Assembly: GCA_036323355.1 (NCBI GenBank)
Contig: AP028876.1
Coordinates: 2,046,001 to 2,110,000, forward strand
DNA length: 64,000 bases
Source: Gottschalkiaceae bacterium SANA
GTDB taxonomy: Bacteria; Bacillota; Clostridia; Tissierellales; GPF-1
Direction of reading: 5' to 3'
Part shown: positions 1 through 64,000 of the stretch, piece after piece
How the letters are laid out: every line of letters begins with the position of its first letter
How positions within the stretch are numbered: position 1 is the first letter of the stretch
Notes under the pieces: model-generated
Told to the model about the DNA's origin: nothing
The model's database searches: none
What the model saw: only the letters and a program-made list of their open reading frames with translations
Position numbers and translations under genes: made by a program

Positions 1-14
1 GCTTTCTGAATCGC

Positions 15-345
15 GAGTAAGTCCGTAAGCCGAATTCTGTTTCGATAATCATCTATCTTGACCAATTGTTGCCAATTGGTTCATGCGACCTACCACCGGG
101 AAGCAGCGGGCAACTGCCTTTTCATTCCCTACTTGGTCTTGCTCCAGATGGGGTTTACATAGCCAACCAGTCACCTGATTGCTGGTGAGCTCTTACCTCA
201 CCTTTCCATCCTTACCTATTTACATAGGCGGTATATTTCTGTTGCACTAGCCTTAGGGTCGCCCCCACCGGACGTTATCCGGCATCCTGCCCTATGGAGT
301 TCGGACTTTCCTCATGTTTACACACGCGATTATCCGACTTACTCT
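15..345 (-). ncRNA. rnpB: RNase P RNA, bacterial type
   Basis: Catalytic RNA that removes the 5' leader from pre-tRNAs. On the minus strand the 5' region carries the universal GAGGAAAGTCC block, and the 3' end has ACAGAATTCGGCTTA. The closing P1 helix is visible as an 8-bp match between the two ends (336-343 with 16-23). The core block with GGTGGGGGCGACC and GGTAGGTCGCATGAA lies between. The ends are estimated from P1 and could be off by several bases. It lies just downstream of the nif3-like gene. Confidence 0.95.
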
Positions 346-371
346 TGACCTTCTGCATTCTAACACAATTA

Positions 372-1487
372 TTAACAGTCTGCAAGTGAATTTGTCCAAG
401 ATGTCTCAACCACATCATCCGCTTCTGTTCCAAAAACAGTCAGATCAACGAACCACTCTTTCAACAAGGTTCGAAAGTGATCTACTCCCGGTTTTTCCGT
501 TTCCCTATGAGGCAGCACCAACAAGGCCAATCCAGCTTCTATCGCCATTTGCGCCTTAGAGGCTCTAATGTCACCCGTCACATATAACTCACTATGCGCA
601 GCGGCCAGGGGAATTAGGTCCGCACCTTCTCCGCCACAACAGCTGACGGTCTTCACCAACCTATCTCGGTCCCCGTGAATCCGTACAGGACATGCAAATT
701 TTTTTGCCACTTCATCCGCATAGTCAGCAATGGAACGTGACTCTACCAATTCTCCTACCATGCCGTACCCCGTTTCATCCAGAGAGTTTTCCATGGCCAA
801 CAAGTCATAGGCTGCCACCTCATAAGGATGCGCTTTCAACATTGCGTCAATCACCTGATCCCGATTCAGATCCGTCACCAGAACCTCCAGCTTAATTTCT
901 TTGAATTCAGCTAAGTGATTGACTTCTCCCAAGAATGGTCGCGCACCATGTTGCGCCCGAAAGGTTCCAATTCCTTCAGTCGAGAAGGAACAATGCGTAT
1001 AGTTCCGCAGGGTTCCCCCTCCAGCTTCCAACATGGCAAACAAAACCTCTTTTGAATAGTTCTCCGGCACAAAAGTGGAAAGCTTATATCCTTTAATCGC
1101 AGATGTACTTTGCAGAAAGCTGCAATTTTCCATGCCTAATTGCTTGGCCAGCGCACGACTAATGCCAAAGGACATTTGATCCAAGTTTGTATGAGCAGAA
1201 TAGACAAGTATTTGGTTTTCAATCAAACGGTGCGCTAATTTCCCACGAAAACTCGTAAAATCCAGACTCTGAATCGGAGAAAAAAAGAAAGGATGGTGAG
1301 TAATGATCATTTGACATTTTCTTTCAATCGCCTCGTCAATTACCCCATCGGTCACTTCCAACGCAACCATCACGCCTTCTACCGATTGATTCTTATCACC
1401 CAATTGAAGACCGGAATTATCCCAGGATTCCTGCAGACCTTCCGGGACCCGTTGATTGATTCCATCAATGATTTCACTTGCCAACAT
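372..1487 (-). CDS. Nif3-like dinuclear metal centre protein (YqfO family)
   Basis: 371 residues, the long Gram-positive form of the Nif3/YbgI family, in which a PII/CutA-like domain is inserted in the middle. Metal-ligand motifs visible: IITHHPF and SAHTNLD in the N-terminal half, and LPHRETE near the C-terminus. The family forms toroidal hexamers with two metal ions per subunit. Its cellular role is unsettled, with a GTP cyclohydrolase-like or structural role proposed. The start overlaps the end of trmK by 14 bases, and the SD GAAGG sits just upstream. The trmK-nif3 pairing is common in Firmicutes and suggests translational coupling. It is the last protein gene before rnpB. Confidence 0.9.
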   Translation of the reverse strand: MLASEIIDGINQRVPEGLQESWDNSGLQLGDKNQSVEGVMVALEVTDGVIDEAIERKCQMIITHHPFFFSPIQSLDFTSFRGKLAHRLIENQILVYSAHTNLDQMSFGISRALAKQLGMENCSFLQSTSAIKGYKLSTFVPENYSKEVLFAMLEAGGGTLRNYTHCSFSTEGIGTFRAQHGARPFLGEVNHLAEFKEIKLEVLVTDLNRDQVIDAMLKAHPYEVAAYDLLAMENSLDETGYGMVGELVESRSIADYADEVAKKFACPVRIHGDRDRLVKTVSCCGGEGADLIPLAAAHSELYVTGDIRASKAQMAIEAGLALLVLPHRETEKPGVDHFRTLLKEWFVDLTVFGTEADDVVETSWTNSLADC

Positions 1488-2160
1488 TGTCCTTCACCTC
1501 CAAAAATTCATGTTTTTTCTTTTCCCAAAGCAGTATTTCATTCTTTTTTGATTCCAGACATCCGCGCAATTGAGCTTGAATGATTTCTATTCTTTCAATA
1601 CGAAAATCCAAATACTCCTGTAAAACAGGTCCCGATTTTCTTAAAATCACTGGACCTATTTCCTCATAAATCGGGTTAAAGTCATTTTCTTCACCATGAA
1701 CCACCTTTATGATTTGATAGAATTTTTTCCCCTCACGCACAAGCTCTTCATCGAGAATGCGAAAATGGTTTTCATGTAAAAATTTACGAAGAACCGGCAC
1801 CTTCACCATGGGTTGTAAAATATATGTGGGTATGGAGCGCGTTTTTTCCCAATCAGCCGATAAAATCTCACTGATCAGTTCACCGCCCATCCCCGCAATT
1901 ACAACAAGATCTACTTCACCGGGCTCGATTGGTTCGATTCCATTGCCCAATCGAAACTGCATTTTATCTAAACATGCTTCTCCCGTATTCTTTCTGGCAG
2001 AAGCAAGGGGTTTTTCATTGATATCTGCAGCAATCGCAAAAGGAATCTGCGCTTCTTTTAATAAAGCGATGGGTAAATATCCGTGATCGGTGCCTATATC
2101 CGCTAGACTTGCGCCTTGGGGTATCATTTCTGCAATTGCTTGTAATCTTGGGGTTAGCAT
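1474..2160 (-). CDS. trmK: tRNA (adenine(22)-N(1))-methyltransferase
   Basis: 228 residues, full length for TrmK/YqfN. It is a SAM-dependent class I methyltransferase that makes m1A22 in tRNA. The glycine-rich SAM site is LADIGTDHGYLP (residues about 19-30), and VVIAGMGGELISEIL forms the substrate-side motif. The C-terminal part is the helical tRNA-binding region typical of the family. The SD AGGAGG lies 5 bases before the ATG. It sits between rpoD and the nif3-like gene, a conserved Gram-positive order. Confidence 0.92.
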   Translation of the reverse strand: MLTPRLQAIAEMIPQGASLADIGTDHGYLPIALLKEAQIPFAIAADINEKPLASARKNTGEACLDKMQFRLGNGIEPIEPGEVDLVVIAGMGGELISEILSADWEKTRSIPTYILQPMVKVPVLRKFLHENHFRILDEELVREGKKFYQIIKVVHGEENDFNPIYEEIGPVILRKSGPVLQEYLDFRIERIEIIQAQLRGCLESKKNEILLWEKKKHEFLEVKDNVGK

Positions 2161-2175
2161 ACTTCCTCCTATAAA

Positions 2176-2199
2176 AAAGATTCGCTTACGCGAATCTTT
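2176..2199 (-). terminator. Rho-independent terminator after rpoD
   Basis: A 10-bp stem (AAAGATTCGC with its complement) with loop TTAC (GTAA in the transcript), followed in the minus direction by TTTTTT. It overlaps the rpoD stop codon, so it probably only partly stops transcription into trmK. Confidence 0.75.
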
Positions 2200-3313
2200 A
2201 ATCTAAAAAGTCTTTCAATCGCTTGCTTCGGCTTGGGTGCCTTAGCTTTCGAAGTGCTTTCGCTTCAATTTGTCGGATTCTTTCCCGGGTTACATCGAAT
2301 TCTCTACCCACTTCTTCCAAGGTTCTGTTTCTACCATCGTCTAGGCCGAAACGTAAGCGAAGAACTTTTTGTTCCCGCGGTGTCAAAGTTTCCAACACTT
2401 CAACCAATTGCTCGCGAAGCATGGTCGATGTTGCCGCATCAGCTGGGGCTTGTGCATATTCGTCCGGAATAAAGTCACCCAAATGGCTATCTTCTTCCTC
2501 GCCAATTGGCGTTTCCAACGAAACTGGTTCTTGCGCGATCTTCATGATCTCGCGTACCTTGTCTTCATCCATACCCATCTCTGTTGCAATCTCATCCGCA
2601 CTTGGCTCTCGTCCAAGATCCTGCAACAATTGGCGCGATACACGCATTAATTTATTGATGGTTTCCACCATATGAACAGGAATTCGAATGGTTCTCGCCT
2701 GATCGGCAATTGATCGCGTAATGGCCTGACGAATCCACCAAGTTGCATAGGTAGAGAATTTATATCCTTTTCGGTAGTCAAACTTTTCTACCGCTTTAAT
2801 CAAACCCATATTTCCTTCTTGAATCAAATCCAAGAATAACATGCCACGACCCACATAACGTTTCGCAATGCTGACTACCAAACGCAAGTTTGCCTCACAC
2901 AATTTTTGCTTGGCGATTTCATCTCCGTCTTCAATCCGCTTGGCAAGTTCGATTTCCTCTTGCGCAGAAAGCAAAGAAACTTTTCCGATTTCTTTCAAGT
3001 ACATCCGAACCGGATCATCTACGTTAATTGATTTACCCAGATCGGCGCTCTTTGAACTTGCGGCTTTTTTCTTCTTTTTCTTTGGTTTTGTTTCTTTCTT
3101 CGCTTTCGATTTTACTGGTTCATCGCTTGACTCATCGATGATTGTCACTTTTTTCTTTTCCATTTTTTGATAAATCGTATCAATCTGTTCCGTTGACAAG
3201 TCAATATCGGAGATCGTATCCATAATTTTCTTAAAAGTAATCTTTTTGTCCTTTACTGCTGTTTCAATTAAATTATCAACCACTTCTTGGCTTTTCTTAT
3301 CGAGTTTACTCAA
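2198..3313 (-). CDS. rpoD: RNA polymerase primary sigma factor (SigA/RpoD)
   Basis: 371 residues, normal for Gram-positive SigA. Region 1.2 begins near residue 98 ([11 protein letters not shown]). Region 2 includes [18 protein letters not shown], which contacts the -10 element. Region 4.2 is [20 protein letters not shown], which binds the -35 element. A short region 1.1-like segment and a Lys-rich linker (residues 68-83) precede these. The start is TTG, with GGGAGG 9 bases upstream; there is no in-frame ATG nearby. It lies 16 bases downstream of dnaG, the classic macromolecular-synthesis operon order. Many promoters in this window have spacings that suit this factor. Confidence 0.97.
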
Positions 3314-3329
3314 TATCGTACGCCTCCCA

Positions 3330-5159
3330 TTACATAGTCCCTAAATCATTCATTTTCCTCATGATCTCTTGAATCTCAAGAATAATCATCTTTCGCATCT
3401 CATCATCACGTAACGGAATCGACTGTAACAAACCTTCTCGATCCTTTTTAAGTCCACGATAATATTGTAAATGAATCTTTTTCATATAATCCGTGAGCAC
3501 TTTTAGTGAGACTTCCCCACTGAACTCAGTTCTACTATTATATAGCATCTCCCGTTCTTTTTCAAATCGTTCTTTGAAGTAATGACTAATTTCCTCTTTA
3601 TCATGAATATTCCCTTCTGATAAGAATGGAAATAATTCAGACACATACTCTTCAAACCCACTGCCAATAAAGGCAACAACCATTGGCTGGATTTTCAACT
3701 TTCCAAATAACTCTGGTTGATCATGAACCATCATCAAGAATTCTTGAAACAAGGATCTCGAATTGCTTTTTAAGACCAAGGGTTCTCTATGCGTCAAGGA
3801 TTTGCTCGAATTTTCCTGATTTCTCACTGGCGACCGTTCTCTTTGACTCACTGGCGATCGTTCTCTTTGCTTCACTCTCGATACATCCTCGTCTCTTCCC
3901 AAAAACAAGCCTTTTGGTACCTGGAAATCACGAGCCAAATGCTCTGCGTAAATCTCTCGAGTGGTTCGATCCTTCAAGCCCTTCAAATATTGCGTCAGCT
4001 CTCTAATACATAATACCCTTTGTTCATCATCTTTGACGGTGAATTTCGATCGAATCCGTGTCAATTGATAATCAACATAGTAGCTAGCGGTCTTGATCGC
4101 CTGTTGAAACGACTCAACACCATCTCGCTGTATCCATTCATCCGGATCCTTAGCAGTCCCTAACAAAATGATTCGAGGTTCCAATTGCGCATCCAACAAT
4201 ACCTGAATGGCACGTTCTGTGGCTTTTTGACCAGCAGAGTCCGAATCGTAGCAAATATACACTTGATCGGTATATCGCTTGATTAAATGGGCTTGTTCCT
4301 TTGTTAAGGCCGTTCCCAAAGAGGCAACCGCTGTTGTAAGACCAACCTGATGCAAAGCAATTACATCCATATATCCTTCTACCAAAATTAAACCCTGGTG
4401 ACGTGCGTCTTTTTTTGCAAGATGTAAGGCATAAAGATTAAATCGTTTGTTAAAAATCTTCGTTTCCGGAGAATTTAAGTATTTGGGTTCGCCTTGATCC
4501 AGAACACGACCGCCAAAACCAATCATTCGACCCCGCAAATCCTGAATTGGAAACATCATTCGTCCTCGAAAGCGATCATAAGTCCGTCCTTTTTTTTCGG
4601 ATTTTGACAAAAGACCTGCCTCTAACATTTCCGCTTCCGTATATCCTTTTTCCAACATGGCTTCTTTTAATACCTGCCATTCATCGGATGCGTACCCAAG
4701 ACCAAATTTTTGTATGGTCTCAATAGACAGAGACCGTTTGCGAAAATACGCGTAAGCTTTCCTTGCGTTTTTCAGATTGAGATAAAAATAAATCGCTGCT
4801 TCTCGATTCAATTCATACAATCGTTTTTTTAGTTGTTGATCTGGATCAATTTCATCCGATTGCTCCGGGATCTCAATGTTAACCCGGTTGGCCAAATACT
4901 CCAAGGCTTCTACAAAATTCATATTCTGTGTTTTCATCACAAAAGCAATTACATCGCCGCCTTCTCCACACCCAAAACATTTATAAATGCCCTTTTCTGG
5001 AGAGACCATAAAGGAAGGCGTTTTTTCATGATGAAAGGGACAGCATCCTTTGTAATTGGCGCCCGCCTTTTTCAGGGGTACTGTTTCTCCAATTACATCA
5101 ATTAAATCACTTGCACTTCGTACTTCTTCTATCCATTCGTCTGTAAATCGCGTCTTCAT
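3330..5159 (-). CDS. dnaG: DNA primase
   Basis: 609 residues, the standard length. It makes RNA primers at the replication fork. The N-terminal CHC2 zinc ribbon is visible as C40-x2-H43 and C61-x2-C64, followed by the catalytic core and a TOPRIM domain ([11 protein letters not shown], metal-binding Glu, then [11 protein letters not shown]). The C-terminal ~170 residues form the helicase-binding region. A Ser/Arg-rich near-duplicate (about residues 432-447, [14 protein letters not shown]) marks a linker before that domain. The ATG has a weak SD (AGGTGA) but a good promoter just upstream. Confidence 0.97.
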
Positions 5160-5176
5160 CTAATCACCTAATCTCT

Positions 5177-5206
5177 ATTATATGCGAATTGCATCCTCTT
5201 TCTCAA
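5177..5206 (-). promoter_or_regulatory. SigA-type promoter for dnaG-rpoD
   Basis: TTGAGA at 5201-5206 and TATAAT at 5177-5182, with an 18-base spacer. It overlaps the stop of the dGTPase-like gene and lies 18 bases before the dnaG ATG. It gives the dnaG-rpoD block its own start of transcription. Confidence 0.65.
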
Positions 5207-6204
5207 CCATTCCATGGTCGAGGAATGAAAATATTCGAAAAGCGATTCAAAGCATATCGATCGGACATGCCCGCAATAAAATAGCAAACACTGTCATCAA
5301 TTGAGTATTCTAATCGATGATAGGGCTGTGGTACTTCCTCTGGGTGGTGCAAATAATACTGATACAACTCTTTTAATAGATTAATTGCCTTTCCTTCTTC
5401 CTGCTTTGCCGAAGAATGCAAATAGACTCGTTGAAACATAAATTTACGCAGGACTTGCATCGCTTCTGCAATTTCTATGCTTTGATAAATCCGGTCCTTG
5501 TCCCAGCTGTTTTCAATTATATCTTTCGCCAGGGTATCAATCCTTTGTCCATGAGATTCCCCTAAAACGGAAATCGACTTTTGTGGCAAATCTTCATTGC
5601 GCAAAACACCTGCTCGCAAGGAATCATCGATATCATGATTGATATAAGCAATTCGGTCCGCAATTTTTACAATCTGTCCTTCAAGGGTAAGGGGCAAATC
5701 AGACCCTGTATGGTTGAGAATTCCATCGCGGACCTCTTCCGATAAATTCAAACCAGCTTTCCCTTTATGGTTCTCTAGTTCATCTACAATTCGAAGACTA
5801 TGCTCATTGTGCCGAAACCCATTCGGATGAAGTTGATTTAAAACATTCTCACCCGTATGTCCAAAGGGTGTATGTCCCAAATCATGCCCCAAAGCAATCG
5901 CTTCTGTCAAATCCTCATTCAAAGTCAAAGCACGAGCAATCGTTCGTGATATTTGTGCAACCTCCAAGGTATGAGTAAGACGAGTACGGTAATGATCCCC
6001 TTCCGGAGATATAAATACCTGAGTCTTATGCTTAAGTCGTCGAAAGGCTTTTGTGTGAAGAATTCGATCTCGGTCTCGCTGAAAGATGGTTCGAATCTCA
6101 CATGGGTCTTCCTGAATCTTTCGCCCCAAGCTTTCATCGCTTTTTGTTGCGAAAGGCGATAAAAATTCATGTTCTCTCATTTCTATCCTTTGTCGAATAT
6201 TCAT
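5203..6204 (-). CDS. Deoxyguanosinetriphosphate triphosphohydrolase-like protein
   Basis: 333 residues from the chosen start. It belongs to the HD-superfamily dNTP triphosphohydrolases, which cut dNTPs to deoxynucleoside and triphosphate. Metal-binding residues are visible in RLTHTLEVAQISR, GHDLGHTPFGHTGE (the HD dyad) and NHDIDD. A longer reading frame to 6243 exists, but AAAGGAG sits 8 bases before the ATG at 6204, and the protein then begins MNIRQRIEMRE. This type is often found beside dnaG in Clostridia. The exact nucleotide preference cannot be read from sequence. Confidence 0.9.
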   Translation of the reverse strand: MNIRQRIEMREHEFLSPFATKSDESLGRKIQEDPCEIRTIFQRDRDRILHTKAFRRLKHKTQVFISPEGDHYRTRLTHTLEVAQISRTIARALTLNEDLTEAIALGHDLGHTPFGHTGENVLNQLHPNGFRHNEHSLRIVDELENHKGKAGLNLSEEVRDGILNHTGSDLPLTLEGQIVKIADRIAYINHDIDDSLRAGVLRNEDLPQKSISVLGESHGQRIDTLAKDIIENSWDKDRIYQSIEIAEAMQVLRKFMFQRVYLHSSAKQEEGKAINLLKELYQYYLHHPEEVPQPYHRLEYSIDDSVCYFIAGMSDRYALNRFSNIFIPRPWNG

Positions 6205-6284
6205 CAAGTCCACTCCTTTCCACCTATTATATATATACAACAAAAACGGAAAAACTCCTTGTTTTATAAAAAGTTTACAAAAAA

Positions 6285-6310
6285 AAGTGCTGGATTTTCA
6301 TCCAGCACTT
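6285..6310 (-). terminator. Terminator after amt
   Basis: A perfect 10-bp stem (AAGTGCTGGA with TCCAGCACTT, 6-base loop) followed by TTTTTT in the minus direction. It lies 22 bases past the amt stop. Confidence 0.9.
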
Positions 6311-6332
6311 CAAATCTTTCGGTTTTTACCAA

Positions 6333-7574
6333 TTACGCTTGTTCTTTTAGAGCAAAATCCGCATAAGAGATTGCCCCATGTTCTTCCAAGTCCAAACCGA
6401 TATTTTCTTCCGTATCCGTCACACGTAAGCCAATTGTAAGATCAACTGTCTTGAATACAAGGAATGCCATAACAACCGTCCAAGTCATTACCGCCCCAAC
6501 GCCTACCGCTTGTGTGATCAGTAATCCCGCGCCGCCACCGTACAGCAATCCACCGCTTTCTGCGAATACACCAACCATCAAAGTACCAAATGCACCATTA
6601 ATTCCATGTACAGCCACCGCGCCAACCGGGTCATCAACCTTTAGCACGTTTTCCACAAACTCGCTGCCAACAACAACCAAAACACCTGCAAATGCACCGA
6701 TAATTGCCGCACCGCCCGGTGTAACAATGTCACAACCTGCAGTGATTGCAACCAGACCTGCCAAGGCTCCATTCAAGGTCATGCCTACATCCGGTTTCCC
6801 AGATCGAACCCAAGTGAAGAACATAGCGAAGATCGCTGCGACTGCCGCCGCCAAGTTTGTTGTCACGAAAATCTTGCTGATCGCCAACATATTATCTGTT
6901 CCTGCCGCGGCTAACTGCGAACCTGGGTTAAATCCAAACCAACCAAACCAAAGGATGAATACACCCAAGGCTCCAAGAGTTAAACTGTGTCCAGGGATGG
7001 TATTCGCCGTACCATCTTCATTGAATTTTCCAATTCGAGGTCCCAAGATCTTTGCGCCAACCAAGGCTGCCCATCCACCAATCGAGTGAACAACGGTAGA
7101 ACCGGCAAAATCATGAAATCCAAGTTGCGACAACCATCCACCACCCCAGATCCAGTGACCGACCACCGGATAAATCAATCCAGAAATCAAGACGCTATAG
7201 ACTAAGTAAGAAACAAACTTGGTTCTTTCCGCCATGGCTCCAGATACAATTGTAGCTGCTGTTGCACAAAATACCGTTTGGAAGATCAAAAATGCAAAAG
7301 TTGGTATGCCAAAGTCATAAGTTCCCTTTACAAATAGATCAGGAATACCGATAAATCCATTGACTGAAGTACCAAACATCAGTCCAAATCCCAGAACCCA
7401 AAACATGACTGAGCCAACAGAAAAGTCCATAATATTTTTCATAATAATATTTCCAGCATTTTTTGCTCGCGTAAACCCAGTTTCCACCATTGCAAACCCG
7501 GCTTGCATGAAAAACACCAAGGTTGTTGCAAATAAAACCCATACGGTATCAATTGAAGTGATTAATTCATTCAT
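6333..7574 (-). CDS. amt: Ammonium transporter (Amt family)
   Basis: 413 residues with eleven predicted membrane spans, the standard Amt fold. The N-terminus starts outside with no signal peptide. The twin pore histidines lie in DFAGSTVVHSIGGWAALVGA and GAVAVHGINGAFGTL. It carries ammonium across the cytoplasmic membrane. SD GGAGG lies 8 bases before the ATG. There is no glnK/PII gene beside it, unlike many amt loci. Transcription appears to start about 110 bases upstream at a strong promoter and to pass a terminator-like hairpin, which suggests attenuation control. Confidence 0.95.
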   Translation of the reverse strand: MNELITSIDTVWVLFATTLVFFMQAGFAMVETGFTRAKNAGNIIMKNIMDFSVGSVMFWVLGFGLMFGTSVNGFIGIPDLFVKGTYDFGIPTFAFLIFQTVFCATAATIVSGAMAERTKFVSYLVYSVLISGLIYPVVGHWIWGGGWLSQLGFHDFAGSTVVHSIGGWAALVGAKILGPRIGKFNEDGTANTIPGHSLTLGALGVFILWFGWFGFNPGSQLAAAGTDNMLAISKIFVTTNLAAAVAAIFAMFFTWVRSGKPDVGMTLNGALAGLVAITAGCDIVTPGGAAIIGAFAGVLVVVGSEFVENVLKVDDPVGAVAVHGINGAFGTLMVGVFAESGGLLYGGGAGLLITQAVGVGAVMTWTVVMAFLVFKTVDLTIGLRVTDTEENIGLDLEEHGAISYADFALKEQA

Positions 7575-7634
7575 CTCTCATGCCTCCTCGTTTTTTTCAT
7601 CTGCAGGTGTTTACTTGTATCCGGATACAAAAAT

Positions 7635-7664
7635 AGGCGTCCAGGGGATTAACCCTGGACGCCT
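7635..7664 (-). promoter_or_regulatory. Hairpin in the amt leader, possible attenuator
   Basis: A 12-bp perfect stem (7635-7646 with 7653-7664) with a 6-base loop, followed in the minus direction by ATTTTTG. It lies between the strong promoter at 7688-7716 and the amt start. It could be the terminator of the pfpI gene upstream, an attenuator of amt, or both. Nitrogen genes of Clostridia are often controlled by ANTAR antiterminators at such hairpins, but the loop lacks the usual ANTAR A1/G4 pattern. Confidence 0.55.
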
Positions 7665-7687
7665 TTGCCCAATCAAATGATAAACCA

Positions 7688-7716
7688 ATTATAAGAGGCA
7701 ATTTCTTTGTTGTCAA
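7688..7716 (-). promoter_or_regulatory. Consensus SigA promoter for amt
   Basis: Perfect TTGACA (7711-7716) and perfect TATAAT (7688-7693) separated by exactly 17 bases. It begins 5 bases past the pfpI stop codon. Confidence 0.85.
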
Positions 7717-7720
7717 GTGA

Positions 7721-8239
7721 CTATTTTAAATTTTCGATCAATTCCCTGCAGTATTCAGGTAAATCCGGTGGTCTGCGAGACGACACAATATGTCCATCTG
7801 TGATGGCCGGTACGTCTTTCCAAATTGCCCCTGCATTCTGCATATCATCCCGTATTCCCGGAGTGCTCGTCACCACTTTTCCCTTTAAAATATCTGCAGA
7901 AATCAAGACCCAACCCGCATGGCAAATCTGACCGATTGTTTTTTCTTGCACATCCATTTTTTTTACCAATTCCAAGACTTCTGGAAACCGCCTAAGCTTA
8001 TCCGGTGCCCATCCGCCCGGTACCAAGATACCATCGTATTCCTTGTCCAGAGCATCAGAAAAAGAGAACTCCGAGATTGCAGGAACCCCATATTTCCCTT
8101 TGTACTTGATTCCAGCCCCTTCTCCGACCAATTCTACAATCGCACCCTCTTCTCGCAAACGATAAACCGGCACCCATAATTCCAGGTCCTCAAAATCATG
8201 ATGCACCAATGCACAAATCCTTTTGCCTTTTAACAACAT
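7721..8239 (-). CDS. DJ-1/PfpI family protein
   Basis: 172 residues from the chosen ATG at 8239, which has AAGGAG in good position; a longer frame to 8275 has no SD. It is a single DJ-1/PfpI domain with the nucleophile-elbow Cys at residue 106 (GQICHAGW), followed by the neighbouring His, and an acidic residue near the N-terminus (HHDFEDLE). The family includes intracellular proteases, chaperones and deglycases, so the activity here is not assigned. It is monocistronic, with TATAAT near 8266-8271 just upstream. Confidence 0.88.
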   Translation of the reverse strand: MLLKGKRICALVHHDFEDLELWVPVYRLREEGAIVELVGEGAGIKYKGKYGVPAISEFSFSDALDKEYDGILVPGGWAPDKLRRFPEVLELVKKMDVQEKTIGQICHAGWVLISADILKGKVVTSTPGIRDDMQNAGAIWKDVPAITDGHIVSSRRPPDLPEYCRELIENLK

Positions 8240-8281
8240 GAAGATTCTCCTTTTTATTTTTATTATATCATGCAAAAAAAA

Positions 8282-8309
8282 GGATGGAGCATATAAGATC
8301 GCTCCATCC
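8282..8309 (-). terminator. Terminator after cstA
   Basis: A 9-bp stem (GGATGGAGC with GCTCCATCC), 10-base loop, followed by TTTTTTT in the minus direction. Confidence 0.88.
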
Positions 8310-8338
8310 CTTTTAGGTAAACTAGTTTTACACTAATT

Positions 8339-9763
8339 CTATGCTACTTTTTTATTTTTTGATTCATCATTTTCTGTTTGCGATGCTTTTCCTGCTTTCA
8401 TCATGAAAAAAACAAATGTTGCAATCGCAACTGCGATCCCTGCGGGAACACCGAAAGACTCAGGTAAGCGTAGACCTTCAGGCGCTACCAAGATATAACT
8501 TGTGATAACCGCAGTCATAAAGGTTGCTGGAACTGTTGCAATCCAATGCAATTTCTTCTCTTTCACCAAGAATGCTGCTGATGCCCAAAGCATAATCGTT
8601 GCCAAAGTTTGATTTGACCATGCGAAATATCTCCAAAGAATCGAGAAGTCGATAAAGCACAATGCCAAGCCTATTGCAAACAATGGAATCGCTACCTTGA
8701 AACGATTTGCAAATGCATCTTGCTTCAATCCTATAGCATCAGCAATTGCCAAACGTGCACTTCTAAAGGCTGTGTCACCCGACGTAATCGGTGCTGCAAC
8801 AACACCTAAAACTGCCAATACGCCACCTACAGGTCCTAACAATGAACTAGAAATTGTATTTACAACAACCGCTGCAGAACCTGCTTCTTTCAACGCTTCC
8901 ACAGAACCAAAGAAACTCATAGCTGCGGCAGCCCAAATCAAAGCAATCAAACCCTCTGCAATCATAGCACCATAGAATACACGGCGACCTTGCTTTTCGT
9001 TCTTTAAGCAGCGTGCCATAATTGGTGACTGTGTCGCATGAAAACCGCTAATTGCACCACATGCAATGGTGATAAACAAGAATGGGAAGACTGATTTTCC
9101 AGCCGGATGCATATTTGTTAATGTGATTTCTGGAATGGTGTATCCCTTTAAGATAATTCCACCGATAATACCAACACCCATAATCAAAAGAGCGGCACCA
9201 AAAATCGGATAAATCTTTCCAATTACCTTGTCTACTGGTAAAACAGTCGCTAATAAGTAATATGCAATAATGATTCCTAAGAAGATAAATTTATTGATTC
9301 CAGTCATGTTTTGCAAAAGCCCTGCTGGTCCGTTGATAAAAACAACACCAACCAGAATTAAAAGCAAAACTGAAAATACGCGCATCACTTGTTTTGCACT
9401 TGTTCCCAAGTAACGACCTACGATTTCGGCAATTGTATCGCCACCATGTCGCATAGAAAGCATCCCTGCGAAATAATCATGAACGGCTCCTGCGAAGATG
9501 GACCCCAAGACAATCCATAAAAATGCAATCGGTCCCCAAAGGGCTCCTGCAATGGCGCCAAAGATCGGACCAAGCCCAGCAATGTTCAAGAATTGAATCA
9601 AGAACGCTTTTTTCCAACCCATTTCAACGAAGTCTACACCATCTGCTTGCGCAACAGCCGGCGTTTCTCTGTTTTCGTCTGCCCCAAAGACTTTCTCAAC
9701 AAATTTTCCATAAACCAAATATCCAACCAACAATGCCACTACTGATAATAAAAAAGATACCAT
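8339..9763 (-). CDS. cstA: Carbon starvation CstA family transporter
   Basis: 474 residues, the short Gram-positive form. It has many membrane spans and the conserved N-terminal stretch GYLVYGKFVEKVFGAD, then HDYFAGMLSMRHGGDTIAE. Characterised members (CstA, BtsT) import pyruvate or peptides. A LytS/LytTR two-component pair lies immediately upstream. That matches the BtsS/BtsR-BtsT arrangement in which a pyruvate-sensing kinase induces the transporter, so pyruvate uptake is the best guess. SD AGGAGG is close to the ATG. Confidence 0.92.
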   Translation of the reverse strand: MVSFLLSVVALLVGYLVYGKFVEKVFGADENRETPAVAQADGVDFVEMGWKKAFLIQFLNIAGLGPIFGAIAGALWGPIAFLWIVLGSIFAGAVHDYFAGMLSMRHGGDTIAEIVGRYLGTSAKQVMRVFSVLLLILVGVVFINGPAGLLQNMTGINKFIFLGIIIAYYLLATVLPVDKVIGKIYPIFGAALLIMGVGIIGGIILKGYTIPEITLTNMHPAGKSVFPFLFITIACGAISGFHATQSPIMARCLKNEKQGRRVFYGAMIAEGLIALIWAAAAMSFFGSVEALKEAGSAAVVVNTISSSLLGPVGGVLAVLGVVAAPITSGDTAFRSARLAIADAIGLKQDAFANRFKVAIPLFAIGLALCFIDFSILWRYFAWSNQTLATIMLWASAAFLVKEKKLHWIATVPATFMTAVITSYILVAPEGLRLPESFGVPAGIAVAIATFVFFMMKAGKASQTENDESKNKKVA

Positions 9764-9808
9764 TTGTTGTCCTCCTTTTTTTATTGTCCTCAGTTTATCA
9801 AGAAACGA

Positions 9809-9821
9809 GGAAACGGTTTCC
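9809..9821. promoter_or_regulatory. Palindrome upstream of cstA, possible operator
   Basis: GGAAACGGTTTCC is a perfect 6+6 inverted repeat around one base, about 46 bases before the cstA start. It resembles a CcpA cre box in its centre but not at the flanks. It could equally be a site for another regulator. The assignment is tentative. Confidence 0.3.
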
Positions 9822-9845
9822 CGTTACTGGCTAGAACGACAAAAA

Positions 9846-9873
9846 AAGAGGGTGAATCGTCGATTCGCCCTCT
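9846..9873 (-). terminator. Terminator after the LytTR regulator gene
   Basis: A 13-bp inverted repeat (AAGAGGGTGAATC with its complement, one G-T mismatch) around GTC, followed by TTTTTTT in the minus direction. It separates the two-component pair from cstA. Confidence 0.88.
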
Positions 9874-9897
9874 TCAAATGCATCTGACTGATGCTCA

Positions 9898-10653
9898 TTA
9901 AATTTGATAGTGTTCCTTTAAGGCCTTCACCCTTGACCGGCTCACTGGAACCTCTTCGCTTTGTCCTGAAATTTTCAAGACATAGGTATTGTTAAACCAA
10001 GGAATCATCTCTTCAACACGAGAAAGATTCACTAAGAAAGATCGATGGCATCGGAAAAAACCGTCTCCATGAAATCGAGCTTCCAATTGTGCCATGGTTG
10101 CATGTAATTCATGTCGATGATCCCCTTCAACTAAAAAAACGGTTCCCTCTTCCGCAACGAAGTAAGCAATTTGTTCCAGTGGCATCAAAACAATTCGATC
10201 ATTGACCCAAACAGAAATACGCTTCACCCGAAATCCGTCACGTCGGAAGGCTTCAATCTGAGCAAATCGTTCCTCGGGTTCCTCTCGACGTCCAACTCGT
10301 TCGGGAATCCGATCCATTGCTTTTTTAATTCGCTCTTTCTCAAATGGTTTTAGAACATAATCAATGGCCTGATGTTCAAAGGCTTGCAGGGCATAGTGAT
10401 CAAAGGCTGTCGCAAACACAATTGACAACTCCGGCTTCCGTTGAATCAATTCTTCGGCTAAACTTAAGCCGTCCAGCTCAGGCATCTCAATATCCAAAAA
10501 AACAACATCTGGATCAATGGCCGCAAAATTTTGCAGTGCATCAATTGCATGGCAAAACTGTGCCTCCACCTTTACTCCGTCGATTTGGCTTAAAATATAG
10601 CTAAGTTCATTCAAGGACGGTCGTTCATCATCAACCAACATGACTCGTATCAC
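9898..10653 (-). CDS. LytTR-family response regulator
   Basis: 251 residues from a GTG start at 10653, chosen because GGAGG sits 7 bases upstream; the frame continues to 10710 without an SD. The N-terminal receiver domain has acidic pocket DDE (residues 8-10) and phospho-acceptor D54 in VFLDIEMPELDG. The C-terminal LytTR DNA-binding domain follows from about residue 140 (FFRCHRSFLVNLSRVEEMIPWFN). It overlaps the end of the sensor-kinase gene by 23 bases, so the pair is co-translated. The probable target is cstA just downstream. Confidence 0.93.
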   Translation of the reverse strand: MIRVMLVDDERPSLNELSYILSQIDGVKVEAQFCHAIDALQNFAAIDPDVVFLDIEMPELDGLSLAEELIQRKPELSIVFATAFDHYALQAFEHQAIDYVLKPFEKERIKKAMDRIPERVGRREEPEERFAQIEAFRRDGFRVKRISVWVNDRIVLMPLEQIAYFVAEEGTVFLVEGDHRHELHATMAQLEARFHGDGFFRCHRSFLVNLSRVEEMIPWFNNTYVLKISGQSEEVPVSRSRVKALKEHYQI

Positions 10654-12337
10654 TCGACATCCTCCTCTCTGGGATTTGGAAAGAGATTGCGGTACCTCGC
10701 CCCTCTTCACTCGTTATAACCAAGCTTTCACCATAAATACTTTTCAGCCGCTCATTGACATTACGCAGACCAATTCCTCCGCTTTTTTTCTTTTCCAGCA
10801 AGTCTTGTTGTTCTTCAACAGGAATACCCACACCATTATCCATCACGGTAAATATAATGTGTTGATCAACCCGGTTGACAGATAACACAACCATGCCACC
10901 TTCTTTTTTAAGCAACAAACCATGCTTCACTGCATTTTCAACTAATGGCTGTAAAATCAATGGTGGAATTCTACACTCAAGTCCCTCTTCCACGTCGATC
11001 CTCACCTTCAATCGCGACCCAAATCGTGCCGCTTCAATGGAGAGATAGGCTTCCAATGTACGCACCTCTTCACTTAAACTGATAAACGCTTCTTGGTGGC
11101 GAAAACTAGACCTCAAGAAATGACTAAGTTCATGCAATAATTTTCGTGCAATCTCCGGGTCAGTTCGCACCAATGACACAATGGTATTCAATGCATTAAA
11201 TAAAAAATGAGGATGGATTTGCGCCTGAAGTCGTTTCAACTCAGACTCCCTCAGCATCTTCTTTTGGTATTCAATCGCACTTAACTCAATTTGAGAAGAA
11301 AATAAGCTTCCTAGCCCTTTCGCCAACACAATATCTGATGGCATAATCCCATTTTCGATCTTTTTATACAATTTTAAGGTTCCAATGATCTGATCCTCTG
11401 CCATGATCGGCACAACGATGGCCGACTTGAGCAAACATCCTTTTACCTTACAATCAATGGTTTGACGGTTTTGTGCAACTTCTAATCGACTCGTTTTCAA
11501 AACCTTTTTCGTCATTTTCGTTGCAATCTCATTACCAGCAATATGATGATCAGCTCCCACCCCAACATGGGCGAGTACCTCATGCATATTGGTAAATGCA
11601 ACTGCAGCTACTTGTGTTTTCGCACGAATAATTTCTGCCGCTTCTTCCGCACTCTTTCTGCTAAACCCCTTACGCAATACCGGTAGGGTTTCTGTTGCAA
11701 TATCCAAGGCCAATTGCGCCTTTAAAGCCCCCGCCTTTTCATGATCATCATAAATTTGCTGAGAAGTCATCATAAACAAAGCAATTCCAACTGCATTTAG
11801 AACCGTCATAGGCAAGAAAATAACTTTCACCAAGCGAAGCGCTTCGGGAAAGGGGCGTGCAATCAATAAAATTAAAGCCATCTGTATTGCTTCCACACCC
11901 AGTCCTACAAAAAAACCATAAATCCATGGCCGTGTTTTCTTTTCTAACCACGGTTTGGTAAAGCCACCAATTAAGCCGCCCAATATCGTCGAAATTCCGC
12001 ATGCCACTGCCGTCAATTCACCACCGACAACGAGAAACATTCGATGAAAGCCTGCGATAATTCCAGCGCCAAGTCCTACCCATGGACCTCCAAAAATACC
12101 CGCTGCCAAAACAGGAATGGTTCGTGAATTGGCAATGCCGCCTGAAATCGGCGTACCCCAATAGGTCATCAATACGCCCGCCAAACCAAAAGCAACCATA
12201 AAAATCAATTTTTCAATGGACCGTGTTTTCTCCTGTAATATGAAATTTTGAAAGAGTTTCGTTTTTGAAAGAATAAAAGCAAATAAAAAAATCAGTCCTA
12301 ACTTTTCAATCAGTTCTTGACTGAGCAAACCCACCAT
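10631..12337 (-). CDS. LytS-type sensor histidine kinase
   Basis: 569 residues. The N-terminal 5TMR_LYT membrane domain (about residues 1-200) contains GTPISGGIANSRTIPVLAAGIFGG. A GAF domain follows (about 210-350), then the His_kinase dimer motif IHPHFLFNALNTI with the phospho-His, then a HATPase with DNGVGI and GIGLRNVNERL. The ATG at 12337 was chosen because GAGGTGG precedes it and the upstream extension would overlap the acetyltransferase gene. The architecture equals BtsS/YpdA, which sense pyruvate. The ligand here is inferred from the adjacent cstA. Confidence 0.92.
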   Translation of the reverse strand: MVGLLSQELIEKLGLIFLFAFILSKTKLFQNFILQEKTRSIEKLIFMVAFGLAGVLMTYWGTPISGGIANSRTIPVLAAGIFGGPWVGLGAGIIAGFHRMFLVVGGELTAVACGISTILGGLIGGFTKPWLEKKTRPWIYGFFVGLGVEAIQMALILLIARPFPEALRLVKVIFLPMTVLNAVGIALFMMTSQQIYDDHEKAGALKAQLALDIATETLPVLRKGFSRKSAEEAAEIIRAKTQVAAVAFTNMHEVLAHVGVGADHHIAGNEIATKMTKKVLKTSRLEVAQNRQTIDCKVKGCLLKSAIVVPIMAEDQIIGTLKLYKKIENGIMPSDIVLAKGLGSLFSSQIELSAIEYQKKMLRESELKRLQAQIHPHFLFNALNTIVSLVRTDPEIARKLLHELSHFLRSSFRHQEAFISLSEEVRTLEAYLSIEAARFGSRLKVRIDVEEGLECRIPPLILQPLVENAVKHGLLLKKEGGMVVLSVNRVDQHIIFTVMDNGVGIPVEEQQDLLEKKKSGGIGLRNVNERLKSIYGESLVITSEEGRGTAISFQIPERRMSSDTSHVG

Positions 12338-12389
12338 CACGCCACCACCTCTCTTCATATATATCGAAAAACTTGTCAAATGACAAGTT

Positions 12390-12932
12390 TTATTTTTCTC
12401 GGTATCCTTCACCATATTGAATTAAGTCTGTCATGAGGATCGTTGAAAACGCCTCATATTCCGCCTCGCTTACTATTTCCTCCACCGTCATAATCCGTAA
12501 GGGCAATTTTTCCTGTCCAATACGCAAAGGCAGATTAAGATGCAAATATGGATTCAAAACAAATCCTTCTCGTTGGTAAAAACGCAATCTACGAACAGCT
12601 ATTTCATCTTCTGGCGGATCGATTTCGAGAATCAATCGTCCTGCTTGCTCTTTTAATCGTGACACCACCTCACTCCCGATTCCCTGCCCTTTAGAGGCCT
12701 CTCCAATTGCAAGATATTCAGCAAAAGTGAAGTGTGGCAGCTTCCAATAAAAAAGAATACCCGCCACTTGATTGTCTTCTAATATCGCCATACAATGATA
12801 GCGGTCATCTTCAAGTGCACGTTTGTGATCTTCGAGTAATCTACGTTCCCCAGAAGGAAAGTTAGATTGATAAATTTCCCAACTCTCTTCCCAATAGCGA
12901 TCTTCCACTCGCCTTAATCGATGAAATTTCAT
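12390..12932 (-). CDS. GNAT family N-acetyltransferase
   Basis: 180 residues, one GNAT domain. The acetyl-CoA pyrophosphate loop is in YLAIGEASKGQGIGSEVVSRL (about residues 74-94), followed by RRLRFYQREGF. The substrate is unknown. The ATG overlaps the stop of the preceding membrane-protein gene as ATGA, so it is translationally coupled to it. It ends 52 bases before the LytS start. Confidence 0.82.
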   Translation of the reverse strand: MKFHRLRRVEDRYWEESWEIYQSNFPSGERRLLEDHKRALEDDRYHCMAILEDNQVAGILFYWKLPHFTFAEYLAIGEASKGQGIGSEVVSRLKEQAGRLILEIDPPEDEIAVRRLRFYQREGFVLNPYLHLNLPLRIGQEKLPLRIMTVEEIVSEAEYEAFSTILMTDLIQYGEGYREK

Positions 12933-13396
12933 GATGTCTTTCCCTCCACAATCGGTTTTCTGCTAGGAATCAAACGATTGATTCCCAAGGCAATCACAAT
13001 GCCAATCAAGGTGTCCATCACTCGATTCGCTGCGTATACAACAGCCGTCACTTCCTTTAAATTCGTTGTAATCGCAATCAATACAATGCAGGCAATAGCC
13101 ACAGAACTTTGCTTCCCAAAGTAATTACACAAGGCAATAACCACTACAATACCTAAGCCTGTCGCGTACCAAACTGGACCAAATACCAGATAGACACCCA
13201 GGCCAATCAAGCCTCCCAAGATGGTTCCAATCATCCGATCACGTCCTACCCGAAAAGAATGCTCCACCGATCGCTGCATACAAATTACTGCAGCAATACA
13301 GGCGTAAAACGGATAAGGTCTGTCTAGCAATTGAAACAAAATAATACACAGACTTACCGCTACAGCTGTTTTGATATTTCTTAAACCAATCTTCAT
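12929..13396 (-). CDS. Aromatic acid exporter family membrane protein (FUSC-like, ArAE_1)
   Basis: 156 residues from the ATG at 13396, preceded by GTGAGGG. About four to five membrane spans fill the protein, and the motif CMQRSVEHSFRVGRDRMIGTILGGLIG is characteristic of the ArAE_1 domain. Many homologues carry an extra cytoplasmic C-terminal domain that is absent here. The predicted role is export of aromatic or other organic acids, unproven. It lies between two acetyltransferase genes in one transcription unit. Confidence 0.75.
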   Translation of the reverse strand: MKIGLRNIKTAVAVSLCIILFQLLDRPYPFYACIAAVICMQRSVEHSFRVGRDRMIGTILGGLIGLGVYLVFGPVWYATGLGIVVVIALCNYFGKQSSVAIACIVLIAITTNLKEVTAVVYAANRVMDTLIGIVIALGINRLIPSRKPIVEGKTS

Positions 13397-13404
13397 AGTT
13401 GCCC

Positions 13405-13935
13405 TCACTTAAGGTGTTTTTCCATAGTCTGAAAAAACACGCCTTTTCCCCAATCTTCAATGCCAACCTTAATAAATCCTGCTCTCTCGAATAATCGAAC
13501 AGCCGAATAATTATCTACATTCGTTTCTACATAAATACGTTTCAAGTCTCCATACTCCTGTATTTGCATAAGGACTTTGTTCAAAGCATAGGATGCGACA
13601 CCTTTTCCCTGATAATTTCGATTGCCAATCATAATTCCCAGTTCCGCTTCTTTTTTGATTTCGTCAATGGAAAAAACATTAATATAGCCAATAGGCTGAT
13701 TGCTTTCATTGGCAATCATAAAGTATTGATATTCCCCAGTCTCATCCGACATAATTTCGTCTTTAAAAAAGCAAGCGAACACTTGACACGACTCCAACAG
13801 TTCTTCTCTCCTTGACGGCAATGGTTTTGGATCATACCGATTCAAGTCTTCGTCGATTTGCCATAAAAATAGGGCTTTCGCGTCCGTTTCAATCGCAGAT
13901 CGTATTATAATCTGTTTTGTCAATGTTGAATTCAT
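13405..13935 (-). CDS. GNAT family N-acetyltransferase
   Basis: 176 residues from the ATG at 13935 (GGAAGGGG upstream); the frame continues to 13977. RimJ-like GNAT fold: GIMIGNRNYQGKGVASYALNKVLMQ is the acetyl-CoA loop, and YVETNVDNYSAVRLFERAGFIKVG is the C-terminal signature. It may acetylate a small amine or a protein N-terminus; the substrate is not predictable. First gene of the 13.9-12.4 kb minus-strand unit. Confidence 0.82.
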   Translation of the reverse strand: MNSTLTKQIIIRSAIETDAKALFLWQIDEDLNRYDPKPLPSRREELLESCQVFACFFKDEIMSDETGEYQYFMIANESNQPIGYINVFSIDEIKKEAELGIMIGNRNYQGKGVASYALNKVLMQIQEYGDLKRIYVETNVDNYSAVRLFERAGFIKVGIEDWGKGVFFQTMEKHLK

Positions 13936-14061
13936 ATCCCTACCCCTTCCATAAAATCCATTTCCTTGTTCTCCCATAGAATACCACTAAGATCGATTAA
14001 AATACCAAAAAACATTGAATCCAATCAAGTTTGCTCTGGATCCAGATCCTTCATGTGAAAA

Positions 14062-14098
14062 AAGAACGAAAATCTAATATTCATAGATTTTCGTTCTT
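14062..14098 (-). terminator. Terminator after glmS
   Basis: A 13-bp stem (AGAACGAAAATCT with its complement), 9-base loop, followed by TTTTTT in the minus direction, 7 bases past the glmS stop. Confidence 0.9.
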
Positions 14099-14104
14099 CC
14101 AATT

Positions 14105-15934
14105 TTATTCAACGGTTACAGATTTTGCCAAGTTCCTCGGCTTATCGACGTCATTCCCTCTTTCAATGGATGTGTAGTATGCAAACAATTGCATGGGAAG
14201 CACACTCAAAATTGGCATGAGCGTAGATCTTGTTTTCGGCAATCGAATCACCACATCGGCAATTTCATCCACCTCTTTCGCATCTTCCGCCACGATGGCA
14301 ACCACATAGGCACCACGCGCCTTGACTTCTTTCATATTCGAAAGTGTCTTCTCGTAAACGTGGCTCTGTGTTGCCAAGCAGAACACCAAGGTTCCTTCTT
14401 CTATCAAAGCGATAGTACCATGCTTCATTTCACCCGCCGCAATGGCAAATGAATTGATATAAGAAATTTCCTTCAATTTCAAGGATCCCTCTAAAGCAAT
14501 ATCGGAGTCCATTCCACGTCCAAGGAAAAGAACCTTATCTTTATGAAAATGCTGATTGGCTAAATTTGAAAGATCTTCTTTTGTATTTAAAACCTCTTGA
14601 ATTTGTTCAGGCAATCGTTTCAAGTCCTCAATCACCGACTGAATTTCTTCTGGATCCATAACACCTTTCAGCTCAGCAAATCGCAGAGCCATCAACTGGA
14701 ATGCCATCAATTGCGTAGTAAATGCTTTTGTAGATGCCACCGCGATTTCAGGACCCGCCCAAGTATACATGACATCGTCAGATTCCCGCGCAACTGAGCT
14801 GCCAACAACATTACATACAGACAAAACACGAGCACCTCGACGTTTTGCTTCCCGCAAGGCCGCCAAGGTATCCAAGGTTTCACCCGATTGACTGCATGCG
14901 ATAAAGAGCGTATGTTCATTCACAAAAAGGTCGCGATAGCGAAACTCGCTGGCAACATCAACCGTTACCGGAATCTTTGCGTAGCGTTCGATCAAGCCTT
15001 TGCCGATCAAACCTGCATGATAAGCTGTGCCGCAGGCAACAATTACAACTTCCTTGATTTGTTTAAAATCCTCAGCTGTCATCGTCAAGCCTTCCAAGTG
15101 AAGACTTCCATCTGCCGACAAGCGCTGTGTCAGCGTTTCTCTCACACCGGTTGGTTGCTCTTCAATTTCTTTCAACATAAAATGCGGATAGCCTTCCTTT
15201 TCAGCGGAAGCCAAATCCCAATTCACATGAAAAATTTCTCGATCAACTGGACGGTCAAACTCATCAACGATTGAAATTCCATCACGTTTCAGATCGACCA
15301 ACTCTCCATTTTCCAAGAAGTACACATCACGTGTATACTTCAAAATAGCCGGAATATCAGAAGCGATAAAGTTCTCATCGACTCCCTTTCCAACGATCAA
15401 CGGGCTGTCTTTTCGTACCGCAATCAAACGATTTGGTTCCTTTTGGCTCATCACTGCAATGGCATAGGCCCCTTGCAGGCGTTCCATGGCCTTTTGAACC
15501 GCGCATTTTAAATCATCGTCATAATAATGCGCAATTAAATGCGCAATTACTTCAGAATCTGTTTCCGATCGAAATTCGATCTTGTGGGTTTCTTGGAGCC
15601 ACTTCTTGATGTCCATGTAATTCTCAATGATCCCGTTGTGAACAACGGCGATCTCCTGGGTTTCACTGGTATGGGGATGTGAGTTTTGATCCGATGGCGC
15701 ACCATGTGTCGCCCACCTTGTATGTCCAATTCCCATTTGCCCCTGGATCGGTGAATGCTCAATCACACCGGCAAGATTTGCAAGGCGACCGGCACGTTTC
15801 TCCACTTGTATGTGTTGATTCGCGAAGATCGCTACCCCGGCTGAGTCATATCCCCGATATTCCAATCGGCTTAGCCCTTCCAATAAAACCTCTGTTGCTT
15901 GCTTATTTCCAATATACCCTACGATTCCGCACAT
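14105..15934 (-). CDS. glmS: Glutamine-fructose-6-phosphate aminotransferase (isomerizing)
   Basis: 609 residues, the standard length. It makes glucosamine-6-phosphate from fructose-6-P and glutamine, the entry step to cell-wall UDP-GlcNAc. The N-terminal glutaminase begins MCGIVGY, with Cys2 (Cys1 after Met removal) as nucleophile. HTRWATHGAPSDQNSHPH is a glutaminase core motif. Two SIS sugar-isomerase domains follow (SQSGETLDTLAALREAK and LGRGMDSDIALEGSLKLKEISY), ending with KSVTVE. SD GGAGG precedes the ATG. The mRNA leader holds a glmS ribozyme, giving feedback by the enzyme's own product. Confidence 0.98.
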   Translation of the reverse strand: MCGIVGYIGNKQATEVLLEGLSRLEYRGYDSAGVAIFANQHIQVEKRAGRLANLAGVIEHSPIQGQMGIGHTRWATHGAPSDQNSHPHTSETQEIAVVHNGIIENYMDIKKWLQETHKIEFRSETDSEVIAHLIAHYYDDDLKCAVQKAMERLQGAYAIAVMSQKEPNRLIAVRKDSPLIVGKGVDENFIASDIPAILKYTRDVYFLENGELVDLKRDGISIVDEFDRPVDREIFHVNWDLASAEKEGYPHFMLKEIEEQPTGVRETLTQRLSADGSLHLEGLTMTAEDFKQIKEVVIVACGTAYHAGLIGKGLIERYAKIPVTVDVASEFRYRDLFVNEHTLFIACSQSGETLDTLAALREAKRRGARVLSVCNVVGSSVARESDDVMYTWAGPEIAVASTKAFTTQLMAFQLMALRFAELKGVMDPEEIQSVIEDLKRLPEQIQEVLNTKEDLSNLANQHFHKDKVLFLGRGMDSDIALEGSLKLKEISYINSFAIAAGEMKHGTIALIEEGTLVFCLATQSHVYEKTLSNMKEVKARGAYVVAIVAEDAKEVDEIADVVIRLPKTRSTLMPILSVLPMQLFAYYTSIERGNDVDKPRNLAKSVTVE

Positions 15935-15971
15935 TTTGTATTTTCCTCCAGTCCAAAATTTTGTGGGCCGG

Positions 15972-16125
15972 ACAGCTGTCTTTTTTCCCTGCTATTGTCC
16001 CCAGGGTCACCCCTGATATTTGTCGCAGTTCTATAGATGAAAAAACAGAAAACACCCCGAGGTACCCGCCGAAATTCGAATGTCCTCGTCCTCGTCAACA
16101 TCAAATGATGTTCAGGCGCTTTGTT
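15972..16125 (-). ncRNA. glmS glucosamine-6-phosphate self-cleaving ribozyme
   Basis: Minus-strand core blocks match the ribozyme in order. AGCGCCTGAAC is the cleavage region, with the cut between A at 16120 and G at 16119. A P2a/P2 hairpin and GACGAGGACGAGG follow, then ATTCGAATTTCGGCGGG and CCTC. The P4 hairpin is CAGGGGTGACCCTG and P4.1 ends in GACAGCTGTCC. Known ribozymes of this class are activated by GlcN6P and destabilise the glmS mRNA. The 3' limit is approximate. The ribozyme sits about 40 bases before the glmS start, the expected place. Confidence 0.95.
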
Positions 16126-16223
16126 GGCGTGTGCTTGTAATCTACTTTATAAATCCCTCCCCACCTAATGAATTCGGTCTCTTACACTGTTCAAATTGAC
16201 CCTCTTTGCTCTACATATAAAAA

Positions 16224-16246
16224 AATGGAGATCCGAAGACCTCCAT
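16224..16246 (-). terminator. Terminator after glmM
   Basis: A stem of ATGGAG with CTCCAT, extended by wobble and TC/GA pairs, closes a TTCG tetraloop in the transcript. TTTTTTT follows. It separates glmM from the glmS leader. Confidence 0.88.
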
Positions 16247-16254
16247 CTATTGTA

Positions 16255-17604
16255 CTATTTTCCTAGGCGTGTTTCAATGAGTTTTACTAGATCCGCCGCC
16301 ATTTTTCGCATTTCTATCTCATCTTTACCTTCTAGCATGACACGAACCAAAGGTTCCGTACCCGATGGCCGAATAACAACGCGTCCTTCTCCATGGAAAT
16401 GCGCTTCAATCTCAGCAATACGCTTGGCAACTTCCTCATCTTCCATATATGCGTGCTTATTCTGATTGCTAACAATCGCATTTAAAAGTACCTGTGGGTA
16501 CTTGGTTAAAGAATTCGCCAATTCGGAAGCGGTTAAGCCGGATTTCACAATCGCTTCCGAAAGCTTTATCGCTGACAACAAGCCGTCACCCGTTGTATTA
16601 TGCTCAAGGAAGATAATGTGACCAGACTGCTCACCACCCAATGCATAGTCACCAGCTCGCATGGCTTCTAGTACATATCGATCCCCAACCTTGGTCTGAA
16701 CAAAATCAATTCCCTCAGCATCCAAGAAGTGGTTTAAGCCCAAATTCGCCATAATCGTGCCCACTACCATATTGTTCTTCAACTTGCCCTGTTCTTTCAA
16801 TGAACGCGCGCAAATTGCTAAAACGTGATCCCCGTCAATTAAATTTCCATGTTCATCAACACCCATTAATCGATCGGCGTCTCCATCAAAAGCAAGTCCG
16901 AAATCCGCACCTGATTCCAATACCAGCTCTTGCAAGCCATCAGGATGGGTTGATCCACACTCCACATTGATATTCAATCCGTTTGGTGAGTGATTGATCA
17001 CAATCGCCTCTGCACCCAATCTTTCAAAGATTGCTGGAGCGGCTTGATAGCTTGCGCCATTTCCACAATCCAAAACGACTTTAACACCCTTTAAGGAAAT
17101 GTCCGATGCATTTTCCAAGAAGTCCAGGTACTCACCCACGCCATTACGAACCGCAATGCGTTGTCCCACATCTCGTCCAATTGGTCGATAGCTAATTCCC
17201 TCTTCACTTGCAATAATCGCCTCAATCTCATCTTCCATTTCATCGGTAAGTTTGAATCCGTTGCGGTTGAAAAATTTAATTCCGTTAAATTCAACCGGAT
17301 TATGAGAAGCTGAAATCACAACACCTGCATCCGCTTCATATTCTCGTGTTAAAAATGCAACGGCAGGTGTTGGTACCACGCCTACACACAAGGCATCAGA
17401 ACCAACTGAACAGATCCCCGCAACAAGTGCTGCTTCCAATAAATCACAGGAGCGACGCGTGTCCATCCCAACAATGACTTTCCCTTGTTTTACACCCTTT
17501 GTAATCACATAGGTCGCAACTCGGCCCAATTGAAAAGCCAATTCCGGTGTCAGCTCAGAATTTGCCACACCACGCACACCATCTGTTCCAAATAATCTTG
17601 CCAT
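16255..17604 (-). CDS. glmM: Phosphoglucosamine mutase
   Basis: 449 residues, normal length. It converts GlcN-6-P to GlcN-1-P, the step after GlmS. The active serine that becomes phosphorylated lies in VISASHNPVEFNGIKFF (about residue 99). The Mg-binding loop is FDGDADRLMGVD, and the phosphate-binding loop near the C-terminus is IRPSGTEPLVRVMLE. SD GGAGG is just upstream of the ATG. It follows the MFS genes by 4 bases, but the shared operon may be fortuitous. Together with glmS it forms an amino-sugar locus. Confidence 0.97.
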   Translation of the reverse strand: MARLFGTDGVRGVANSELTPELAFQLGRVATYVITKGVKQGKVIVGMDTRRSCDLLEAALVAGICSVGSDALCVGVVPTPAVAFLTREYEADAGVVISASHNPVEFNGIKFFNRNGFKLTDEMEDEIEAIIASEEGISYRPIGRDVGQRIAVRNGVGEYLDFLENASDISLKGVKVVLDCGNGASYQAAPAIFERLGAEAIVINHSPNGLNINVECGSTHPDGLQELVLESGADFGLAFDGDADRLMGVDEHGNLIDGDHVLAICARSLKEQGKLKNNMVVGTIMANLGLNHFLDAEGIDFVQTKVGDRYVLEAMRAGDYALGGEQSGHIIFLEHNTTGDGLLSAIKLSEAIVKSGLTASELANSLTKYPQVLLNAIVSNQNKHAYMEDEEVAKRIAEIEAHFHGEGRVVIRPSGTEPLVRVMLEGKDEIEMRKMAADLVKLIETRLGK

Positions 17605-17608
17605 CTTG

Positions 17609-18754
17609 TTAGTTCCTCCTTGGAGTCTTAATTAGTTTTATTAGTATTCCCAGCGATAAAACCAGGAAAAACGGTATCAACCAAAATCCAACAGCAGCAC
17701 CGCTGCGCTGAGTGATGGTCCCCACAAGAAATTCTCCTGCCATCCGCACAATAGCAGCCACCATATTCACAGCTCCTATGACACGCATGGAGTTATCTGG
17801 ATATTGTTCATTCATCACCAACATTAAGGTCGGAATGCAGATCGAAGCAAATAAACCTGAAAAAGCAATCATAAATGCACTGATCGCAGGAATCAAAAGA
17901 CCAATAGCGATACTGGTGATCATTAGCCCCATAAACAAGGCAGCAATCTTTTTATAAGAAAATCGATCAATAAAAACACTTCCACCAAGTCGCCCGATTG
18001 TTAAAAAGACAAAGAACAAGGCTGCCATCTTTGACGCACTTCCTTGAGGCATAGACAAAGCGAATTTCATATAGTTTGGAAACCAATTGATTAGCGCCAA
18101 TTCCGCCGTTAAATAAAAGCCGAATACCCCAGCCAACATCCAAAAATTCATTTCTTTCCAAAATCCACGACCAGCATTTGCTTGCCTTGCCGCATGATCT
18201 GAAACAGGAAATTTGGTTACTGTTAAAAAAAGAACCGCCACTCCAATAATCATTCCAATCATAAGATAGGCGCTTTGCCAGCCGCTTTTCGGGATCAGAT
18301 CGCCCATCCAGAGAAGCGCGATACTCGCCCCCACTCCATAGGCAAAATGAATAATCGACATGGCTCGACCTGGCCGCTTTAACCCCAGAGCTGGAACTGC
18401 TGTATTGACCGCGACAGCAATGGAAGAAGCCCCCAAGCCAGTGAAGGCATAAAATACAACAAACATAAGTGGGCTTGATACCCACTGCAAGCCTAAAATT
18501 GCAACCCCGTAAAAACCAAGACTAAGAATTGCTAATCCTTTATTTCCAATTCGTGCGCAAAGTTCACCGGCTACCAAACTGGATACCAACATCACAGCGC
18601 TTAATAGTCCATTCACCCCACCCATAAATGTATCACTTAAAGCAAAGGTTAACTTGAATTGCGGAAGAAAAACACCCCTTGTCCCATTTACAAAGGAATG
18701 AACAAAGAATGCAAATGTAATGGCAATAAATGCCAATTTAGTCGATTTTTTCAT
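17609..18754 (-). CDS. Major facilitator superfamily transporter
   Basis: 381 residues from the ATG at 18754 (GAAAGG upstream), with twelve predicted membrane spans. The N-terminal motif HSFVNGTRGVFLPQFKLTF resembles the FucP/YbjJ-like MFS group. The cytoplasmic loop GRLGGSVFIDRFSYKK is MFS motif A-like. The substrate is unknown; sugar or small-molecule uptake or export are both possible. It overlaps the upstream MFS gene by 17 bases and shares its signature, so the two look like a tandem duplication that diverged. Confidence 0.88.
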   Translation of the reverse strand: MKKSTKLAFIAITFAFFVHSFVNGTRGVFLPQFKLTFALSDTFMGGVNGLLSAVMLVSSLVAGELCARIGNKGLAILSLGFYGVAILGLQWVSSPLMFVVFYAFTGLGASSIAVAVNTAVPALGLKRPGRAMSIIHFAYGVGASIALLWMGDLIPKSGWQSAYLMIGMIIGVAVLFLTVTKFPVSDHAARQANAGRGFWKEMNFWMLAGVFGFYLTAELALINWFPNYMKFALSMPQGSASKMAALFFVFLTIGRLGGSVFIDRFSYKKIAALFMGLMITSIAIGLLIPAISAFMIAFSGLFASICIPTLMLVMNEQYPDNSMRVIGAVNMVAAIVRMAGEFLVGTITQRSGAAVGFWLIPFFLVLSLGILIKLIKTPRRN

Positions 18755-19892
18755 AAATAATACCTTTCTGCACCAGAGTAAAGACACTTAAGCAAATGGC
18801 CAGAGAGAAGGGAATAACAAACATGGCCACTTGAATGCCGAAGCTGTCACTGATCCGGCCGAGAGCCAAATGCATAACGAAAACGATGGAACCCGATAAT
18901 CCAGTAATCAAACCGACTGCTCTTTGGGTTTGATTTTTAATCTTATAGCTGATGGTTACCAGCATGGTCGGATAATTAATAGAGAAAAACAATCCAGACA
19001 GAGGTAAGAGCCACACGCCGTTTTTGCCAAGCAACAAACCCGCTGTTACCATGATGATTACGATAATTTGGGTAACCTGAACCATATGAAACTGATTGAA
19101 ACGTTCCAAAAAACGACTCCCAATAATACGGCCGATGGAAACACTAATTAAAAATCCAGCAGCCAATAAAGAAGCAATTCCTGTATCCATTTGATAAGCT
19201 TGATGGTAATAGTAAATACTCCAAGAAATAAGTCCTGCTTCTGCCGACACAAAGAATCCAAATATTACAATATATGCATAAATAATCGGCTGCCGTAAAA
19301 GGCCCGGTCCTTTTTCTACGCCCTTGCTGATCGGGATCTCTGGATATTCGCTTTTCTGATTCACCAATATTCCAACTACGAGTAGTAGTGCGATTGCATA
19401 GTAAGGTGTTTTCCAATAAACACCAGTTCCTAAGACCCAGCCAAAAACAACGGTACAGGTTGAAGCAACAATCCCATACATGCAATGCGTCCAATTCATA
19501 TAGTAAGCATGATTGGCTATGGGGAGCTGCGGAATAATGGTGTTGATGGCATAAAGGACCAATGCACAGCCTATGCTGAGAAAGGTGTAAAAAGCGAGTA
19601 CCATTGTGAAACTAGAGGCAAACCGCAACAAAACAATTGATAAGATTTGAATGGAAAATCCCATTCGAATTAAAAATCGATATCCCTTGCGCTCTGCAAT
19701 AATTGCCGCTGAAAGCATTGCGATTAAAAAAGACAGACTGGCTAAGGAGCTAATCAACCCCAATTGGGTATCCGTCACCTGGTATTGTGCTTTTATAAAA
19801 GGCAAAAACACACCACGGGTACTGTCCGGCACCGCAAATAAACACATGAATAGAAAACTTAAGTAAATTAATCGTCGCTCCCGTTGTCCCAT
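18738..19892 (-). CDS. Major facilitator superfamily transporter
   Basis: 384 residues, twelve predicted spans, SD GGAGG before the ATG. The N-terminal signature DSTRGVFLPFIKAQYQVTD mirrors the one in the next gene (GTRGVFLPQFK), supporting paralogy. Such paired MFS genes might work as one heteromeric carrier or as two carriers for related substrates; sequence does not decide. The substrate is unknown. The pair lies directly upstream of glmM. Confidence 0.88.
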   Translation of the reverse strand: MGQRERRLIYLSFLFMCLFAVPDSTRGVFLPFIKAQYQVTDTQLGLISSLASLSFLIAMLSAAIIAERKGYRFLIRMGFSIQILSIVLLRFASSFTMVLAFYTFLSIGCALVLYAINTIIPQLPIANHAYYMNWTHCMYGIVASTCTVVFGWVLGTGVYWKTPYYAIALLLVVGILVNQKSEYPEIPISKGVEKGPGLLRQPIIYAYIVIFGFFVSAEAGLISWSIYYYHQAYQMDTGIASLLAAGFLISVSIGRIIGSRFLERFNQFHMVQVTQIIVIIMVTAGLLLGKNGVWLLPLSGLFFSINYPTMLVTISYKIKNQTQRAVGLITGLSGSIVFVMHLALGRISDSFGIQVAMFVIPFSLAICLSVFTLVQKGIIYEKID

Positions 19893-19938
19893 ATTATCCT
19901 CCTACAACAGTTGAATTATAGCACAAGCAGCATAAAAA

Positions 19939-19962
19939 ATCACCCGGCAAATACCGGGTGAT
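19939..19962 (-). terminator. Terminator after the yitT-like gene
   Basis: A perfect 9-bp stem (ATCACCCGG with CCGGGTGAT), 6-base loop, then TTTTTTA in the minus direction. Confidence 0.88.
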
Positions 19963-20011
19963 CCCATAAATTTACAAGCATAGATGCAATTTTGCAAGAT
20001 CTTGCATTTTT

Positions 20012-20893
20012 TTAGATCCACTGTCTTTCAAAACCATTGCCATCCACTTCCGTCGCCTCAGTAACAGCCATAAAAGCATTTTCATCTTTTTGCCTGACAA
20101 TTTCACGCAAGGTGCACATTTGAGCACTGGATACAGTCGTGTAGATCACGGTTTTTTCTTCTCGTGAATATCCGCCATTTCCTTTCAAAAATGTCATCCC
20201 CCGATTCAGCTTAAGTTGAATCGACTGAGCAATGGCATCTGTTTCATCCGAAATGATCATTACGGTCTTCTCTCGATTGGTCCCCTTCCGTACGCGGTCC
20301 ATCACTTGATAGGAAATAAACAAGGCAACCAAGGTATACATAGCCGAACGAAGATCAAATATAAACGTTGAAATGAGGATCAGAATCCCATTCAAGCCCA
20401 TTAAGACTGTTCCGATTTCTATATTTCGCTTTTTCTTAATCATAGCGGCAATGATATCAAATCCACCTTGACTCATCTTATGTCGAAAAAGCAAACCCAT
20501 TCCGATTCCATTAATCGCTCCACCAATAATTGCCATCAGCAAGGGGTCTTCAATCTGCACCGCACCCCGCAGTGGATTGGTCAAACTCAATAGCAAAGAA
20601 AATAAAGTGACTGAAATGATTGTGTTCCGGATGAATTCTCCGTCGATCTTCCTCGCACCGATCAAGAATAAGGGAAGATTCAAAACAAAGACCGTGATTG
20701 CAGTCGGTATATCAAATAAATACTCCATTAAGATGGAGATACCGCTCAATCCACCGCTTAAGAAATGATTTGGAATATAAAACATATTAAAAGCAATGGC
20801 ACAAATTAGATTTGCACTCACTTGAATACCTACTTGAACGAGCACGGGTGGAATCGTAATTTTCTTATGAATAAGTTGCTTGGTAGCAATCAT
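20012..20893 (-). CDS. YitT family membrane protein
   Basis: 293 residues from the ATG at 20893, which has GAAGGAG 5 bases upstream; a longer frame to 20926 lacks an SD. Five to six membrane spans (the YitT/DUF161 region, including NHFLSGGLSGISILMEYLFDIP) are followed by a C-terminal DUF2179 domain (about residues 215-285, KTVMIISDETDAIAQSI and KTVIYTTVSSAQM). These proteins are common in Firmicutes and have no settled function. Monocistronic, with its own promoter and terminator. Confidence 0.88.
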   Translation of the reverse strand: MIATKQLIHKKITIPPVLVQVGIQVSANLICAIAFNMFYIPNHFLSGGLSGISILMEYLFDIPTAITVFVLNLPLFLIGARKIDGEFIRNTIISVTLFSLLLSLTNPLRGAVQIEDPLLMAIIGGAINGIGMGLLFRHKMSQGGFDIIAAMIKKKRNIEIGTVLMGLNGILILISTFIFDLRSAMYTLVALFISYQVMDRVRKGTNREKTVMIISDETDAIAQSIQLKLNRGMTFLKGNGGYSREEKTVIYTTVSSAQMCTLREIVRQKDENAFMAVTEATEVDGNGFERQWI

Positions 20894-20924
20894 ATTTTCT
20901 CCTTCTTTCTTGTTTTTCATACTC

Positions 20925-20952
20925 ATTATACAAGCTTCACTAACAATTTCAA
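20925..20952 (-). promoter_or_regulatory. SigA-type promoter for the yitT-like gene
   Basis: TTGAAA at 20947-20952 and TATAAT at 20925-20930 with a 16-base spacer. This gives a short leader before the ATG at 20893. Confidence 0.6.
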
Positions 20953-21280
20953 CCGGTTATTTTCGAGAGATTGTCTTGCAAGACTCGGAGAAAATCTTGC
21001 AAATTTATGTAGGTCCTGACAATCGTTTTCCTATGGCTTTTCATCCCAATTCCAGAGAATCCTTCAAGAAAAAGAAGAGAAGTCTTTTAAATTGTTACGA
21101 AATATTCATAGACGGCACTCGAATTCGGAATATTTCTTGCATTTTTGCGGTGATTTTGCATGAAATGAAATTCTTCTTGCATTTTAGCTCTATTTCTCCC
21201 ATTTTCTCTTTGAACTAGCTGTATTTTTCTTGATTCCTTGATATAATCAGGAAAGAAGACTTAGGAAAGAAGGGAAAATA
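20953..21280. other. Divergent intergenic region between yitT-like gene and nadE
   Basis: No gene seen. A TATAAT at 21242-21247 is the probable -10 of nadE, but its -35 is poor. The stretch contains several TTGCA-centred words (TCTTGCAA twice, TTCTTGCATTTT twice, TTTTGCATGAAA once) between about 20980 and 21190. They could be binding sites of an unknown regulator or chance in A/T-rich DNA. Confidence 0.4.
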
Positions 21281-23230
21281 ATGAATCAATATGGTTACAT
21301 CAAAACTGCTGTCTCCTCGCCGAAGTTGCGAGTGGCTGACCCCTATTATAATGCTGAAGAAATAATCTCTTGCGCGAAAGAAGCGGGAAAAAATCAAGCG
21401 CAAATCCTTGTGTTTCCCGAATTGTCCATTACGGGCTATACTTGCGGTGACCTCTTTCATCAAGACCCTTTGCTAGACGCTGCTCTACAAGCGCTTCAGC
21501 GAATTCGAACAGCATCTGAAGATTTGGATACGATTCTAATTGTTGGCATCCCCTTGCGCATCAAAAATGAATTGTACAATTGTGGTGCCGTCCTTCAACA
21601 TGGACGCCTCTTGGGCATTGTTCCCAAAATCCATTTGCCAAACTATCGTGAGTTTTATGAAAAACGATGGTTTCATAGTGGATCAAAGTTACTAGACCGG
21701 GTCACATCGATCCCCTTGTTCGGTGAGGACGTACCTTTCGGTTCACTCCTCTTCCATTCCCCAGACTTGCACTTTACCCTAGGTTTGGAGATCTGTGAGG
21801 ATCTTTGGTCACCCACGTCTCCAAGTATCCAGCACGCACTGAATGGCGCACAAATTATCGCAAACCTCTCGGCAAGCAACGGCCTTGTAGCCAAAACAGA
21901 AGACCGACATCAACTTGTCAGCCAGCAAAGCGACAAGCTGGCCTGTGCCTACCTATACGCTTCTGCTGGTGTACATGAATCCACTACTGATTTGGTCTTT
22001 GACGGTGATTTAATGATTTATGAAAACGGCACACAAATCAAAGAAGGGAAGCGATTTTGTCGAACTAGCCAGATCATCTATGGTGATATCGACCTGCAGC
22101 GACTAAATGCAGAGCGTAAGATAAACAACACCTTCTCCGATGCCGAAACAGCAGACACTCACTATCAGTTTGTTGAATTAAAAGCCTTCAAGCGTCGTTC
22201 TACAACCCTGGATCGGGTAATCGAACCCAATCCATTTATTCCAAACAATCCAGCCGTCGTTAAAAGACGCTGCGAAGAAATTTTCCAAATCCAAGCGGCA
22301 GGACTTGCCAAACGCATGGAACATACGAGATTGGGTAAAATCGTCGTCGGCATATCCGGTGGACTTGACTCAACCCTAGCCATACTGGTTGCCGCAGAAG
22401 CCTTTGATCTGCTGAATATCCCAAGAGAAAACATTATAGCTGTAACCATGCCAGGCTTTGGCACATCGACAGATACACATGCCAATGCCCACACCCTGAT
22501 GAGTGAGTTGGGTGTTACCGCCAGAGAGATATCCATTAAGGCAGCAACAGAACAGCACTTAAAGGATATCGGTCATTCCCTAGACGCTCGAGATGTCACC
22601 TACGAAAATGCCCAAGCACGGGAACGTACACAGATATTAATGGACCTATCCAACCAACAGGGCGCCCTGGTACTTGGCACTGGCGACCTATCCGAAGTGG
22701 CTCTGGGATGGAGCACCTACAACGGTGACCATATGTCCATGTACAACGTCAATGCCAGCATTCCTAAGACACTCGTCAAGTTTCTGGTCAACTGGTGTGC
22801 AGAAAAAACAGATAACCCAGCTGAGGCCATCGTATTGAAAGCCATTGTCGACACACCGATCAGCCCAGAACTTCTACCTCCTGATGAAAATGATAAAATT
22901 GCCCAAAAGACAGAAAGTCTGATTGGCCCCTACGAGCTTCATGACTTCTTTTTGTTCTATGTAATGAAATACGGCACCCACCCTGGCAAGCTTCTTTATA
23001 TGGCCGACAAAGCGTATGCCGGTAAGTATTCGAAAAAAGAGATTCTTCATTGGATGAAAGCCTTCTATCGCCGCTTCTTTATGGCACAGTACAAGCGGTC
23101 TTGCATGCCAGACGGCCCAAAGGTTGGAACCGTCAGCCTATCTCCTCGTGGAGATTGGAGGATGCCTAGCGATGCCAGTGGACGGGTATGGCTGGAGATT
23201 TGCGACGCGCTGGAAGCTGGCCTGGAGTAG
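21281..23230 (+). CDS. nadE: Glutamine-dependent NAD(+) synthetase
   Basis: 649 residues, the long two-domain form. It amidates nicotinic acid adenine dinucleotide to NAD using glutamine. The N-terminal nitrilase-type glutaminase (about residues 1-290) shows LVFPELSITGYTCGDLF with the catalytic Glu and LEICEDLWSP with the nucleophile Cys. The C-terminal synthetase shows the PP-loop GISGGLDSTLAIL and GTGDLSEVALGWSTYNGDHM. The next gene starts 3 bases after its stop. The plus-strand orientation makes it divergent from the yitT-like gene. Confidence 0.96.
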   Translation: MNQYGYIKTAVSSPKLRVADPYYNAEEIISCAKEAGKNQAQILVFPELSITGYTCGDLFHQDPLLDAALQALQRIRTASEDLDTILIVGIPLRIKNELYNCGAVLQHGRLLGIVPKIHLPNYREFYEKRWFHSGSKLLDRVTSIPLFGEDVPFGSLLFHSPDLHFTLGLEICEDLWSPTSPSIQHALNGAQIIANLSASNGLVAKTEDRHQLVSQQSDKLACAYLYASAGVHESTTDLVFDGDLMIYENGTQIKEGKRFCRTSQIIYGDIDLQRLNAERKINNTFSDAETADTHYQFVELKAFKRRSTTLDRVIEPNPFIPNNPAVVKRRCEEIFQIQAAGLAKRMEHTRLGKIVVGISGGLDSTLAILVAAEAFDLLNIPRENIIAVTMPGFGTSTDTHANAHTLMSELGVTAREISIKAATEQHLKDIGHSLDARDVTYENAQARERTQILMDLSNQQGALVLGTGDLSEVALGWSTYNGDHMSMYNVNASIPKTLVKFLVNWCAEKTDNPAEAIVLKAIVDTPISPELLPPDENDKIAQKTESLIGPYELHDFFLFYVMKYGTHPGKLLYMADKAYAGKYSKKEILHWMKAFYRRFFMAQYKRSCMPDGPKVGTVSLSPRGDWRMPSDASGRVWLEICDALEAGLE

Positions 23231-23233
23231 AAG

Positions 23234-23902
23234 ATGAAGCTGCCTAAAAAAAAATCGACCCTTGTTTTTGCCATCATTGGGGCAATCCTAGGCTTGATTC
23301 TAATCATGAATTTCTTTTTGTTCCGAGGCATCCGCACCGAGGACATTCAACGCATGCTTGCTGAATTTGGCCCGTGGGCGCCGGTGGTTTATTTGATCCT
23401 TTTCACCATCGTCCCCCTCACCTTTTTCCCAGATTCTATTCTAGCCATGGCTGGCGGTATTGCATTTGGTGTGAAAAACGGATTTATTTTAGCCCTTGCC
23501 GGAGCTATTTTAGGATCCAGTCTGGCCTTCTTTTTAACACGGACCTTTGGCCGAAAATATCTGAAAAAATATTTGGAGAAAAAAGAGGGTGTCCACACCC
23601 TATCCAAACAAATCGAAAGAAAGGGATTTCTTGTCATCCTACTGCTGCGCTTGACACCCATTCCCTTTGACATCATCAGTTACGCTGCCGGTCTTTCCAG
23701 CGTCCAGTATCGCGATTTCTTGTTAGCTACCGTTTTGGGCGCTATTCCAGCCATGTTTTCTTATGTCAATTTTGGCGATAAGATCACCGCTATCGGCAGT
23801 CAGGACTTCTACTTGTCGATTGGACTACTACTCTTACTTTTACTGATTGGTATTGTCATTCGCCATAAAGTGAATTTTGATGAAATAGGAAATCGAAAGT
23901 AA
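23234..23902 (+). CDS. TVP38/TMEM64 (VTT domain) membrane protein
   Basis: 222 residues with about six membrane spans. It has the VTT/DedA-superfamily core: FPDSILAMAGGIAFG, the GAILGSSLAFFLTRTFGRKY loop, and RLTPIPFDIISYAAGLSSVQYRDF. Members are implicated in lipid scrambling and envelope homeostasis; the role here is unproven. The ATG is 3 bases after nadE's stop, so the two are co-transcribed. Confidence 0.88.
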   Translation: MKLPKKKSTLVFAIIGAILGLILIMNFFLFRGIRTEDIQRMLAEFGPWAPVVYLILFTIVPLTFFPDSILAMAGGIAFGVKNGFILALAGAILGSSLAFFLTRTFGRKYLKKYLEKKEGVHTLSKQIERKGFLVILLLRLTPIPFDIISYAAGLSSVQYRDFLLATVLGAIPAMFSYVNFGDKITAIGSQDFYLSIGLLLLLLLIGIVIRHKVNFDEIGNRK

Positions 23903-23908
23903 AAATAT

Positions 23909-23945
23909 AAATAGAGCGTATCGTCGATGACGATACGCTCTATTT
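23909..23945. terminator. Bidirectional terminator between convergent genes
   Basis: A 17-bp perfect stem (AAATAGAGCGTATCGTC with its complement) around GAT. T-rich on both sides, it serves the nadE unit (+) and degV (-). Confidence 0.9.
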
Positions 23946-23963
23946 TCTCTTCATGCAATGCTT

Positions 23964-24836
23964 CTATCGAAAGTATGGATCTTCTATATCTAAAAAGAAC
24001 ATAGAATGCAATTGATTGCCCGTATGGGCACCTATCACAACGCCCAACTCTCTTGCGGCCAATATTGTTCCCTCATATTTTTCTTTAGCCATTTTCTGCA
24101 TCTTTTCAGATTCTTCTTTTACATCCGGGGAGTAAACAAAAGCAAATTCTCTATTCGCATGCCCAGCTCCATTGGCACTACAAGTTTCAATTAACTTCTT
24201 CAGTAATTTTTTTCGACCACGTACTTGGTCGATCTTCTCTAATTTGCCATCCTTCGTCATATGAAGAATTGGAATCACATTTAACATCGTTCCTACAACT
24301 GCCGATGCCTTGCTTAATCGACCGCCACGACAAAGATAATCTAAATTTCCTACGCTAAATATATGTTGTATATGGTCAACATAAAAGTGAACCGCTTCTT
24401 CCACCTCGGACTTACTTGCACCCTTTTCCATCAGTTGAATCGCTTTCATCACAATCATGCCTTGACCCAGTGTCGCAGATTTCGAGTCGATAATCGTCAG
24501 ATCAAAGTCCGGATAGTCCTCCCTGATCTGCTCAGCAACCATAACAGCGGTCTGATAAGTTCCTGAAAGTCCTGACGAAAAAGCAATGTAAATGATTGGT
24601 TGGCCAACTTTCGCAAATTCTCGAAAGTAAGCATCAAATTCGTGTATCGGTATTTGAGCGGTCTTAGCAACTTCTCCCGCAGCTAGACTCTGATAGAACT
24701 CATCAAGGTCAACCGTACGATCTGCATGCTCATTCCCTCTCCAGTTTACCATCAAGGGCAGTACGGTTACCTCATGTTCACTAATAAACGATTCCGGTAA
24801 ATCTGCTGCACTATCTGTAATAATTCGATATGACAT
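23964..24836 (-). CDS. DegV family fatty-acid-binding protein
   Basis: 290 residues, the usual DegV length. The N-terminal motif RIITDSAADLP and the mid-protein FSSGLSGTYQTAVMVAEQ are the fatty-acid-contacting loops of this family. Characterised homologues (FakB) hand fatty acids to the FakA kinase for phospholipid synthesis. No FakA gene is in the window. SD AAAGGAG is placed 8 bases before the ATG. Monocistronic, converging on the nadE unit. Confidence 0.92.
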   Translation of the reverse strand: MSYRIITDSAADLPESFISEHEVTVLPLMVNWRGNEHADRTVDLDEFYQSLAAGEVAKTAQIPIHEFDAYFREFAKVGQPIIYIAFSSGLSGTYQTAVMVAEQIREDYPDFDLTIIDSKSATLGQGMIVMKAIQLMEKGASKSEVEEAVHFYVDHIQHIFSVGNLDYLCRGGRLSKASAVVGTMLNVIPILHMTKDGKLEKIDQVRGRKKLLKKLIETCSANGAGHANREFAFVYSPDVKEESEKMQKMAKEKYEGTILAARELGVVIGAHTGNQLHSMFFLDIEDPYFR

Positions 24837-24927
24837 ATTCGCACTCCTTTCAATATATTCTTCTTCATTATACCTGATTTTCCTAAATCTTGTATTAACA
24901 AAGAATAAAATTTTCTTATAAAAAAAG

Positions 24928-24945
24928 ATGCCCGATTGGGCATCC
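24928..24945 (-). terminator. Terminator after ptsI
   Basis: A stem of GATGCCC with GGGCATC, loop GATT (AATC in the transcript), then TTTTTTTATA in the minus direction, immediately past the ptsI stop. Confidence 0.9.
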
Positions 24946-24947
24946 TC

Positions 24948-26666
24948 TTAATTTTCTAGTTGAACAATATTTGCAAGGTAAGCTTCAACCTCGGAAGCAG
25001 TCGGCAAATTCATCGCCGTTTCTGCAACAACCTTCATCTCTTTCTGGCTCAATTGCGCAATAATCCAACGCGCATTCAAAACAGAAATCGGGCTCATGGA
25101 GAACTCGTCAAGTCCCATGCCCAAAAGCACCGGAATCAATCGTGGATCTCCTGCTACCTCACCACACATACCAACCCAAATTCCTTCTTTGTGTCCAGCT
25201 TGGATCACCATGTTCACCAAACGCAACAAAGCAGGATGACAAGGATTGTAAAGATGTGCAATTTTTTCATTCATGCGATCTACCGCTGTTGTGTATTGGA
25301 TCAAATCATTGGTTCCAATACTAAAGAAATCAACTTCCTTGGCAAGAAGATCCGCAATAACTGCAGTCGCCGGAATCTCAACCATGATTCCGATTTCCAT
25401 CTTCTCATCAAATTCGATTCCTTCTTCTCGAAGTTTTACTCTTTCTTCCTCAACAATTGCTTTTGCATCTCGCAATTCTTCCACACTTGAAATCATCGGG
25501 AACATAACCTTCAGATTTCCAAATGCACTTGCCCGTAATAATGCACGAAGTTGCGTTCTAAAAATATCATCACGATCCAGGCACAAGCGAATTGCTCTAT
25601 AGCCCAAGAAGGGATTCATTTCTTCTGGCAACGGTAAATAATCAAGCTTTTTATCTCCACCAATGTCCAGTGTACGAATAACAACCGGCTTGCCCTCTAG
25701 CCCAGCAACAACTTTCTTATAGGCCTCGAATTGTTCCTCTTCCGTTGGAAGACTGTCTCGATCCATATATAAAAATTCGCTTCGGTAAAGGCCAACACCT
25801 TCCGCATCATTTCGTAAAACCGAATCCAAATCTTCTGGCGTGCCAATATTGGCTGCCAATTCAACATGAACACCATCTTTGGAAACACTTTCCTGACCAA
25901 TCAAAGTTGAAAGGCGAGTTCGGAATGCGTCATACTTGACTCGTTCTGCATTAAATTCTGCAATTTTTTCTTCGTTCGGATTAACAAAGATCACACCTTC
26001 GTCGCCGTTAAAAGCAATTACATCGCCAGTAACAACTTGTGACAATACATTTCCTGTCCCTACAACCGCTGGAATTTCCAAGGTTCGCGCCATGATCGCA
26101 GAGTGTGACGTACGTCCGCCAATCTCCGTTACAAAACCCAATACCATTTCCTTATCCATTGCCGCTGTATCCGACGGTGTTAAATCATTCGCAACAACAA
26201 CCACTTTGCTATCAAGATTTGAAAAATCGACCATGTCGATCCCCAATAAATTCTTGGTCACTCGGCCTGCTACGTCCTTCAAATCTGCCGCACGCTCTTT
26301 CAGGTATTCATCTTCCATCATTGCAAACATTTGAATAAATGGTGCAACGACCTGCTCAATTGCGTATTCAGCATTAATTTTTTCATTGTTGATCTTATTC
26401 TCAACTTGACCAAATACTTCTGGATCATCCAAAACCATTTGGTGAGCTTCGAAGATTTTTGCTTCTTCTTCACCCATTTTTACCAAGGCAATGTCATATA
26501 ATGCTTGAATTTGAGTACGGCTCTTTTCAATCGCTGATCGCAAGTTCGAAATTTCTGTTTCGGAACTCTCAATCGTTTTCTTTGCGATTTCAATTTCTTC
26601 CTCTTTTTTAACAAGCACCTTCCCTACAACAATACCAGGAGATGCTCCAATCCCTTTAACCATCAT
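24948..26666 (-). CDS. ptsI: Phosphoenolpyruvate-protein phosphotransferase (PTS enzyme I)
   Basis: 572 residues, normal. It takes phosphate from PEP and passes it to HPr. The phospho-acceptor His lies in GRTSHSAIMARTLEIPAVVG. The PEP-binding barrel contains DIGGDKKLDYLPLPEEMNPF and GTNDLIQYTTAVDR, and the catalytic Cys sits in GMCGEVAGDP. The gene begins with tandem ATG ATG; the second (26663) has the better distance from AGGGGG. It follows ptsH by 34 bases as a ptsHI operon. Confidence 0.97.
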   Translation of the reverse strand: MMVKGIGASPGIVVGKVLVKKEEEIEIAKKTIESSETEISNLRSAIEKSRTQIQALYDIALVKMGEEEAKIFEAHQMVLDDPEVFGQVENKINNEKINAEYAIEQVVAPFIQMFAMMEDEYLKERAADLKDVAGRVTKNLLGIDMVDFSNLDSKVVVVANDLTPSDTAAMDKEMVLGFVTEIGGRTSHSAIMARTLEIPAVVGTGNVLSQVVTGDVIAFNGDEGVIFVNPNEEKIAEFNAERVKYDAFRTRLSTLIGQESVSKDGVHVELAANIGTPEDLDSVLRNDAEGVGLYRSEFLYMDRDSLPTEEEQFEAYKKVVAGLEGKPVVIRTLDIGGDKKLDYLPLPEEMNPFLGYRAIRLCLDRDDIFRTQLRALLRASAFGNLKVMFPMISSVEELRDAKAIVEEERVKLREEGIEFDEKMEIGIMVEIPATAVIADLLAKEVDFFSIGTNDLIQYTTAVDRMNEKIAHLYNPCHPALLRLVNMVIQAGHKEGIWVGMCGEVAGDPRLIPVLLGMGLDEFSMSPISVLNARWIIAQLSQKEMKVVAETAMNLPTASEVEAYLANIVQLEN

Positions 26667-26700
26667 TGTCCCCCTGAGTAAAACCTGATCAAATTAACGC

Positions 26701-26964
26701 TTATTCGCCAAATCCTGTTTCGATCAATGCCGCTAGCGCTTTAACTGCCTCTTCTTCACCTTCGCCGTTCGCACGTACAGTGATTTCATCACCCTTCATT
26801 GCGCCCATGCTCAAAATACCCATAATGCTTTTTGCGTTATATTCTGTTCCGTCTTTTTCAACTGTTACATCACACGCATAGCTAGACGCTTCTTTAACAA
26901 ACATGCTAGCAGGACGAGCGTGAAGACCTGTTGCGTTAATCAAAATTACACTTGCTTCTTTCAT
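26701..26964 (-). CDS. ptsH: Phosphocarrier protein HPr
   Basis: 87 residues. From the ATG at 26964 the catalytic His falls at residue 15 (GLHARPAS) and the regulatory Ser at 46 (KSIMG), exactly the canonical numbering. This decides the start over a TTG one codon upstream. His15 receives phosphate from enzyme I. Ser46 is the target of HPr kinase, making HPr-Ser-P the CcpA corepressor in Firmicutes. SD AGGAGG lies 8 bases before the ATG. Confidence 0.97.
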   Translation of the reverse strand: MKEASVILINATGLHARPASMFVKEASSYACDVTVEKDGTEYNAKSIMGILSMGAMKGDEITVRANGEGEEEAVKALAALIETGFGE

Positions 26965-27038
26965 CAAAAATTCCTCCTAAGTAGTATTCCTTATCAATAT
27001 ATCATAGTTTTTAATTACCCGTAAATAGCATTTTTTAA

Positions 27039-27053
27039 AGCAAACGTTTACCA
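27039..27053. promoter_or_regulatory. cre-like sequence upstream of ptsH
   Basis: On the minus strand GGTAAACGTTTGCT resembles the CcpA operator, with central AAACGTTT. It lies about 75 bases before the ptsH start. Carbon control of ptsHI through CcpA/HPr-Ser-P would fit, but no CcpA gene is visible and one site is weak evidence. Confidence 0.35.
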
Positions 27054-27097
27054 AATACAATATTCTTAAAATGTTCATTACGATATCCTAATATTTC

Positions 27098-29287
27098 CTA
27101 AAATATCGACATTTGCTTGGCACTTCGGCGTTTTCCCTTGATAGACTCACCTGCCATCGGGATTCGATCTTTTCTGAATTTCTCCGCCCCAACAAGCAAA
27201 GAGTCTTCCAATTTTTCCACCATGGTCATTTTATTCGTTTTGTTCAAGCGAAGAACTTGCACACCTACCGTGTTCCTTGTCTGTTTTGGATTAATCAAGG
27301 AGGTATTAAATACCATGGCCCGCGCTTCGGGACCGTGATCCCGATAAACGACTAGATCAAAATCCTTTTCGACTCGCTGCATCCAAATCAATGGGGATCG
27401 ATCACTGTAAGCCTTCACCAATTTTCGGCGATTATTGACGGTCTGATAGCTTTCCATTGGAACCTTGGCAATTTTCCCCGATTCAAAGGCAAACAACATA
27501 TATCCCTGATATTTATCGGGTAAAATTGTATAAAGTGCAAATTCTCCCTTGGCGAATTCCAACAAGCTTGGCAAATACTCGCCCATGGCACTTGCTTTGG
27601 TATCCGACAATTCATGCAATTTCAATTTGTAGACATTGTTCTTATTGGTGAATACAACCAACTCCTCAATATTTCTTGTCACAAATTCTTGAGCAATTTG
27701 ATCGTCTTCCTTCAATTTCTGATCACTTGCCATGCGAAGAGATTGTGTCGTGATCTTCTTGACATAACCTTGTTCTGTTACGAACACATTGACATCATAA
27801 TCGGGAATGCTTTCCTCGATCTTTTTCGCTTCCAAGATTTTCGTTTTTTCAACCAGCTTCGTTCTTCGCTCAGTTCCGTAGGATTTTGTGATTCTCTCCA
27901 ATTCTTTGGAAATCTTAGTCTTCAAACGTCTTTCTGACTTCAAAGTCTTGTCAATCTCATCGATCGCCTCTGTTAATTGGAAAATTTCTTGGGTACGATT
28001 CACCAAATACTCACGGTTCAATTGGCGCAAACGAATATCTGCAACATAATTAGCCTGCAATTCATCAATTCGAAATGCCTGCATCAAACGTGGAACCACC
28101 TCAGCCTCGGCTTCTGTTTCTCGAATGATATGAATGGCTTGATCAATATCTAGCAAGAGCCGTTCCAAACCCTGCAAAAGATGAAGCTTTTCCGCTTTTT
28201 TCCCTCGCTCAAATTGCAGCTGGCGTTTCATGCATCCCATTCGGAATTGAATCCACTCGGTTAAAATTTCTTTAACACCCATCACCCGAGGTCTGCCATT
28301 AATCAAGAGATTGAAGTTACAGGAAAAACTGTCTTCCAGAGGAGTGTAGCGATACAATTGCTGTACGATTTCATCTACATTGGCACCACGTTTCAAATCG
28401 ATGGCAATACAAAGACCCTTAAGATCCATCTCATCACGAACATCAGAAACCCCTTTGATTTTATTGCTCTTCACCAAATCAATGGTCTTGTCAATAATCG
28501 CCTCTACTGTTGTGGTATAGGGAATCTCTTTAATTTCAATGCGTTTTCGGTCTTTCGATAAACTCCATTTTCCTCTCAGCCTGACTCCGCCCCGACCGGT
28601 CCGATAGATTTCTTCCATTTCACCGCGATCATAAAGCAGCTCGCCCCCCGTTGAAAAATCAGGTGCGATCAAGGTATCACTAATTGAATGATTGGAATCT
28701 TTCATCAAGGCCATGGTCGTTTGGCAAACCTCTTTCAGGTTGAAACTAGGAATATTACTCGCCATTCCCACCGCAATCCCTCGATTTGCATTCACCAAAA
28801 GATTGGGATAGGTCGTCGGCAATAAAACCGGTTCCTTCATTTGACCATCGTAATTATCGACAAAATCAACCGAGTCCTTATCGATATCCTTGAAAAGCTC
28901 CGCGGCAATTCCCGCTAGTTTTACTTCCGTATATCGACTTGCTGCAAATGCCATATCTCGAGAAGAGTGCTTACCAAAGTTACCCTTGGAATCAACATAA
29001 GGGTGCAAAAGAGCATCATAGCCCCTTGTCAATCGCACCATGGTTTCGTAAATCGCCTGATCACCATGGGGATTCAACTTCATGGTTGTTCCTACCACAT
29101 TGGCAGATTTGGTTCGGTGCCCCTTCAATAATTTCATCTGATACATGGTATATAGTAGCTTTCGATGGGAGGGCTTGAATCCATCGATTTCTGGAATTGC
29201 TCTAGATACAATGACACTCATTGCATAGGGCATATAGTTTTCTAATAACGTGTCCGATATTTTTTGTTCTTCTATATATGACTTCAT
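27098..29287 (-). CDS. parC: DNA topoisomerase IV subunit A-like (divergent ParC/GyrA)
   Basis: 729 residues. It forms the DNA-cleaving subunit of a type IIA topoisomerase with the preceding gene. The catalytic Tyr is Y119 in AASRYTEVKLA. The N-terminal block MPYAMSVIVSRAIPEIDGFKPSHRKLLYTMY is conserved. The quinolone-region sequence SANVVGTTMKLNPHGDQAIY differs from the common GDVxGKYHPHGD, placing it in a divergent clostridial clade. The C-terminal domain beyond about residue 490 is short and beta-rich. It starts 10 bases after parE. Confidence 0.9.
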   Translation of the reverse strand: MKSYIEEQKISDTLLENYMPYAMSVIVSRAIPEIDGFKPSHRKLLYTMYQMKLLKGHRTKSANVVGTTMKLNPHGDQAIYETMVRLTRGYDALLHPYVDSKGNFGKHSSRDMAFAASRYTEVKLAGIAAELFKDIDKDSVDFVDNYDGQMKEPVLLPTTYPNLLVNANRGIAVGMASNIPSFNLKEVCQTTMALMKDSNHSISDTLIAPDFSTGGELLYDRGEMEEIYRTGRGGVRLRGKWSLSKDRKRIEIKEIPYTTTVEAIIDKTIDLVKSNKIKGVSDVRDEMDLKGLCIAIDLKRGANVDEIVQQLYRYTPLEDSFSCNFNLLINGRPRVMGVKEILTEWIQFRMGCMKRQLQFERGKKAEKLHLLQGLERLLLDIDQAIHIIRETEAEAEVVPRLMQAFRIDELQANYVADIRLRQLNREYLVNRTQEIFQLTEAIDEIDKTLKSERRLKTKISKELERITKSYGTERRTKLVEKTKILEAKKIEESIPDYDVNVFVTEQGYVKKITTQSLRMASDQKLKEDDQIAQEFVTRNIEELVVFTNKNNVYKLKLHELSDTKASAMGEYLPSLLEFAKGEFALYTILPDKYQGYMLFAFESGKIAKVPMESYQTVNNRRKLVKAYSDRSPLIWMQRVEKDFDLVVYRDHGPEARAMVFNTSLINPKQTRNTVGVQVLRLNKTNKMTMVEKLEDSLLVGAEKFRKDRIPMAGESIKGKRRSAKQMSIF

Positions 29288-29297
29288 ACTTGTCCTC

Positions 29298-31271
29298 CTA
29301 GCTGATATCGATCATTTCTAAATATCGGTCACCATGGGTTTCGATATAGCTCTTACGCCCGGCAAGATCTTCTCCCAAGAGCATTTGAAAATGCGACTCA
29401 GTCTTTTCCAAATCTTCCGGCATAACTTGAATCAAACGACGACTCTCAGGATTCATGGTCGTTTGCCACATCATCTCCGGCTCATTTTCACCCAAACCTT
29501 TCGATCGTTGCAAGATGTATTTTTCATCACCCAAAGCCTTAATCACTTCCTGCTTTTCTTTTTCATTAAAGGCAAAGTATGTTTTGTGTTTGGTTTCAAT
29601 CTCAAAAAGCGGGGTTTCAGCGATATAGATTCTTCCTTCTTGAATCAAGGTCGGTGTCAGTCGATAAAACATGGCCAAAATCAAGGTTCGAATTTGATAG
29701 CCATCAACATCGGCATCGGTACAAAGAATAATCTTATTCCAGTTCAATTGATCCAAATCAAAGGAGGCCAAATCCTTGTTGTGTTTGCTTTTAATCTCAA
29801 TCCCACACCCCAAGACCTTAAGCAAATCCATGATAATATCACTCTTAAATATTTTATTATAATCCGCTTTTAAACAATTTAAAATTTTCCCGCGGACTGG
29901 CATCAGGGCTTGAAATTCAGCGCTTCTTGCTTGTTTTGTTGCGCCCAGCGCCGAGTCACCTTCCACAATGAAGAGTTCGCGTCTTTCCACATCTTTTGTT
30001 CGACAATTCACAAATTTCTTTACACGGTTGTTCATATCTACCGTGCCCGATAATTTTTTTCGAATATTTTTCCGTGTTGTCTCTGCCTTTTCACGGCTCC
30101 GTTTATTTACCAAAACCTGTGCAACGATCTTCTCTGCATCCAAGGGGTTTTCGATAAAATAAATCTCGAGTTGTTCTTTAACAATCATGGTAATAAATTC
30201 TTGCACAAACCGATTGGTAATCGACTTTTTGGTTTGATTCTCATAACTGGTTATGGTCGAAAAGGAATTACACACCAAAACCAAGCTGTCTTGTATATCA
30301 ATAAAAAGAATTTTCTTTTCATTCTTTGTATACTTGGTCTGCTTTTTAATTTCTCGATCAATCGCCGTCACAAAAGCAGAACGAATTGCCTTGTCCGGCG
30401 ATCCTCCATGCTCCAAATGACTGGAGTTATGGTAATATTCCAACATGTTAATATGGTTGTTGAATAAAAAGGCAATCTCAGCTTTTACCCGATATTCAGG
30501 CCGATCTTCGCGGTCTTTGCCTTTTCCCTCTTTTTGGAAATAAAAAATATTGGTGAATTCTTTAAATTCGGATACCTCTTTGACATAATCGACAATTCCT
30601 TGCTGATAATAATACTCAAAAGCCTCCCCTGTCTCTTCATCCTCTAGGATGAATTTCAATCCAGGATTGACAACAGACTGGCGACGCAAAACTTCTTGAT
30701 AGTAGCCAAGGGGAATCTTGATGTCCGTAAAGACCTCTAAATCCGGTCGCCATGTAAATGACGAACCCGTCTTACGGCTTGAAATAGCTTCCTTTTTTAG
30801 TCCGCCGACATTCTCACCCTTTTCAAAATGCAAGGTGTAACGCGTTCCATCTCGCTGAACCTCTACATCCATATATTCCGAACTGTATTGAGTTGCGCAA
30901 AGTCCAAGGCCGTTCAAGCCGAGACTATATTGATAATTTGCATCGGAAGAATGGCTGTACTTTCCCCCTGCATATAGCTCGCAGAATACCAATTCCCAGT
31001 TGAATTTTCCTTCATTCTTGTTGAAGTCAACAGGACAACCTCGCCCCTGATCCTTAACGGTTATGGATCGATCCTGGTGGCGAACCACCAATATTTCCTG
31101 ACCAAAACCCTCACGAGCCTCGTCAATTGAGTTGGAGAGTATCTCAAAAAACGAGTGCGAACATCCCTCTAATCCGTCAGAGCCAAAGATTACAGATGGA
31201 CGTTTCCGCACTCGATCCGCGCCTTTCAACGAGGAAATACTTTCATTGTTATATACTTTATTAGCTGTCAT
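29298..31271 (-). CDS. parE: DNA topoisomerase IV subunit B-like (divergent ParE/GyrB)
   Basis: 657 residues, the ATPase subunit. GHKL ATP-binding motifs: EILSNSIDEA (Mg-binding Asn), DQGRGCPVD and GLNGLGLCATQYSS. A transducer domain follows. The TOPRIM domain shows FIVEGDSALGATKQAR, MPVRGKILN and LCTDADVDGYQIRTL, ending SYIETHGDRYLEMIDIS. As in its partner, several motifs are offset from textbook GyrB/ParE. The SD (GAGGTGA) precedes the ATG and a promoter lies at 31301-31329. Confidence 0.9.
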   Translation of the reverse strand: MTANKVYNNESISSLKGADRVRKRPSVIFGSDGLEGCSHSFFEILSNSIDEAREGFGQEILVVRHQDRSITVKDQGRGCPVDFNKNEGKFNWELVFCELYAGGKYSHSSDANYQYSLGLNGLGLCATQYSSEYMDVEVQRDGTRYTLHFEKGENVGGLKKEAISSRKTGSSFTWRPDLEVFTDIKIPLGYYQEVLRRQSVVNPGLKFILEDEETGEAFEYYYQQGIVDYVKEVSEFKEFTNIFYFQKEGKGKDREDRPEYRVKAEIAFLFNNHINMLEYYHNSSHLEHGGSPDKAIRSAFVTAIDREIKKQTKYTKNEKKILFIDIQDSLVLVCNSFSTITSYENQTKKSITNRFVQEFITMIVKEQLEIYFIENPLDAEKIVAQVLVNKRSREKAETTRKNIRKKLSGTVDMNNRVKKFVNCRTKDVERRELFIVEGDSALGATKQARSAEFQALMPVRGKILNCLKADYNKIFKSDIIMDLLKVLGCGIEIKSKHNKDLASFDLDQLNWNKIILCTDADVDGYQIRTLILAMFYRLTPTLIQEGRIYIAETPLFEIETKHKTYFAFNEKEKQEVIKALGDEKYILQRSKGLGENEPEMMWQTTMNPESRRLIQVMPEDLEKTESHFQMLLGEDLAGRKSYIETHGDRYLEMIDIS

Positions 31272-31300
31272 TTAATCACCTCAAACTTTTCTATGACCTG

Positions 31301-31329
31301 ATTATATCAATAATTCTATAAGCGAACAA
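31301..31329 (-). promoter_or_regulatory. SigA-type promoter for parE-parC
   Basis: TTGTTC (31324-31329) and TATAAT (31301-31306) with a 17-base spacer, about 30 bases before the parE start. Confidence 0.6.
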
Positions 31330-31339
31330 GTATTCTATA

Positions 31340-31735
31340 CAGGCTTGTGGGCAACAATGAACATTGAGACAAAAAAGCATTCATGGTTTTTCGTCTAGCT
31401 TTTCATGTGTCGCTGCCCGCAAAGCGGGCGTGTGGGCGGTTGACAGACGCATACTTTTATTCCCGACTTGTAAGCATACCCCTATGGCTGACTTGTGTGA
31501 CCCACACATGGCCAGCAGGTAATCAGTGACTCATAGTGTAGCACAATGTGTCGAAAAACCATTAAGTCGCTTATAGCCCCTAGTGAAGGCAAATGCAGCA
31601 TCCTCGAATTTGTGAGCGTCATACATAGCCGACAGTCGTTTATGGTCTCTCCTAAGGGTGTGAGTATGCCATCAAATATTCCGATTGCTCCATGCAGGTT
31701 TTGACTGATAAAATTGGTCTGCTGTGCTATGATAA
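31340..31735. other. Structured intergenic region, possible ncRNA or mobile-element remnant
   Basis: About 400 bases with no reading frame of note. They are more G/C-rich than other spacers and full of inverted repeats. An 11-base perfect repeat (ATGGTTTTTCG at 31383-31393, complement at 31552-31562) encloses about 158 bases. Inside are GCCCGC-AAA-GCGGGC (31418-31432) and a TGTGTG/CACACA hairpin near 31496. Near 31626-31646 lies a 21-base near-palindrome around CGACAGTCG. This could be a structured RNA or a short non-coding element such as the ends of an IS200/IS605-type transposon. I do not recognise the family. Confidence 0.35.
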
Positions 31736-31756
31736 AAAGAAAAGGAGACTTTCATA

Positions 31757-33517
31757 ATGAGATGGAATCTAGATGCATTATATACAGGTTTTGATGATCC
31801 AGCCTATAAAAAAGATCATAAAGAATTGGCCCAATCGATTAACGCATGGACAGATTGGAGTGCTGCATTAAAACCTGATTCACCATCGGAACCAACACTT
31901 ATGCAATACTTGGCCTATGAAGACAAGGTTGCAAACCTCGCCAGTCAATTGCTGAATTATTGTTATCTGACTTTGAGCGTTGATGTCAATCACAGTTTGG
32001 CACAAAAACAGGTTGATCAATTACAAACCCTTTTAACAGAGCTTACCCTGCCGAGTGTTCAATTCAAGCGTTGGATGAAGGCGAAATGGCCTGTCGCGCT
32101 GCCGAAATTTTCAGCAGAAGAACTCACAGCTCACAGCTACCACTTGCAAGAAGTCTATGAAGCATCGCAATATATGCTGGAAGATGCGCAGGAAGTTTTG
32201 CTTTCCAAGCTGGCCTTGACCGGTTCCAATGCTTGGACACAATTACACGGTAACCTCACTGCAAATCTCATGGTGGATTTTGAAGATCCCGAAAAGGACT
32301 CTGTTCCCCTATCCGTTGCCAGAAACCTCGCTTATGATCCCGATCCTTCGGTACGAAAAGTCGGCTACCAAGCGGAACTGAAAAGCTATAAGAAAATCGA
32401 GCACAGTGCTGCCGCAGCCTTAAATAGCATCAAGGGAGAAGTGCTTTCCGTTTGCTCCATGCGTGGTTTTCAATCACCTTTGGACGAAACCTTATTTGTT
32501 TCCCGCATGGATCAAAAAACCCTTGCCACCATGATTGAAGTCATGGAATCCTACCTACCTGTCTTCCGCAGCTACCTAAAACGAAAGGGTGAAATACTCG
32601 GTCATTCCAAAGGCCTGCCCTTTTATGATCTTTTTGCTCCAATGGGTGAAAGTTCAAAAACGTTTACTTTCGAGGAAGCCGAAAGTTATATTACAGAAAA
32701 CTTCAGTTCCTTCAGTGAAGATTTATCTTCCTTTGCGGGCCGCGCCTTCCAAGAAAACTGGATTGATGCTCAACCGAGAGCCGGAAAATCTGGTGGAGCA
32801 TTTTGCGCCAGCATTCATCCCATCGGAGAATCCCGAATCATGTCCAACTTTACAGGCACTTTCAGTGATGTAATTACACTGGCACATGAACTTGGTCATG
32901 GTTTTCATTCCCATGTTTTGATGAACGAATCCATACTCAATGCAGATTACCCTATGCCTTTGGCTGAAACCGCATCGATCTTCTCAGAGACTATCGTTAT
33001 GCAATCTGCATTGAAAGAAGCAAGCGAAAAAGAAAAGTTAATGCTCTTAGAATCCAGTCTTCAGGATGCGACTCAAGTCATTGTCGATATTTTAAGCCGT
33101 TTCTACTTTGAAGATGCAGTCTTTGCAAAACGACCATCGGGTCCTTTATCCGTTTCCGAACTCAATGAAATCATGCTAGACGCACAAAGCCGAACCTATG
33201 GAGAGGCACTTTCTGAAGAAAAACATCCAGCTATGTGGATTAACAAGTCCCATTACTATGAAGCTGGCATGAATTATTACAACTTCCCATACGCATTTGG
33301 TCTCTTGTTCGCCAAAGGGCTGTATCGAAAATCGCTAGATATGGGACCAGCCTTTGTTGATCAATATGTTCAACTGCTTCGACTTACCGGCCAGGAATCA
33401 GTGTACGACGTACCTGCTTCCATCGGTATCGATCTTCATGATCCGGAGTTCTGGATCGGTTCCCTTGAAATTCTTAAGGCTGATGTTGACGAATTCCTTG
33501 CTTTAACAGCAAAATAA
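31757..33517 (+). CDS. pepF: M3 family oligoendopeptidase (PepF type)
   Basis: 586 residues, full length. It is a cytoplasmic zinc peptidase that trims short peptides. The zinc site is LAHELGHGFHS (HExxH) with a third ligand in PLAETASIFSETIV about 25 residues on. The N-terminal half is the helical oligoendopeptidase-F domain. No signal peptide. The SD AAGGAG precedes the ATG. Plus strand, transcribed alone between the structured spacer and a strong terminator. Confidence 0.94.
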   Translation: MRWNLDALYTGFDDPAYKKDHKELAQSINAWTDWSAALKPDSPSEPTLMQYLAYEDKVANLASQLLNYCYLTLSVDVNHSLAQKQVDQLQTLLTELTLPSVQFKRWMKAKWPVALPKFSAEELTAHSYHLQEVYEASQYMLEDAQEVLLSKLALTGSNAWTQLHGNLTANLMVDFEDPEKDSVPLSVARNLAYDPDPSVRKVGYQAELKSYKKIEHSAAAALNSIKGEVLSVCSMRGFQSPLDETLFVSRMDQKTLATMIEVMESYLPVFRSYLKRKGEILGHSKGLPFYDLFAPMGESSKTFTFEEAESYITENFSSFSEDLSSFAGRAFQENWIDAQPRAGKSGGAFCASIHPIGESRIMSNFTGTFSDVITLAHELGHGFHSHVLMNESILNADYPMPLAETASIFSETIVMQSALKEASEKEKLMLLESSLQDATQVIVDILSRFYFEDAVFAKRPSGPLSVSELNEIMLDAQSRTYGEALSEEKHPAMWINKSHYYEAGMNYYNFPYAFGLLFAKGLYRKSLDMGPAFVDQYVQLLRLTGQESVYDVPASIGIDLHDPEFWIGSLEILKADVDEFLALTAK

Positions 33518-33563
33518 ACAAAAAAATCTCCAAGATAAATCCTTGAAGATTCTTATGAATACA

Positions 33564-33602
33564 AAGGTGCAGGCCTCTTCAAGACGGAGAGGCCTGCACC
33601 TT
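33564..33602. terminator. Bidirectional terminator between pepF and lplA
   Basis: A 15-bp perfect stem (AAGGTGCAGGCCTCT with its complement), 9-base loop, with A/T-rich flanks. It serves the convergent genes pepF (+) and lplA (-). A second weaker hairpin precedes it at about 33526-33550. Confidence 0.85.
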
Positions 33603-33608
33603 ATTTAT

Positions 33609-34595
33609 TTAAAATTCTGCTATGGCTATCCAATCGATCAAATCGGCTTTCATTGTCGCTTGCAAATCATCTTCTGTCTCCAGCTCTGCCAGCTGATTGC
33701 AAATGGCATCCTTCTCGAAACTAATCCCTTTTATTGCTAAAGAACAAGAACGAACAAAGCCAACATCCATGGCATCCGAATAGAAAACGCCGTTCTCAAT
33801 GTTACCAGACTTTAATTGAACATTAAAATCGACAAGCCCCCAAGGGAATTTTTTCTCTAGTGCAAGGTCAAATTTTGGTGTCTCTCCAAATCGCCATTCC
33901 CACGACGCATACTTTGCTTCAATCTCGGCCTTTCTGTTCTCTGCAATCTCAATGCTCTCCAAACTTTCTTGACCGTATACCTGAAGAAAAGCAGTTTTCA
34001 ATGCATCTTTTAATAGCCCTAAGGTGATTTCAGGGTTCTCTACTTTTAAGTTAGTTACCCGCGAACGGACTGAATCGATTCCCTTCGACTGAATCTTCAA
34101 TTTCGAAACCTGCAAATAGGTCATCAAATGATCCAGATCCACATCAAACATCAAGGTTCCGTGATGATAGGCCATGGTCTTTCCAAAATAGAAAGCATTC
34201 CCCGAAAACTTTTTTCCATTGACGAGCAAATCATTCCGTCCAGAAAACTCAGCTTCAATGCCCAAAAGCTTTAGGCCGTCCACAATTACTTGCAATTGCT
34301 TGTTAAGATTATAGAGCTTTTTCCCAACAACAAAGGTGAAATTCAGATTTCCAGCATCATGAAAAACCGCTCCGCCACCAGACAATCTCCGTGCCAATTT
34401 GCCACCGGCTTCTTCAAGCATCTCGGTTCGGCATTCTTTCCATGGATTCTGATTACGGCCAATAACAACCGTTTTTTCATTCTGCCATAGATACAAACAG
34501 ATTTCATCCTCGCCCACCTGCTCCAATAAAGCTTCTTCCAGTGCCAGGTTTTCAAAAGGATCCATGGTTAAACTTTCATAGTAACGACACTTCAT
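33609..34595 (-). CDS. lplA: Lipoate-protein ligase A
   Basis: 328 residues, the two-domain form. It activates lipoate with ATP and attaches it to lipoyl domains. Conserved motifs: RRLSGGGAVFHDAGNLNFTFV, the lipoyl-AMP site GRNDLLVNGKKFSGNAFYF with the key Lys, and HGTLMFDVDLDHLMTYL. The C-terminal accessory domain (about residues 245-328) is present. Its ATG overlaps the stop of the RNA methyltransferase gene. No lipoyl-dependent complex is in the window. Confidence 0.94.
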   Translation of the reverse strand: MKCRYYESLTMDPFENLALEEALLEQVGEDEICLYLWQNEKTVVIGRNQNPWKECRTEMLEEAGGKLARRLSGGGAVFHDAGNLNFTFVVGKKLYNLNKQLQVIVDGLKLLGIEAEFSGRNDLLVNGKKFSGNAFYFGKTMAYHHGTLMFDVDLDHLMTYLQVSKLKIQSKGIDSVRSRVTNLKVENPEITLGLLKDALKTAFLQVYGQESLESIEIAENRKAEIEAKYASWEWRFGETPKFDLALEKKFPWGLVDFNVQLKSGNIENGVFYSDAMDVGFVRSCSLAIKGISFEKDAICNQLAELETEDDLQATMKADLIDWIAIAEF

Positions 34596-35326
34596 TTTCT
34601 TTTTGTCCTCCGTTGTCTGCTCATTTCAAATCCAATAACAGCCGCTGCCGCTTCCGCTGAAATGGACTGCGAAAACTCTCGACCATAAGGAATTTGCAAC
34701 AATCGATCGCAATGGCTTAAGAAAGAACGCGTAACACCACGTTTTTCTCCCCCAATAAATAAAAATACATTCCCCGTTAAATCGACTTCATAAAGATCTT
34801 CAGCATCTGTATTCGAAGTTGCAAAGACCTCGAATCCATTGGCTTGGAAAAAGCTTGCCGCTTCCTCTGCCGTTTCCATCACACTCATGGCAATTCGTTC
34901 CGTTGCTCCAGCCGACGAGCGCGCCACAATGGTTGTAGAATCCATCCAGTTTCTTGGTCGCACAATCAATCCATCGCATCCAGCGGCATACAAGCTTCGC
35001 ACGGCAAATCCAAAGTTATAGGGATCTTCAATCCCGTCAATCATGGCAATAAAGCAATTCTTTTTCCCTTTGATCATCTTTTCAATGGGCATAAAGGAGC
35101 GCGCACTTGCCGTTGCAACGATGCCTCCATGAGAATTCCCCGTTGCCCGTTCCGCCAGTTTTTCTCCAGAAACATATTCAACTGGAATACTCTTCTGTTT
35201 GGCCAATTTTAATACCTTTCGAAATTTATCTCTTCTTTTGTTTTTATTAATCCAAATCGATGAAATGGTTCGTGACCTAGATTCCAATACCGCCTCAATC
35301 GAGACCTTGCCTTCTAAAATTTGCAT
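34592..35326 (-). CDS. TrmH/RlmB family RNA 2'-O-methyltransferase
   Basis: 244 residues. The N-terminal substrate-binding domain (about residues 1-78) starts MQILEGKVSIEAVLESRS. The SPOUT methyltransferase domain has the three family motifs: NFGFAVRSLYAAGCDG, FLFIGGEKRGV and IPYGREFSQSISAEAAAAV. The last motif departs from the usual SLNVSVA pattern, so the target (rRNA or tRNA) is unclear. It is translationally coupled to lplA by a 4-base overlap. SD GAGGA is upstream. Confidence 0.9.
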   Translation of the reverse strand: MQILEGKVSIEAVLESRSRTISSIWINKNKRRDKFRKVLKLAKQKSIPVEYVSGEKLAERATGNSHGGIVATASARSFMPIEKMIKGKKNCFIAMIDGIEDPYNFGFAVRSLYAAGCDGLIVRPRNWMDSTTIVARSSAGATERIAMSVMETAEEAASFFQANGFEVFATSNTDAEDLYEVDLTGNVFLFIGGEKRGVTRSFLSHCDRLLQIPYGREFSQSISAEAAAAVIGFEMSRQRRTKRK

Positions 35327-35420
35327 ACGATTATCCTCAATTCTTACTTTCGTTTATTTCGTTCTTTAAGATTTTATTATATAATATCACATAGACAGCT
35401 ATCATGAGGAGGGAATTTTA

Positions 35421-36815
35421 ATGAAAAAAGAATACCGCAATTTAATGACCAATCCCGACAAAGACGTCTTTATCCCGCTAGGACCTTCGGTTCTTAACGC
35501 CATGTTGATGAGTAAAGTCAGCAGACAAAAGGAAGGCTTTCGCGATGATTTGATTCATATGGTGGAAGATGATCTTGTGAATTTGCCCAAACAAGACGTT
35601 CTTTCGCAGTTTAAAAAATCTTTTGTCGTTGCTAACGGATTTATGGAAAAATGGGGTGTCAATTATGGACACTCTTCGATTAAGGAACTTGATCACATCC
35701 AAATGTGCTTGGAAAACCGAAGCCGTTGGTTTACAGAGATCATAGAAACCCTTCATAACAATCAATATTGGTCATACATTGAGTATTCTTTGCGTTATAA
35801 TCCGCCCAAAGATTTTATCATTCCATCAGAGCTGGATCAGAAGCCTGAACTCAAAGAGGCCTATGTCGACTTCTGCCGCTATACATTCAAGGAATATGAA
35901 AAATTGCAAGAAGAATTTCAAATCCTACTCGCAGAGCGCTATCCTGATAAAAGTGAATCTGATATCAAAAAACTCGCTTTTGAAAATGCACGAAATGTCC
36001 TTCCGCTTGCTACCAAAGCCAATATGGGACTTGCCGTTAATCTTCGTGCCTTCTGTGATGGATTGTCCGAATTGCTCTGCCACGAGAAATACTCGTCAGA
36101 GATTTCAGAAACAGCGACGCTGATGAAGGAAGAAGGAGAAATCGTCTCTCCTGGCATGGTTCGCCATGCTGATCCAACCCCCTACCTTCAGTCTTATGTC
36201 GATAATTTCTATCAGCCGATTGAAGTGGCGGCAGAGAAAAAAAGAAAGATCTATGCTCATCCTCTTGTGAACGTAACCGGTGAGTTTGATACTCATCGCA
36301 TAAAGAACTTGCGCGGCGTTGGCGATCTCAGTCTAATGACCCGTTTCTCCAATGTGCCCACAACTTTTTCCGCCATTGGGAAAGATGTTTCTTTGCTGAT
36401 GAGCGAAGCCTGTCACCATCAATTTATTCGACACCGTACCTTTGACTATTTGACCTATTTGCCAAATGTTGATTTCGGCCTACTTTTACCGCCTGAACTG
36501 GTTCAAGACCGAGATCACCCAGTGGCAAAATCCATCGAAAAAAGTTTGATCGCTGTTTATAAACGATCGTGCAGCATTTACGATCAAGCCATGGATGCCG
36601 GATTAATCGGTGTTGCTCCCTATGTTGTCATCAACGCCAACATGCGTCAACTTGACTTCTTTGGCAATCTTTTCGCCATGACAAGATTCATCACCTTGCG
36701 AACAGAGAAACACGCTCAGGATGAAATTCGATTTATCGCTCATCAATTGGATGATGCCTATCAAGAGATCAATACACTGATCCCGGGATTTCATGTGAAT
36801 CGACAATTAGACTAG
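35421..36815 (+). CDS. FAD-dependent thymidylate synthase-like protein, double-length
   Basis: 464 residues, about twice the length of classical ThyX. Two ThyX-like halves can be seen. The first has NYGHSSIKELDHI (81-93), ENRSRWF (99) and ARNVLPLATKANMGLAVNLRAF (190-211). The second has FIRHRTFDYLTYLPNVDFG (336-353, with RHR at 337-339) and YVVINANMRQLDFFGNLFAMTRFITLR with HAQDEIRF. The standard RHRxxSxNxxSxR signature is broken after RHR. A classic TMP synthase role is therefore doubtful; a related FAD-dependent methylation is possible. SD GAGGAGGG. Monocistronic, with a strong terminator. Confidence 0.8.
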   Translation: MKKEYRNLMTNPDKDVFIPLGPSVLNAMLMSKVSRQKEGFRDDLIHMVEDDLVNLPKQDVLSQFKKSFVVANGFMEKWGVNYGHSSIKELDHIQMCLENRSRWFTEIIETLHNNQYWSYIEYSLRYNPPKDFIIPSELDQKPELKEAYVDFCRYTFKEYEKLQEEFQILLAERYPDKSESDIKKLAFENARNVLPLATKANMGLAVNLRAFCDGLSELLCHEKYSSEISETATLMKEEGEIVSPGMVRHADPTPYLQSYVDNFYQPIEVAAEKKRKIYAHPLVNVTGEFDTHRIKNLRGVGDLSLMTRFSNVPTTFSAIGKDVSLLMSEACHHQFIRHRTFDYLTYLPNVDFGLLLPPELVQDRDHPVAKSIEKSLIAVYKRSCSIYDQAMDAGLIGVAPYVVINANMRQLDFFGNLFAMTRFITLRTEKHAQDEIRFIAHQLDDAYQEINTLIPGFHVNRQLD

Positions 36816-36845
36816 CGGTAAACAACAAAACCATCTGTAAATTAC

Positions 36846-36890
36846 ACATCCAAATCGTAGAGAATTTTACTATGGTTTGGATGTTTTTTT
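36846..36890 (+). terminator. Terminator after the ThyX-like gene
   Basis: A 15-bp stem (36846-36860 with 36870-36884, two G-T wobbles), 9-base loop, followed by TTTTTT on the plus strand. Confidence 0.92.
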
Positions 36891-36910
36891 ATGAAACCAA
36901 AATACCCTTC

Positions 36911-36948
36911 AAAAAAAGATTGAATCCAGCGCTATACCGAATTCAATC
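36911..36948 (-). terminator. Terminator after the SRAP gene
   Basis: A stem of GATTGAAT (36918-36925) with ATTCAATC (36941-36948), then TTTTTTT in the minus direction. It ends the long minus-strand unit that begins at the patatin gene. Confidence 0.75.
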
Positions 36949-37004
36949 CTCTAGTAACCCTTCATCTCTTACTTTCTTTTACAGACTTGGTTCATGACCG
37001 TGTT

Positions 37005-37571
37005 TTAATATAAACTGATCTGTTCCGACGACAAAACCTTGGTCTGCCACCGATGAATCGTCTTCCACTCTTTTGGTCCATGATCCGACCCGCGTAAATA
37101 TGCTTGCGCGGCCTCTAAATCAAATGCCACGGGCATTCTAGAATGAATCCGCACAATCTCTGGCTCTGCATCCCGGGTCACAATCAATGCCTGCCGCTCT
37201 CCAATTGAATTGTATGCAATCAAACCAGCCAAGAAAAAAAGTGAACTTTGCTCGGTTTGAAAACACACCTTTGCTTTGGATCTTTGATCCCATTCGAAGT
37301 ATGCGGACGCAGGAATAATACAGCGTTGAGCCTGGTGATAACTGCGGTTCCAGACCTCGCTACGCGCATTGATTTGCAGGCCCTTCTCTCTTTTCACACC
37401 CCAATGACTATTCTGCAAAGAAAAGGTTGATTCCTTTCTTTGGATATGAGAAATCAAGCGCCCCGGGGTCAATTCTCCCTCTTGTAAAATTTCTTTTTCA
37501 GGCACCATCAAACTCTCAAACATTTCTTCTAGCGTTTCTAATGAGACATCCAGTTGGAATCGTCCGCACAT
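37005..37571 (-). CDS. SRAP domain protein (YedK/HMCES family)
   Basis: 188 residues. After Met removal the N-terminal Cys (MCGRF) can crosslink covalently to abasic sites in single-stranded DNA, the known role of the family. Other active-site residues are visible in NARSEVWNRSYHQAQRCIIPASAYFEW and RIHSRMPV. No signal peptide. The start overlaps the aminotransferase gene by 34 bases, with SD AAAGGAT. Last gene of its transcription unit; the AlkD-type repair gene lies in the same unit. Confidence 0.92.
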   Translation of the reverse strand: MCGRFQLDVSLETLEEMFESLMVPEKEILQEGELTPGRLISHIQRKESTFSLQNSHWGVKREKGLQINARSEVWNRSYHQAQRCIIPASAYFEWDQRSKAKVCFQTEQSSLFFLAGLIAYNSIGERQALIVTRDAEPEIVRIHSRMPVAFDLEAAQAYLRGSDHGPKEWKTIHRWQTKVLSSEQISLY

Positions 37572-38419
37572 GATTCGCTCATCCTTTCAAAATCTTTTTC
37601 GCACAGATCCAAATATGCACGTCGAATCTGCATCACCATTGGGTCTTCAGCAGATTGCAAGGCAATGTTGTTGATATGGGAAATCGGTAAAACATCCACC
37701 GATGTTCCAGTCATAAATGCCGCTTTCACCCGAAATAACTCTTTAACTTCTATGCTCTCTTCTACAAGCTCAATACCCAGCCTTTCACAGGCTTTAACAA
37801 CCATTTGCCGCGTAATACCCAATAAGACCTTGTCTCCTGGTGGCGTAAATACGCGATCTCCCTTTACAAAGAAAAGATTGGACCGGGTTCCTTCTGTCAG
37901 TTTCCCATCAGAATCCACCAAAGCTGCTTCAAAGGCACCTTGTTGCTTCATCTTAGCCACGATTTTCTTTCGAAATTCCCGAGGATCCGTCTTTGCATGG
38001 GGATCTTCTCTCGTTGCCGTCACGGTGATCAATCGAACCCCGCTCTTCACTACTTCCGCACTCGGATAGGCGCTGGGTACAGCAAACACTGCGATTTGCA
38101 AATCGGGTTGATAAAACACTTCAATTCGTATGTTTTGATTCTCAATATTCTCTCGCTGAATCAGATTCAAACAATCTGCGCACAAGGTCTTCTCGATTCC
38201 ATCCGCTTGCTTTAAGGCTTCCTGACAACCCTCATCAGATGAGCCCATTTCGCTAGAAAAAACAAGCTGATGAGATTGAATCAATCGCTTTATATGCTCG
38301 CGCAAAAAGAGAGGGGATCCATTTTTCACACGAATGACTTCGTAAATGAATTGCGTCCCCTCTTTTGGAGTTTTTTTCCGTATTTGTTGATATTCATGCT
38401 GAAAGATTCCACTATTCAT
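37538..38419 (-). CDS. Class IV PLP-dependent aminotransferase
   Basis: 293 residues from the ATG at 38419 (GGAGG upstream); the frame extends to 38473 without support. Fold type IV, the branched-chain/D-amino-acid aminotransferase and ADC lyase group. The probable PLP Lys is in HAKTD. AFEAALVDSDGKLTEGTRSNLFFVKGD and LLGITRQMVVKACERLGI are phosphate-cup motifs. The reaction (branched-chain, D-Ala or 4-amino-4-deoxychorismate) cannot be decided. Confidence 0.86.
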   Translation of the reverse strand: MNSGIFQHEYQQIRKKTPKEGTQFIYEVIRVKNGSPLFLREHIKRLIQSHQLVFSSEMGSSDEGCQEALKQADGIEKTLCADCLNLIQRENIENQNIRIEVFYQPDLQIAVFAVPSAYPSAEVVKSGVRLITVTATREDPHAKTDPREFRKKIVAKMKQQGAFEAALVDSDGKLTEGTRSNLFFVKGDRVFTPPGDKVLLGITRQMVVKACERLGIELVEESIEVKELFRVKAAFMTGTSVDVLPISHINNIALQSAEDPMVMQIRRAYLDLCEKDFERMSESCADDSNWMSH

Positions 38420-38475
38420 ACTGCTCCGCCTCCATTTCATCCCTACTATACCATAAGACGAAGCAAATTTCATGA

Positions 38476-39918
38476 CTATTGTTTAAATGGGTTCTTTAAT
38501 TTCTCGTAATCGATTTGAAGGAAACGAGAAAACAATTTAACTGGCATTTTTTCTTGTAAGTGATCCAGATACGCCTGCCTGCCCACTTGTTTAAAGAGCT
38601 CGGAATACGTCGGATATGCATAGACCATTTGCTGGGTCTGACTGAGTTTTAATCCAAACTGTTTATAGATCCCTACCTCATGGATCAGTTCGCCTGCACG
38701 CTCTCCAAAAATATGGGCACCCAAAATATGATTGTGCTGATCCACAATCACCTTCATCATCCCTTTTTCCTTCCCTTCTGATTTCGCTCGATCCACTTGA
38801 TGATACGGGATCCGATAAACCTGAATCTTTTCTCCATATCTCGTCCGCGCTTCCATCTCAGTCAATCCAAGGTGGGCAAATTCCGGATCGGAAAAAATCA
38901 CCCAAGAAAGATTTTCGCGTTCATAGTTTGATTGAACTGGCAAAATTGCATTCATTGCCGCTAAAATCCCGGTATGCTCCGCCATATGACTGAAACCATA
39001 CTCTCCCAGTACATCACCCGCGGCATAAATATGCGGCATCTTCGTTTGAAGCTTTGTATTTAAAATTAAACGCCCAGCTTCATTGAGCAAGCCCATGTTG
39101 GTCAACCCCAAATCCGATGTATTGGGCGCCTTCCCGCTTGCGATCAGAATCGAAGCCGCTTGATATGTTTTCCCTTTTGAATCTTTCAATGTCCAATCAC
39201 CAGATTCTCCCTCAACCGACCGAATATGGGTTTTGGGATGAAAATGAAGGCCCTCGGTTTCAAGCTCTTCTAAAAGAATGGCCGCCAGTTCTTGATCTTC
39301 ATGAGGTAAAATCAAAGAATGCCTACTGAATAATTCCACCTGGGTTCCAAATCGTTGAAAGGCTTGTGCGATTTCCACACCTACGCTTCCCGCGCCAATT
39401 ATGGCCATAGACTTCGGATTCTCTGTAATTTGAAAGATTGAACGGTGAGTATGGTACTCTTTTAACCCCTCAATCTTTGGAATGCTTTGATGAGACCCCG
39501 TCGCAATCACAAATTTATCCCCATACAAAACCGTATCGCCAACCGTGATTCGATTGACTTCTACAAATTTTGCCTGGCCTTGATAGGTATCGATTCCCAA
39601 CTTTGAAAAAGCCTCTGGCGTTTCCTCTTCATACACTCGCTTCACGGTATCGCTTACCAGTTTCATGGCCTGAGAAAAGTCATACTGAAGATTCTCTGCA
39701 CCTTGAATCCCGTAGGTTTCCAAGTTCTTTGCAAATTGCCAAGCCCTCGAAATTCGGATCATGGTCTTACTTGGAATGCAACCGTAGTGGGTGCAGTCAC
39801 CACCAAATAGTTCTCGTTCCACCATTGCGACTCGTTTGCCAAGTCCAATCCCAACGGTTGCAGCTGCCATCCCTGCGGCCCCTGCACCGATAACAATCAA
39901 ATCATACCTTTTTTCCAT
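38476..39918 (-). CDS. Pyridine nucleotide-disulfide oxidoreductase, dihydrolipoamide dehydrogenase-like
   Basis: 480 residues. N-terminal FAD site VIGAGAAGMAAATVGIGLGKR; redox disulfide GDCTHYGCIPSK; NAD site AIIGAGSVGVEIAQAF; C-terminal dimerisation domain with HIFGERAGELIHEV and YAYPTYSELF. The family covers lipoamide dehydrogenase, mercuric reductase and soluble transhydrogenase types. There is no N-terminal heavy-metal domain and no C-terminal CC pair, so mercuric reductase is unlikely. No 2-oxoacid dehydrogenase genes are adjacent. SD AAAGGAGG. Confidence 0.88.
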   Translation of the reverse strand: MEKRYDLIVIGAGAAGMAAATVGIGLGKRVAMVERELFGGDCTHYGCIPSKTMIRISRAWQFAKNLETYGIQGAENLQYDFSQAMKLVSDTVKRVYEEETPEAFSKLGIDTYQGQAKFVEVNRITVGDTVLYGDKFVIATGSHQSIPKIEGLKEYHTHRSIFQITENPKSMAIIGAGSVGVEIAQAFQRFGTQVELFSRHSLILPHEDQELAAILLEELETEGLHFHPKTHIRSVEGESGDWTLKDSKGKTYQAASILIASGKAPNTSDLGLTNMGLLNEAGRLILNTKLQTKMPHIYAAGDVLGEYGFSHMAEHTGILAAMNAILPVQSNYERENLSWVIFSDPEFAHLGLTEMEARTRYGEKIQVYRIPYHQVDRAKSEGKEKGMMKVIVDQHNHILGAHIFGERAGELIHEVGIYKQFGLKLSQTQQMVYAYPTYSELFKQVGRQAYLDHLQEKMPVKLFSRFLQIDYEKLKNPFKQ

Positions 39919-39966
39919 ATGAAAACCTCCTTTCAGTCTTATTATCTTTGTACCCGAAAGAAGGCC

Positions 39967-40632
39967 TTACTTGTCGAGATATTTACTTGCTTCCCGAATT
40001 GTCAGTCCGGAAAAATCGCCTGCTGATAAAATCATTTTAACTTGATCGGGATTGCCTTTGGATGCTTGGCGAAGAATCCACCCAATGGCTTTTCGAATAA
40101 AGAATTCTTTATCATTTTGATTCTCTAGACAATATCGTTTTAATCGATCAAAATCCATATCATCTCGATATTTCAATTGAAAAAGAATCGCAGTTCGCTT
40201 AAGCCAAAAATTTTCACTCTCAATCCATTGATCCGGATACCGAGTCATCAACTCTGGCTTGCCCAGCAAAATGCCACCGAGTACCGCCGAAGCTAACATA
40301 TCCACCGTATCCCACCAGGATTTGCTTAAAATCAAATCGATCAACATTGGAATATGGCTCTCATCTAATTCTTTTTGCTTCAAGCGCAAATAATCAATGG
40401 CAAGGTACTGATATTCTCGTTCGTCCTCATCCCAGCACGCACGAACAAAAAAGAGATCCAGCGGTTCTGATTTTGCGCTCATTTTAAGAAAGCATTTTTT
40501 TTGAACACGCCTCCTCTCACCGGCTGGAATTCCATAAAAATCAAATTGCCCCTTCAAATACGCCTTCATTTGCCTTGCTCGATCTGGATTCGCAATCTCT
40601 TGAAATTCTTTTTTAAACGGATCTATTTTCAT
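39967..40632 (-). CDS. DNA alkylation repair enzyme (AlkD family)
   Basis: 221 residues, all-helical HEAT-like repeats. Conserved patches include FYGIPAGERRRVQKK, SWWDTVDMLASAVLGG and AIGWILRQASKGNPDQV; the Trp and Asp positions fit the AlkD active cleft. AlkD excises bulky or positively charged alkylated bases without flipping them. The start lies inside the end of the preceding membrane-protein gene (20-base overlap), SD AGAGGGG. Confidence 0.9.
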   Translation of the reverse strand: MKIDPFKKEFQEIANPDRARQMKAYLKGQFDFYGIPAGERRRVQKKCFLKMSAKSEPLDLFFVRACWDEDEREYQYLAIDYLRLKQKELDESHIPMLIDLILSKSWWDTVDMLASAVLGGILLGKPELMTRYPDQWIESENFWLKRTAILFQLKYRDDMDFDRLKRYCLENQNDKEFFIRKAIGWILRQASKGNPDQVKMILSAGDFSGLTIREASKYLDK

Positions 40633-41083
40633 CGTATTCCCCTCTTTTTTTCACATATTGACGAGAAAAAACAGCCGTTGCTAAAAAGGCCACCAATACG
40701 CGTGTCAGTAACAAAATATATCCATTTGCCCCAACGGCAGCAAAAAGCAGGGTATCTTCAATCACTGCATGACAAAGCACCAAAAATACGGCAACCAGCA
40801 ATCGATCTTTTTCATTCATCTCGCCACTTTCCACACTTTGAATAATAACACCAGATCCATAAGAAATTCCAAATAAAATTCCGACCAATAAAGGAAATAA
40901 TCCATCTTTTCGAATCCCAATTTTATTTCCAAGGGGTTGTAAAACACGAGTAAGGCGATCTAGCCATTGATAATCCTTAAGTACTTGCATAACAATCATC
41001 AAGGGAATGATAATTGATGACAATTTCAAAATTGAAAATCCAACACCTAAGAAGGTTTCCCTTAAAAATCCGACTATATTCAT
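40613..41083 (-). CDS. Nucleoside recognition domain (SpmB/YjiG-like) membrane protein
   Basis: 156 residues with about four membrane spans and the Gate/nucleoside-recognition pattern KLSSIIIPLMIVMQVLKDYQWLDRLTRVLQPL, then SYGSGVIIQSVESG. It resembles half of a nucleoside transporter and the spore maturation protein SpmB. It overlaps its partner as ATGA, SD GGAGG. Function unknown; such pairs are thought to form one membrane complex. Confidence 0.82.
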   Translation of the reverse strand: MNIVGFLRETFLGVGFSILKLSSIIIPLMIVMQVLKDYQWLDRLTRVLQPLGNKIGIRKDGLFPLLVGILFGISYGSGVIIQSVESGEMNEKDRLLVAVFLVLCHAVIEDTLLFAAVGANGYILLLTRVLVAFLATAVFSRQYVKKRGEYDENRSV

Positions 41084-41505
41084 GCCACACCTCCCAATAA
41101 TTGACCCGCAAGAAGACCAACTAGAACCATCATTCCCAATCGCAGCGGCAAAATGATGCGAATAGAAACACCAGTCTGCTTGACAACCGCAGATTCAACA
41201 AATAAGGAGTGTGAGAAGCCTAACATCAATGCAAGAACCGTTAATTGCCCACGTGTAAGGGAAATTACAGCAATCGCTCCTAAAGCCGCATAGAGGTTCA
41301 CCGCATTACCCAAGACCAAGACCAAAGCCGCCTCCCCCGGCAGCCCGAACATTCGCATAATCGGTTCAAACCAATGTGCGATCAATTCCAATCCACCAGA
41401 CCTTGATAAAACAGCAACAACAAAATAAACCGGGGCAATCACACGGGCCAACATGCCTGTGGTCCGTACACCCATCCAAAACCCTGTCTTTATGCTATTG
41501 ACCAT
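41080..41505 (-). CDS. Nucleoside recognition domain (SpmA/YjiH-like) membrane protein
   Basis: 141 residues from the ATG at 41505 (GGAG 7 bases upstream), partner of the next gene. Motifs: GFWMGVRTTGMLARVIAPVYF, PIMRMFGLPGEAALVLVLGN and LMLGFSHSLFVESAVVKQTG. Three to four spans. Its start lies within the end of the acetyltransferase gene. The pair resembles SpmA/SpmB but sits outside any sporulation locus. Confidence 0.8.
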   Translation of the reverse strand: MVNSIKTGFWMGVRTTGMLARVIAPVYFVVAVLSRSGGLELIAHWFEPIMRMFGLPGEAALVLVLGNAVNLYAALGAIAVISLTRGQLTVLALMLGFSHSLFVESAVVKQTGVSIRIILPLRLGMMVLVGLLAGQLLGGVA

Positions 41506-42010
41506 CCTGCGGCTCCAAAACAAGACCCATTGCAAGATGATCGATACAAATGCCGTCGATTATATATTCACACTTTAAGTGTCCTTCTTTACAAAATCCT
41601 TTTTTTTCATAGAGGCGAATAGCCGCTTCATTGTCCGCTCGCACCCGAAGATTGATTTTTCGAATGCCATGCTTGGGTGCCCACAGAAGCAACTGATCTA
41701 ACAACTTGCCACCAATGCCCTGTCCCCAATGAGATTTTCTCACAGAGATTCCAAACTCTCCTACATGGGCAATCCGTTTTCGAGTGCTTGCATGAAAGTT
41801 GAGATTTCCAACGATCTTATCGTTCTCCATTGCCAAATAGAAAACATCTTTTTCCGACTTCTGAGCCTGCTCCAATATTTTTTCTTCGATCTCGATGGTA
41901 ATTTTCAACTCACCAGGTTCAAAGGTCAGGTTGTCTGATTCTACTGCCACAGCATCAAGATAGGCTATCATGGCCTTTGCGTCATTTATATTTCCTTCAC
42001 GTATTAACAT
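41495..42010 (-). CDS. GNAT family N-acetyltransferase
   Basis: 171 residues from the ATG at 42010 (AAGGGGAG upstream); the frame runs to 42031. The acetyl-CoA loop is GISVRKSHWGQGIGGKLLDQLLLW and the C-terminal motif is LRVRADNEAAIRLYEKKGFCKEGH. This is the pattern of RimI/YhhY-type enzymes. Substrate unknown. It overlaps both neighbours, so translation is coupled through the operon. Confidence 0.83.
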   Translation of the reverse strand: MLIREGNINDAKAMIAYLDAVAVESDNLTFEPGELKITIEIEEKILEQAQKSEKDVFYLAMENDKIVGNLNFHASTRKRIAHVGEFGISVRKSHWGQGIGGKLLDQLLLWAPKHGIRKINLRVRADNEAAIRLYEKKGFCKEGHLKCEYIIDGICIDHLAMGLVLEPQDGQ

Positions 42011-42737
42011 TTTGCTCCCCTTTTCTTTCAATCGTAGTCATATCAATCAATTCTCTTACCATATAGGATGCCATCAACAATCCAGCTGTTGAGGGAACAA
42101 AAGAAGTGCTTCCTGGTGTTTCATGCAATTTTCCCTTCTCCAGTTGAAGGGGACGAATGGGCTTCTCTTTTGAATAAACCACCATATGATTTTTTATTCC
42201 TCTTCTTTTTAATTCCTTTCTCATCACCCGGGCAAGTGGACAATTCGATGTCTGATAGAGATCTGCAATCTCTAACTGCTCGGGAAATAATTTGTTTCCC
42301 GTTCCCATAGCACTGATAATCGGTATTTCTTTTTCTTTTGCACGGCAAATCAAATCAAGTTTTGAGCTAACCATATCAATCGCGTCAGCGATATAATCAA
42401 TCTTTTCTTCAAAAAAAGATTCTGCATTTTCAATCGAATATTTCTCTGATCGCACAACAACCTTACATTCCGGGTGGAACAACAAAATTCGTTCTTTCAT
42501 GGTCTCTACCTTTGATGCATTTATGGTTTCGGTTGTCGCATGGATCTGACGATTTAAATTCGATTCTGCAATCGTATCAAAATCTACCAGAGTCAACTTT
42601 CCAACACCGCTTCGCGCCAAAGACTCGGCAATAAAACTACCGACACCTCCAATTCCGTAAATGACAACATGAGCATTGGCTAGGTGGTGCATATTCTCTT
42701 TTCCAAGCAACATTTCCAATCGTACAAATTGATTCAT
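41997..42737 (-). CDS. tRNA threonylcarbamoyladenosine dehydratase-like (TcdA/ThiF family)
   Basis: 246 residues from the ATG at 42737 (GGAGG 5 bases upstream). E1-like fold: nucleotide site YGIGGVGSFIAESLARSG, then LVDFDTIAESNLNRQIHATTETINASK and the adenylation-side motif DAIDMVSSKLDLI. The C-terminus has SNCPLARVMRKELKRRGI and GSTSFVPSTAGLLMASYMVREL. TcdA cyclises t6A37 in tRNA to ct6A. The ATG overlaps the patatin stop as ATGA. Confidence 0.9.
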   Translation of the reverse strand: MNQFVRLEMLLGKENMHHLANAHVVIYGIGGVGSFIAESLARSGVGKLTLVDFDTIAESNLNRQIHATTETINASKVETMKERILLFHPECKVVVRSEKYSIENAESFFEEKIDYIADAIDMVSSKLDLICRAKEKEIPIISAMGTGNKLFPEQLEIADLYQTSNCPLARVMRKELKRRGIKNHMVVYSKEKPIRPLQLEKGKLHETPGSTSFVPSTAGLLMASYMVRELIDMTTIERKGEQNVNT

Positions 42738-43894
42738 ACCTTCCTCCATTTCGACAAACGACGATGTACAATCGACATCAATCGACTTTGGCTTTTTATA
42801 CCTAAATTCACAGGTTCTTTGGGTTGTGCCTTTTCAATACGGGTCACAAGATCCCAAAAGTCATAGATTTTAAACCGTTCCAAACCCGCCTCTACCGCTG
42901 CTTCTTCAAGAATCATCACAAATAAATCCTGATAACCTGCATGACGATCCAGTCCATATCGTTTCCAAGCCTTTCCCAATCCCTCTTCAAATATGGCTCG
43001 CAACGAATCGGGTTTCATTCCCATCACCCATTGAATCCATTCTGAATCATCCTGGTAAAACGCCAATATCAATTCAAGTAATTTTGCTTCACTTGGCAAG
43101 TCTTTAATATAGAATCGATTTCCAAACAAGGAATCTAAGGTACGAATCGTATCAAAATACCCCTGTTGTGTATAAAGTTCCAATTTCTCGCGTCTTACAT
43201 CCAAGGCATGGCCCAACGGAACTCTTGGATAAATATGCGTCACATTAACACCAGGGTAATCATGAACCACTCGGGTAGCTCCAATTTGAATACAGATAAT
43301 CTGCTTATAGCCTCTCTCCACCAGCATGCGCACCGGACTATTATCGTAGATCCCTCCGTCGATATATTTCTTTCCCTCAATTTCCACCATTTGAAACAAC
43401 GGATATGCCGCCGAAGCCAAAATATAATCGCCCAACTCTCCAACCGGAATTTCATCACGAAACTTGACAACCCCTTTTCGATCTGTCACTGAATAGGTAA
43501 CCAAGCCATAATCGATATCCGATTTTCGGAATCGATCTTCGTCTAGATATCGATCCACTAAATTCCGAAGGGGTGTTGAATCCAAGCCCCGATCATGAAT
43601 CATTTGCCGAAAGGTTTGAAAGGCTGCTTGTGCCTGCTTCATATTTAATTTTTCATCCCAAAAGATTTCTTGCAAGGCTTGTGGGCATGATAAAATATCT
43701 TCAAATTGAATATTTCGCCAAAGATCCTCTGCTTCTTCCATGGCATCCATCACAATCATAGCACCATTCATTGCACCAATTGATGTTCCTGCAACAGCTA
43801 TAATCGTAATTTTTCTTTCTTTCAAGGCTCTCAATGCGCCAATTTCATAAGCCCCTTTTGCTCCGCCGCCTTCTAATGCTATGGCTTGTTCCAT
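42734..43894 (-). CDS. Patatin-like phospholipase family protein
   Basis: 386 residues from the ATG at 43894 (GAGGAG 8 bases upstream). Ser-Asp dyad lipid acyl hydrolase: oxyanion loop LEGGGAKGAYEIGAL at the N-terminus, nucleophile Ser in AGTSIGAMNG, and catalytic Asp in YIDGGIYDNSPV. The C-terminal ~150 residues are helical and not recognised. Cytoplasmic, no signal. First gene of a long minus-strand unit; TATAAT lies just upstream at 43917-43922. Confidence 0.9.
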   Translation of the reverse strand: MEQAIALEGGGAKGAYEIGALRALKERKITIIAVAGTSIGAMNGAMIVMDAMEEAEDLWRNIQFEDILSCPQALQEIFWDEKLNMKQAQAAFQTFRQMIHDRGLDSTPLRNLVDRYLDEDRFRKSDIDYGLVTYSVTDRKGVVKFRDEIPVGELGDYILASAAYPLFQMVEIEGKKYIDGGIYDNSPVRMLVERGYKQIICIQIGATRVVHDYPGVNVTHIYPRVPLGHALDVRREKLELYTQQGYFDTIRTLDSLFGNRFYIKDLPSEAKLLELILAFYQDDSEWIQWVMGMKPDSLRAIFEEGLGKAWKRYGLDRHAGYQDLFVMILEEAAVEAGLERFKIYDFWDLVTRIEKAQPKEPVNLGIKSQSRLMSIVHRRLSKWRKV

Positions 43895-43922
43895 GACCTC
43901 ATCTCCTCGCAAATATTATACC

Positions 43923-44340
43923 ACGGTATCTTATTTTCTTACTATTTATTATAAAAAAGCGAATGCTTTTTCAGCACTCACCTTCTGCTTGACTTAACCG
44001 CATCCATTATTTTCTAAACTCATAAAAAAACACAGACTCCTTTCAAGAATCAATATATTTAGATAATCAACTTTACTAACACCTATCATATTTGGTCCCC
44101 TCCTTGGTATTAAGATTCTACTCCTGCTAATCAAATAGCTCGGTGTCATTCTACCCTCATCTACAATTTCACATTTTTTTAATTTCAATGTCATCAAAAT
44201 TCAGTGATTTTATGTATTCAAGACTGGTCTATACCTTAGCCAAAGACAACACATGCCATAAGACCGAACAACTTCTATTCAACCACTTATTTCTTTTTCT
44301 TAATAACTCTTTTTTGTAATGAATTTTCGTTTATACTAAT
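43923..44340. other. Intergenic region with weak terminator-like hairpin
   Basis: About 420 bases, A/T-rich, between divergent transcription units. A hairpin AAAAAGC-GAAT-GCTTTTT lies near 43956-43973. Its minus-direction T-run resembles a terminator, but no credible gene feeds it. A 67-codon minus frame (43994-44197) has no SD and an unremarkable composition. Nothing else seen. Confidence 0.4.
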
Positions 44341-44370
44341 AATGCATAAACTCGAGAAGGAGGAGACGAT

Positions 44371-45453
44371 TTGAAATTTCAATTGCCAACTTATCAAGCA
44401 CCAAATTTCGAAGAAGAACGATTCGTGAATGCACCTGAATGCACACTTGAAACCGTAAAAAAAGACGGTGTCGCACCAGACAACTATCATGCCCTTTCTG
44501 TCTATCCTGAATACTACAAGATTCAAGGAAAATGGTATTTAGCCCATCAAAGCAGGATGGACTGCGTACCTGTCTTTACGGGACAAGGGATTGAGATTGT
44601 TGAATTTCGCAATCTAAAAGTTGGGGATCAAGTGGTACTTGGTCGAACCGAAGATGCCTCACAAGGCATTTATCTCCATTCTTCAGGATTCAAAGATTCT
44701 GATGAGGCTAACGATGTATTTGCCTTCAGAACCGGACGAAGCCGGGAAACTGCGTATTCGAAAGACTATGATTATTTGTATCAATTACTTGAGTATGAAA
44801 AAGAACACGGCTATGTTGTTTGGGTCCTTGGACCTGCCGTTTCATTCGATCATGACGCACGACACGCCGTGGGCTCTTTAGTAGAAAAAGGCTACGTCGA
44901 TGCTTTATTGGCCGGCAACGCCCTAGCTACTCACGACTTGGAAGGCGCTTTATTGAAAACCGCTTTGGGTCAAGATATTTACACCCAGGTTTCCTATCCA
45001 AACGGCCATTACAATCATCTCGACCTGATCAATCGAGTTCGTCGTTCCGGAAGCATTCCAAAATTTATTGAGGAATATAAAATCGACAACGGCATTATTC
45101 ACGCCTGTGAAAAGCATCAAGTTCCCTACGTACTCGGGGGTTCAATCCGTGATGATGGCCCACTGCCTCCTGTATTCGGCAATGTATATGAAGCACAGGA
45201 TGCCATGCGTGCCCATACCAGAAAAGCAACGACCGTCATCTGTTTGGCAACGCAATTACACACCATTGCAACAGGCAATATGACTCCAGCTTATACCGAA
45301 GTGGATGGGGAAATCCGTCCGGTCTATATTTATTCTGTCGATATTTCAGAATTTGTTGTCAACAAGCTCCGCGATCGCGGCACCTTAGAGGTGACCACCA
45401 TGGTAACCAATGTACAGGATTTTGTTGTCAACCTTGACCGCAACTTGAAATAA
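44371..45453 (+). CDS. LOR/SDH-domain protein, archaeal-type ornithine cyclodeaminase-like
   Basis: 360 residues with a TTG start; AAGGAGGAG lies 5-6 bases upstream and no better start is near. The C-terminal two thirds match the LOR/SDH conserved region: LGPAVSFDHDARHAVGSLVEKGYVDALLAGN, then ALATHDLEGALLKTALG, and GGSIRDDGPLPPVFGNVYEAQDAMR. Archaeal relatives act as NAD-dependent ornithine cyclodeaminases, making proline from ornithine. Bacterial members are little studied, so that activity is an inference. It converges on an M20 amidohydrolase gene. Confidence 0.85.
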   Translation: MKFQLPTYQAPNFEEERFVNAPECTLETVKKDGVAPDNYHALSVYPEYYKIQGKWYLAHQSRMDCVPVFTGQGIEIVEFRNLKVGDQVVLGRTEDASQGIYLHSSGFKDSDEANDVFAFRTGRSRETAYSKDYDYLYQLLEYEKEHGYVVWVLGPAVSFDHDARHAVGSLVEKGYVDALLAGNALATHDLEGALLKTALGQDIYTQVSYPNGHYNHLDLINRVRRSGSIPKFIEEYKIDNGIIHACEKHQVPYVLGGSIRDDGPLPPVFGNVYEAQDAMRAHTRKATTVICLATQLHTIATGNMTPAYTEVDGEIRPVYIYSVDISEFVVNKLRDRGTLEVTTMVTNVQDFVVNLDRNLK

Positions 45454-45454
45454 A

Positions 45455-45488
45455 AAATGAGGTGAAGCCATTCGGCTTCACCTCATTT
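45455..45488. terminator. Bidirectional terminator
   Basis: A 15-bp perfect stem (AAATGAGGTGAAGCC with its complement) with loop ATTC, directly between the stop codons of two convergent genes. Confidence 0.9.
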
Positions 45489-46700
45489 CTATTTAGACTT
45501 CATCTCACGCACCCATTGTTCAGCCATACGAACAGCCGGTACAATTTTTTCAATCGGTGTATACTCTTCCGGACAATGACTTCTACCTTCCACACTCTGA
45601 ACAAAGAGCATCTCGGTTGGAATAAAAGCTGCAACAATCGCTGCGTCATGCGCTGCACCACTGACAATTCGTTTCGCCTTCACCCCAAGTTTCTCTGCGA
45701 TTTGATCCATCTGACCAATTAAATCGGAATCTAAATGAATGACTGGGCTTGTACCCACTGGTCTTTTCGACCACGTCACACCCTCAGTCTCTGCAATTCG
45801 ATCAAAATCTTTCCATAACAACTCATAACTTTCATCAATCTGCTTCTTGTCGAAATCTCGCACTTCAACACTGAATTCCACCGAATCCGGGATAATATTC
45901 ACCGTATTGGGATGACAATGAATACGACCGACAGTAGCAACCTGAGGCATGGCTTCCCTTCCACGAAGTCGAACACGTTGAATCATGCTTGCAGCTGCAA
46001 CCATGGAATCTTGACGTTCAGTCATCGGCGTTGCACCCGAATGATTGGACACACCTTCCACCAAAATCATATATCTTTGAAGACCAAAAATACCCTCTAC
46101 AATTCCTACTTCTAAATCCTCTCTCCAAAGAACAGGCCCCTGCTCCACATGAATTTCTAACATTGCCAAGATTTTAGAAAAATCCATGCTTCCTCGTTCA
46201 TCATCACGAATAAAGGGCTCCATCAATTCTTGATAGGTTTTTCCATCGTCACGAACCCGGTTTAAAGCCTCTTCCCGTTTGAGATTAACCATGCTGTGGC
46301 AACCTACACAAGGCATGCCAAATTGGTTGCCTTCCTCTTCTGCAAAAGCAACAACAACCAGGCCAACCTCTGGTACAATTTTCTCCTCATGGAAATGGCG
46401 TAGAATCTCAAGCCCGCTTACGACACCTAAAATACCATCATAATCGCCCCCATTTGGCACCGTATCAATATGGGAGCCAATGATCACATGACGGTCTGAC
46501 TTTCCTTGTCCAAAGATCAACACATTCCCGTAGGCATCCGTCAATACCGGTAAACCGATTTTTTCCATCTCCATTTCAATGTAATTTCGAGCCTGACGGT
46601 CTTCCTTAGAAAAACTATACCTTGTACATCCGTTTCCAGGTGTTTGGTTGAATTGGTGCAAGGCTTGAATATCTTGAAGAATTCTTTCACTTCGTATCAT
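45489..46700 (-). CDS. M20 family Zn-dependent amidohydrolase/carbamoylase
   Basis: 403 residues. Two-metal site of the AllC/HyuC/AmaB group: IIGSHIDTVPNGGDYDGILG (His, Asp), FAEEEGNQFGMPCVGCHSM (catalytic Glu) and late His in GAAHDAAIVAAF. The dimerisation-domain motif GVSNHSGATPMTERQD is present. Substrates in the family are allantoate, N-carbamoyl amino acids or beta-ureidopropionate. The choice cannot be made here; the adjacent ornithine cyclodeaminase-like gene hints at amino-acid or ureido catabolism. SD GGGAGGGG. Confidence 0.88.
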   Translation of the reverse strand: MIRSERILQDIQALHQFNQTPGNGCTRYSFSKEDRQARNYIEMEMEKIGLPVLTDAYGNVLIFGQGKSDRHVIIGSHIDTVPNGGDYDGILGVVSGLEILRHFHEEKIVPEVGLVVVAFAEEEGNQFGMPCVGCHSMVNLKREEALNRVRDDGKTYQELMEPFIRDDERGSMDFSKILAMLEIHVEQGPVLWREDLEVGIVEGIFGLQRYMILVEGVSNHSGATPMTERQDSMVAAASMIQRVRLRGREAMPQVATVGRIHCHPNTVNIIPDSVEFSVEVRDFDKKQIDESYELLWKDFDRIAETEGVTWSKRPVGTSPVIHLDSDLIGQMDQIAEKLGVKAKRIVSGAAHDAAIVAAFIPTEMLFVQSVEGRSHCPEEYTPIEKIVPAVRMAEQWVREMKSK

Positions 46701-46858
46701 CTATTACCCCTCCCTTGACTATTTGTCTTTTACTATATCATAAGGAAAAACAAAAATAACGCTTTCTTTATTCATATACGCAACAAACCAATTCCTAGTA
46801 CTTTTTTACTTGATGAAATTCTGTTATGATTATAGTATCACAGCGATGGAGGTCATCA

Positions 46859-47764
46859 ATGTTCGAATCTGAAAATCAAATACGCCGCACAAATATAACT
46901 TTTTTGCTGGCATTATTCTTTAGTCAGTTTGTTCCACTTGCACTGCAACTATTACCGCAATTTCAAGGATTTCCCTTACTCTATCATCAACTGCTGTCCT
47001 TGTTCCCCTTTATTGTCGTGTACTTTATTGTAGCAAGAAAGAATCCACTTGATGTTTTGCAAATCTCAGCTTTACCGATCCGTTCGACCCTCTTGATCAT
47101 TCTTTTGGTCTTCATGTCTGGAATTTTCGTTGGCGTATTGACAACCCTAAGCCGTCTAGTTATACCAGAAACAACTTCCAATATCGTCTTTGCCGTTACA
47201 AGTGGATCGGAAGACAATTTATTGGCAATGATTATTGGTTTGGCCGTTATGCCTGCGATCTTAGAAGAGATTATATTTCGTGGAATTATCTTGTCCGGTT
47301 ATCGAGAAGAAAATCTGTTGAAGCTTTCCATTATGAATGGCTTTATGTTCGGTCTTTTTCATCTGAATCTTGATCAGTTTGTTTATGCCTTTGCATTAGG
47401 AATCATCTTAACTTATTTAGTTGTCATCACCGGTTCGATTCTAAGCGGTATGTTATTCCATTTTCTCTTTAACCTGTCTACCCCTCTGGTTGTATATTTT
47501 TTAAACCACGCAAATACCAGCCCAGAGATATTGGCATATTTCAAGGAAACACCGCCAGTTACCAATTTGACATTCCCCATTATTTTAGAGTTAGCAGCAA
47601 TTGCTATTTTCAGCATCTTCGCCATCCGGCTGATTCTATCAAAATTAATGCGGATCCATCATTTTGACTCAGATCTTTATCAACGGCGATTCAGTGACCA
47701 CTACATCACTTGGCCAATCATTGTTGCCGTTCTATTCTTCATTGCTATTCAAATTATTTATTAA
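46859..47764 (+). CDS. CPBP family intramembrane metalloprotease
   Basis: 301 residues from the ATG at 46859 (GGAGG upstream); the frame starts at 46826. About eight membrane spans. The ABI/CPBP motifs are clear: LEEIIFRGIILSGYR (EExxxR), FGLFHLN (second metal His), and a later conserved GSILSGMLFHFLFN. Members process membrane proteins or bacteriocin-related substrates. A possible promoter (TTGATG, 17 bases, TAGTAT) lies just before. Convergent with the transglutaminase-like gene. Confidence 0.88.
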   Translation: MFESENQIRRTNITFLLALFFSQFVPLALQLLPQFQGFPLLYHQLLSLFPFIVVYFIVARKNPLDVLQISALPIRSTLLIILLVFMSGIFVGVLTTLSRLVIPETTSNIVFAVTSGSEDNLLAMIIGLAVMPAILEEIIFRGIILSGYREENLLKLSIMNGFMFGLFHLNLDQFVYAFALGIILTYLVVITGSILSGMLFHFLFNLSTPLVVYFLNHANTSPEILAYFKETPPVTNLTFPIILELAAIAIFSIFAIRLILSKLMRIHHFDSDLYQRRFSDHYITWPIIVAVLFFIAIQIIY

Positions 47765-47770
47765 AAGATA

Positions 47771-47800
47771 AAAAACCGCGGAATCTCTTCCGCGGTTTTT
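47771..47800. terminator. Bidirectional terminator
   Basis: A 13-bp perfect stem (AAAAACCGCGGAA with its complement), loop TCTC, T-rich on either strand. It ends the CPBP gene (+) and the transglutaminase-like gene (-). Confidence 0.92.
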
Positions 47801-47806
47801 CTGCCC

Positions 47807-48616
47807 TTAATAAACTTTTTCGACCCGATACTCTGCCAAATCGCGTTCCATCTCTACTGCAAATCCATGTTGATAAAGTGAGGCATCAAATGTTGAATCG
47901 ATCAAAATCCATTCTTCGCGCTCTGCATCATACACTTCATTCCAAGCATGATAAACGTCCTTCGTGTTCGAATACCCCATCACTAACTTAGTCGGTATAT
48001 TCAGACTTCGAAGCATCGAAGCCATTAATGACGAATAGTCATAGCAAATTCCATTTCCATTTTCAAGTGTAGCTGCATTGTTAGGCAAGTACCCGGTTTG
48101 CACAGCTTTAGCCTTGTCATAATCATAGGTAATGTTCTCTATCATATATCGATGAACCGCTTGAACCTTTGCCCAATCGCTTTCAATTCCTTCAGTTAAT
48201 GCAAGCGCTAACTCAGCCGCCTCGTCTTCTGCATCCCATCGAATACTTTGAACCGATGTTAAATATGGTAGCAACGAATCAAGCTCATCTACTTCTACCG
48301 TTTTCATGCCGATGGATCGATACGAATTTCCTGACGTATTTTGATAGATTCCAATTTGATATGTGCCTATGCCTTCATCAATTCCATAAGACTCAAATTC
48401 TGCAAATCGGTCATAATCATAAAACTCTGGATTTTGTCCTTCATAGGCAACCATAATTTTAATCGTGTCTGCTTCATAGCGATCATCCAACTTCACTCGA
48501 ACAACCCCGGTTTCTGCTTGGTCAAAATCATAAACGATCGCCGCATCGGCGAAAGCAAAACCACTCGTACAAATTAAAGACAAAGTCAATAAACTTGCAA
48601 CTAAAATTTTACGCAT
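47807..48616 (-). CDS. Secreted transglutaminase-like protein under c-di-GMP control
   Basis: 269 residues from the ATG at 48616 (GGAGG 8 bases upstream). N-terminal signal peptide (RKILVASLLTLSLICTSGFAFA, cut near residue 23). The central region is unassigned. The C-terminal transglutaminase/protease core has the triad C191 (GNGICYDYSSL), H223 (VYHAWNEV) and D240 (ILIDSTFD). It could crosslink or cleave surface proteins. Two tandem c-di-GMP-I riboswitches and a promoter lie in its leader. The two LPxTG proteins upstream are under the same second messenger, so they are plausible substrates. Confidence 0.88.
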   Translation of the reverse strand: MRKILVASLLTLSLICTSGFAFADAAIVYDFDQAETGVVRVKLDDRYEADTIKIMVAYEGQNPEFYDYDRFAEFESYGIDEGIGTYQIGIYQNTSGNSYRSIGMKTVEVDELDSLLPYLTSVQSIRWDAEDEAAELALALTEGIESDWAKVQAVHRYMIENITYDYDKAKAVQTGYLPNNAATLENGNGICYDYSSLMASMLRSLNIPTKLVMGYSNTKDVYHAWNEVYDAEREEWILIDSTFDASLYQHGFAVEMERDLAEYRVEKVY

Positions 48617-48631
48617 TAAAAAAACCTCCAT

Positions 48632-48710
48632 TCGGTAACCGGCTATCTCCCTAAGAAGACCCTTGGTTTTGCGTCCCTGTTTTACAACAGGTTTGCCTTT
48701 ATCGGTAGAC
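48632..48710 (-). ncRNA. c-di-GMP-I riboswitch (GEMM), promoter-distal copy
   Basis: Reading on the minus strand: GATAAAGGCAAACC, a hairpin (CCTGTTGTAAAACAGG), GACGCAAAACC, a longer stem, and AGCCGGTTACCGA at the 3' end. These are the conserved blocks and order of the GEMM aptamer. Its 3' end lies directly before the SD of the transglutaminase-like gene (GGAGG at 48625-48629), so it may act on translation or through a short U-tract just after the SD. Confidence 0.92.
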
Positions 48711-48745
48711 GTTCCTCTTTATCGTGACAATAAAAAAACTCCCTT

Positions 48746-48830
48746 TCGGCAACTGGCTACCATCACTTTCGCGAAGGTCCTATAGTTTTGCGTCCCAATT
48801 TTTCAATTGGTTTGCTAGTATCGTTTGAAG
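48746..48830 (-). ncRNA. c-di-GMP-I riboswitch (GEMM), promoter-proximal copy
   Basis: Second aptamer of a tandem pair: TAGCAAACCAATTGAAAAATTGG, then GACGCAAAACTATAGG and a stem closed by a GCGAAAG segment, ending GTAGCCAGTTGCCGA. A GAAA-looped hairpin followed by TTTTTTT directly after it (about 48732-48754) looks like its own expression platform. Confidence 0.9.
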
Positions 48831-48858
48831 CGTCTCACCAATATTTACTTGTAAATTT

Positions 48859-48887
48859 ATTATACCCTCCTCAACCGGCATTGTAAA
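48859..48887 (-). promoter_or_regulatory. SigA-type promoter for the tandem-riboswitch transcript
   Basis: TTTACA (48882-48887) and TATAAT (48859-48864), spacer exactly 17. The first aptamer begins about 30 bases downstream. Confidence 0.8.
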
Positions 48888-48931
48888 CATCTGAATGGTA
48901 AATTCATGTTAATTTCATATAATAGTAAAAA

Positions 48932-48959
48932 AATGGGAGAAGCTACAGCTTCTCCCATT
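48932..48959 (-). terminator. Terminator after the 953-residue surface protein gene
   Basis: A 12-13-bp stem (AATGGGAGAAGCT with its complement), small loop, then TTTTTTT in the minus direction, 8 bases past the stop. Confidence 0.9.
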
Positions 48960-48966
48960 CATTAGT

Positions 48967-51828
48967 TTACTCGGTTTCTTTTTTAAATAGATATCCAAAT
49001 GTTACCATACTGAACCCTAAAATCAAGGTCAACCATGGGGTTGCTTGTCCTGTGTTTGGCAAGTCTCCATCAGCCAATGGTGTTTCAGTTAATGGAATAA
49101 TGATCTCAGGTGGTTCAATTGGTGGCGGTGCAGGTGCTTGTACAAATTTTGCAATAATGGTTTTATCATCATCCATCTGAATCTGTCCACCGCTTACATC
49201 TGCTCCATCAGGACCAATCCATCCATCAAACACCCATCCACTTCCTGGATCTGCTGTAACATCAACGATTGTTCCTGGAAGATAGTTTTGACTTCCAACA
49301 AATGGACTTATTGTTCCATTGCCTTCAATACTGATTTTTAAACGGTTTCGAAGGATTGGTGGTGGCGGTGTCGAGTACTCCTTAAAGACTGCTGTGATCT
49401 CCTTATCTTCATCCATCACAACCTGCTCATTATTCACATCACCGATCCATCCATCAAAATACCAACCAGGATCTGCAGAGGTGAAAAGATCAACAACGAG
49501 TGCTTCTTCACCTATTGGATATTGATGATCACCTTCATTCGGATCTGTAATCCCACTACCTTGAATATTTACAGTTAAGGTGACCATTTCCACCTCTTCT
49601 TCGTTGAATAATGCGGTAATCCAACGGTCTCCATTCATCTCAATCGTTCCATTCGAAACAACTGATCCATGGGTCCCAACCCAATCCACGAAATACCAGC
49701 CGGATCCAGCAATTGCATCCAAGTTTACGATTTCGCCAGGTTCATAAGAATGAGAACCTGGAGTTGGGTTTGTTGTTCCATTCCCATCAACTACGATATA
49801 CAAGGTGTATAATTCTATTTGATCCGGTTCAAATACTGCTGTTGCCCTTGTAGTCTCAAGTACTGTAATACTTGATGTTGCTGTGTTTGCTGAGTCCACA
49901 GGACCCAACCATTCAACAAAGTGCCATCCGCTTGCAGGAATTGCAAGCAAGTCAACTACCGTACCTTCTGTTACCAGTTCAGTTCCCGAAGGGTTGGTTG
50001 AACCTTGTCCAATATGCGTTACGGTTAGTGAAACCATATTTGGTGGGATTTCAACAAAGACGGCTTCTACTTCTGTATTGCCTTCAATAACTACAAGTGT
50101 ACTTGCACTTGCCGGTGATGCGACAGGACCGGTCCAATGGCTAAAGGTCCATCCCTGAGCAGGAACTGCTGTCAGACCAATTTCATCGCCATAATTGACT
50201 GTGCTGTTACCTGAAGGAGTGGTTGTCCCTTGCCCAATATGAGTCACGGTCAAGGTGTAGTCAATCATTTCAAATACAGCTTCTACTTCTTTGTCTTCAT
50301 CCATTAGTATTGTCGTTTGGCTACTTCCATTCGATGCGACTGGACCTAACCATTCAACAAATTCCCAACCCATATCTGGAATTGCTTCAAGAATTACACT
50401 TGCTCCAGAAGTGTATTGATGAGAACCAGGTGTTGGAACAGTCGTTCCATTTCCATCTACTGTAATTGTCAATCGTACCATGTCCGGTATGATTTCTTCA
50501 AATTGAGCAACGATCACTTTATCGTTATCAATTATAATTTCATTTCCAGCAATATCCCCGGCATCTGGTCCAGTCCAACCAACGAAGAACCAACCAGGAC
50601 TAGGTGTCGCTGTCAATGGAACAAGTGCTTCAAATGGATATAAACCTGTCCCATCCGGATCTGTGCTTCCGCTACCCGTATGAGAAACATCCAATTCATA
50701 CATGTTAATTTCAAATACGGCTGTAACTTCTGTCATTCCCAAAATTTCAACTCTTGTCATTGGATCATTTGCATCCTCAACCGGTCCTTGCCATTCAACG
50801 AAATGCCAGCCTGTTGCAGGAGTTGCTTCAAGGTTTACCATTTCCTCAAAATCATGGCTACTTGTTCCGTCAGGACTTGTTGTCCCCTGACCAGTATGAT
50901 CCACAATCAAGTCGTATTGGTTGATTTCAAAAATAGCTGTTACATGAGTATTTTCCAATATTTCAACTGTAGTTGTTGGATCGAGTGAATCATCTACCGG
51001 TCCTTGCCACTCTACAAAATGCCAACCTGTTGCAGGTACTGCTTCAAGGTTTATACCCTCTTCAAATTCATGGGTACTTGTACCACTTGGTGAGGTGCTG
51101 CCTTCACCCATGTGATCAACGAGCAAGTCATACTCATTTCGTTCAAATACCGCTGTTACTTCTGTGTAGTCTTCAATTAAAACGCTTGTATCTGCACTGC
51201 CACTAGATGCTACTGGTCCTTGCCATTCAACGAAATGCCAGCCTGTTGCTGGATCCGCTTCAAGATTAACTTCTGTTCCTTCTTCATAAGAATGTGTTCC
51301 TTCTGTAGGGTTTGTTGTTCCTTCGCCCTCGATAGAAACATCTAGATCAAAACTTTCAGGTGTACACGTAATGTGCAAGCTACCATGCATAACCTCTTGG
51401 CTTGAACCTGAAGGTGGGAACCATTTGATATCGATATCAATTGTTCCATCTTCACAATCTTCGTCTGTCAAGTCAATCGTAAAACTATGCTCTTGTTGAA
51501 TGTCTCCTGTATATGGGTCATCTCCTAATTCATAGTCAACGCTAGCAGATGTTGCACCTACTTCAGCGGGATAACCAATAATCGTAACTTCCAATTCATC
51601 CACTCCGGGAGCAAGTGTCAAATAGAAATCATAATTTATACCATTATTTGTATACTCGCCTTCAACATCAAAGGCGATACCTGCTGAAGAATCTGGTACG
51701 GATCCCGTTGCTTTTACTTTTACAAATTCATCTGCACTAAAGGTTCCACTGCCAGAAGCAGCGAAGCCACTGCTAATTGATCCAAAAACCAATAAAATAG
51801 CTAATATGATACTCAGTGTTTTTTTCAT
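48967..51828 (-). CDS. LPxTG-anchored surface protein with ten InlB-type beta repeats
   Basis: 953 residues. Signal peptide 1-23 (ILAILLVFGSISSGFA). A unique N-terminal beta domain runs to about 158. Ten tandem InlB B-repeat-like units of about 72-76 residues follow (159-895), each with a GxGTTxP start, GWxFVxWxGP core and TAVFE end. Then come a Pro-rich stretch, LPNTG (923-927), a hydrophobic span and the tail KKETE, a standard sortase sorting signal. Such repeats make stiff stalks or adhesins. SD GAGGAG lies 8 bases before the ATG. The leader has a c-di-GMP-I riboswitch with a terminator. The last repeat and anchor region match the next surface protein. Confidence 0.92.
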   Translation of the reverse strand: MKKTLSIILAILLVFGSISSGFAASGSGTFSADEFVKVKATGSVPDSSAGIAFDVEGEYTNNGINYDFYLTLAPGVDELEVTIIGYPAEVGATSASVDYELGDDPYTGDIQQEHSFTIDLTDEDCEDGTIDIDIKWFPPSGSSQEVMHGSLHITCTPESFDLDVSIEGEGTTNPTEGTHSYEEGTEVNLEADPATGWHFVEWQGPVASSGSADTSVLIEDYTEVTAVFERNEYDLLVDHMGEGSTSPSGTSTHEFEEGINLEAVPATGWHFVEWQGPVDDSLDPTTTVEILENTHVTAIFEINQYDLIVDHTGQGTTSPDGTSSHDFEEMVNLEATPATGWHFVEWQGPVEDANDPMTRVEILGMTEVTAVFEINMYELDVSHTGSGSTDPDGTGLYPFEALVPLTATPSPGWFFVGWTGPDAGDIAGNEIIIDNDKVIVAQFEEIIPDMVRLTITVDGNGTTVPTPGSHQYTSGASVILEAIPDMGWEFVEWLGPVASNGSSQTTILMDEDKEVEAVFEMIDYTLTVTHIGQGTTTPSGNSTVNYGDEIGLTAVPAQGWTFSHWTGPVASPASASTLVVIEGNTEVEAVFVEIPPNMVSLTVTHIGQGSTNPSGTELVTEGTVVDLLAIPASGWHFVEWLGPVDSANTATSSITVLETTRATAVFEPDQIELYTLYIVVDGNGTTNPTPGSHSYEPGEIVNLDAIAGSGWYFVDWVGTHGSVVSNGTIEMNGDRWITALFNEEEVEMVTLTVNIQGSGITDPNEGDHQYPIGEEALVVDLFTSADPGWYFDGWIGDVNNEQVVMDEDKEITAVFKEYSTPPPPILRNRLKISIEGNGTISPFVGSQNYLPGTIVDVTADPGSGWVFDGWIGPDGADVSGGQIQMDDDKTIIAKFVQAPAPPPIEPPEIIIPLTETPLADGDLPNTGQATPWLTLILGFSMVTFGYLFKKETE
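49144..51354 (-). repeat. Ten tandem ~220-bp repeats encoding InlB-like units
   Basis: Repeats 1-3 (about 50706-51354) are very close at DNA level. The word TTCAACGAAATGCCAGCC recurs identically near 50797 and 51227, with a near copy near 51010. Repeats 4-10 are more diverged. This suggests recent duplication at the N-terminal end and possible length variation by recombination. Confidence 0.8.
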
Positions 51829-51877
51829 TGCTTTCTCCTCTCATCTTACTTTTACCTATGATGATTTCTCAGAATAT

Positions 51878-51913
51878 AAAAAAAGTCAGGCTGCCTCAAA
51901 TTAGCAACCTGAC
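51878..51913 (-). terminator. Riboswitch terminator for the 953-residue protein
   Basis: A 10-bp stem (51885-51894 with 51904-51913, one G-U), 9-base loop, then TTTTTTT. Its 5' arm is the 3' strand of the c-di-GMP aptamer, so aptamer and terminator exclude each other. Confidence 0.85.
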
Positions 51914-51985
51914 AATCATAGTTTCCCTTAGACTCATGGCTTTGCGTCACAGTCTTTCGACTGTTTTGCTTTTTGGGCTTTGCCC
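51903..51985 (-). ncRNA. c-di-GMP-I riboswitch (GEMM) for the 953-residue protein
   Basis: Minus strand: AAAAAGCAAAACAGTCGAAAG, then ACTGTGACGCAAAGCC, a stem, and GTCAGGTTGCTA at the 3' end. It has the family's hairpin with a GAAA loop (AGTC/GACT) and the GACGCAAAGCC block. A GGGC/GCCC hairpin overlaps its 5' border. The overlap with the downstream terminator predicts that ligand binding permits read-through (ON switch). Confidence 0.92.
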
Positions 51986-52026
51986 TATGTATTCTAAGTG
52001 GAAAAAATTAATATGTAGTTATTACT

Positions 52027-52032
52027 ATTATA
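52027..52032 (-). promoter_or_regulatory. Probable -10 element for the riboswitch transcript
   Basis: TATAAT preceded by GG, about 40 bases before the aptamer. No convincing -35 at 17 bases; a TTGTAA further up is too far. The surrounding 52040-52150 region is A/T-rich and otherwise empty. Confidence 0.45.
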
Positions 52033-52150
52033 CCTTAATTATTACATTTGAATCATTACAAACAAGATCTCAATAAATATTTTTTTGTCCTTATGATTCT
52101 ATCGAAAAACCAACTAACTGTATCAAACACATTTTCTCATATGACAAGGA

Positions 52151-52180
52151 AAGAAGCCTATCTAATCGGATAGACTTCTT
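52151..52180 (-). terminator. Probable terminator after the 841-residue surface protein gene
   Basis: A stem of AAGAAG and CTATC with their complements, one internal mismatch, 6-base loop. The T-run is short (TTT), so it is weaker than others here. Confidence 0.55.
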
Positions 52181-52210
52181 CAATAAACGAATATGCTAAA
52201 CCACTCTCTT

Positions 52211-54736
52211 CTATTGATCATCATTCTTTCTGGTCAAAGTTCCTACCATCATAAAGATCAAACCAATCCCCAAAGATTCAATCGGGAATGCTTGTCCAGT
52301 ATACGGTAAATCTCCATCACCCAAAGGTGTTTCAATCAGTGGTATTTCAATTTCTGGCGCCTCCAATGGCGGTGCTTCTGGCAAGATCGTTGTCTCGAAA
52401 CGAGCTATCAATATCTTATCATCATCCATCTCGATTTGCTCGTTAACAACTTCCGCTCCATCAGCTCCAAACCAACCTGCAAATGTCCAACCCAATGCAG
52501 GAGTAACTGTCAGATCAACCAAAGTGCCAGGATTGTAATTCTGGCTTCCGACAAATGGATCAACGGTTCCATTTCCTTCAACACTAATTGTCAAGGTATG
52601 GCGAACAATCAAACCGCCTCCTCCTGTTTGTATTGGCGGTGGCGAAGGCTCAGTGAAATTCGCAGTAATACTCCGATCTTGATCCATTTGGACTTCAATC
52701 AAAGTTTGAGTTTCTTGTCCCTCATCAACATCTCCAGTCCAATCAATAAATGAATATCCCGAATCTGCAATCGCTTCAACCATGATCGTTGTCCCACAAG
52801 TCACTGTTAATGGACCCTCTGGATCTGTAATACCATTACCGTTCGTAGCAATAGTCAACTCATAGTAGAGCGGCATAAATACAGCCTCAAGGTCTAAATC
52901 CCCTTGCATTTCAAATGTAACTGATAGGTCTGCCGTTTCCATAAACCAACTTGCACCATTTGTTGCAACCCATCCATAAAATTCAGAACATGCCCCTGGA
53001 GTTGCTGTTACAGTTACTACAGTTCCACAAGTAACCGTGGCACTCGTACCCCATCCAATAATGGTAGCATCGCCATCACCTTCACCAACTGCTCTGACCG
53101 TCAGAGTTACTGGATCCGCTTGAGGATTCAGACTGAAATTTGCATAAATTGTCTGATCCATTTCATCCATCATATACGGTATCATCCTATTTGAATTGAA
53201 GGGTTCTCCCCCAGGCTCATACGACCAACCTTCAAATAGCGAACAACTACTCGGTGTTGCGCTTACCCAAATTGTTTCACCACAAGGTGCTGTTGCTGAA
53301 GCAGGAGAAACCGTGCCATAACCGTCACCTGCTGTTAAGACAGTCAGTGTCGTGCTCATCTGAGGATCCCAATCAAAGCTCGCAGTAATCGTCATATCGT
53401 TATAGAGATCAAATGTAATAGTCTCTGCAGTCGGATCTAGCACCTCATCCGGTACACCCGTCCACCCATTAAAGAGTGTACAGTCACCAGGTGTAGCCGT
53501 TACTGAAACCGGCTCCCCACAAGCAACCGTAACACTTGTGGTCGAAACCTCATAGTTCCCTTCTCCGGCTGTTTCAACGGTGAGAGTCACATCATCCTTC
53601 AAATCAAAATATGCTGTAACTGCAGTAGTCGCCATCAATGGAAACGTAATTGTACTTCCACTTACCGTTCCACCTTCGACTTTACTCCAGTGAGAATACT
53701 CAGAGCACATATCAGGCTCTGCTGTCAACTCAATTAGCGTTCCACAAGGATAGCTTATTTGTTCGAATTCTCCCGAGTCAATAGTCCCTGTGCCCTCGCC
53801 GGCAGTCGACCACGAAACTGGATAAGTTTCATCACTCAATTCAAAGTGAGCATATACCGTTGTGTCGACAGTAATCGCAAAATCATGAATAGCCTCACTT
53901 GAAATCGGGGTTCCATCTTCTTCTTCCCATTGAATGAAAATAGAACATGGACTTGCGATCGCTTCTATACTCATTGAGTCATCACAAGGCATCTCAATTG
54001 GACTAGGAGGATTCGTATACCCCTCACCATTTCCAACAACTTCCACAGTTAACATTGGTAAGTCGAGCTCCACAAAATAGGCTACAATATCTGTATAATC
54101 ATCATCCATATAGAAGTCGACAGAACTAGCATCCGTGGCAACTCCCTCCGGTAGCCCGCTCCAATAATCGAATCCCCAGCAAGGATCTGCATATGCTGTT
54201 AAATCAACTAAGCTTCCACATGTCACACTTCCTGCAGACACATTGGATTCAATCCATCCGCCTCCATCAACACCATATGCAAGATTGTAATGAAGTATCT
54301 CGCTAAAACAAACCGCCAATTTCTTATTCCCATCTAAATCGACAGTAAGGGTTACAGGATCCATGCTGCTGCCTACTGTTAGTTTGTTGCCATTTACCTC
54401 AGCTTCTATAAACTCACAACAATCGCCTGGTGTTGCTGTCAAGATAATCTGCGCATGATTTGGTGCTTCTATAATATCACCATTATGTACTTCCCCAGCC
54501 TCTTGACTATCTCCATTAATAGAGTCTAAGTAAAGTTCTCCACAACCTTTAATGCTTACAGTTAGCTTCTTAATAACGCATTTACCATCGGTTGTGATAT
54601 CGTCCGTGCCATCATCCAATCCACCGTCCTTCTCAGCAGGCACTGTCAAAGCGGTAGGATCTTCTATCGCAAACCCTGTTGTTACAATGCCCGTAAGTAA
54701 AATAAGGCAAAGCAGAATACTAAATAATTTTCTCAT
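52211..54736 (-). CDS. LPxTG-anchored surface protein with Cys-paired InlB-type repeats
   Basis: 841 residues. Signal peptide 1-23 (ILLCLILLTGIVTTGFA). About nine InlB-like repeats follow (55-780). In most of them a Cys at the strand start (xCG) pairs with a second Cys just before the GW position, for example ACGEPVSVTATPGDCTLFNGW. The last repeat lacks both and closely matches the last repeat of the 953-residue protein. Sorting signal LPYTG (810-814), hydrophobic span, tail TRKNDDQ. SD GGGAGG. Leader with a c-di-GMP-I riboswitch. The sortase gene lies just upstream. Confidence 0.9.
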   Translation of the reverse strand: MRKLFSILLCLILLTGIVTTGFAIEDPTALTVPAEKDGGLDDGTDDITTDGKCVIKKLTVSIKGCGELYLDSINGDSQEAGEVHNGDIIEAPNHAQIILTATPGDCCEFIEAEVNGNKLTVGSSMDPVTLTVDLDGNKKLAVCFSEILHYNLAYGVDGGGWIESNVSAGSVTCGSLVDLTAYADPCWGFDYWSGLPEGVATDASSVDFYMDDDYTDIVAYFVELDLPMLTVEVVGNGEGYTNPPSPIEMPCDDSMSIEAIASPCSIFIQWEEEDGTPISSEAIHDFAITVDTTVYAHFELSDETYPVSWSTAGEGTGTIDSGEFEQISYPCGTLIELTAEPDMCSEYSHWSKVEGGTVSGSTITFPLMATTAVTAYFDLKDDVTLTVETAGEGNYEVSTTSVTVACGEPVSVTATPGDCTLFNGWTGVPDEVLDPTAETITFDLYNDMTITASFDWDPQMSTTLTVLTAGDGYGTVSPASATAPCGETIWVSATPSSCSLFEGWSYEPGGEPFNSNRMIPYMMDEMDQTIYANFSLNPQADPVTLTVRAVGEGDGDATIIGWGTSATVTCGTVVTVTATPGACSEFYGWVATNGASWFMETADLSVTFEMQGDLDLEAVFMPLYYELTIATNGNGITDPEGPLTVTCGTTIMVEAIADSGYSFIDWTGDVDEGQETQTLIEVQMDQDRSITANFTEPSPPPIQTGGGGLIVRHTLTISVEGNGTVDPFVGSQNYNPGTLVDLTVTPALGWTFAGWFGADGAEVVNEQIEMDDDKILIARFETTILPEAPPLEAPEIEIPLIETPLGDGDLPYTGQAFPIESLGIGLIFMMVGTLTRKNDDQ

Positions 54737-54828
54737 TCTTTCCTCCCTTCTCCATAAGTTTCATAATTATGATCTTTTTTGAAAAAATTAAAATTGTTTC
54801 TATAATTGGATTTTTTTTCAATTAAAAA

Positions 54829-54862
54829 ACCGACCACCATCCTTTCGGTAATGGCAGCCGGT
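54829..54862 (-). terminator. Riboswitch terminator for the 841-residue protein
   Basis: A long stem (54829-54842 with 54847-54862, with wobbles and a 2-base bulge), GAAA loop in the transcript, then TTTTTTAATT. The upstream arm is the 3' end of the c-di-GMP aptamer. Confidence 0.8.
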
Positions 54863-54916
54863 CGACAATTTCTGCACCAAGCTTTGCGCAACAATATCAT
54901 GTTTTGCCTTTTTCAT
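54846..54916 (-). ncRNA. c-di-GMP-I riboswitch (GEMM), divergent, for the 841-residue protein
   Basis: Minus strand: AAAAAGGCAAAACATGATATTG, stem to TTGCGCAAAGC, second stem, then CCGGCTGCCATTACCGA. The usual GACGCAAAGC block reads TTGCGCAAAGC and the 3' end has extra bases, so this copy is more diverged than the other three but keeps the block order. It is followed by its own terminator. Confidence 0.8.
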
Positions 54917-54953
54917 TACTACAATCCGACACCTAAGCATTAATTTATTCTTA

Positions 54954-55105
54954 CAAAAAAAGATGAGTAGGAAGATAGCGATGGGGAGTTTACTCATTTA
55001 TCAAGGGCAGGTTAAATGGTAATTCCTACGTAACAGGAAAATCACTACCTTCCATTTACACACCGTGAATAGAAATGTACAAAAATACATCTCATTATTA
55101 TTATA
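54954..55105 (-). promoter_or_regulatory. Leader segment with promoter-like and terminator-like elements
   Basis: Between the sortase gene and the riboswitch. TATAAT (55100-55105) has an imperfect -35 (TTGAAG at 15 or TTGTTT at 19 bases). A two-stage hairpin follows (TAAATGG near 55058 with CCATTTA near 55015, inner TTCCT/AGGAA). Then comes a stem ATGAGTA/TACTCAT (54963-54997, 21-base loop) with a run of T. The last is probably the sortase terminator, or a further attenuation step. No known riboswitch class recognised. Confidence 0.45.
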
Positions 55106-55145
55106 CCGACTCTACGCTTTCTTCAAACAATTTCCATCCATTCTC

Positions 55146-55808
55146 TTAGTCAGGAATATAGGCATGAATAATTAAACGATGGGTTGGATCAATCATTGGA
55201 TCACAGGTAACCAGGGTAAGCACACGAAAATCACCATTTCTATTTAAAACACTAATATCACTTGGCTCCACAATAATCTTCTCGTACACGACATACTCGT
55301 ATGAATACTCACCCGAGATAATTTGAATGACATCATTGTTTTCCAGTTCATCCAGTCGATTGAACAGCCTGCCAAATCGATGGGCTCGATGACCGGCCAA
55401 TCCCGTATTGCCATATTCCCCAAGAGAATCCGTATAGGAAATACGCCCGATCCCCTTTGCTAGTTGAGCATCCCCTGTACCCTCAATAATGGGATATTCC
55501 AAATCAATAGCAGGGATCCGAATCACGCCAATTACATCATCCGTTTGGTACTCAACATCTTCGTAGGCTTCCTCGGATTGATTTCTTCCATCCTGTAGCT
55601 CCATATCTTCAACTAAGCCTTGCACGCCAAGCTCTTCTATCTCTTCCGGCACGTAGTTAACCAGAACCGACTGCAATGCCATACTTTCTTCCAAATATTC
55701 TTCAGCCTGTTTTTCCGACTGCATATCTTGATATTTTCCCCAAACAAAGGGACTCACAATAATGAGTAATCCCGCTATAAAACAAAATACCGCTATTTTT
55801 TTTCTCAT
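55146..55808 (-). CDS. Class D-like sortase
   Basis: 220 residues. N-terminal membrane anchor (residues 5-23), extracellular linker rich in acidic residues (27-90), then the sortase barrel. Catalytic His140 (GLAGHRAH), Cys202 (TLVTCDP) and Arg211 (THRLIIHA) are all in place. It cuts LPxTG-type signals between Thr and Gly and links the protein to the wall. The two LPxTG proteins just downstream are the obvious substrates. Class D rather than A or B is inferred from size and the TLVTC motif. SD GAGGG. No riboswitch seen in its 90-base leader. Confidence 0.93.
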   Translation of the reverse strand: MRKKIAVFCFIAGLLIIVSPFVWGKYQDMQSEKQAEEYLEESMALQSVLVNYVPEEIEELGVQGLVEDMELQDGRNQSEEAYEDVEYQTDDVIGVIRIPAIDLEYPIIEGTGDAQLAKGIGRISYTDSLGEYGNTGLAGHRAHRFGRLFNRLDELENNDVIQIISGEYSYEYVVYEKIIVEPSDISVLNRNGDFRVLTLVTCDPMIDPTHRLIIHAYIPD

Positions 55809-55893
55809 TTTTACGCCCTCACTTTCGCAATTTCTTCAATTATTTACAAGTAATTCTATTCTGTCTCATATAGATACCCCGAAAAGCTTGCAA

Positions 55894-55926
55894 CAAAAAA
55901 AAAGATACTTCGCATGAAGTATCTTT
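55894..55926 (-). terminator. Terminator of the rRNA-tRNA operon
   Basis: A perfect 11-bp stem (AAAGATACTTC with its complement), 4-base loop, then a run of nine or more T in the minus direction, right after the last tRNA. Confidence 0.93.
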
Positions 55927-55928
55927 CG

Positions 55929-56005
55929 TGGTGTGCCTGAAGGGATTCGAACCCCCGGCTTCTTGATTCGTAGTCAAGCACTCTATCCAGCTGAGCTACA
56001 GGCAC
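55929..56005 (-). tRNA. tRNA-Arg (ACG)
   Basis: Cloverleaf with acceptor GTGCCTG/CAGGCAC, anticodon loop CTACGAA, T-arm GGTTCGAATCC, encoded CCA. Last tRNA of the operon. A34 is normally deaminated to inosine by TadA. Confidence 0.96.
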
Positions 56006-56008
56006 ATA

Positions 56009-56083
56009 TGGCTGGGGTAACTGGATTCGAACCAGTGAATGCAGGAGTCAAAGTCCTGTGCCTTACCGCTTGGCGATACCCCA
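56009..56083 (-). tRNA. tRNA-Gln (TTG)
   Basis: Acceptor TGGGGTA/TACCCCA, anticodon loop CTTTGAC, T-arm GGTTCGAATCC, encoded CCA. Confidence 0.96.
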
Positions 56084-56093
56084 AAAAAAAAAG

Positions 56094-56179
56094 TGGTGCG
56101 GGTGAAGGGACTCGAACCCCCACGCTGTTAGGCGCTAGATCCTAAATCTAGTGCGTCTGCCAAATTCCGCCACACCCGC
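56094..56179 (-). tRNA. tRNA-Leu (TAG)
   Basis: Class II tRNA with long variable arm (CGCCTAACAGCG). Acceptor GCGGGTG/CACCCGC, anticodon loop TTTAGGA, encoded CCA. Confidence 0.96.
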
Positions 56180-56193
56180 GTAAAAAATTGAAA

Positions 56194-56269
56194 TGGTGAC
56201 CCATCGGCGATTCGAACGCCGGACACCCTGATTAAAAGTCAGATGCTCTACCAACTGAGCTAATGGGTC
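56194..56269 (-). tRNA. tRNA-Lys (TTT)
   Basis: Acceptor GACCCAT/ATGGGTC, anticodon loop CTTTTAA, T-arm CGTTCGAATCG, encoded CCA. Confidence 0.96.
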
Positions 56270-56272
56270 ATG

Positions 56273-56349
<77 letters not shown>

Positions 56350-56390
56350 CACATGTGTAAATGATTGTACGTGACAATATAAAATTGTAC

Positions 56391-56464
56391 TGGAGCGGGT
56401 GAAGGGAATTGAACCCTCGCGACTGGCTTGGAAGGCCAGGGCTCTACCACTGAGCTACACCCGC
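56391..56464 (-). tRNA. tRNA-Gly (TCC)
   Basis: Acceptor GCGGGTG/CACCCGC, anticodon loop CTTCCAA, T-arm GGTTCAATTCC, encoded CCA. Confidence 0.96.
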
Positions 56465-56467
56465 AAA

Positions 56468-56542
56468 TGGAGCGAAAGACGAGATTCGAACTCGCGACCT
56501 TCGCCTTGGCAAGGCGAAGCTCTACCACTGAGCTACTTTCGC
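56468..56542 (-). tRNA. tRNA-Gly (GCC)
   Basis: Acceptor GCGAAAG/CTTTCGC, anticodon loop TTGCCAA, T-arm AGTTCGAATCT, encoded CCA. Three bases from tRNA-Gly(TCC). Confidence 0.96.
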
Positions 56543-56549
56543 ATGGTTT

Positions 56550-56635
56550 TGGTGGGGGGGACTGGATTCGAACCAGTGAAAGCGCAGCTAACGGATTTAC
56601 AGTCCGTCCCCTTTGGCCAACTCGGGAACCCCCCC
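56550..56635 (-). tRNA. tRNA-Tyr (GTA)
   Basis: Class II form with long variable arm. Acceptor is seven G paired with seven C, anticodon loop CTGTAAA, encoded CCA. Confidence 0.95.
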
Positions 56636-56649
56636 ATATAATATTTCTA

Positions 56650-56725
<76 letters not shown>

Positions 56726-56774
56726 ATAATACTTTTCATACACCAGCGAAACTCAACCGTTTCATGGTGAAAAT

Positions 56775-56851
56775 TGGCGACCTAGAAGGGACTCGAACCC
56801 TCGACCTCCAGCGTGACAGGCTGGCATTCTAACCAACTGAACTACTAGGCC
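56775..56851 (-). tRNA. tRNA-Asp (GTC)
   Basis: Acceptor GGCCTAG/CTAGGTC, anticodon loop CTGTCAC, discriminator G, encoded CCA. Confidence 0.96.
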
Positions 56852-56856
56852 AAATA

Positions 56857-56932
56857 TGGTGGGCACTATTGGGCTCGAACCAATGACCCCCTGCTTGTAA
56901 GGCAGGTGCTCTCCCAACTGAGCTAAGCGCCC
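56857..56932 (-). tRNA. tRNA-Val (TAC)
   Basis: Acceptor GGGCGCT/AGTGCCC, anticodon loop CTTACAA, T-arm GGTTCGAGCCC, encoded CCA. Confidence 0.96.
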
Positions 56933-56958
56933 ATATTTGTGTCTTACTTGAATGAAAT

Positions 56959-57033
56959 TGGTGACCCTACCGGGATTCGAACCCGGGTTACCGCCGTGAA
57001 AGGGCGGTGTCTTAACCGCTTGACCATAGGGCC
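56959..57033 (-). tRNA. tRNA-Glu (TTC)
   Basis: Acceptor GGCCCTA/TAGGGTC, anticodon loop CTTTCAC, T-arm GGTTCGAATCC, encoded CCA. Confidence 0.96.
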
Positions 57034-57040
57034 TTTGTTT

Positions 57041-57128
57041 TGGTGCCGAGGACCGGAATCGAACCGGTACGATCGCAATGATCGCAGGATTTTAAGTCCT
57101 GTGCGTCTGCCAATTCCGCCACCCCGGC
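57041..57128 (-). tRNA. tRNA-Leu (TAA)
   Basis: Class II tRNA with long variable arm. Acceptor GCCGGGG/CCTCGGC, anticodon loop CTTAAAA, encoded CCA. Confidence 0.96.
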
Positions 57129-57133
57129 ATTTT

Positions 57134-57208
57134 TGGCTCTCAGGGTGGGACTCGAACCCACAGCCTACCGGTTAACAGCCGGTTGCTCCACCATTGAGCT
57201 ACCTAAGA
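57134..57208 (-). tRNA. tRNA-Asn (GTT)
   Basis: Acceptor TCTTAGG/CCTGAGA (one G-U), anticodon loop CTGTTAA, discriminator G, encoded CCA. First tRNA after 5S. Confidence 0.95.
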
Positions 57209-57217
57209 ATAGTTGAA

Positions 57218-57332
<115 letters not shown>

Positions 57333-57411
57333 ATTCTTTTGTCAAGAAAGCTTATTTGCTCTCTCAAAACTCAACAAGAATCATCCGCTTTAAAACTCTC
57401 TTCTAATCTGA

Positions 57412-60347
<2,936 letters not shown>

Positions 60348-60470
60348 GTTTCTTAAAAGAGAATTCTAAAGACAAAAAAATTACATTCACCCACTTCGAT
60401 TTACATCTAGTGCTGTGTTTGTTTTTTATTTTTGCTTGGATGATTCTTATTGAGTTTTCAAAGAACAAAA

Positions 60471-60546
60471 TGGTGGAGATAAAGAGATTCGAACTCTTGA
60501 CCCCCTGCTTGCAAAACAGGTGCTCTCCCAACTGAGCTATACCCCC
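60471..60546 (-). tRNA. tRNA-Ala (TGC) in the 16S-23S spacer
   Basis: Acceptor GGGGGTA/TATCTCC (G-U pairs), anticodon loop TTTGCAA, T-arm AGTTCGAATCT, encoded CCA. It is the only spacer tRNA; the frequent tRNA-Ile partner is absent. Confidence 0.96.
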
Positions 60547-60674
60547 ACGGTTTTTGTGCACCCACAAGCTTGCGCTTGCCTTGCACCCTACTTGACATTC
60601 GCTTTCAAGTAGCTTTTTAACTTTGAAAGACTTATGATCTCTCAAAACAGAACATGACAGTTCTCGTTTCTCCC

Positions 60675-62207
<1,533 letters not shown>

Positions 62208-62359
62208 AAATATTTCCACCCCTAAGGGTGCTTTTACCAACCAAGCATTACTGCTTGATTTAGCGTATTTCTTGTTACTTCTTCATTGACCAAAAGGTCA
62301 AATTCGAGGCTGTCATGTTCAGTTTTCAAAGATCATTTCGCCGCCTTGGCGACTTGACT

Positions 62360-62388
62360 AGTGTAACATATCTGGAAGATACTGTCAA
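62360..62388 (-). promoter_or_regulatory. rrn promoter, nearest 16S
   Basis: TTGACA (62383-62388), 17-base spacer, TACACT (62360-62365), about 150 bases before 16S. Confidence 0.8.
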
Positions 62389-62447
62389 CCGTCTTTTTTT
62401 ATTTCTTTTTGTTTACGTCTTGCGTTTCCGCTTTTGACGACTTATTC

Positions 62448-62476
62448 ATTCTAGCATCTGACGTTTAATTTGTCAA
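62448..62476 (-). promoter_or_regulatory. rrn promoter, middle
   Basis: TTGACA (62471-62476), 17-base spacer, TAGAAT (62448-62453). Confidence 0.82.
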
Positions 62477-62555
62477 GCGCTTTTTTTTGCTCAATTCCGC
62501 TTGTTGTCTGGATTAGAGCGTTTTTCTCTCGGCCGGTTTCCCTTACCGCTTATCT

Positions 62556-62584
62556 ATAATACCAAGCCCTCAATAAAATGTCAA
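62556..62584 (-). promoter_or_regulatory. rrn promoter, farthest from 16S
   Basis: TTGACA (62579-62584), 17-base spacer, TATTAT (62556-62561). The three promoters are spaced about 90-110 bases apart. The rest of 62389-62680 is A/T-rich with no gene. Confidence 0.85.
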
Positions 62585-62685
62585 CAGGTAAATTTAATGT
62601 TTTATTTTTCAGACAAATCAAATATTCCCACAATGTTGAAAACCCGCCTAGATCTGTGCTAAGACAAATCCTGTAAACGTTGAAA

Positions 62686-62705
62686 AAGAGGGCTTTCGCC
62701 CTCCT
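62686..62705 (-). terminator. Terminator after pckA
   Basis: A stem GAGGGC/GCCCTC extended by A-T pairs, GAAA loop in the transcript, then CTTTTTC in the minus direction. Confidence 0.9.
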
Positions 62706-62713
62706 TTAACTCT

Positions 62714-64000
62714 TTATTCCCAGATCAATTGGTTTACGACCTCTTGCAGCAGTTTTGTTGCTTCTGGACGAATTCGGTCGAATCCACCCCGCTCAACGGC
62801 CTTTCTTTCGATATAATCGATGCGCGCTTTCATGCGTGATCGCAACAATTCCTTGTAAGACTCATCCATTAACTTGGGTTCAAAGCCTTCTATAGGAAGA
62901 ATATCGAAATGTTCGAAGGGTCCCCAAGGAATAAAATCTGCACGTTTCTCAAGTACACGCTCTAAAATATCCAGAGTCATATTCTTATTTACATCCATCC
63001 CTAAGAAGTTTCCGGTATTTAAGATATAGCAATCTACTCCATCTTCAAACAATTTCTTAAAGGCATCGTAGTCCCGCCCCAATGGATAAGTTCGAAAAGG
63101 ATTGGCATAAGGTTCAATCACCAAGGCATTGGGATCTACATCGGCAGCCAATCGTTCAGCCGAAGTTCTTTTGGTGGCAAGGGTCGCACCCATGGCGGAA
63201 GCCAATGCCGGGTTCTTTACCTTAAGAATAGGAGGCAATGCATCGTCCTTCATCAACCAAACAATCGCATTGACAGGTTCTTCAAATTTATTCACACGAT
63301 TCGGCGACCATAACTTCGACTTCAAAGCCCGCCCGTTCGTATTTCGAATGTCTTCCATTACAGGAACAATCTTTCCCTCATCTGTAATCGTTGCGCCACA
63401 GTTCTGCAAAGACAATAAGTAACGGTTGTCATCAGAGATTAAGGGATAGTCTGCCGTCTTGTCGAAATAAGAGGGTTCCATGGCAACTGCAGTACCATTG
63501 TCTACATTAATGATAAAAGCATCGTCATGTAAAACCGTAACGTCATACTTTCCTGCGTGGGGCGCATGAGTTAATGTGGATTTTCCTGAACCGGAAAGTC
63601 CAAAGAAGCCAATAACGAATTTTTCCTCTTGTGCAAGATTGTATCGTTTCAAGCCGCCATGGCAAGCTGCAAATCCATTTCGATTGGCAATGCCCCAGGC
63701 AAGTGTGAGGGTTCCCTTCTTAAATTCTCCAAAATACCGCATACCTAAAATCGCCGCCGTATTGTGTTCCGTATCAAAGAATGTCAATCCCAAAGGAAAA
63801 TCAGGATGGGTCCAATCCGGATCTGCAAAGACCAAAATGTCACCCTCTCCCTTAAAAGGAACGGATCGTTCATAGCGTTCTGCATGACCATTTTTCACGC
63901 ATTGAAAATTAAGTAACCAATTATATACGGTGTTTTCATACCCTTCCGGAATCAAGAGGTGTGCTTTCACGGCAAAGTCTTCATCTAAACCCACATAAGA
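62714..64000 (-). CDS. pckA: Phosphoenolpyruvate carboxykinase (ATP), N-terminus cut by window end
   Basis: At least 428 codons; ATP-type enzymes have about 520-540 residues, so the first ~100 lie beyond base 64000. The GTG at 63994 is internal, because the frame stays open to the edge. Motifs: P-loop GLSGSGKSTLTHAPH, substrate and metal sites HDDAFIINVDNGTAVAMEPSYFDK and NTNGRALK, and the C-terminal NPFRTYPLGRDYDAFK. It interconverts oxaloacetate + ATP with PEP + CO2 + ADP, and so is linked to the PTS through PEP supply. Confidence 0.95.
   Translation of the reverse strand, partial: SYVGLDEDFAVKAHLLIPEGYENTVYNWLLNFQCVKNGHAERYERSVPFKGEGDILVFADPDWTHPDFPLGLTFFDTEHNTAAILGMRYFGEFKKGTLTLAWGIANRNGFAACHGGLKRYNLAQEEKFVIGFFGLSGSGKSTLTHAPHAGKYDVTVLHDDAFIINVDNGTAVAMEPSYFDKTADYPLISDDNRYLLSLQNCGATITDEGKIVPVMEDIRNTNGRALKSKLWSPNRVNKFEEPVNAIVWLMKDDALPPILKVKNPALASAMGATLATKRTSAERLAADVDPNALVIEPYANPFRTYPLGRDYDAFKKLFEDGVDCYILNTGNFLGMDVNKNMTLDILERVLEKRADFIPWGPFEHFDILPIEGFEPKLMDESYKELLRSRMKARIDYIERKAVERGGFDRIRPEATKLLQEVVNQLIWE

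Follow-up and report, generated by a model that had tools for sequence, protein, structure and literature searches.

A candidate c-di-GMP-controlled surface-assembly locus with a sortase, two LPxTG repeat proteins and a secreted transglutaminase-like protein

The locus described here raises the question of whether c-di-GMP, the "settle down" signal, governs not only the display of proteins on a bacterial surface but also an exported enzyme that acts on them there. It lies in a 64,000-nucleotide stretch of DNA (the window) from Gottschalkiaceae bacterium SANA, an anaerobic Gram-positive bacterium with a genome of 3.49 Mb, which among named organisms is most closely related to metagenome-derived Eubacteriales/Clostridiales. 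With 33 GGDEF matches, the genome is rich in c-di-GMP signalling. Four minus-strand genes, running sortase, A, B and TG, lie with a tRNA cluster on one side and a CAAX-protease gene on the other (Table 1), and gene calls and Pfam uphold the sequence-only reading of them as a sortase, two LPxTG proteins with InlB repeats and a secreted transglutaminase-like protein. Directly upstream of the sortase gene is a dense tRNA cluster (window 55932-57208), itself next to a complete 16S-23S-5S operon.

Table 1. Genes and leader elements of the locus, in window coordinates
Feature	Coordinates	Strand	Description
Sortase	55146..55808	-	220 aa; N-terminal TM; TLVTC active-site motif; leader without c-di-GMP aptamer
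Divergent aptamer, leader of A	54850..54918	-	c-di-GMP-I, 34.5 bits; no GAAA tetraloop in P2, P3 shortened
Predicted intrinsic terminator of A	54828..54863	-	3' strand of the A aptamer doubles as its 5' arm; -19.3 kcal/mol
Gene A	52211..54736	-	841-aa exported protein; 7 divergent InlB repeats; LPYTGQ sorting signal
Aptamer of B	51900..51980	-	c-di-GMP-I, 71.7 bits; canonical GAAA loop, UCUAAGG/CUAUGA receptor
Predicted intrinsic terminator of B	51885..51913	-	Overlaps the 3' strand of the B aptamer; -17.3 kcal/mol
Gene B	48967..51828	-	953-aa exported protein; 10 InlB repeats; LPNTGQ sorting signal
Promoter-like site of TG	48859..48887	-	Sigma-70-like, TTTACA-17-TATAAT, 11/12 matches
First aptamer of TG tandem	48745..48826	-	c-di-GMP-I, 68.3 bits; followed by AGGGAGUUUUUUU
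Second aptamer of TG tandem	48630..48706	-	c-di-GMP-I, 70.5 bits; abuts Shine-Dalgarno (UGGAGG)
TG	47807..48616	-	269-aa secreted protein; signal peptide, N-terminal beta domain, transglutaminase-like core, C191-H223-D240

The sortase (PF04203, E 3.5e-29, Pfam; the TLxTC motif is present in its translation) has no second copy detected elsewhere in the genome, and it stays under the NCBIfam class cutoffs, with 117.5 of the 160 needed for class C, 98.6 of 160 for class E and 79.2 of 165 for class D. The anchor pattern searched for was LPxTGQ, which leaves other LPxT variants outside; it occurs in the DNA at 8 places in the genome, and a sorting-signal tail follows only at A and B. The six further matches were rejected as anchors, since none has a membrane-spanning sorting tail. 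InlB-type repeats are essentially confined to A and B, and B is the only protein in the genome over the PF00746 cutoff. The entire detected sortase system of this genome is a single locus, which we count among the new points. Both proteins are acidic and lysine-poor, with Gln in several repeats, and the mature forms hold 11 (A) and 10 (B) Lys in about 800-900 aa, so that fewer sites for Gln-Lys crosslinking would be possible. Mature A has 18 Cys as opposed to 2 in B, and most InlB repeats of A carry a cysteine pair at fixed positions (e.g. VACGEPVSVTATPGDC), possibly forming one disulfide per repeat. The A protein of G001, a genome of the same genus, is matched by the locus's own B at 699 bits and by its own A at 365 bits (L046 3057-5573), a sign of fast divergence of A that suggests gene conversion or repeat exchange.

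With the Rfam covariance model for c-di-GMP-I (RF01051, gathering cutoff 35 bits), the earlier claim that type I leaders precede all three exported non-sortase genes proved right in substance and incomplete in detail, since it had overlooked the tandem pair at TG and the divergence of the A aptamer. The B aptamer and both TG aptamers lie above the cutoff. The A aptamer falls 0.5 bits below it, at a whole-genome E of 6.8e-5; its syntenic counterpart in G001 exceeds the cutoff at 40.2 bits, and in alignment the A leaders of the two genomes are nearly identical across the aptamer core and terminator. Lacking the GAAA tetraloop and having a short P3, the A aptamer may bind its ligand more weakly. 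Just ahead of it (window 54950-55000) stands TAAATGAGTAAACTCCCCATCGCTATCTTCC..., then a U tract, almost identical in G001 and conserved beyond the need of an ordinary sortase terminator. The second TG aptamer was also considered as a GGC variant with altered ligand (RF03167, 68.6 bits, cutoff 59, against 70.5 bits for RF01051), and this was rejected: the discriminating position reads GACGCAAA, as in RF01051, and the G at the GACGC-GAA position of the RF03167 consensus is absent. Across the whole genome, 4 of the 10 Rfam matches to c-di-GMP-I are packed into ~6.3 kb at the locus, a clustering that exceeds chance, and several of the others precede large exported proteins, such as an InhA-like peptidase and surface proteins of SLH or Ig-like type. 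No c-di-GMP aptamer was found in the sortase leader with Rfam.

For A and B, the leaders allow a prediction of the direction of control. In each, the predicted terminator draws on the 3' strand of the aptamer, so that a ligand-stabilised aptamer and the terminator would be mutually exclusive, and both leaders are predicted to be ON switches. The same exclusion logic has been described for Bc3-5, in which the terminator competes with P1 and P3 (PMC4759541).

What TG would do once exported is a harder matter. Although the gene is listed as 47807-48631, the ATG at 48616 is the likely start, because the one at 48631 falls on the final bases of the second aptamer. The protein carries a Transglut_core domain (PF01841, E 8.8e-21, Pfam), and C191, H223 and D240 are invariant in all 62 of the aligned TG sequences. 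A confident structural model from that alignment (pLDDT 93.9) finds its top fold match in TglA of S. pyogenes (9crn, Z 14.4, 137 residues, 2.7 A), followed by the Cytophaga protein 3isr (Z 14.2), Legionella LapG (4fgo, Z 11.7, 129 residues, 3.2 A), the pseudomurein endoisopeptidases PeiP (Z 11.2) and PeiW (Z 10.9), and the human transglutaminases FXIII/TG2 (about Z 11). Folds of this kind span crosslinkers, proteases and wall hydrolases; as far as sequence and model go, the intact triad and the fold would fit crosslinking and proteolysis alike. The presence of LapG among the best matches gives substance to the idea that TG is a protease, trimming the anchored proteins or setting them free, and so does in a Gram-positive cell the work of LapG, or that of ZmpI in Clostridioides difficile. 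There are precedents: c-di-GMP increases two sortase substrates of C. difficile and at the same time represses ZmpI, the protease that cuts them (PMC6200980), and in Pseudomonas, c-di-GMP restrains the cleavage of LapA by LapG (PMC3032545). Against this, a Pfam scan of TG at E 0.01 gave no match to the LapG sequence family (BTLCP, DUF920), and on the whole we regard a protease as unlikely, if well worth keeping in mind. PeiP and PeiW share the fold too, and it is conceivable, though rather improbable in our estimate, that TG has the cell wall or wall peptides as its substrate, working as an amidase, an endopeptidase or a peptidoglycan crosslinker that is co-regulated with the adhesins and never touches them.

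The sign of the TG switch bears directly on the protease question, because a protease would call for a TG riboswitch that is OFF, or one that is ON and serves maturation. There are promoter-like sites at A and at TG, a kind of site that is not enriched overall in the scan; the one upstream of TG means that TG can form its own transcript. In TG leaders generally, a U-run of at least 5 begins within 13 nt of 28 of the 34 upstream aptamers (random mean 1.0), and a terminator stem so close to an aptamer must take nucleotides from it, which suggests ON for TG and argues against the protease. In 42 leaders, 12-16 nt separate the end of the last aptamer from the TG start, a spread narrowed somewhat by our rule of setting the start codon downstream of the aptamer, and the Shine-Dalgarno lies directly behind the aptamer. 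This fixed geometry we also count among the new points. It could serve the opposite sign, since a P1 stabilised by ligand might sterically block the abutting Shine-Dalgarno, as a protease would have it. A search for a co-varying anti-Shine-Dalgarno in TG leaders found own and swapped duplex energies alike (p 0.70); pairing of the post-aptamer tail with the 5' strand of P3 amounts to 5-6 bp in most TG leaders, with p 0.26 against swaps; and a simple search for terminators between tandem aptamers returned mostly weak stems across loci. Since neither swap test is significant, the sign of TG is only a lean: the switch is probably ON, less securely than those of A and B.

If the four genes form a functional unit, the arrangement should recur. 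G001 preserves the synteny of the four genes and of every aptamer, and a second genome (G002) that of B and TG, up to the contig end. A wider view came from scanning 84,980 species genomes with a TG alignment, itself built partly from riboswitch-linked members; this yielded 80 TG loci, picked by protein similarity alone, in which a model made from 31 aptamers located 132 aptamers. Eighty-seven of these sit 0-450 nt upstream of TG, where a uniform distribution would place about 4. An aptamer ends within 100 nt of the TG start at 53 of the 80 genes, or in 32 of the 42 clusters formed at 55% identity, and 31 of the 80 loci have at least two aptamers. A sortase lies within 2 kb of TG in 30 of the 80 loci, 23 of the 38 sortases of TG loci lie within 500 bp, and in 24 loci an LPxTG protein accompanies the sortase within 10 kb. 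When 398 genomes were drawn evenly from the phylum, about 43 TG matches stood apart as a strong group of their own, at E below 1e-50. Among the best 30 of these, a sample to which the window genome belongs and whose species may in part also be represented in the 80 loci, aptamers were found at 26 and a sortase within about 1.5 kb at 13. Twenty more distant transglutaminases, meant as a negative control, turned out to have an aptamer in 13 cases and a sortase nearby in 2. Thus the riboswitch link is broader than the TG subfamily, and the sortase link is the narrower of the two (2/20 vs 13/30). The core conserved across relatives is the aptamer together with TG.

The company that TG keeps is far less constant. 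In other families, TG and c-di-GMP-I aptamers stand beside a sortase and unrelated surface proteins, such as SpaA-like repeats (L049), a TasA-like protein accompanied by a signal peptidase (L048) or a DUF11-like giant (L063), labels that come from reading the sequences and not from family scans; by Pfam, the LPxTG partners include SpaA, Cna/collagen-binding, DUF7507/DUF11, thioester and camelysin-like types. The enzyme is constant while the surface proteins vary, and partners without a common domain that could bear a conserved cleavage site speak against a protease. In L048, the TasA/camelysin-like gene (7230-8551), at a TG-sortase locus of another family, has its own c-di-GMP-I aptamer and adjoins the signal-peptidase-like gene. 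Five Saccharibacillus loci (L084, L108, L126, L134, L135) have several extra c-di-GMP-I aptamers around TG, and in two of them (L108, L135) TG is followed some 1 kb downstream by another TG-like gene.

These counts help with the remaining alternatives. Action on the wall alone would accord with the aptamer's presence at most TG loci when an LPxTG protein or a sortase is not near all of them, and the many TG loci without a nearby sortase are a fair counterpoint to any TG-sortase pairing; on the other hand, the sortase adjoins TG even where the riboswitch is missing (19-28 bp away in L114, L116, L118 and L127), which suggests action on sortase products. One could also suppose that independent c-di-GMP-regulated surface genes merely came to lie together by chance, seeing that A, B and TG each have a separate leader and the sortase has no aptamer. 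The synteny in G001 and G002 and the same association in other families and classes, for which the recurrence counts already speak, make this very improbable.

We are left, with a little more confidence than doubt, with a c-di-GMP-controlled surface-assembly locus that includes a TG acting on sortase-displayed proteins. At high c-di-GMP, the aptamers of A and B would fold, their terminators would be blocked and the two repeat stalk proteins would be made, to be anchored to the wall by the single sortase, unswitched here. Folding of the first TG aptamer would most likely prevent a terminator-like U-tract structure, and the second would most likely free the Shine-Dalgarno directly behind it, both turning TG on. 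The exported TG would then carry out acyl transfer through its C-H-D triad on the sortase-displayed proteins, most likely crosslinking them or otherwise modifying them covalently. The coordinated module proposed by the sequence-only reading is thus borne out for A, B and TG as far as aptamers go, with predicted ON terminators for A and B only, and it gains from the synteny within the genus and from the recurrence across Bacillota of the aptamer-TG core with a nearby sortase. It has to be narrowed at the sortase, which is without an aptamer and behind a tRNA cluster, so that only the substrates and TG are switched. More tentatively, and with doubt outweighing confidence, one may imagine a widespread and undescribed system of the Bacillota: by way of tandem RNA switches, c-di-GMP would give the go-ahead to an exported transglutaminase, and this enzyme would covalently link sortase-anchored proteins with one another or with the matrix. 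If this is true, there are biofilm surfaces that are enzymatically crosslinked under c-di-GMP control.

In Bacillota, secreted enzymes of the transglutaminase fold recur as targets of c-di-GMP-I riboswitches, and we found no paper in the open literature on the function of the TG family. That TG is repeatedly accompanied by a sortase and LPxTG proteins provides a concrete substrate hypothesis, and a genome in which we detected a single sortase and two substrates, alongside one TG, offers a minimal case in which to test the question of TG function. The sequence-only reading knew of no description of this exact set, and the open literature, subscription papers being outside our scope, likewise yielded none that brings together a transglutaminase, a sortase and a c-di-GMP riboswitch; the recurrent TG-sortase-LPxTG association we therefore count as new. 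The pairing of tandem c-di-GMP-I with COG1305 is not new. A published survey tabulates tandem c-di-GMP-I upstream of COG1305 transglutaminase-like genes in Bacillota with an enrichment value of 1.08e-34 (PMC12452182); as with TG here, tandem or triple aptamers precede a transglutaminase-like gene, but the table deals with the gene only, and the passages covered say nothing of a sortase, of LPxTG partners, of the geometry of the platform or of the fold.

Control of wall-anchored proteins by c-di-GMP-I, and tandem c-di-GMP-I, are likewise known (PMC6200980, PMC4759541). In B. thuringiensis, Bc3-5 of cspABCDE is a tandem (triple) c-di-GMP-I ON switch for wall-anchored surface proteins, as proposed here, although the main text of that paper mentions no transglutaminase or sortase (PMC4759541). 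C. difficile resembles our locus in that c-di-GMP riboswitches raise sortase-anchored adhesins (CD630_28310 and CD630_32460) and also control a secreted enzyme acting on them (PMC6200980); it differs in that the adhesins have class II aptamers and that ZmpI, repressed by c-di-GMP, is a zinc metalloprotease with no transglutaminase fold. The LapD/LapG/LapA system is Gram-negative, it depends on the protein receptor LapD and no riboswitch, and LapG is a protease of another family (DUF920); yet there, too, a surface adhesin is placed under c-di-GMP by way of a transglutaminase-fold cysteine enzyme (PMC3032545).
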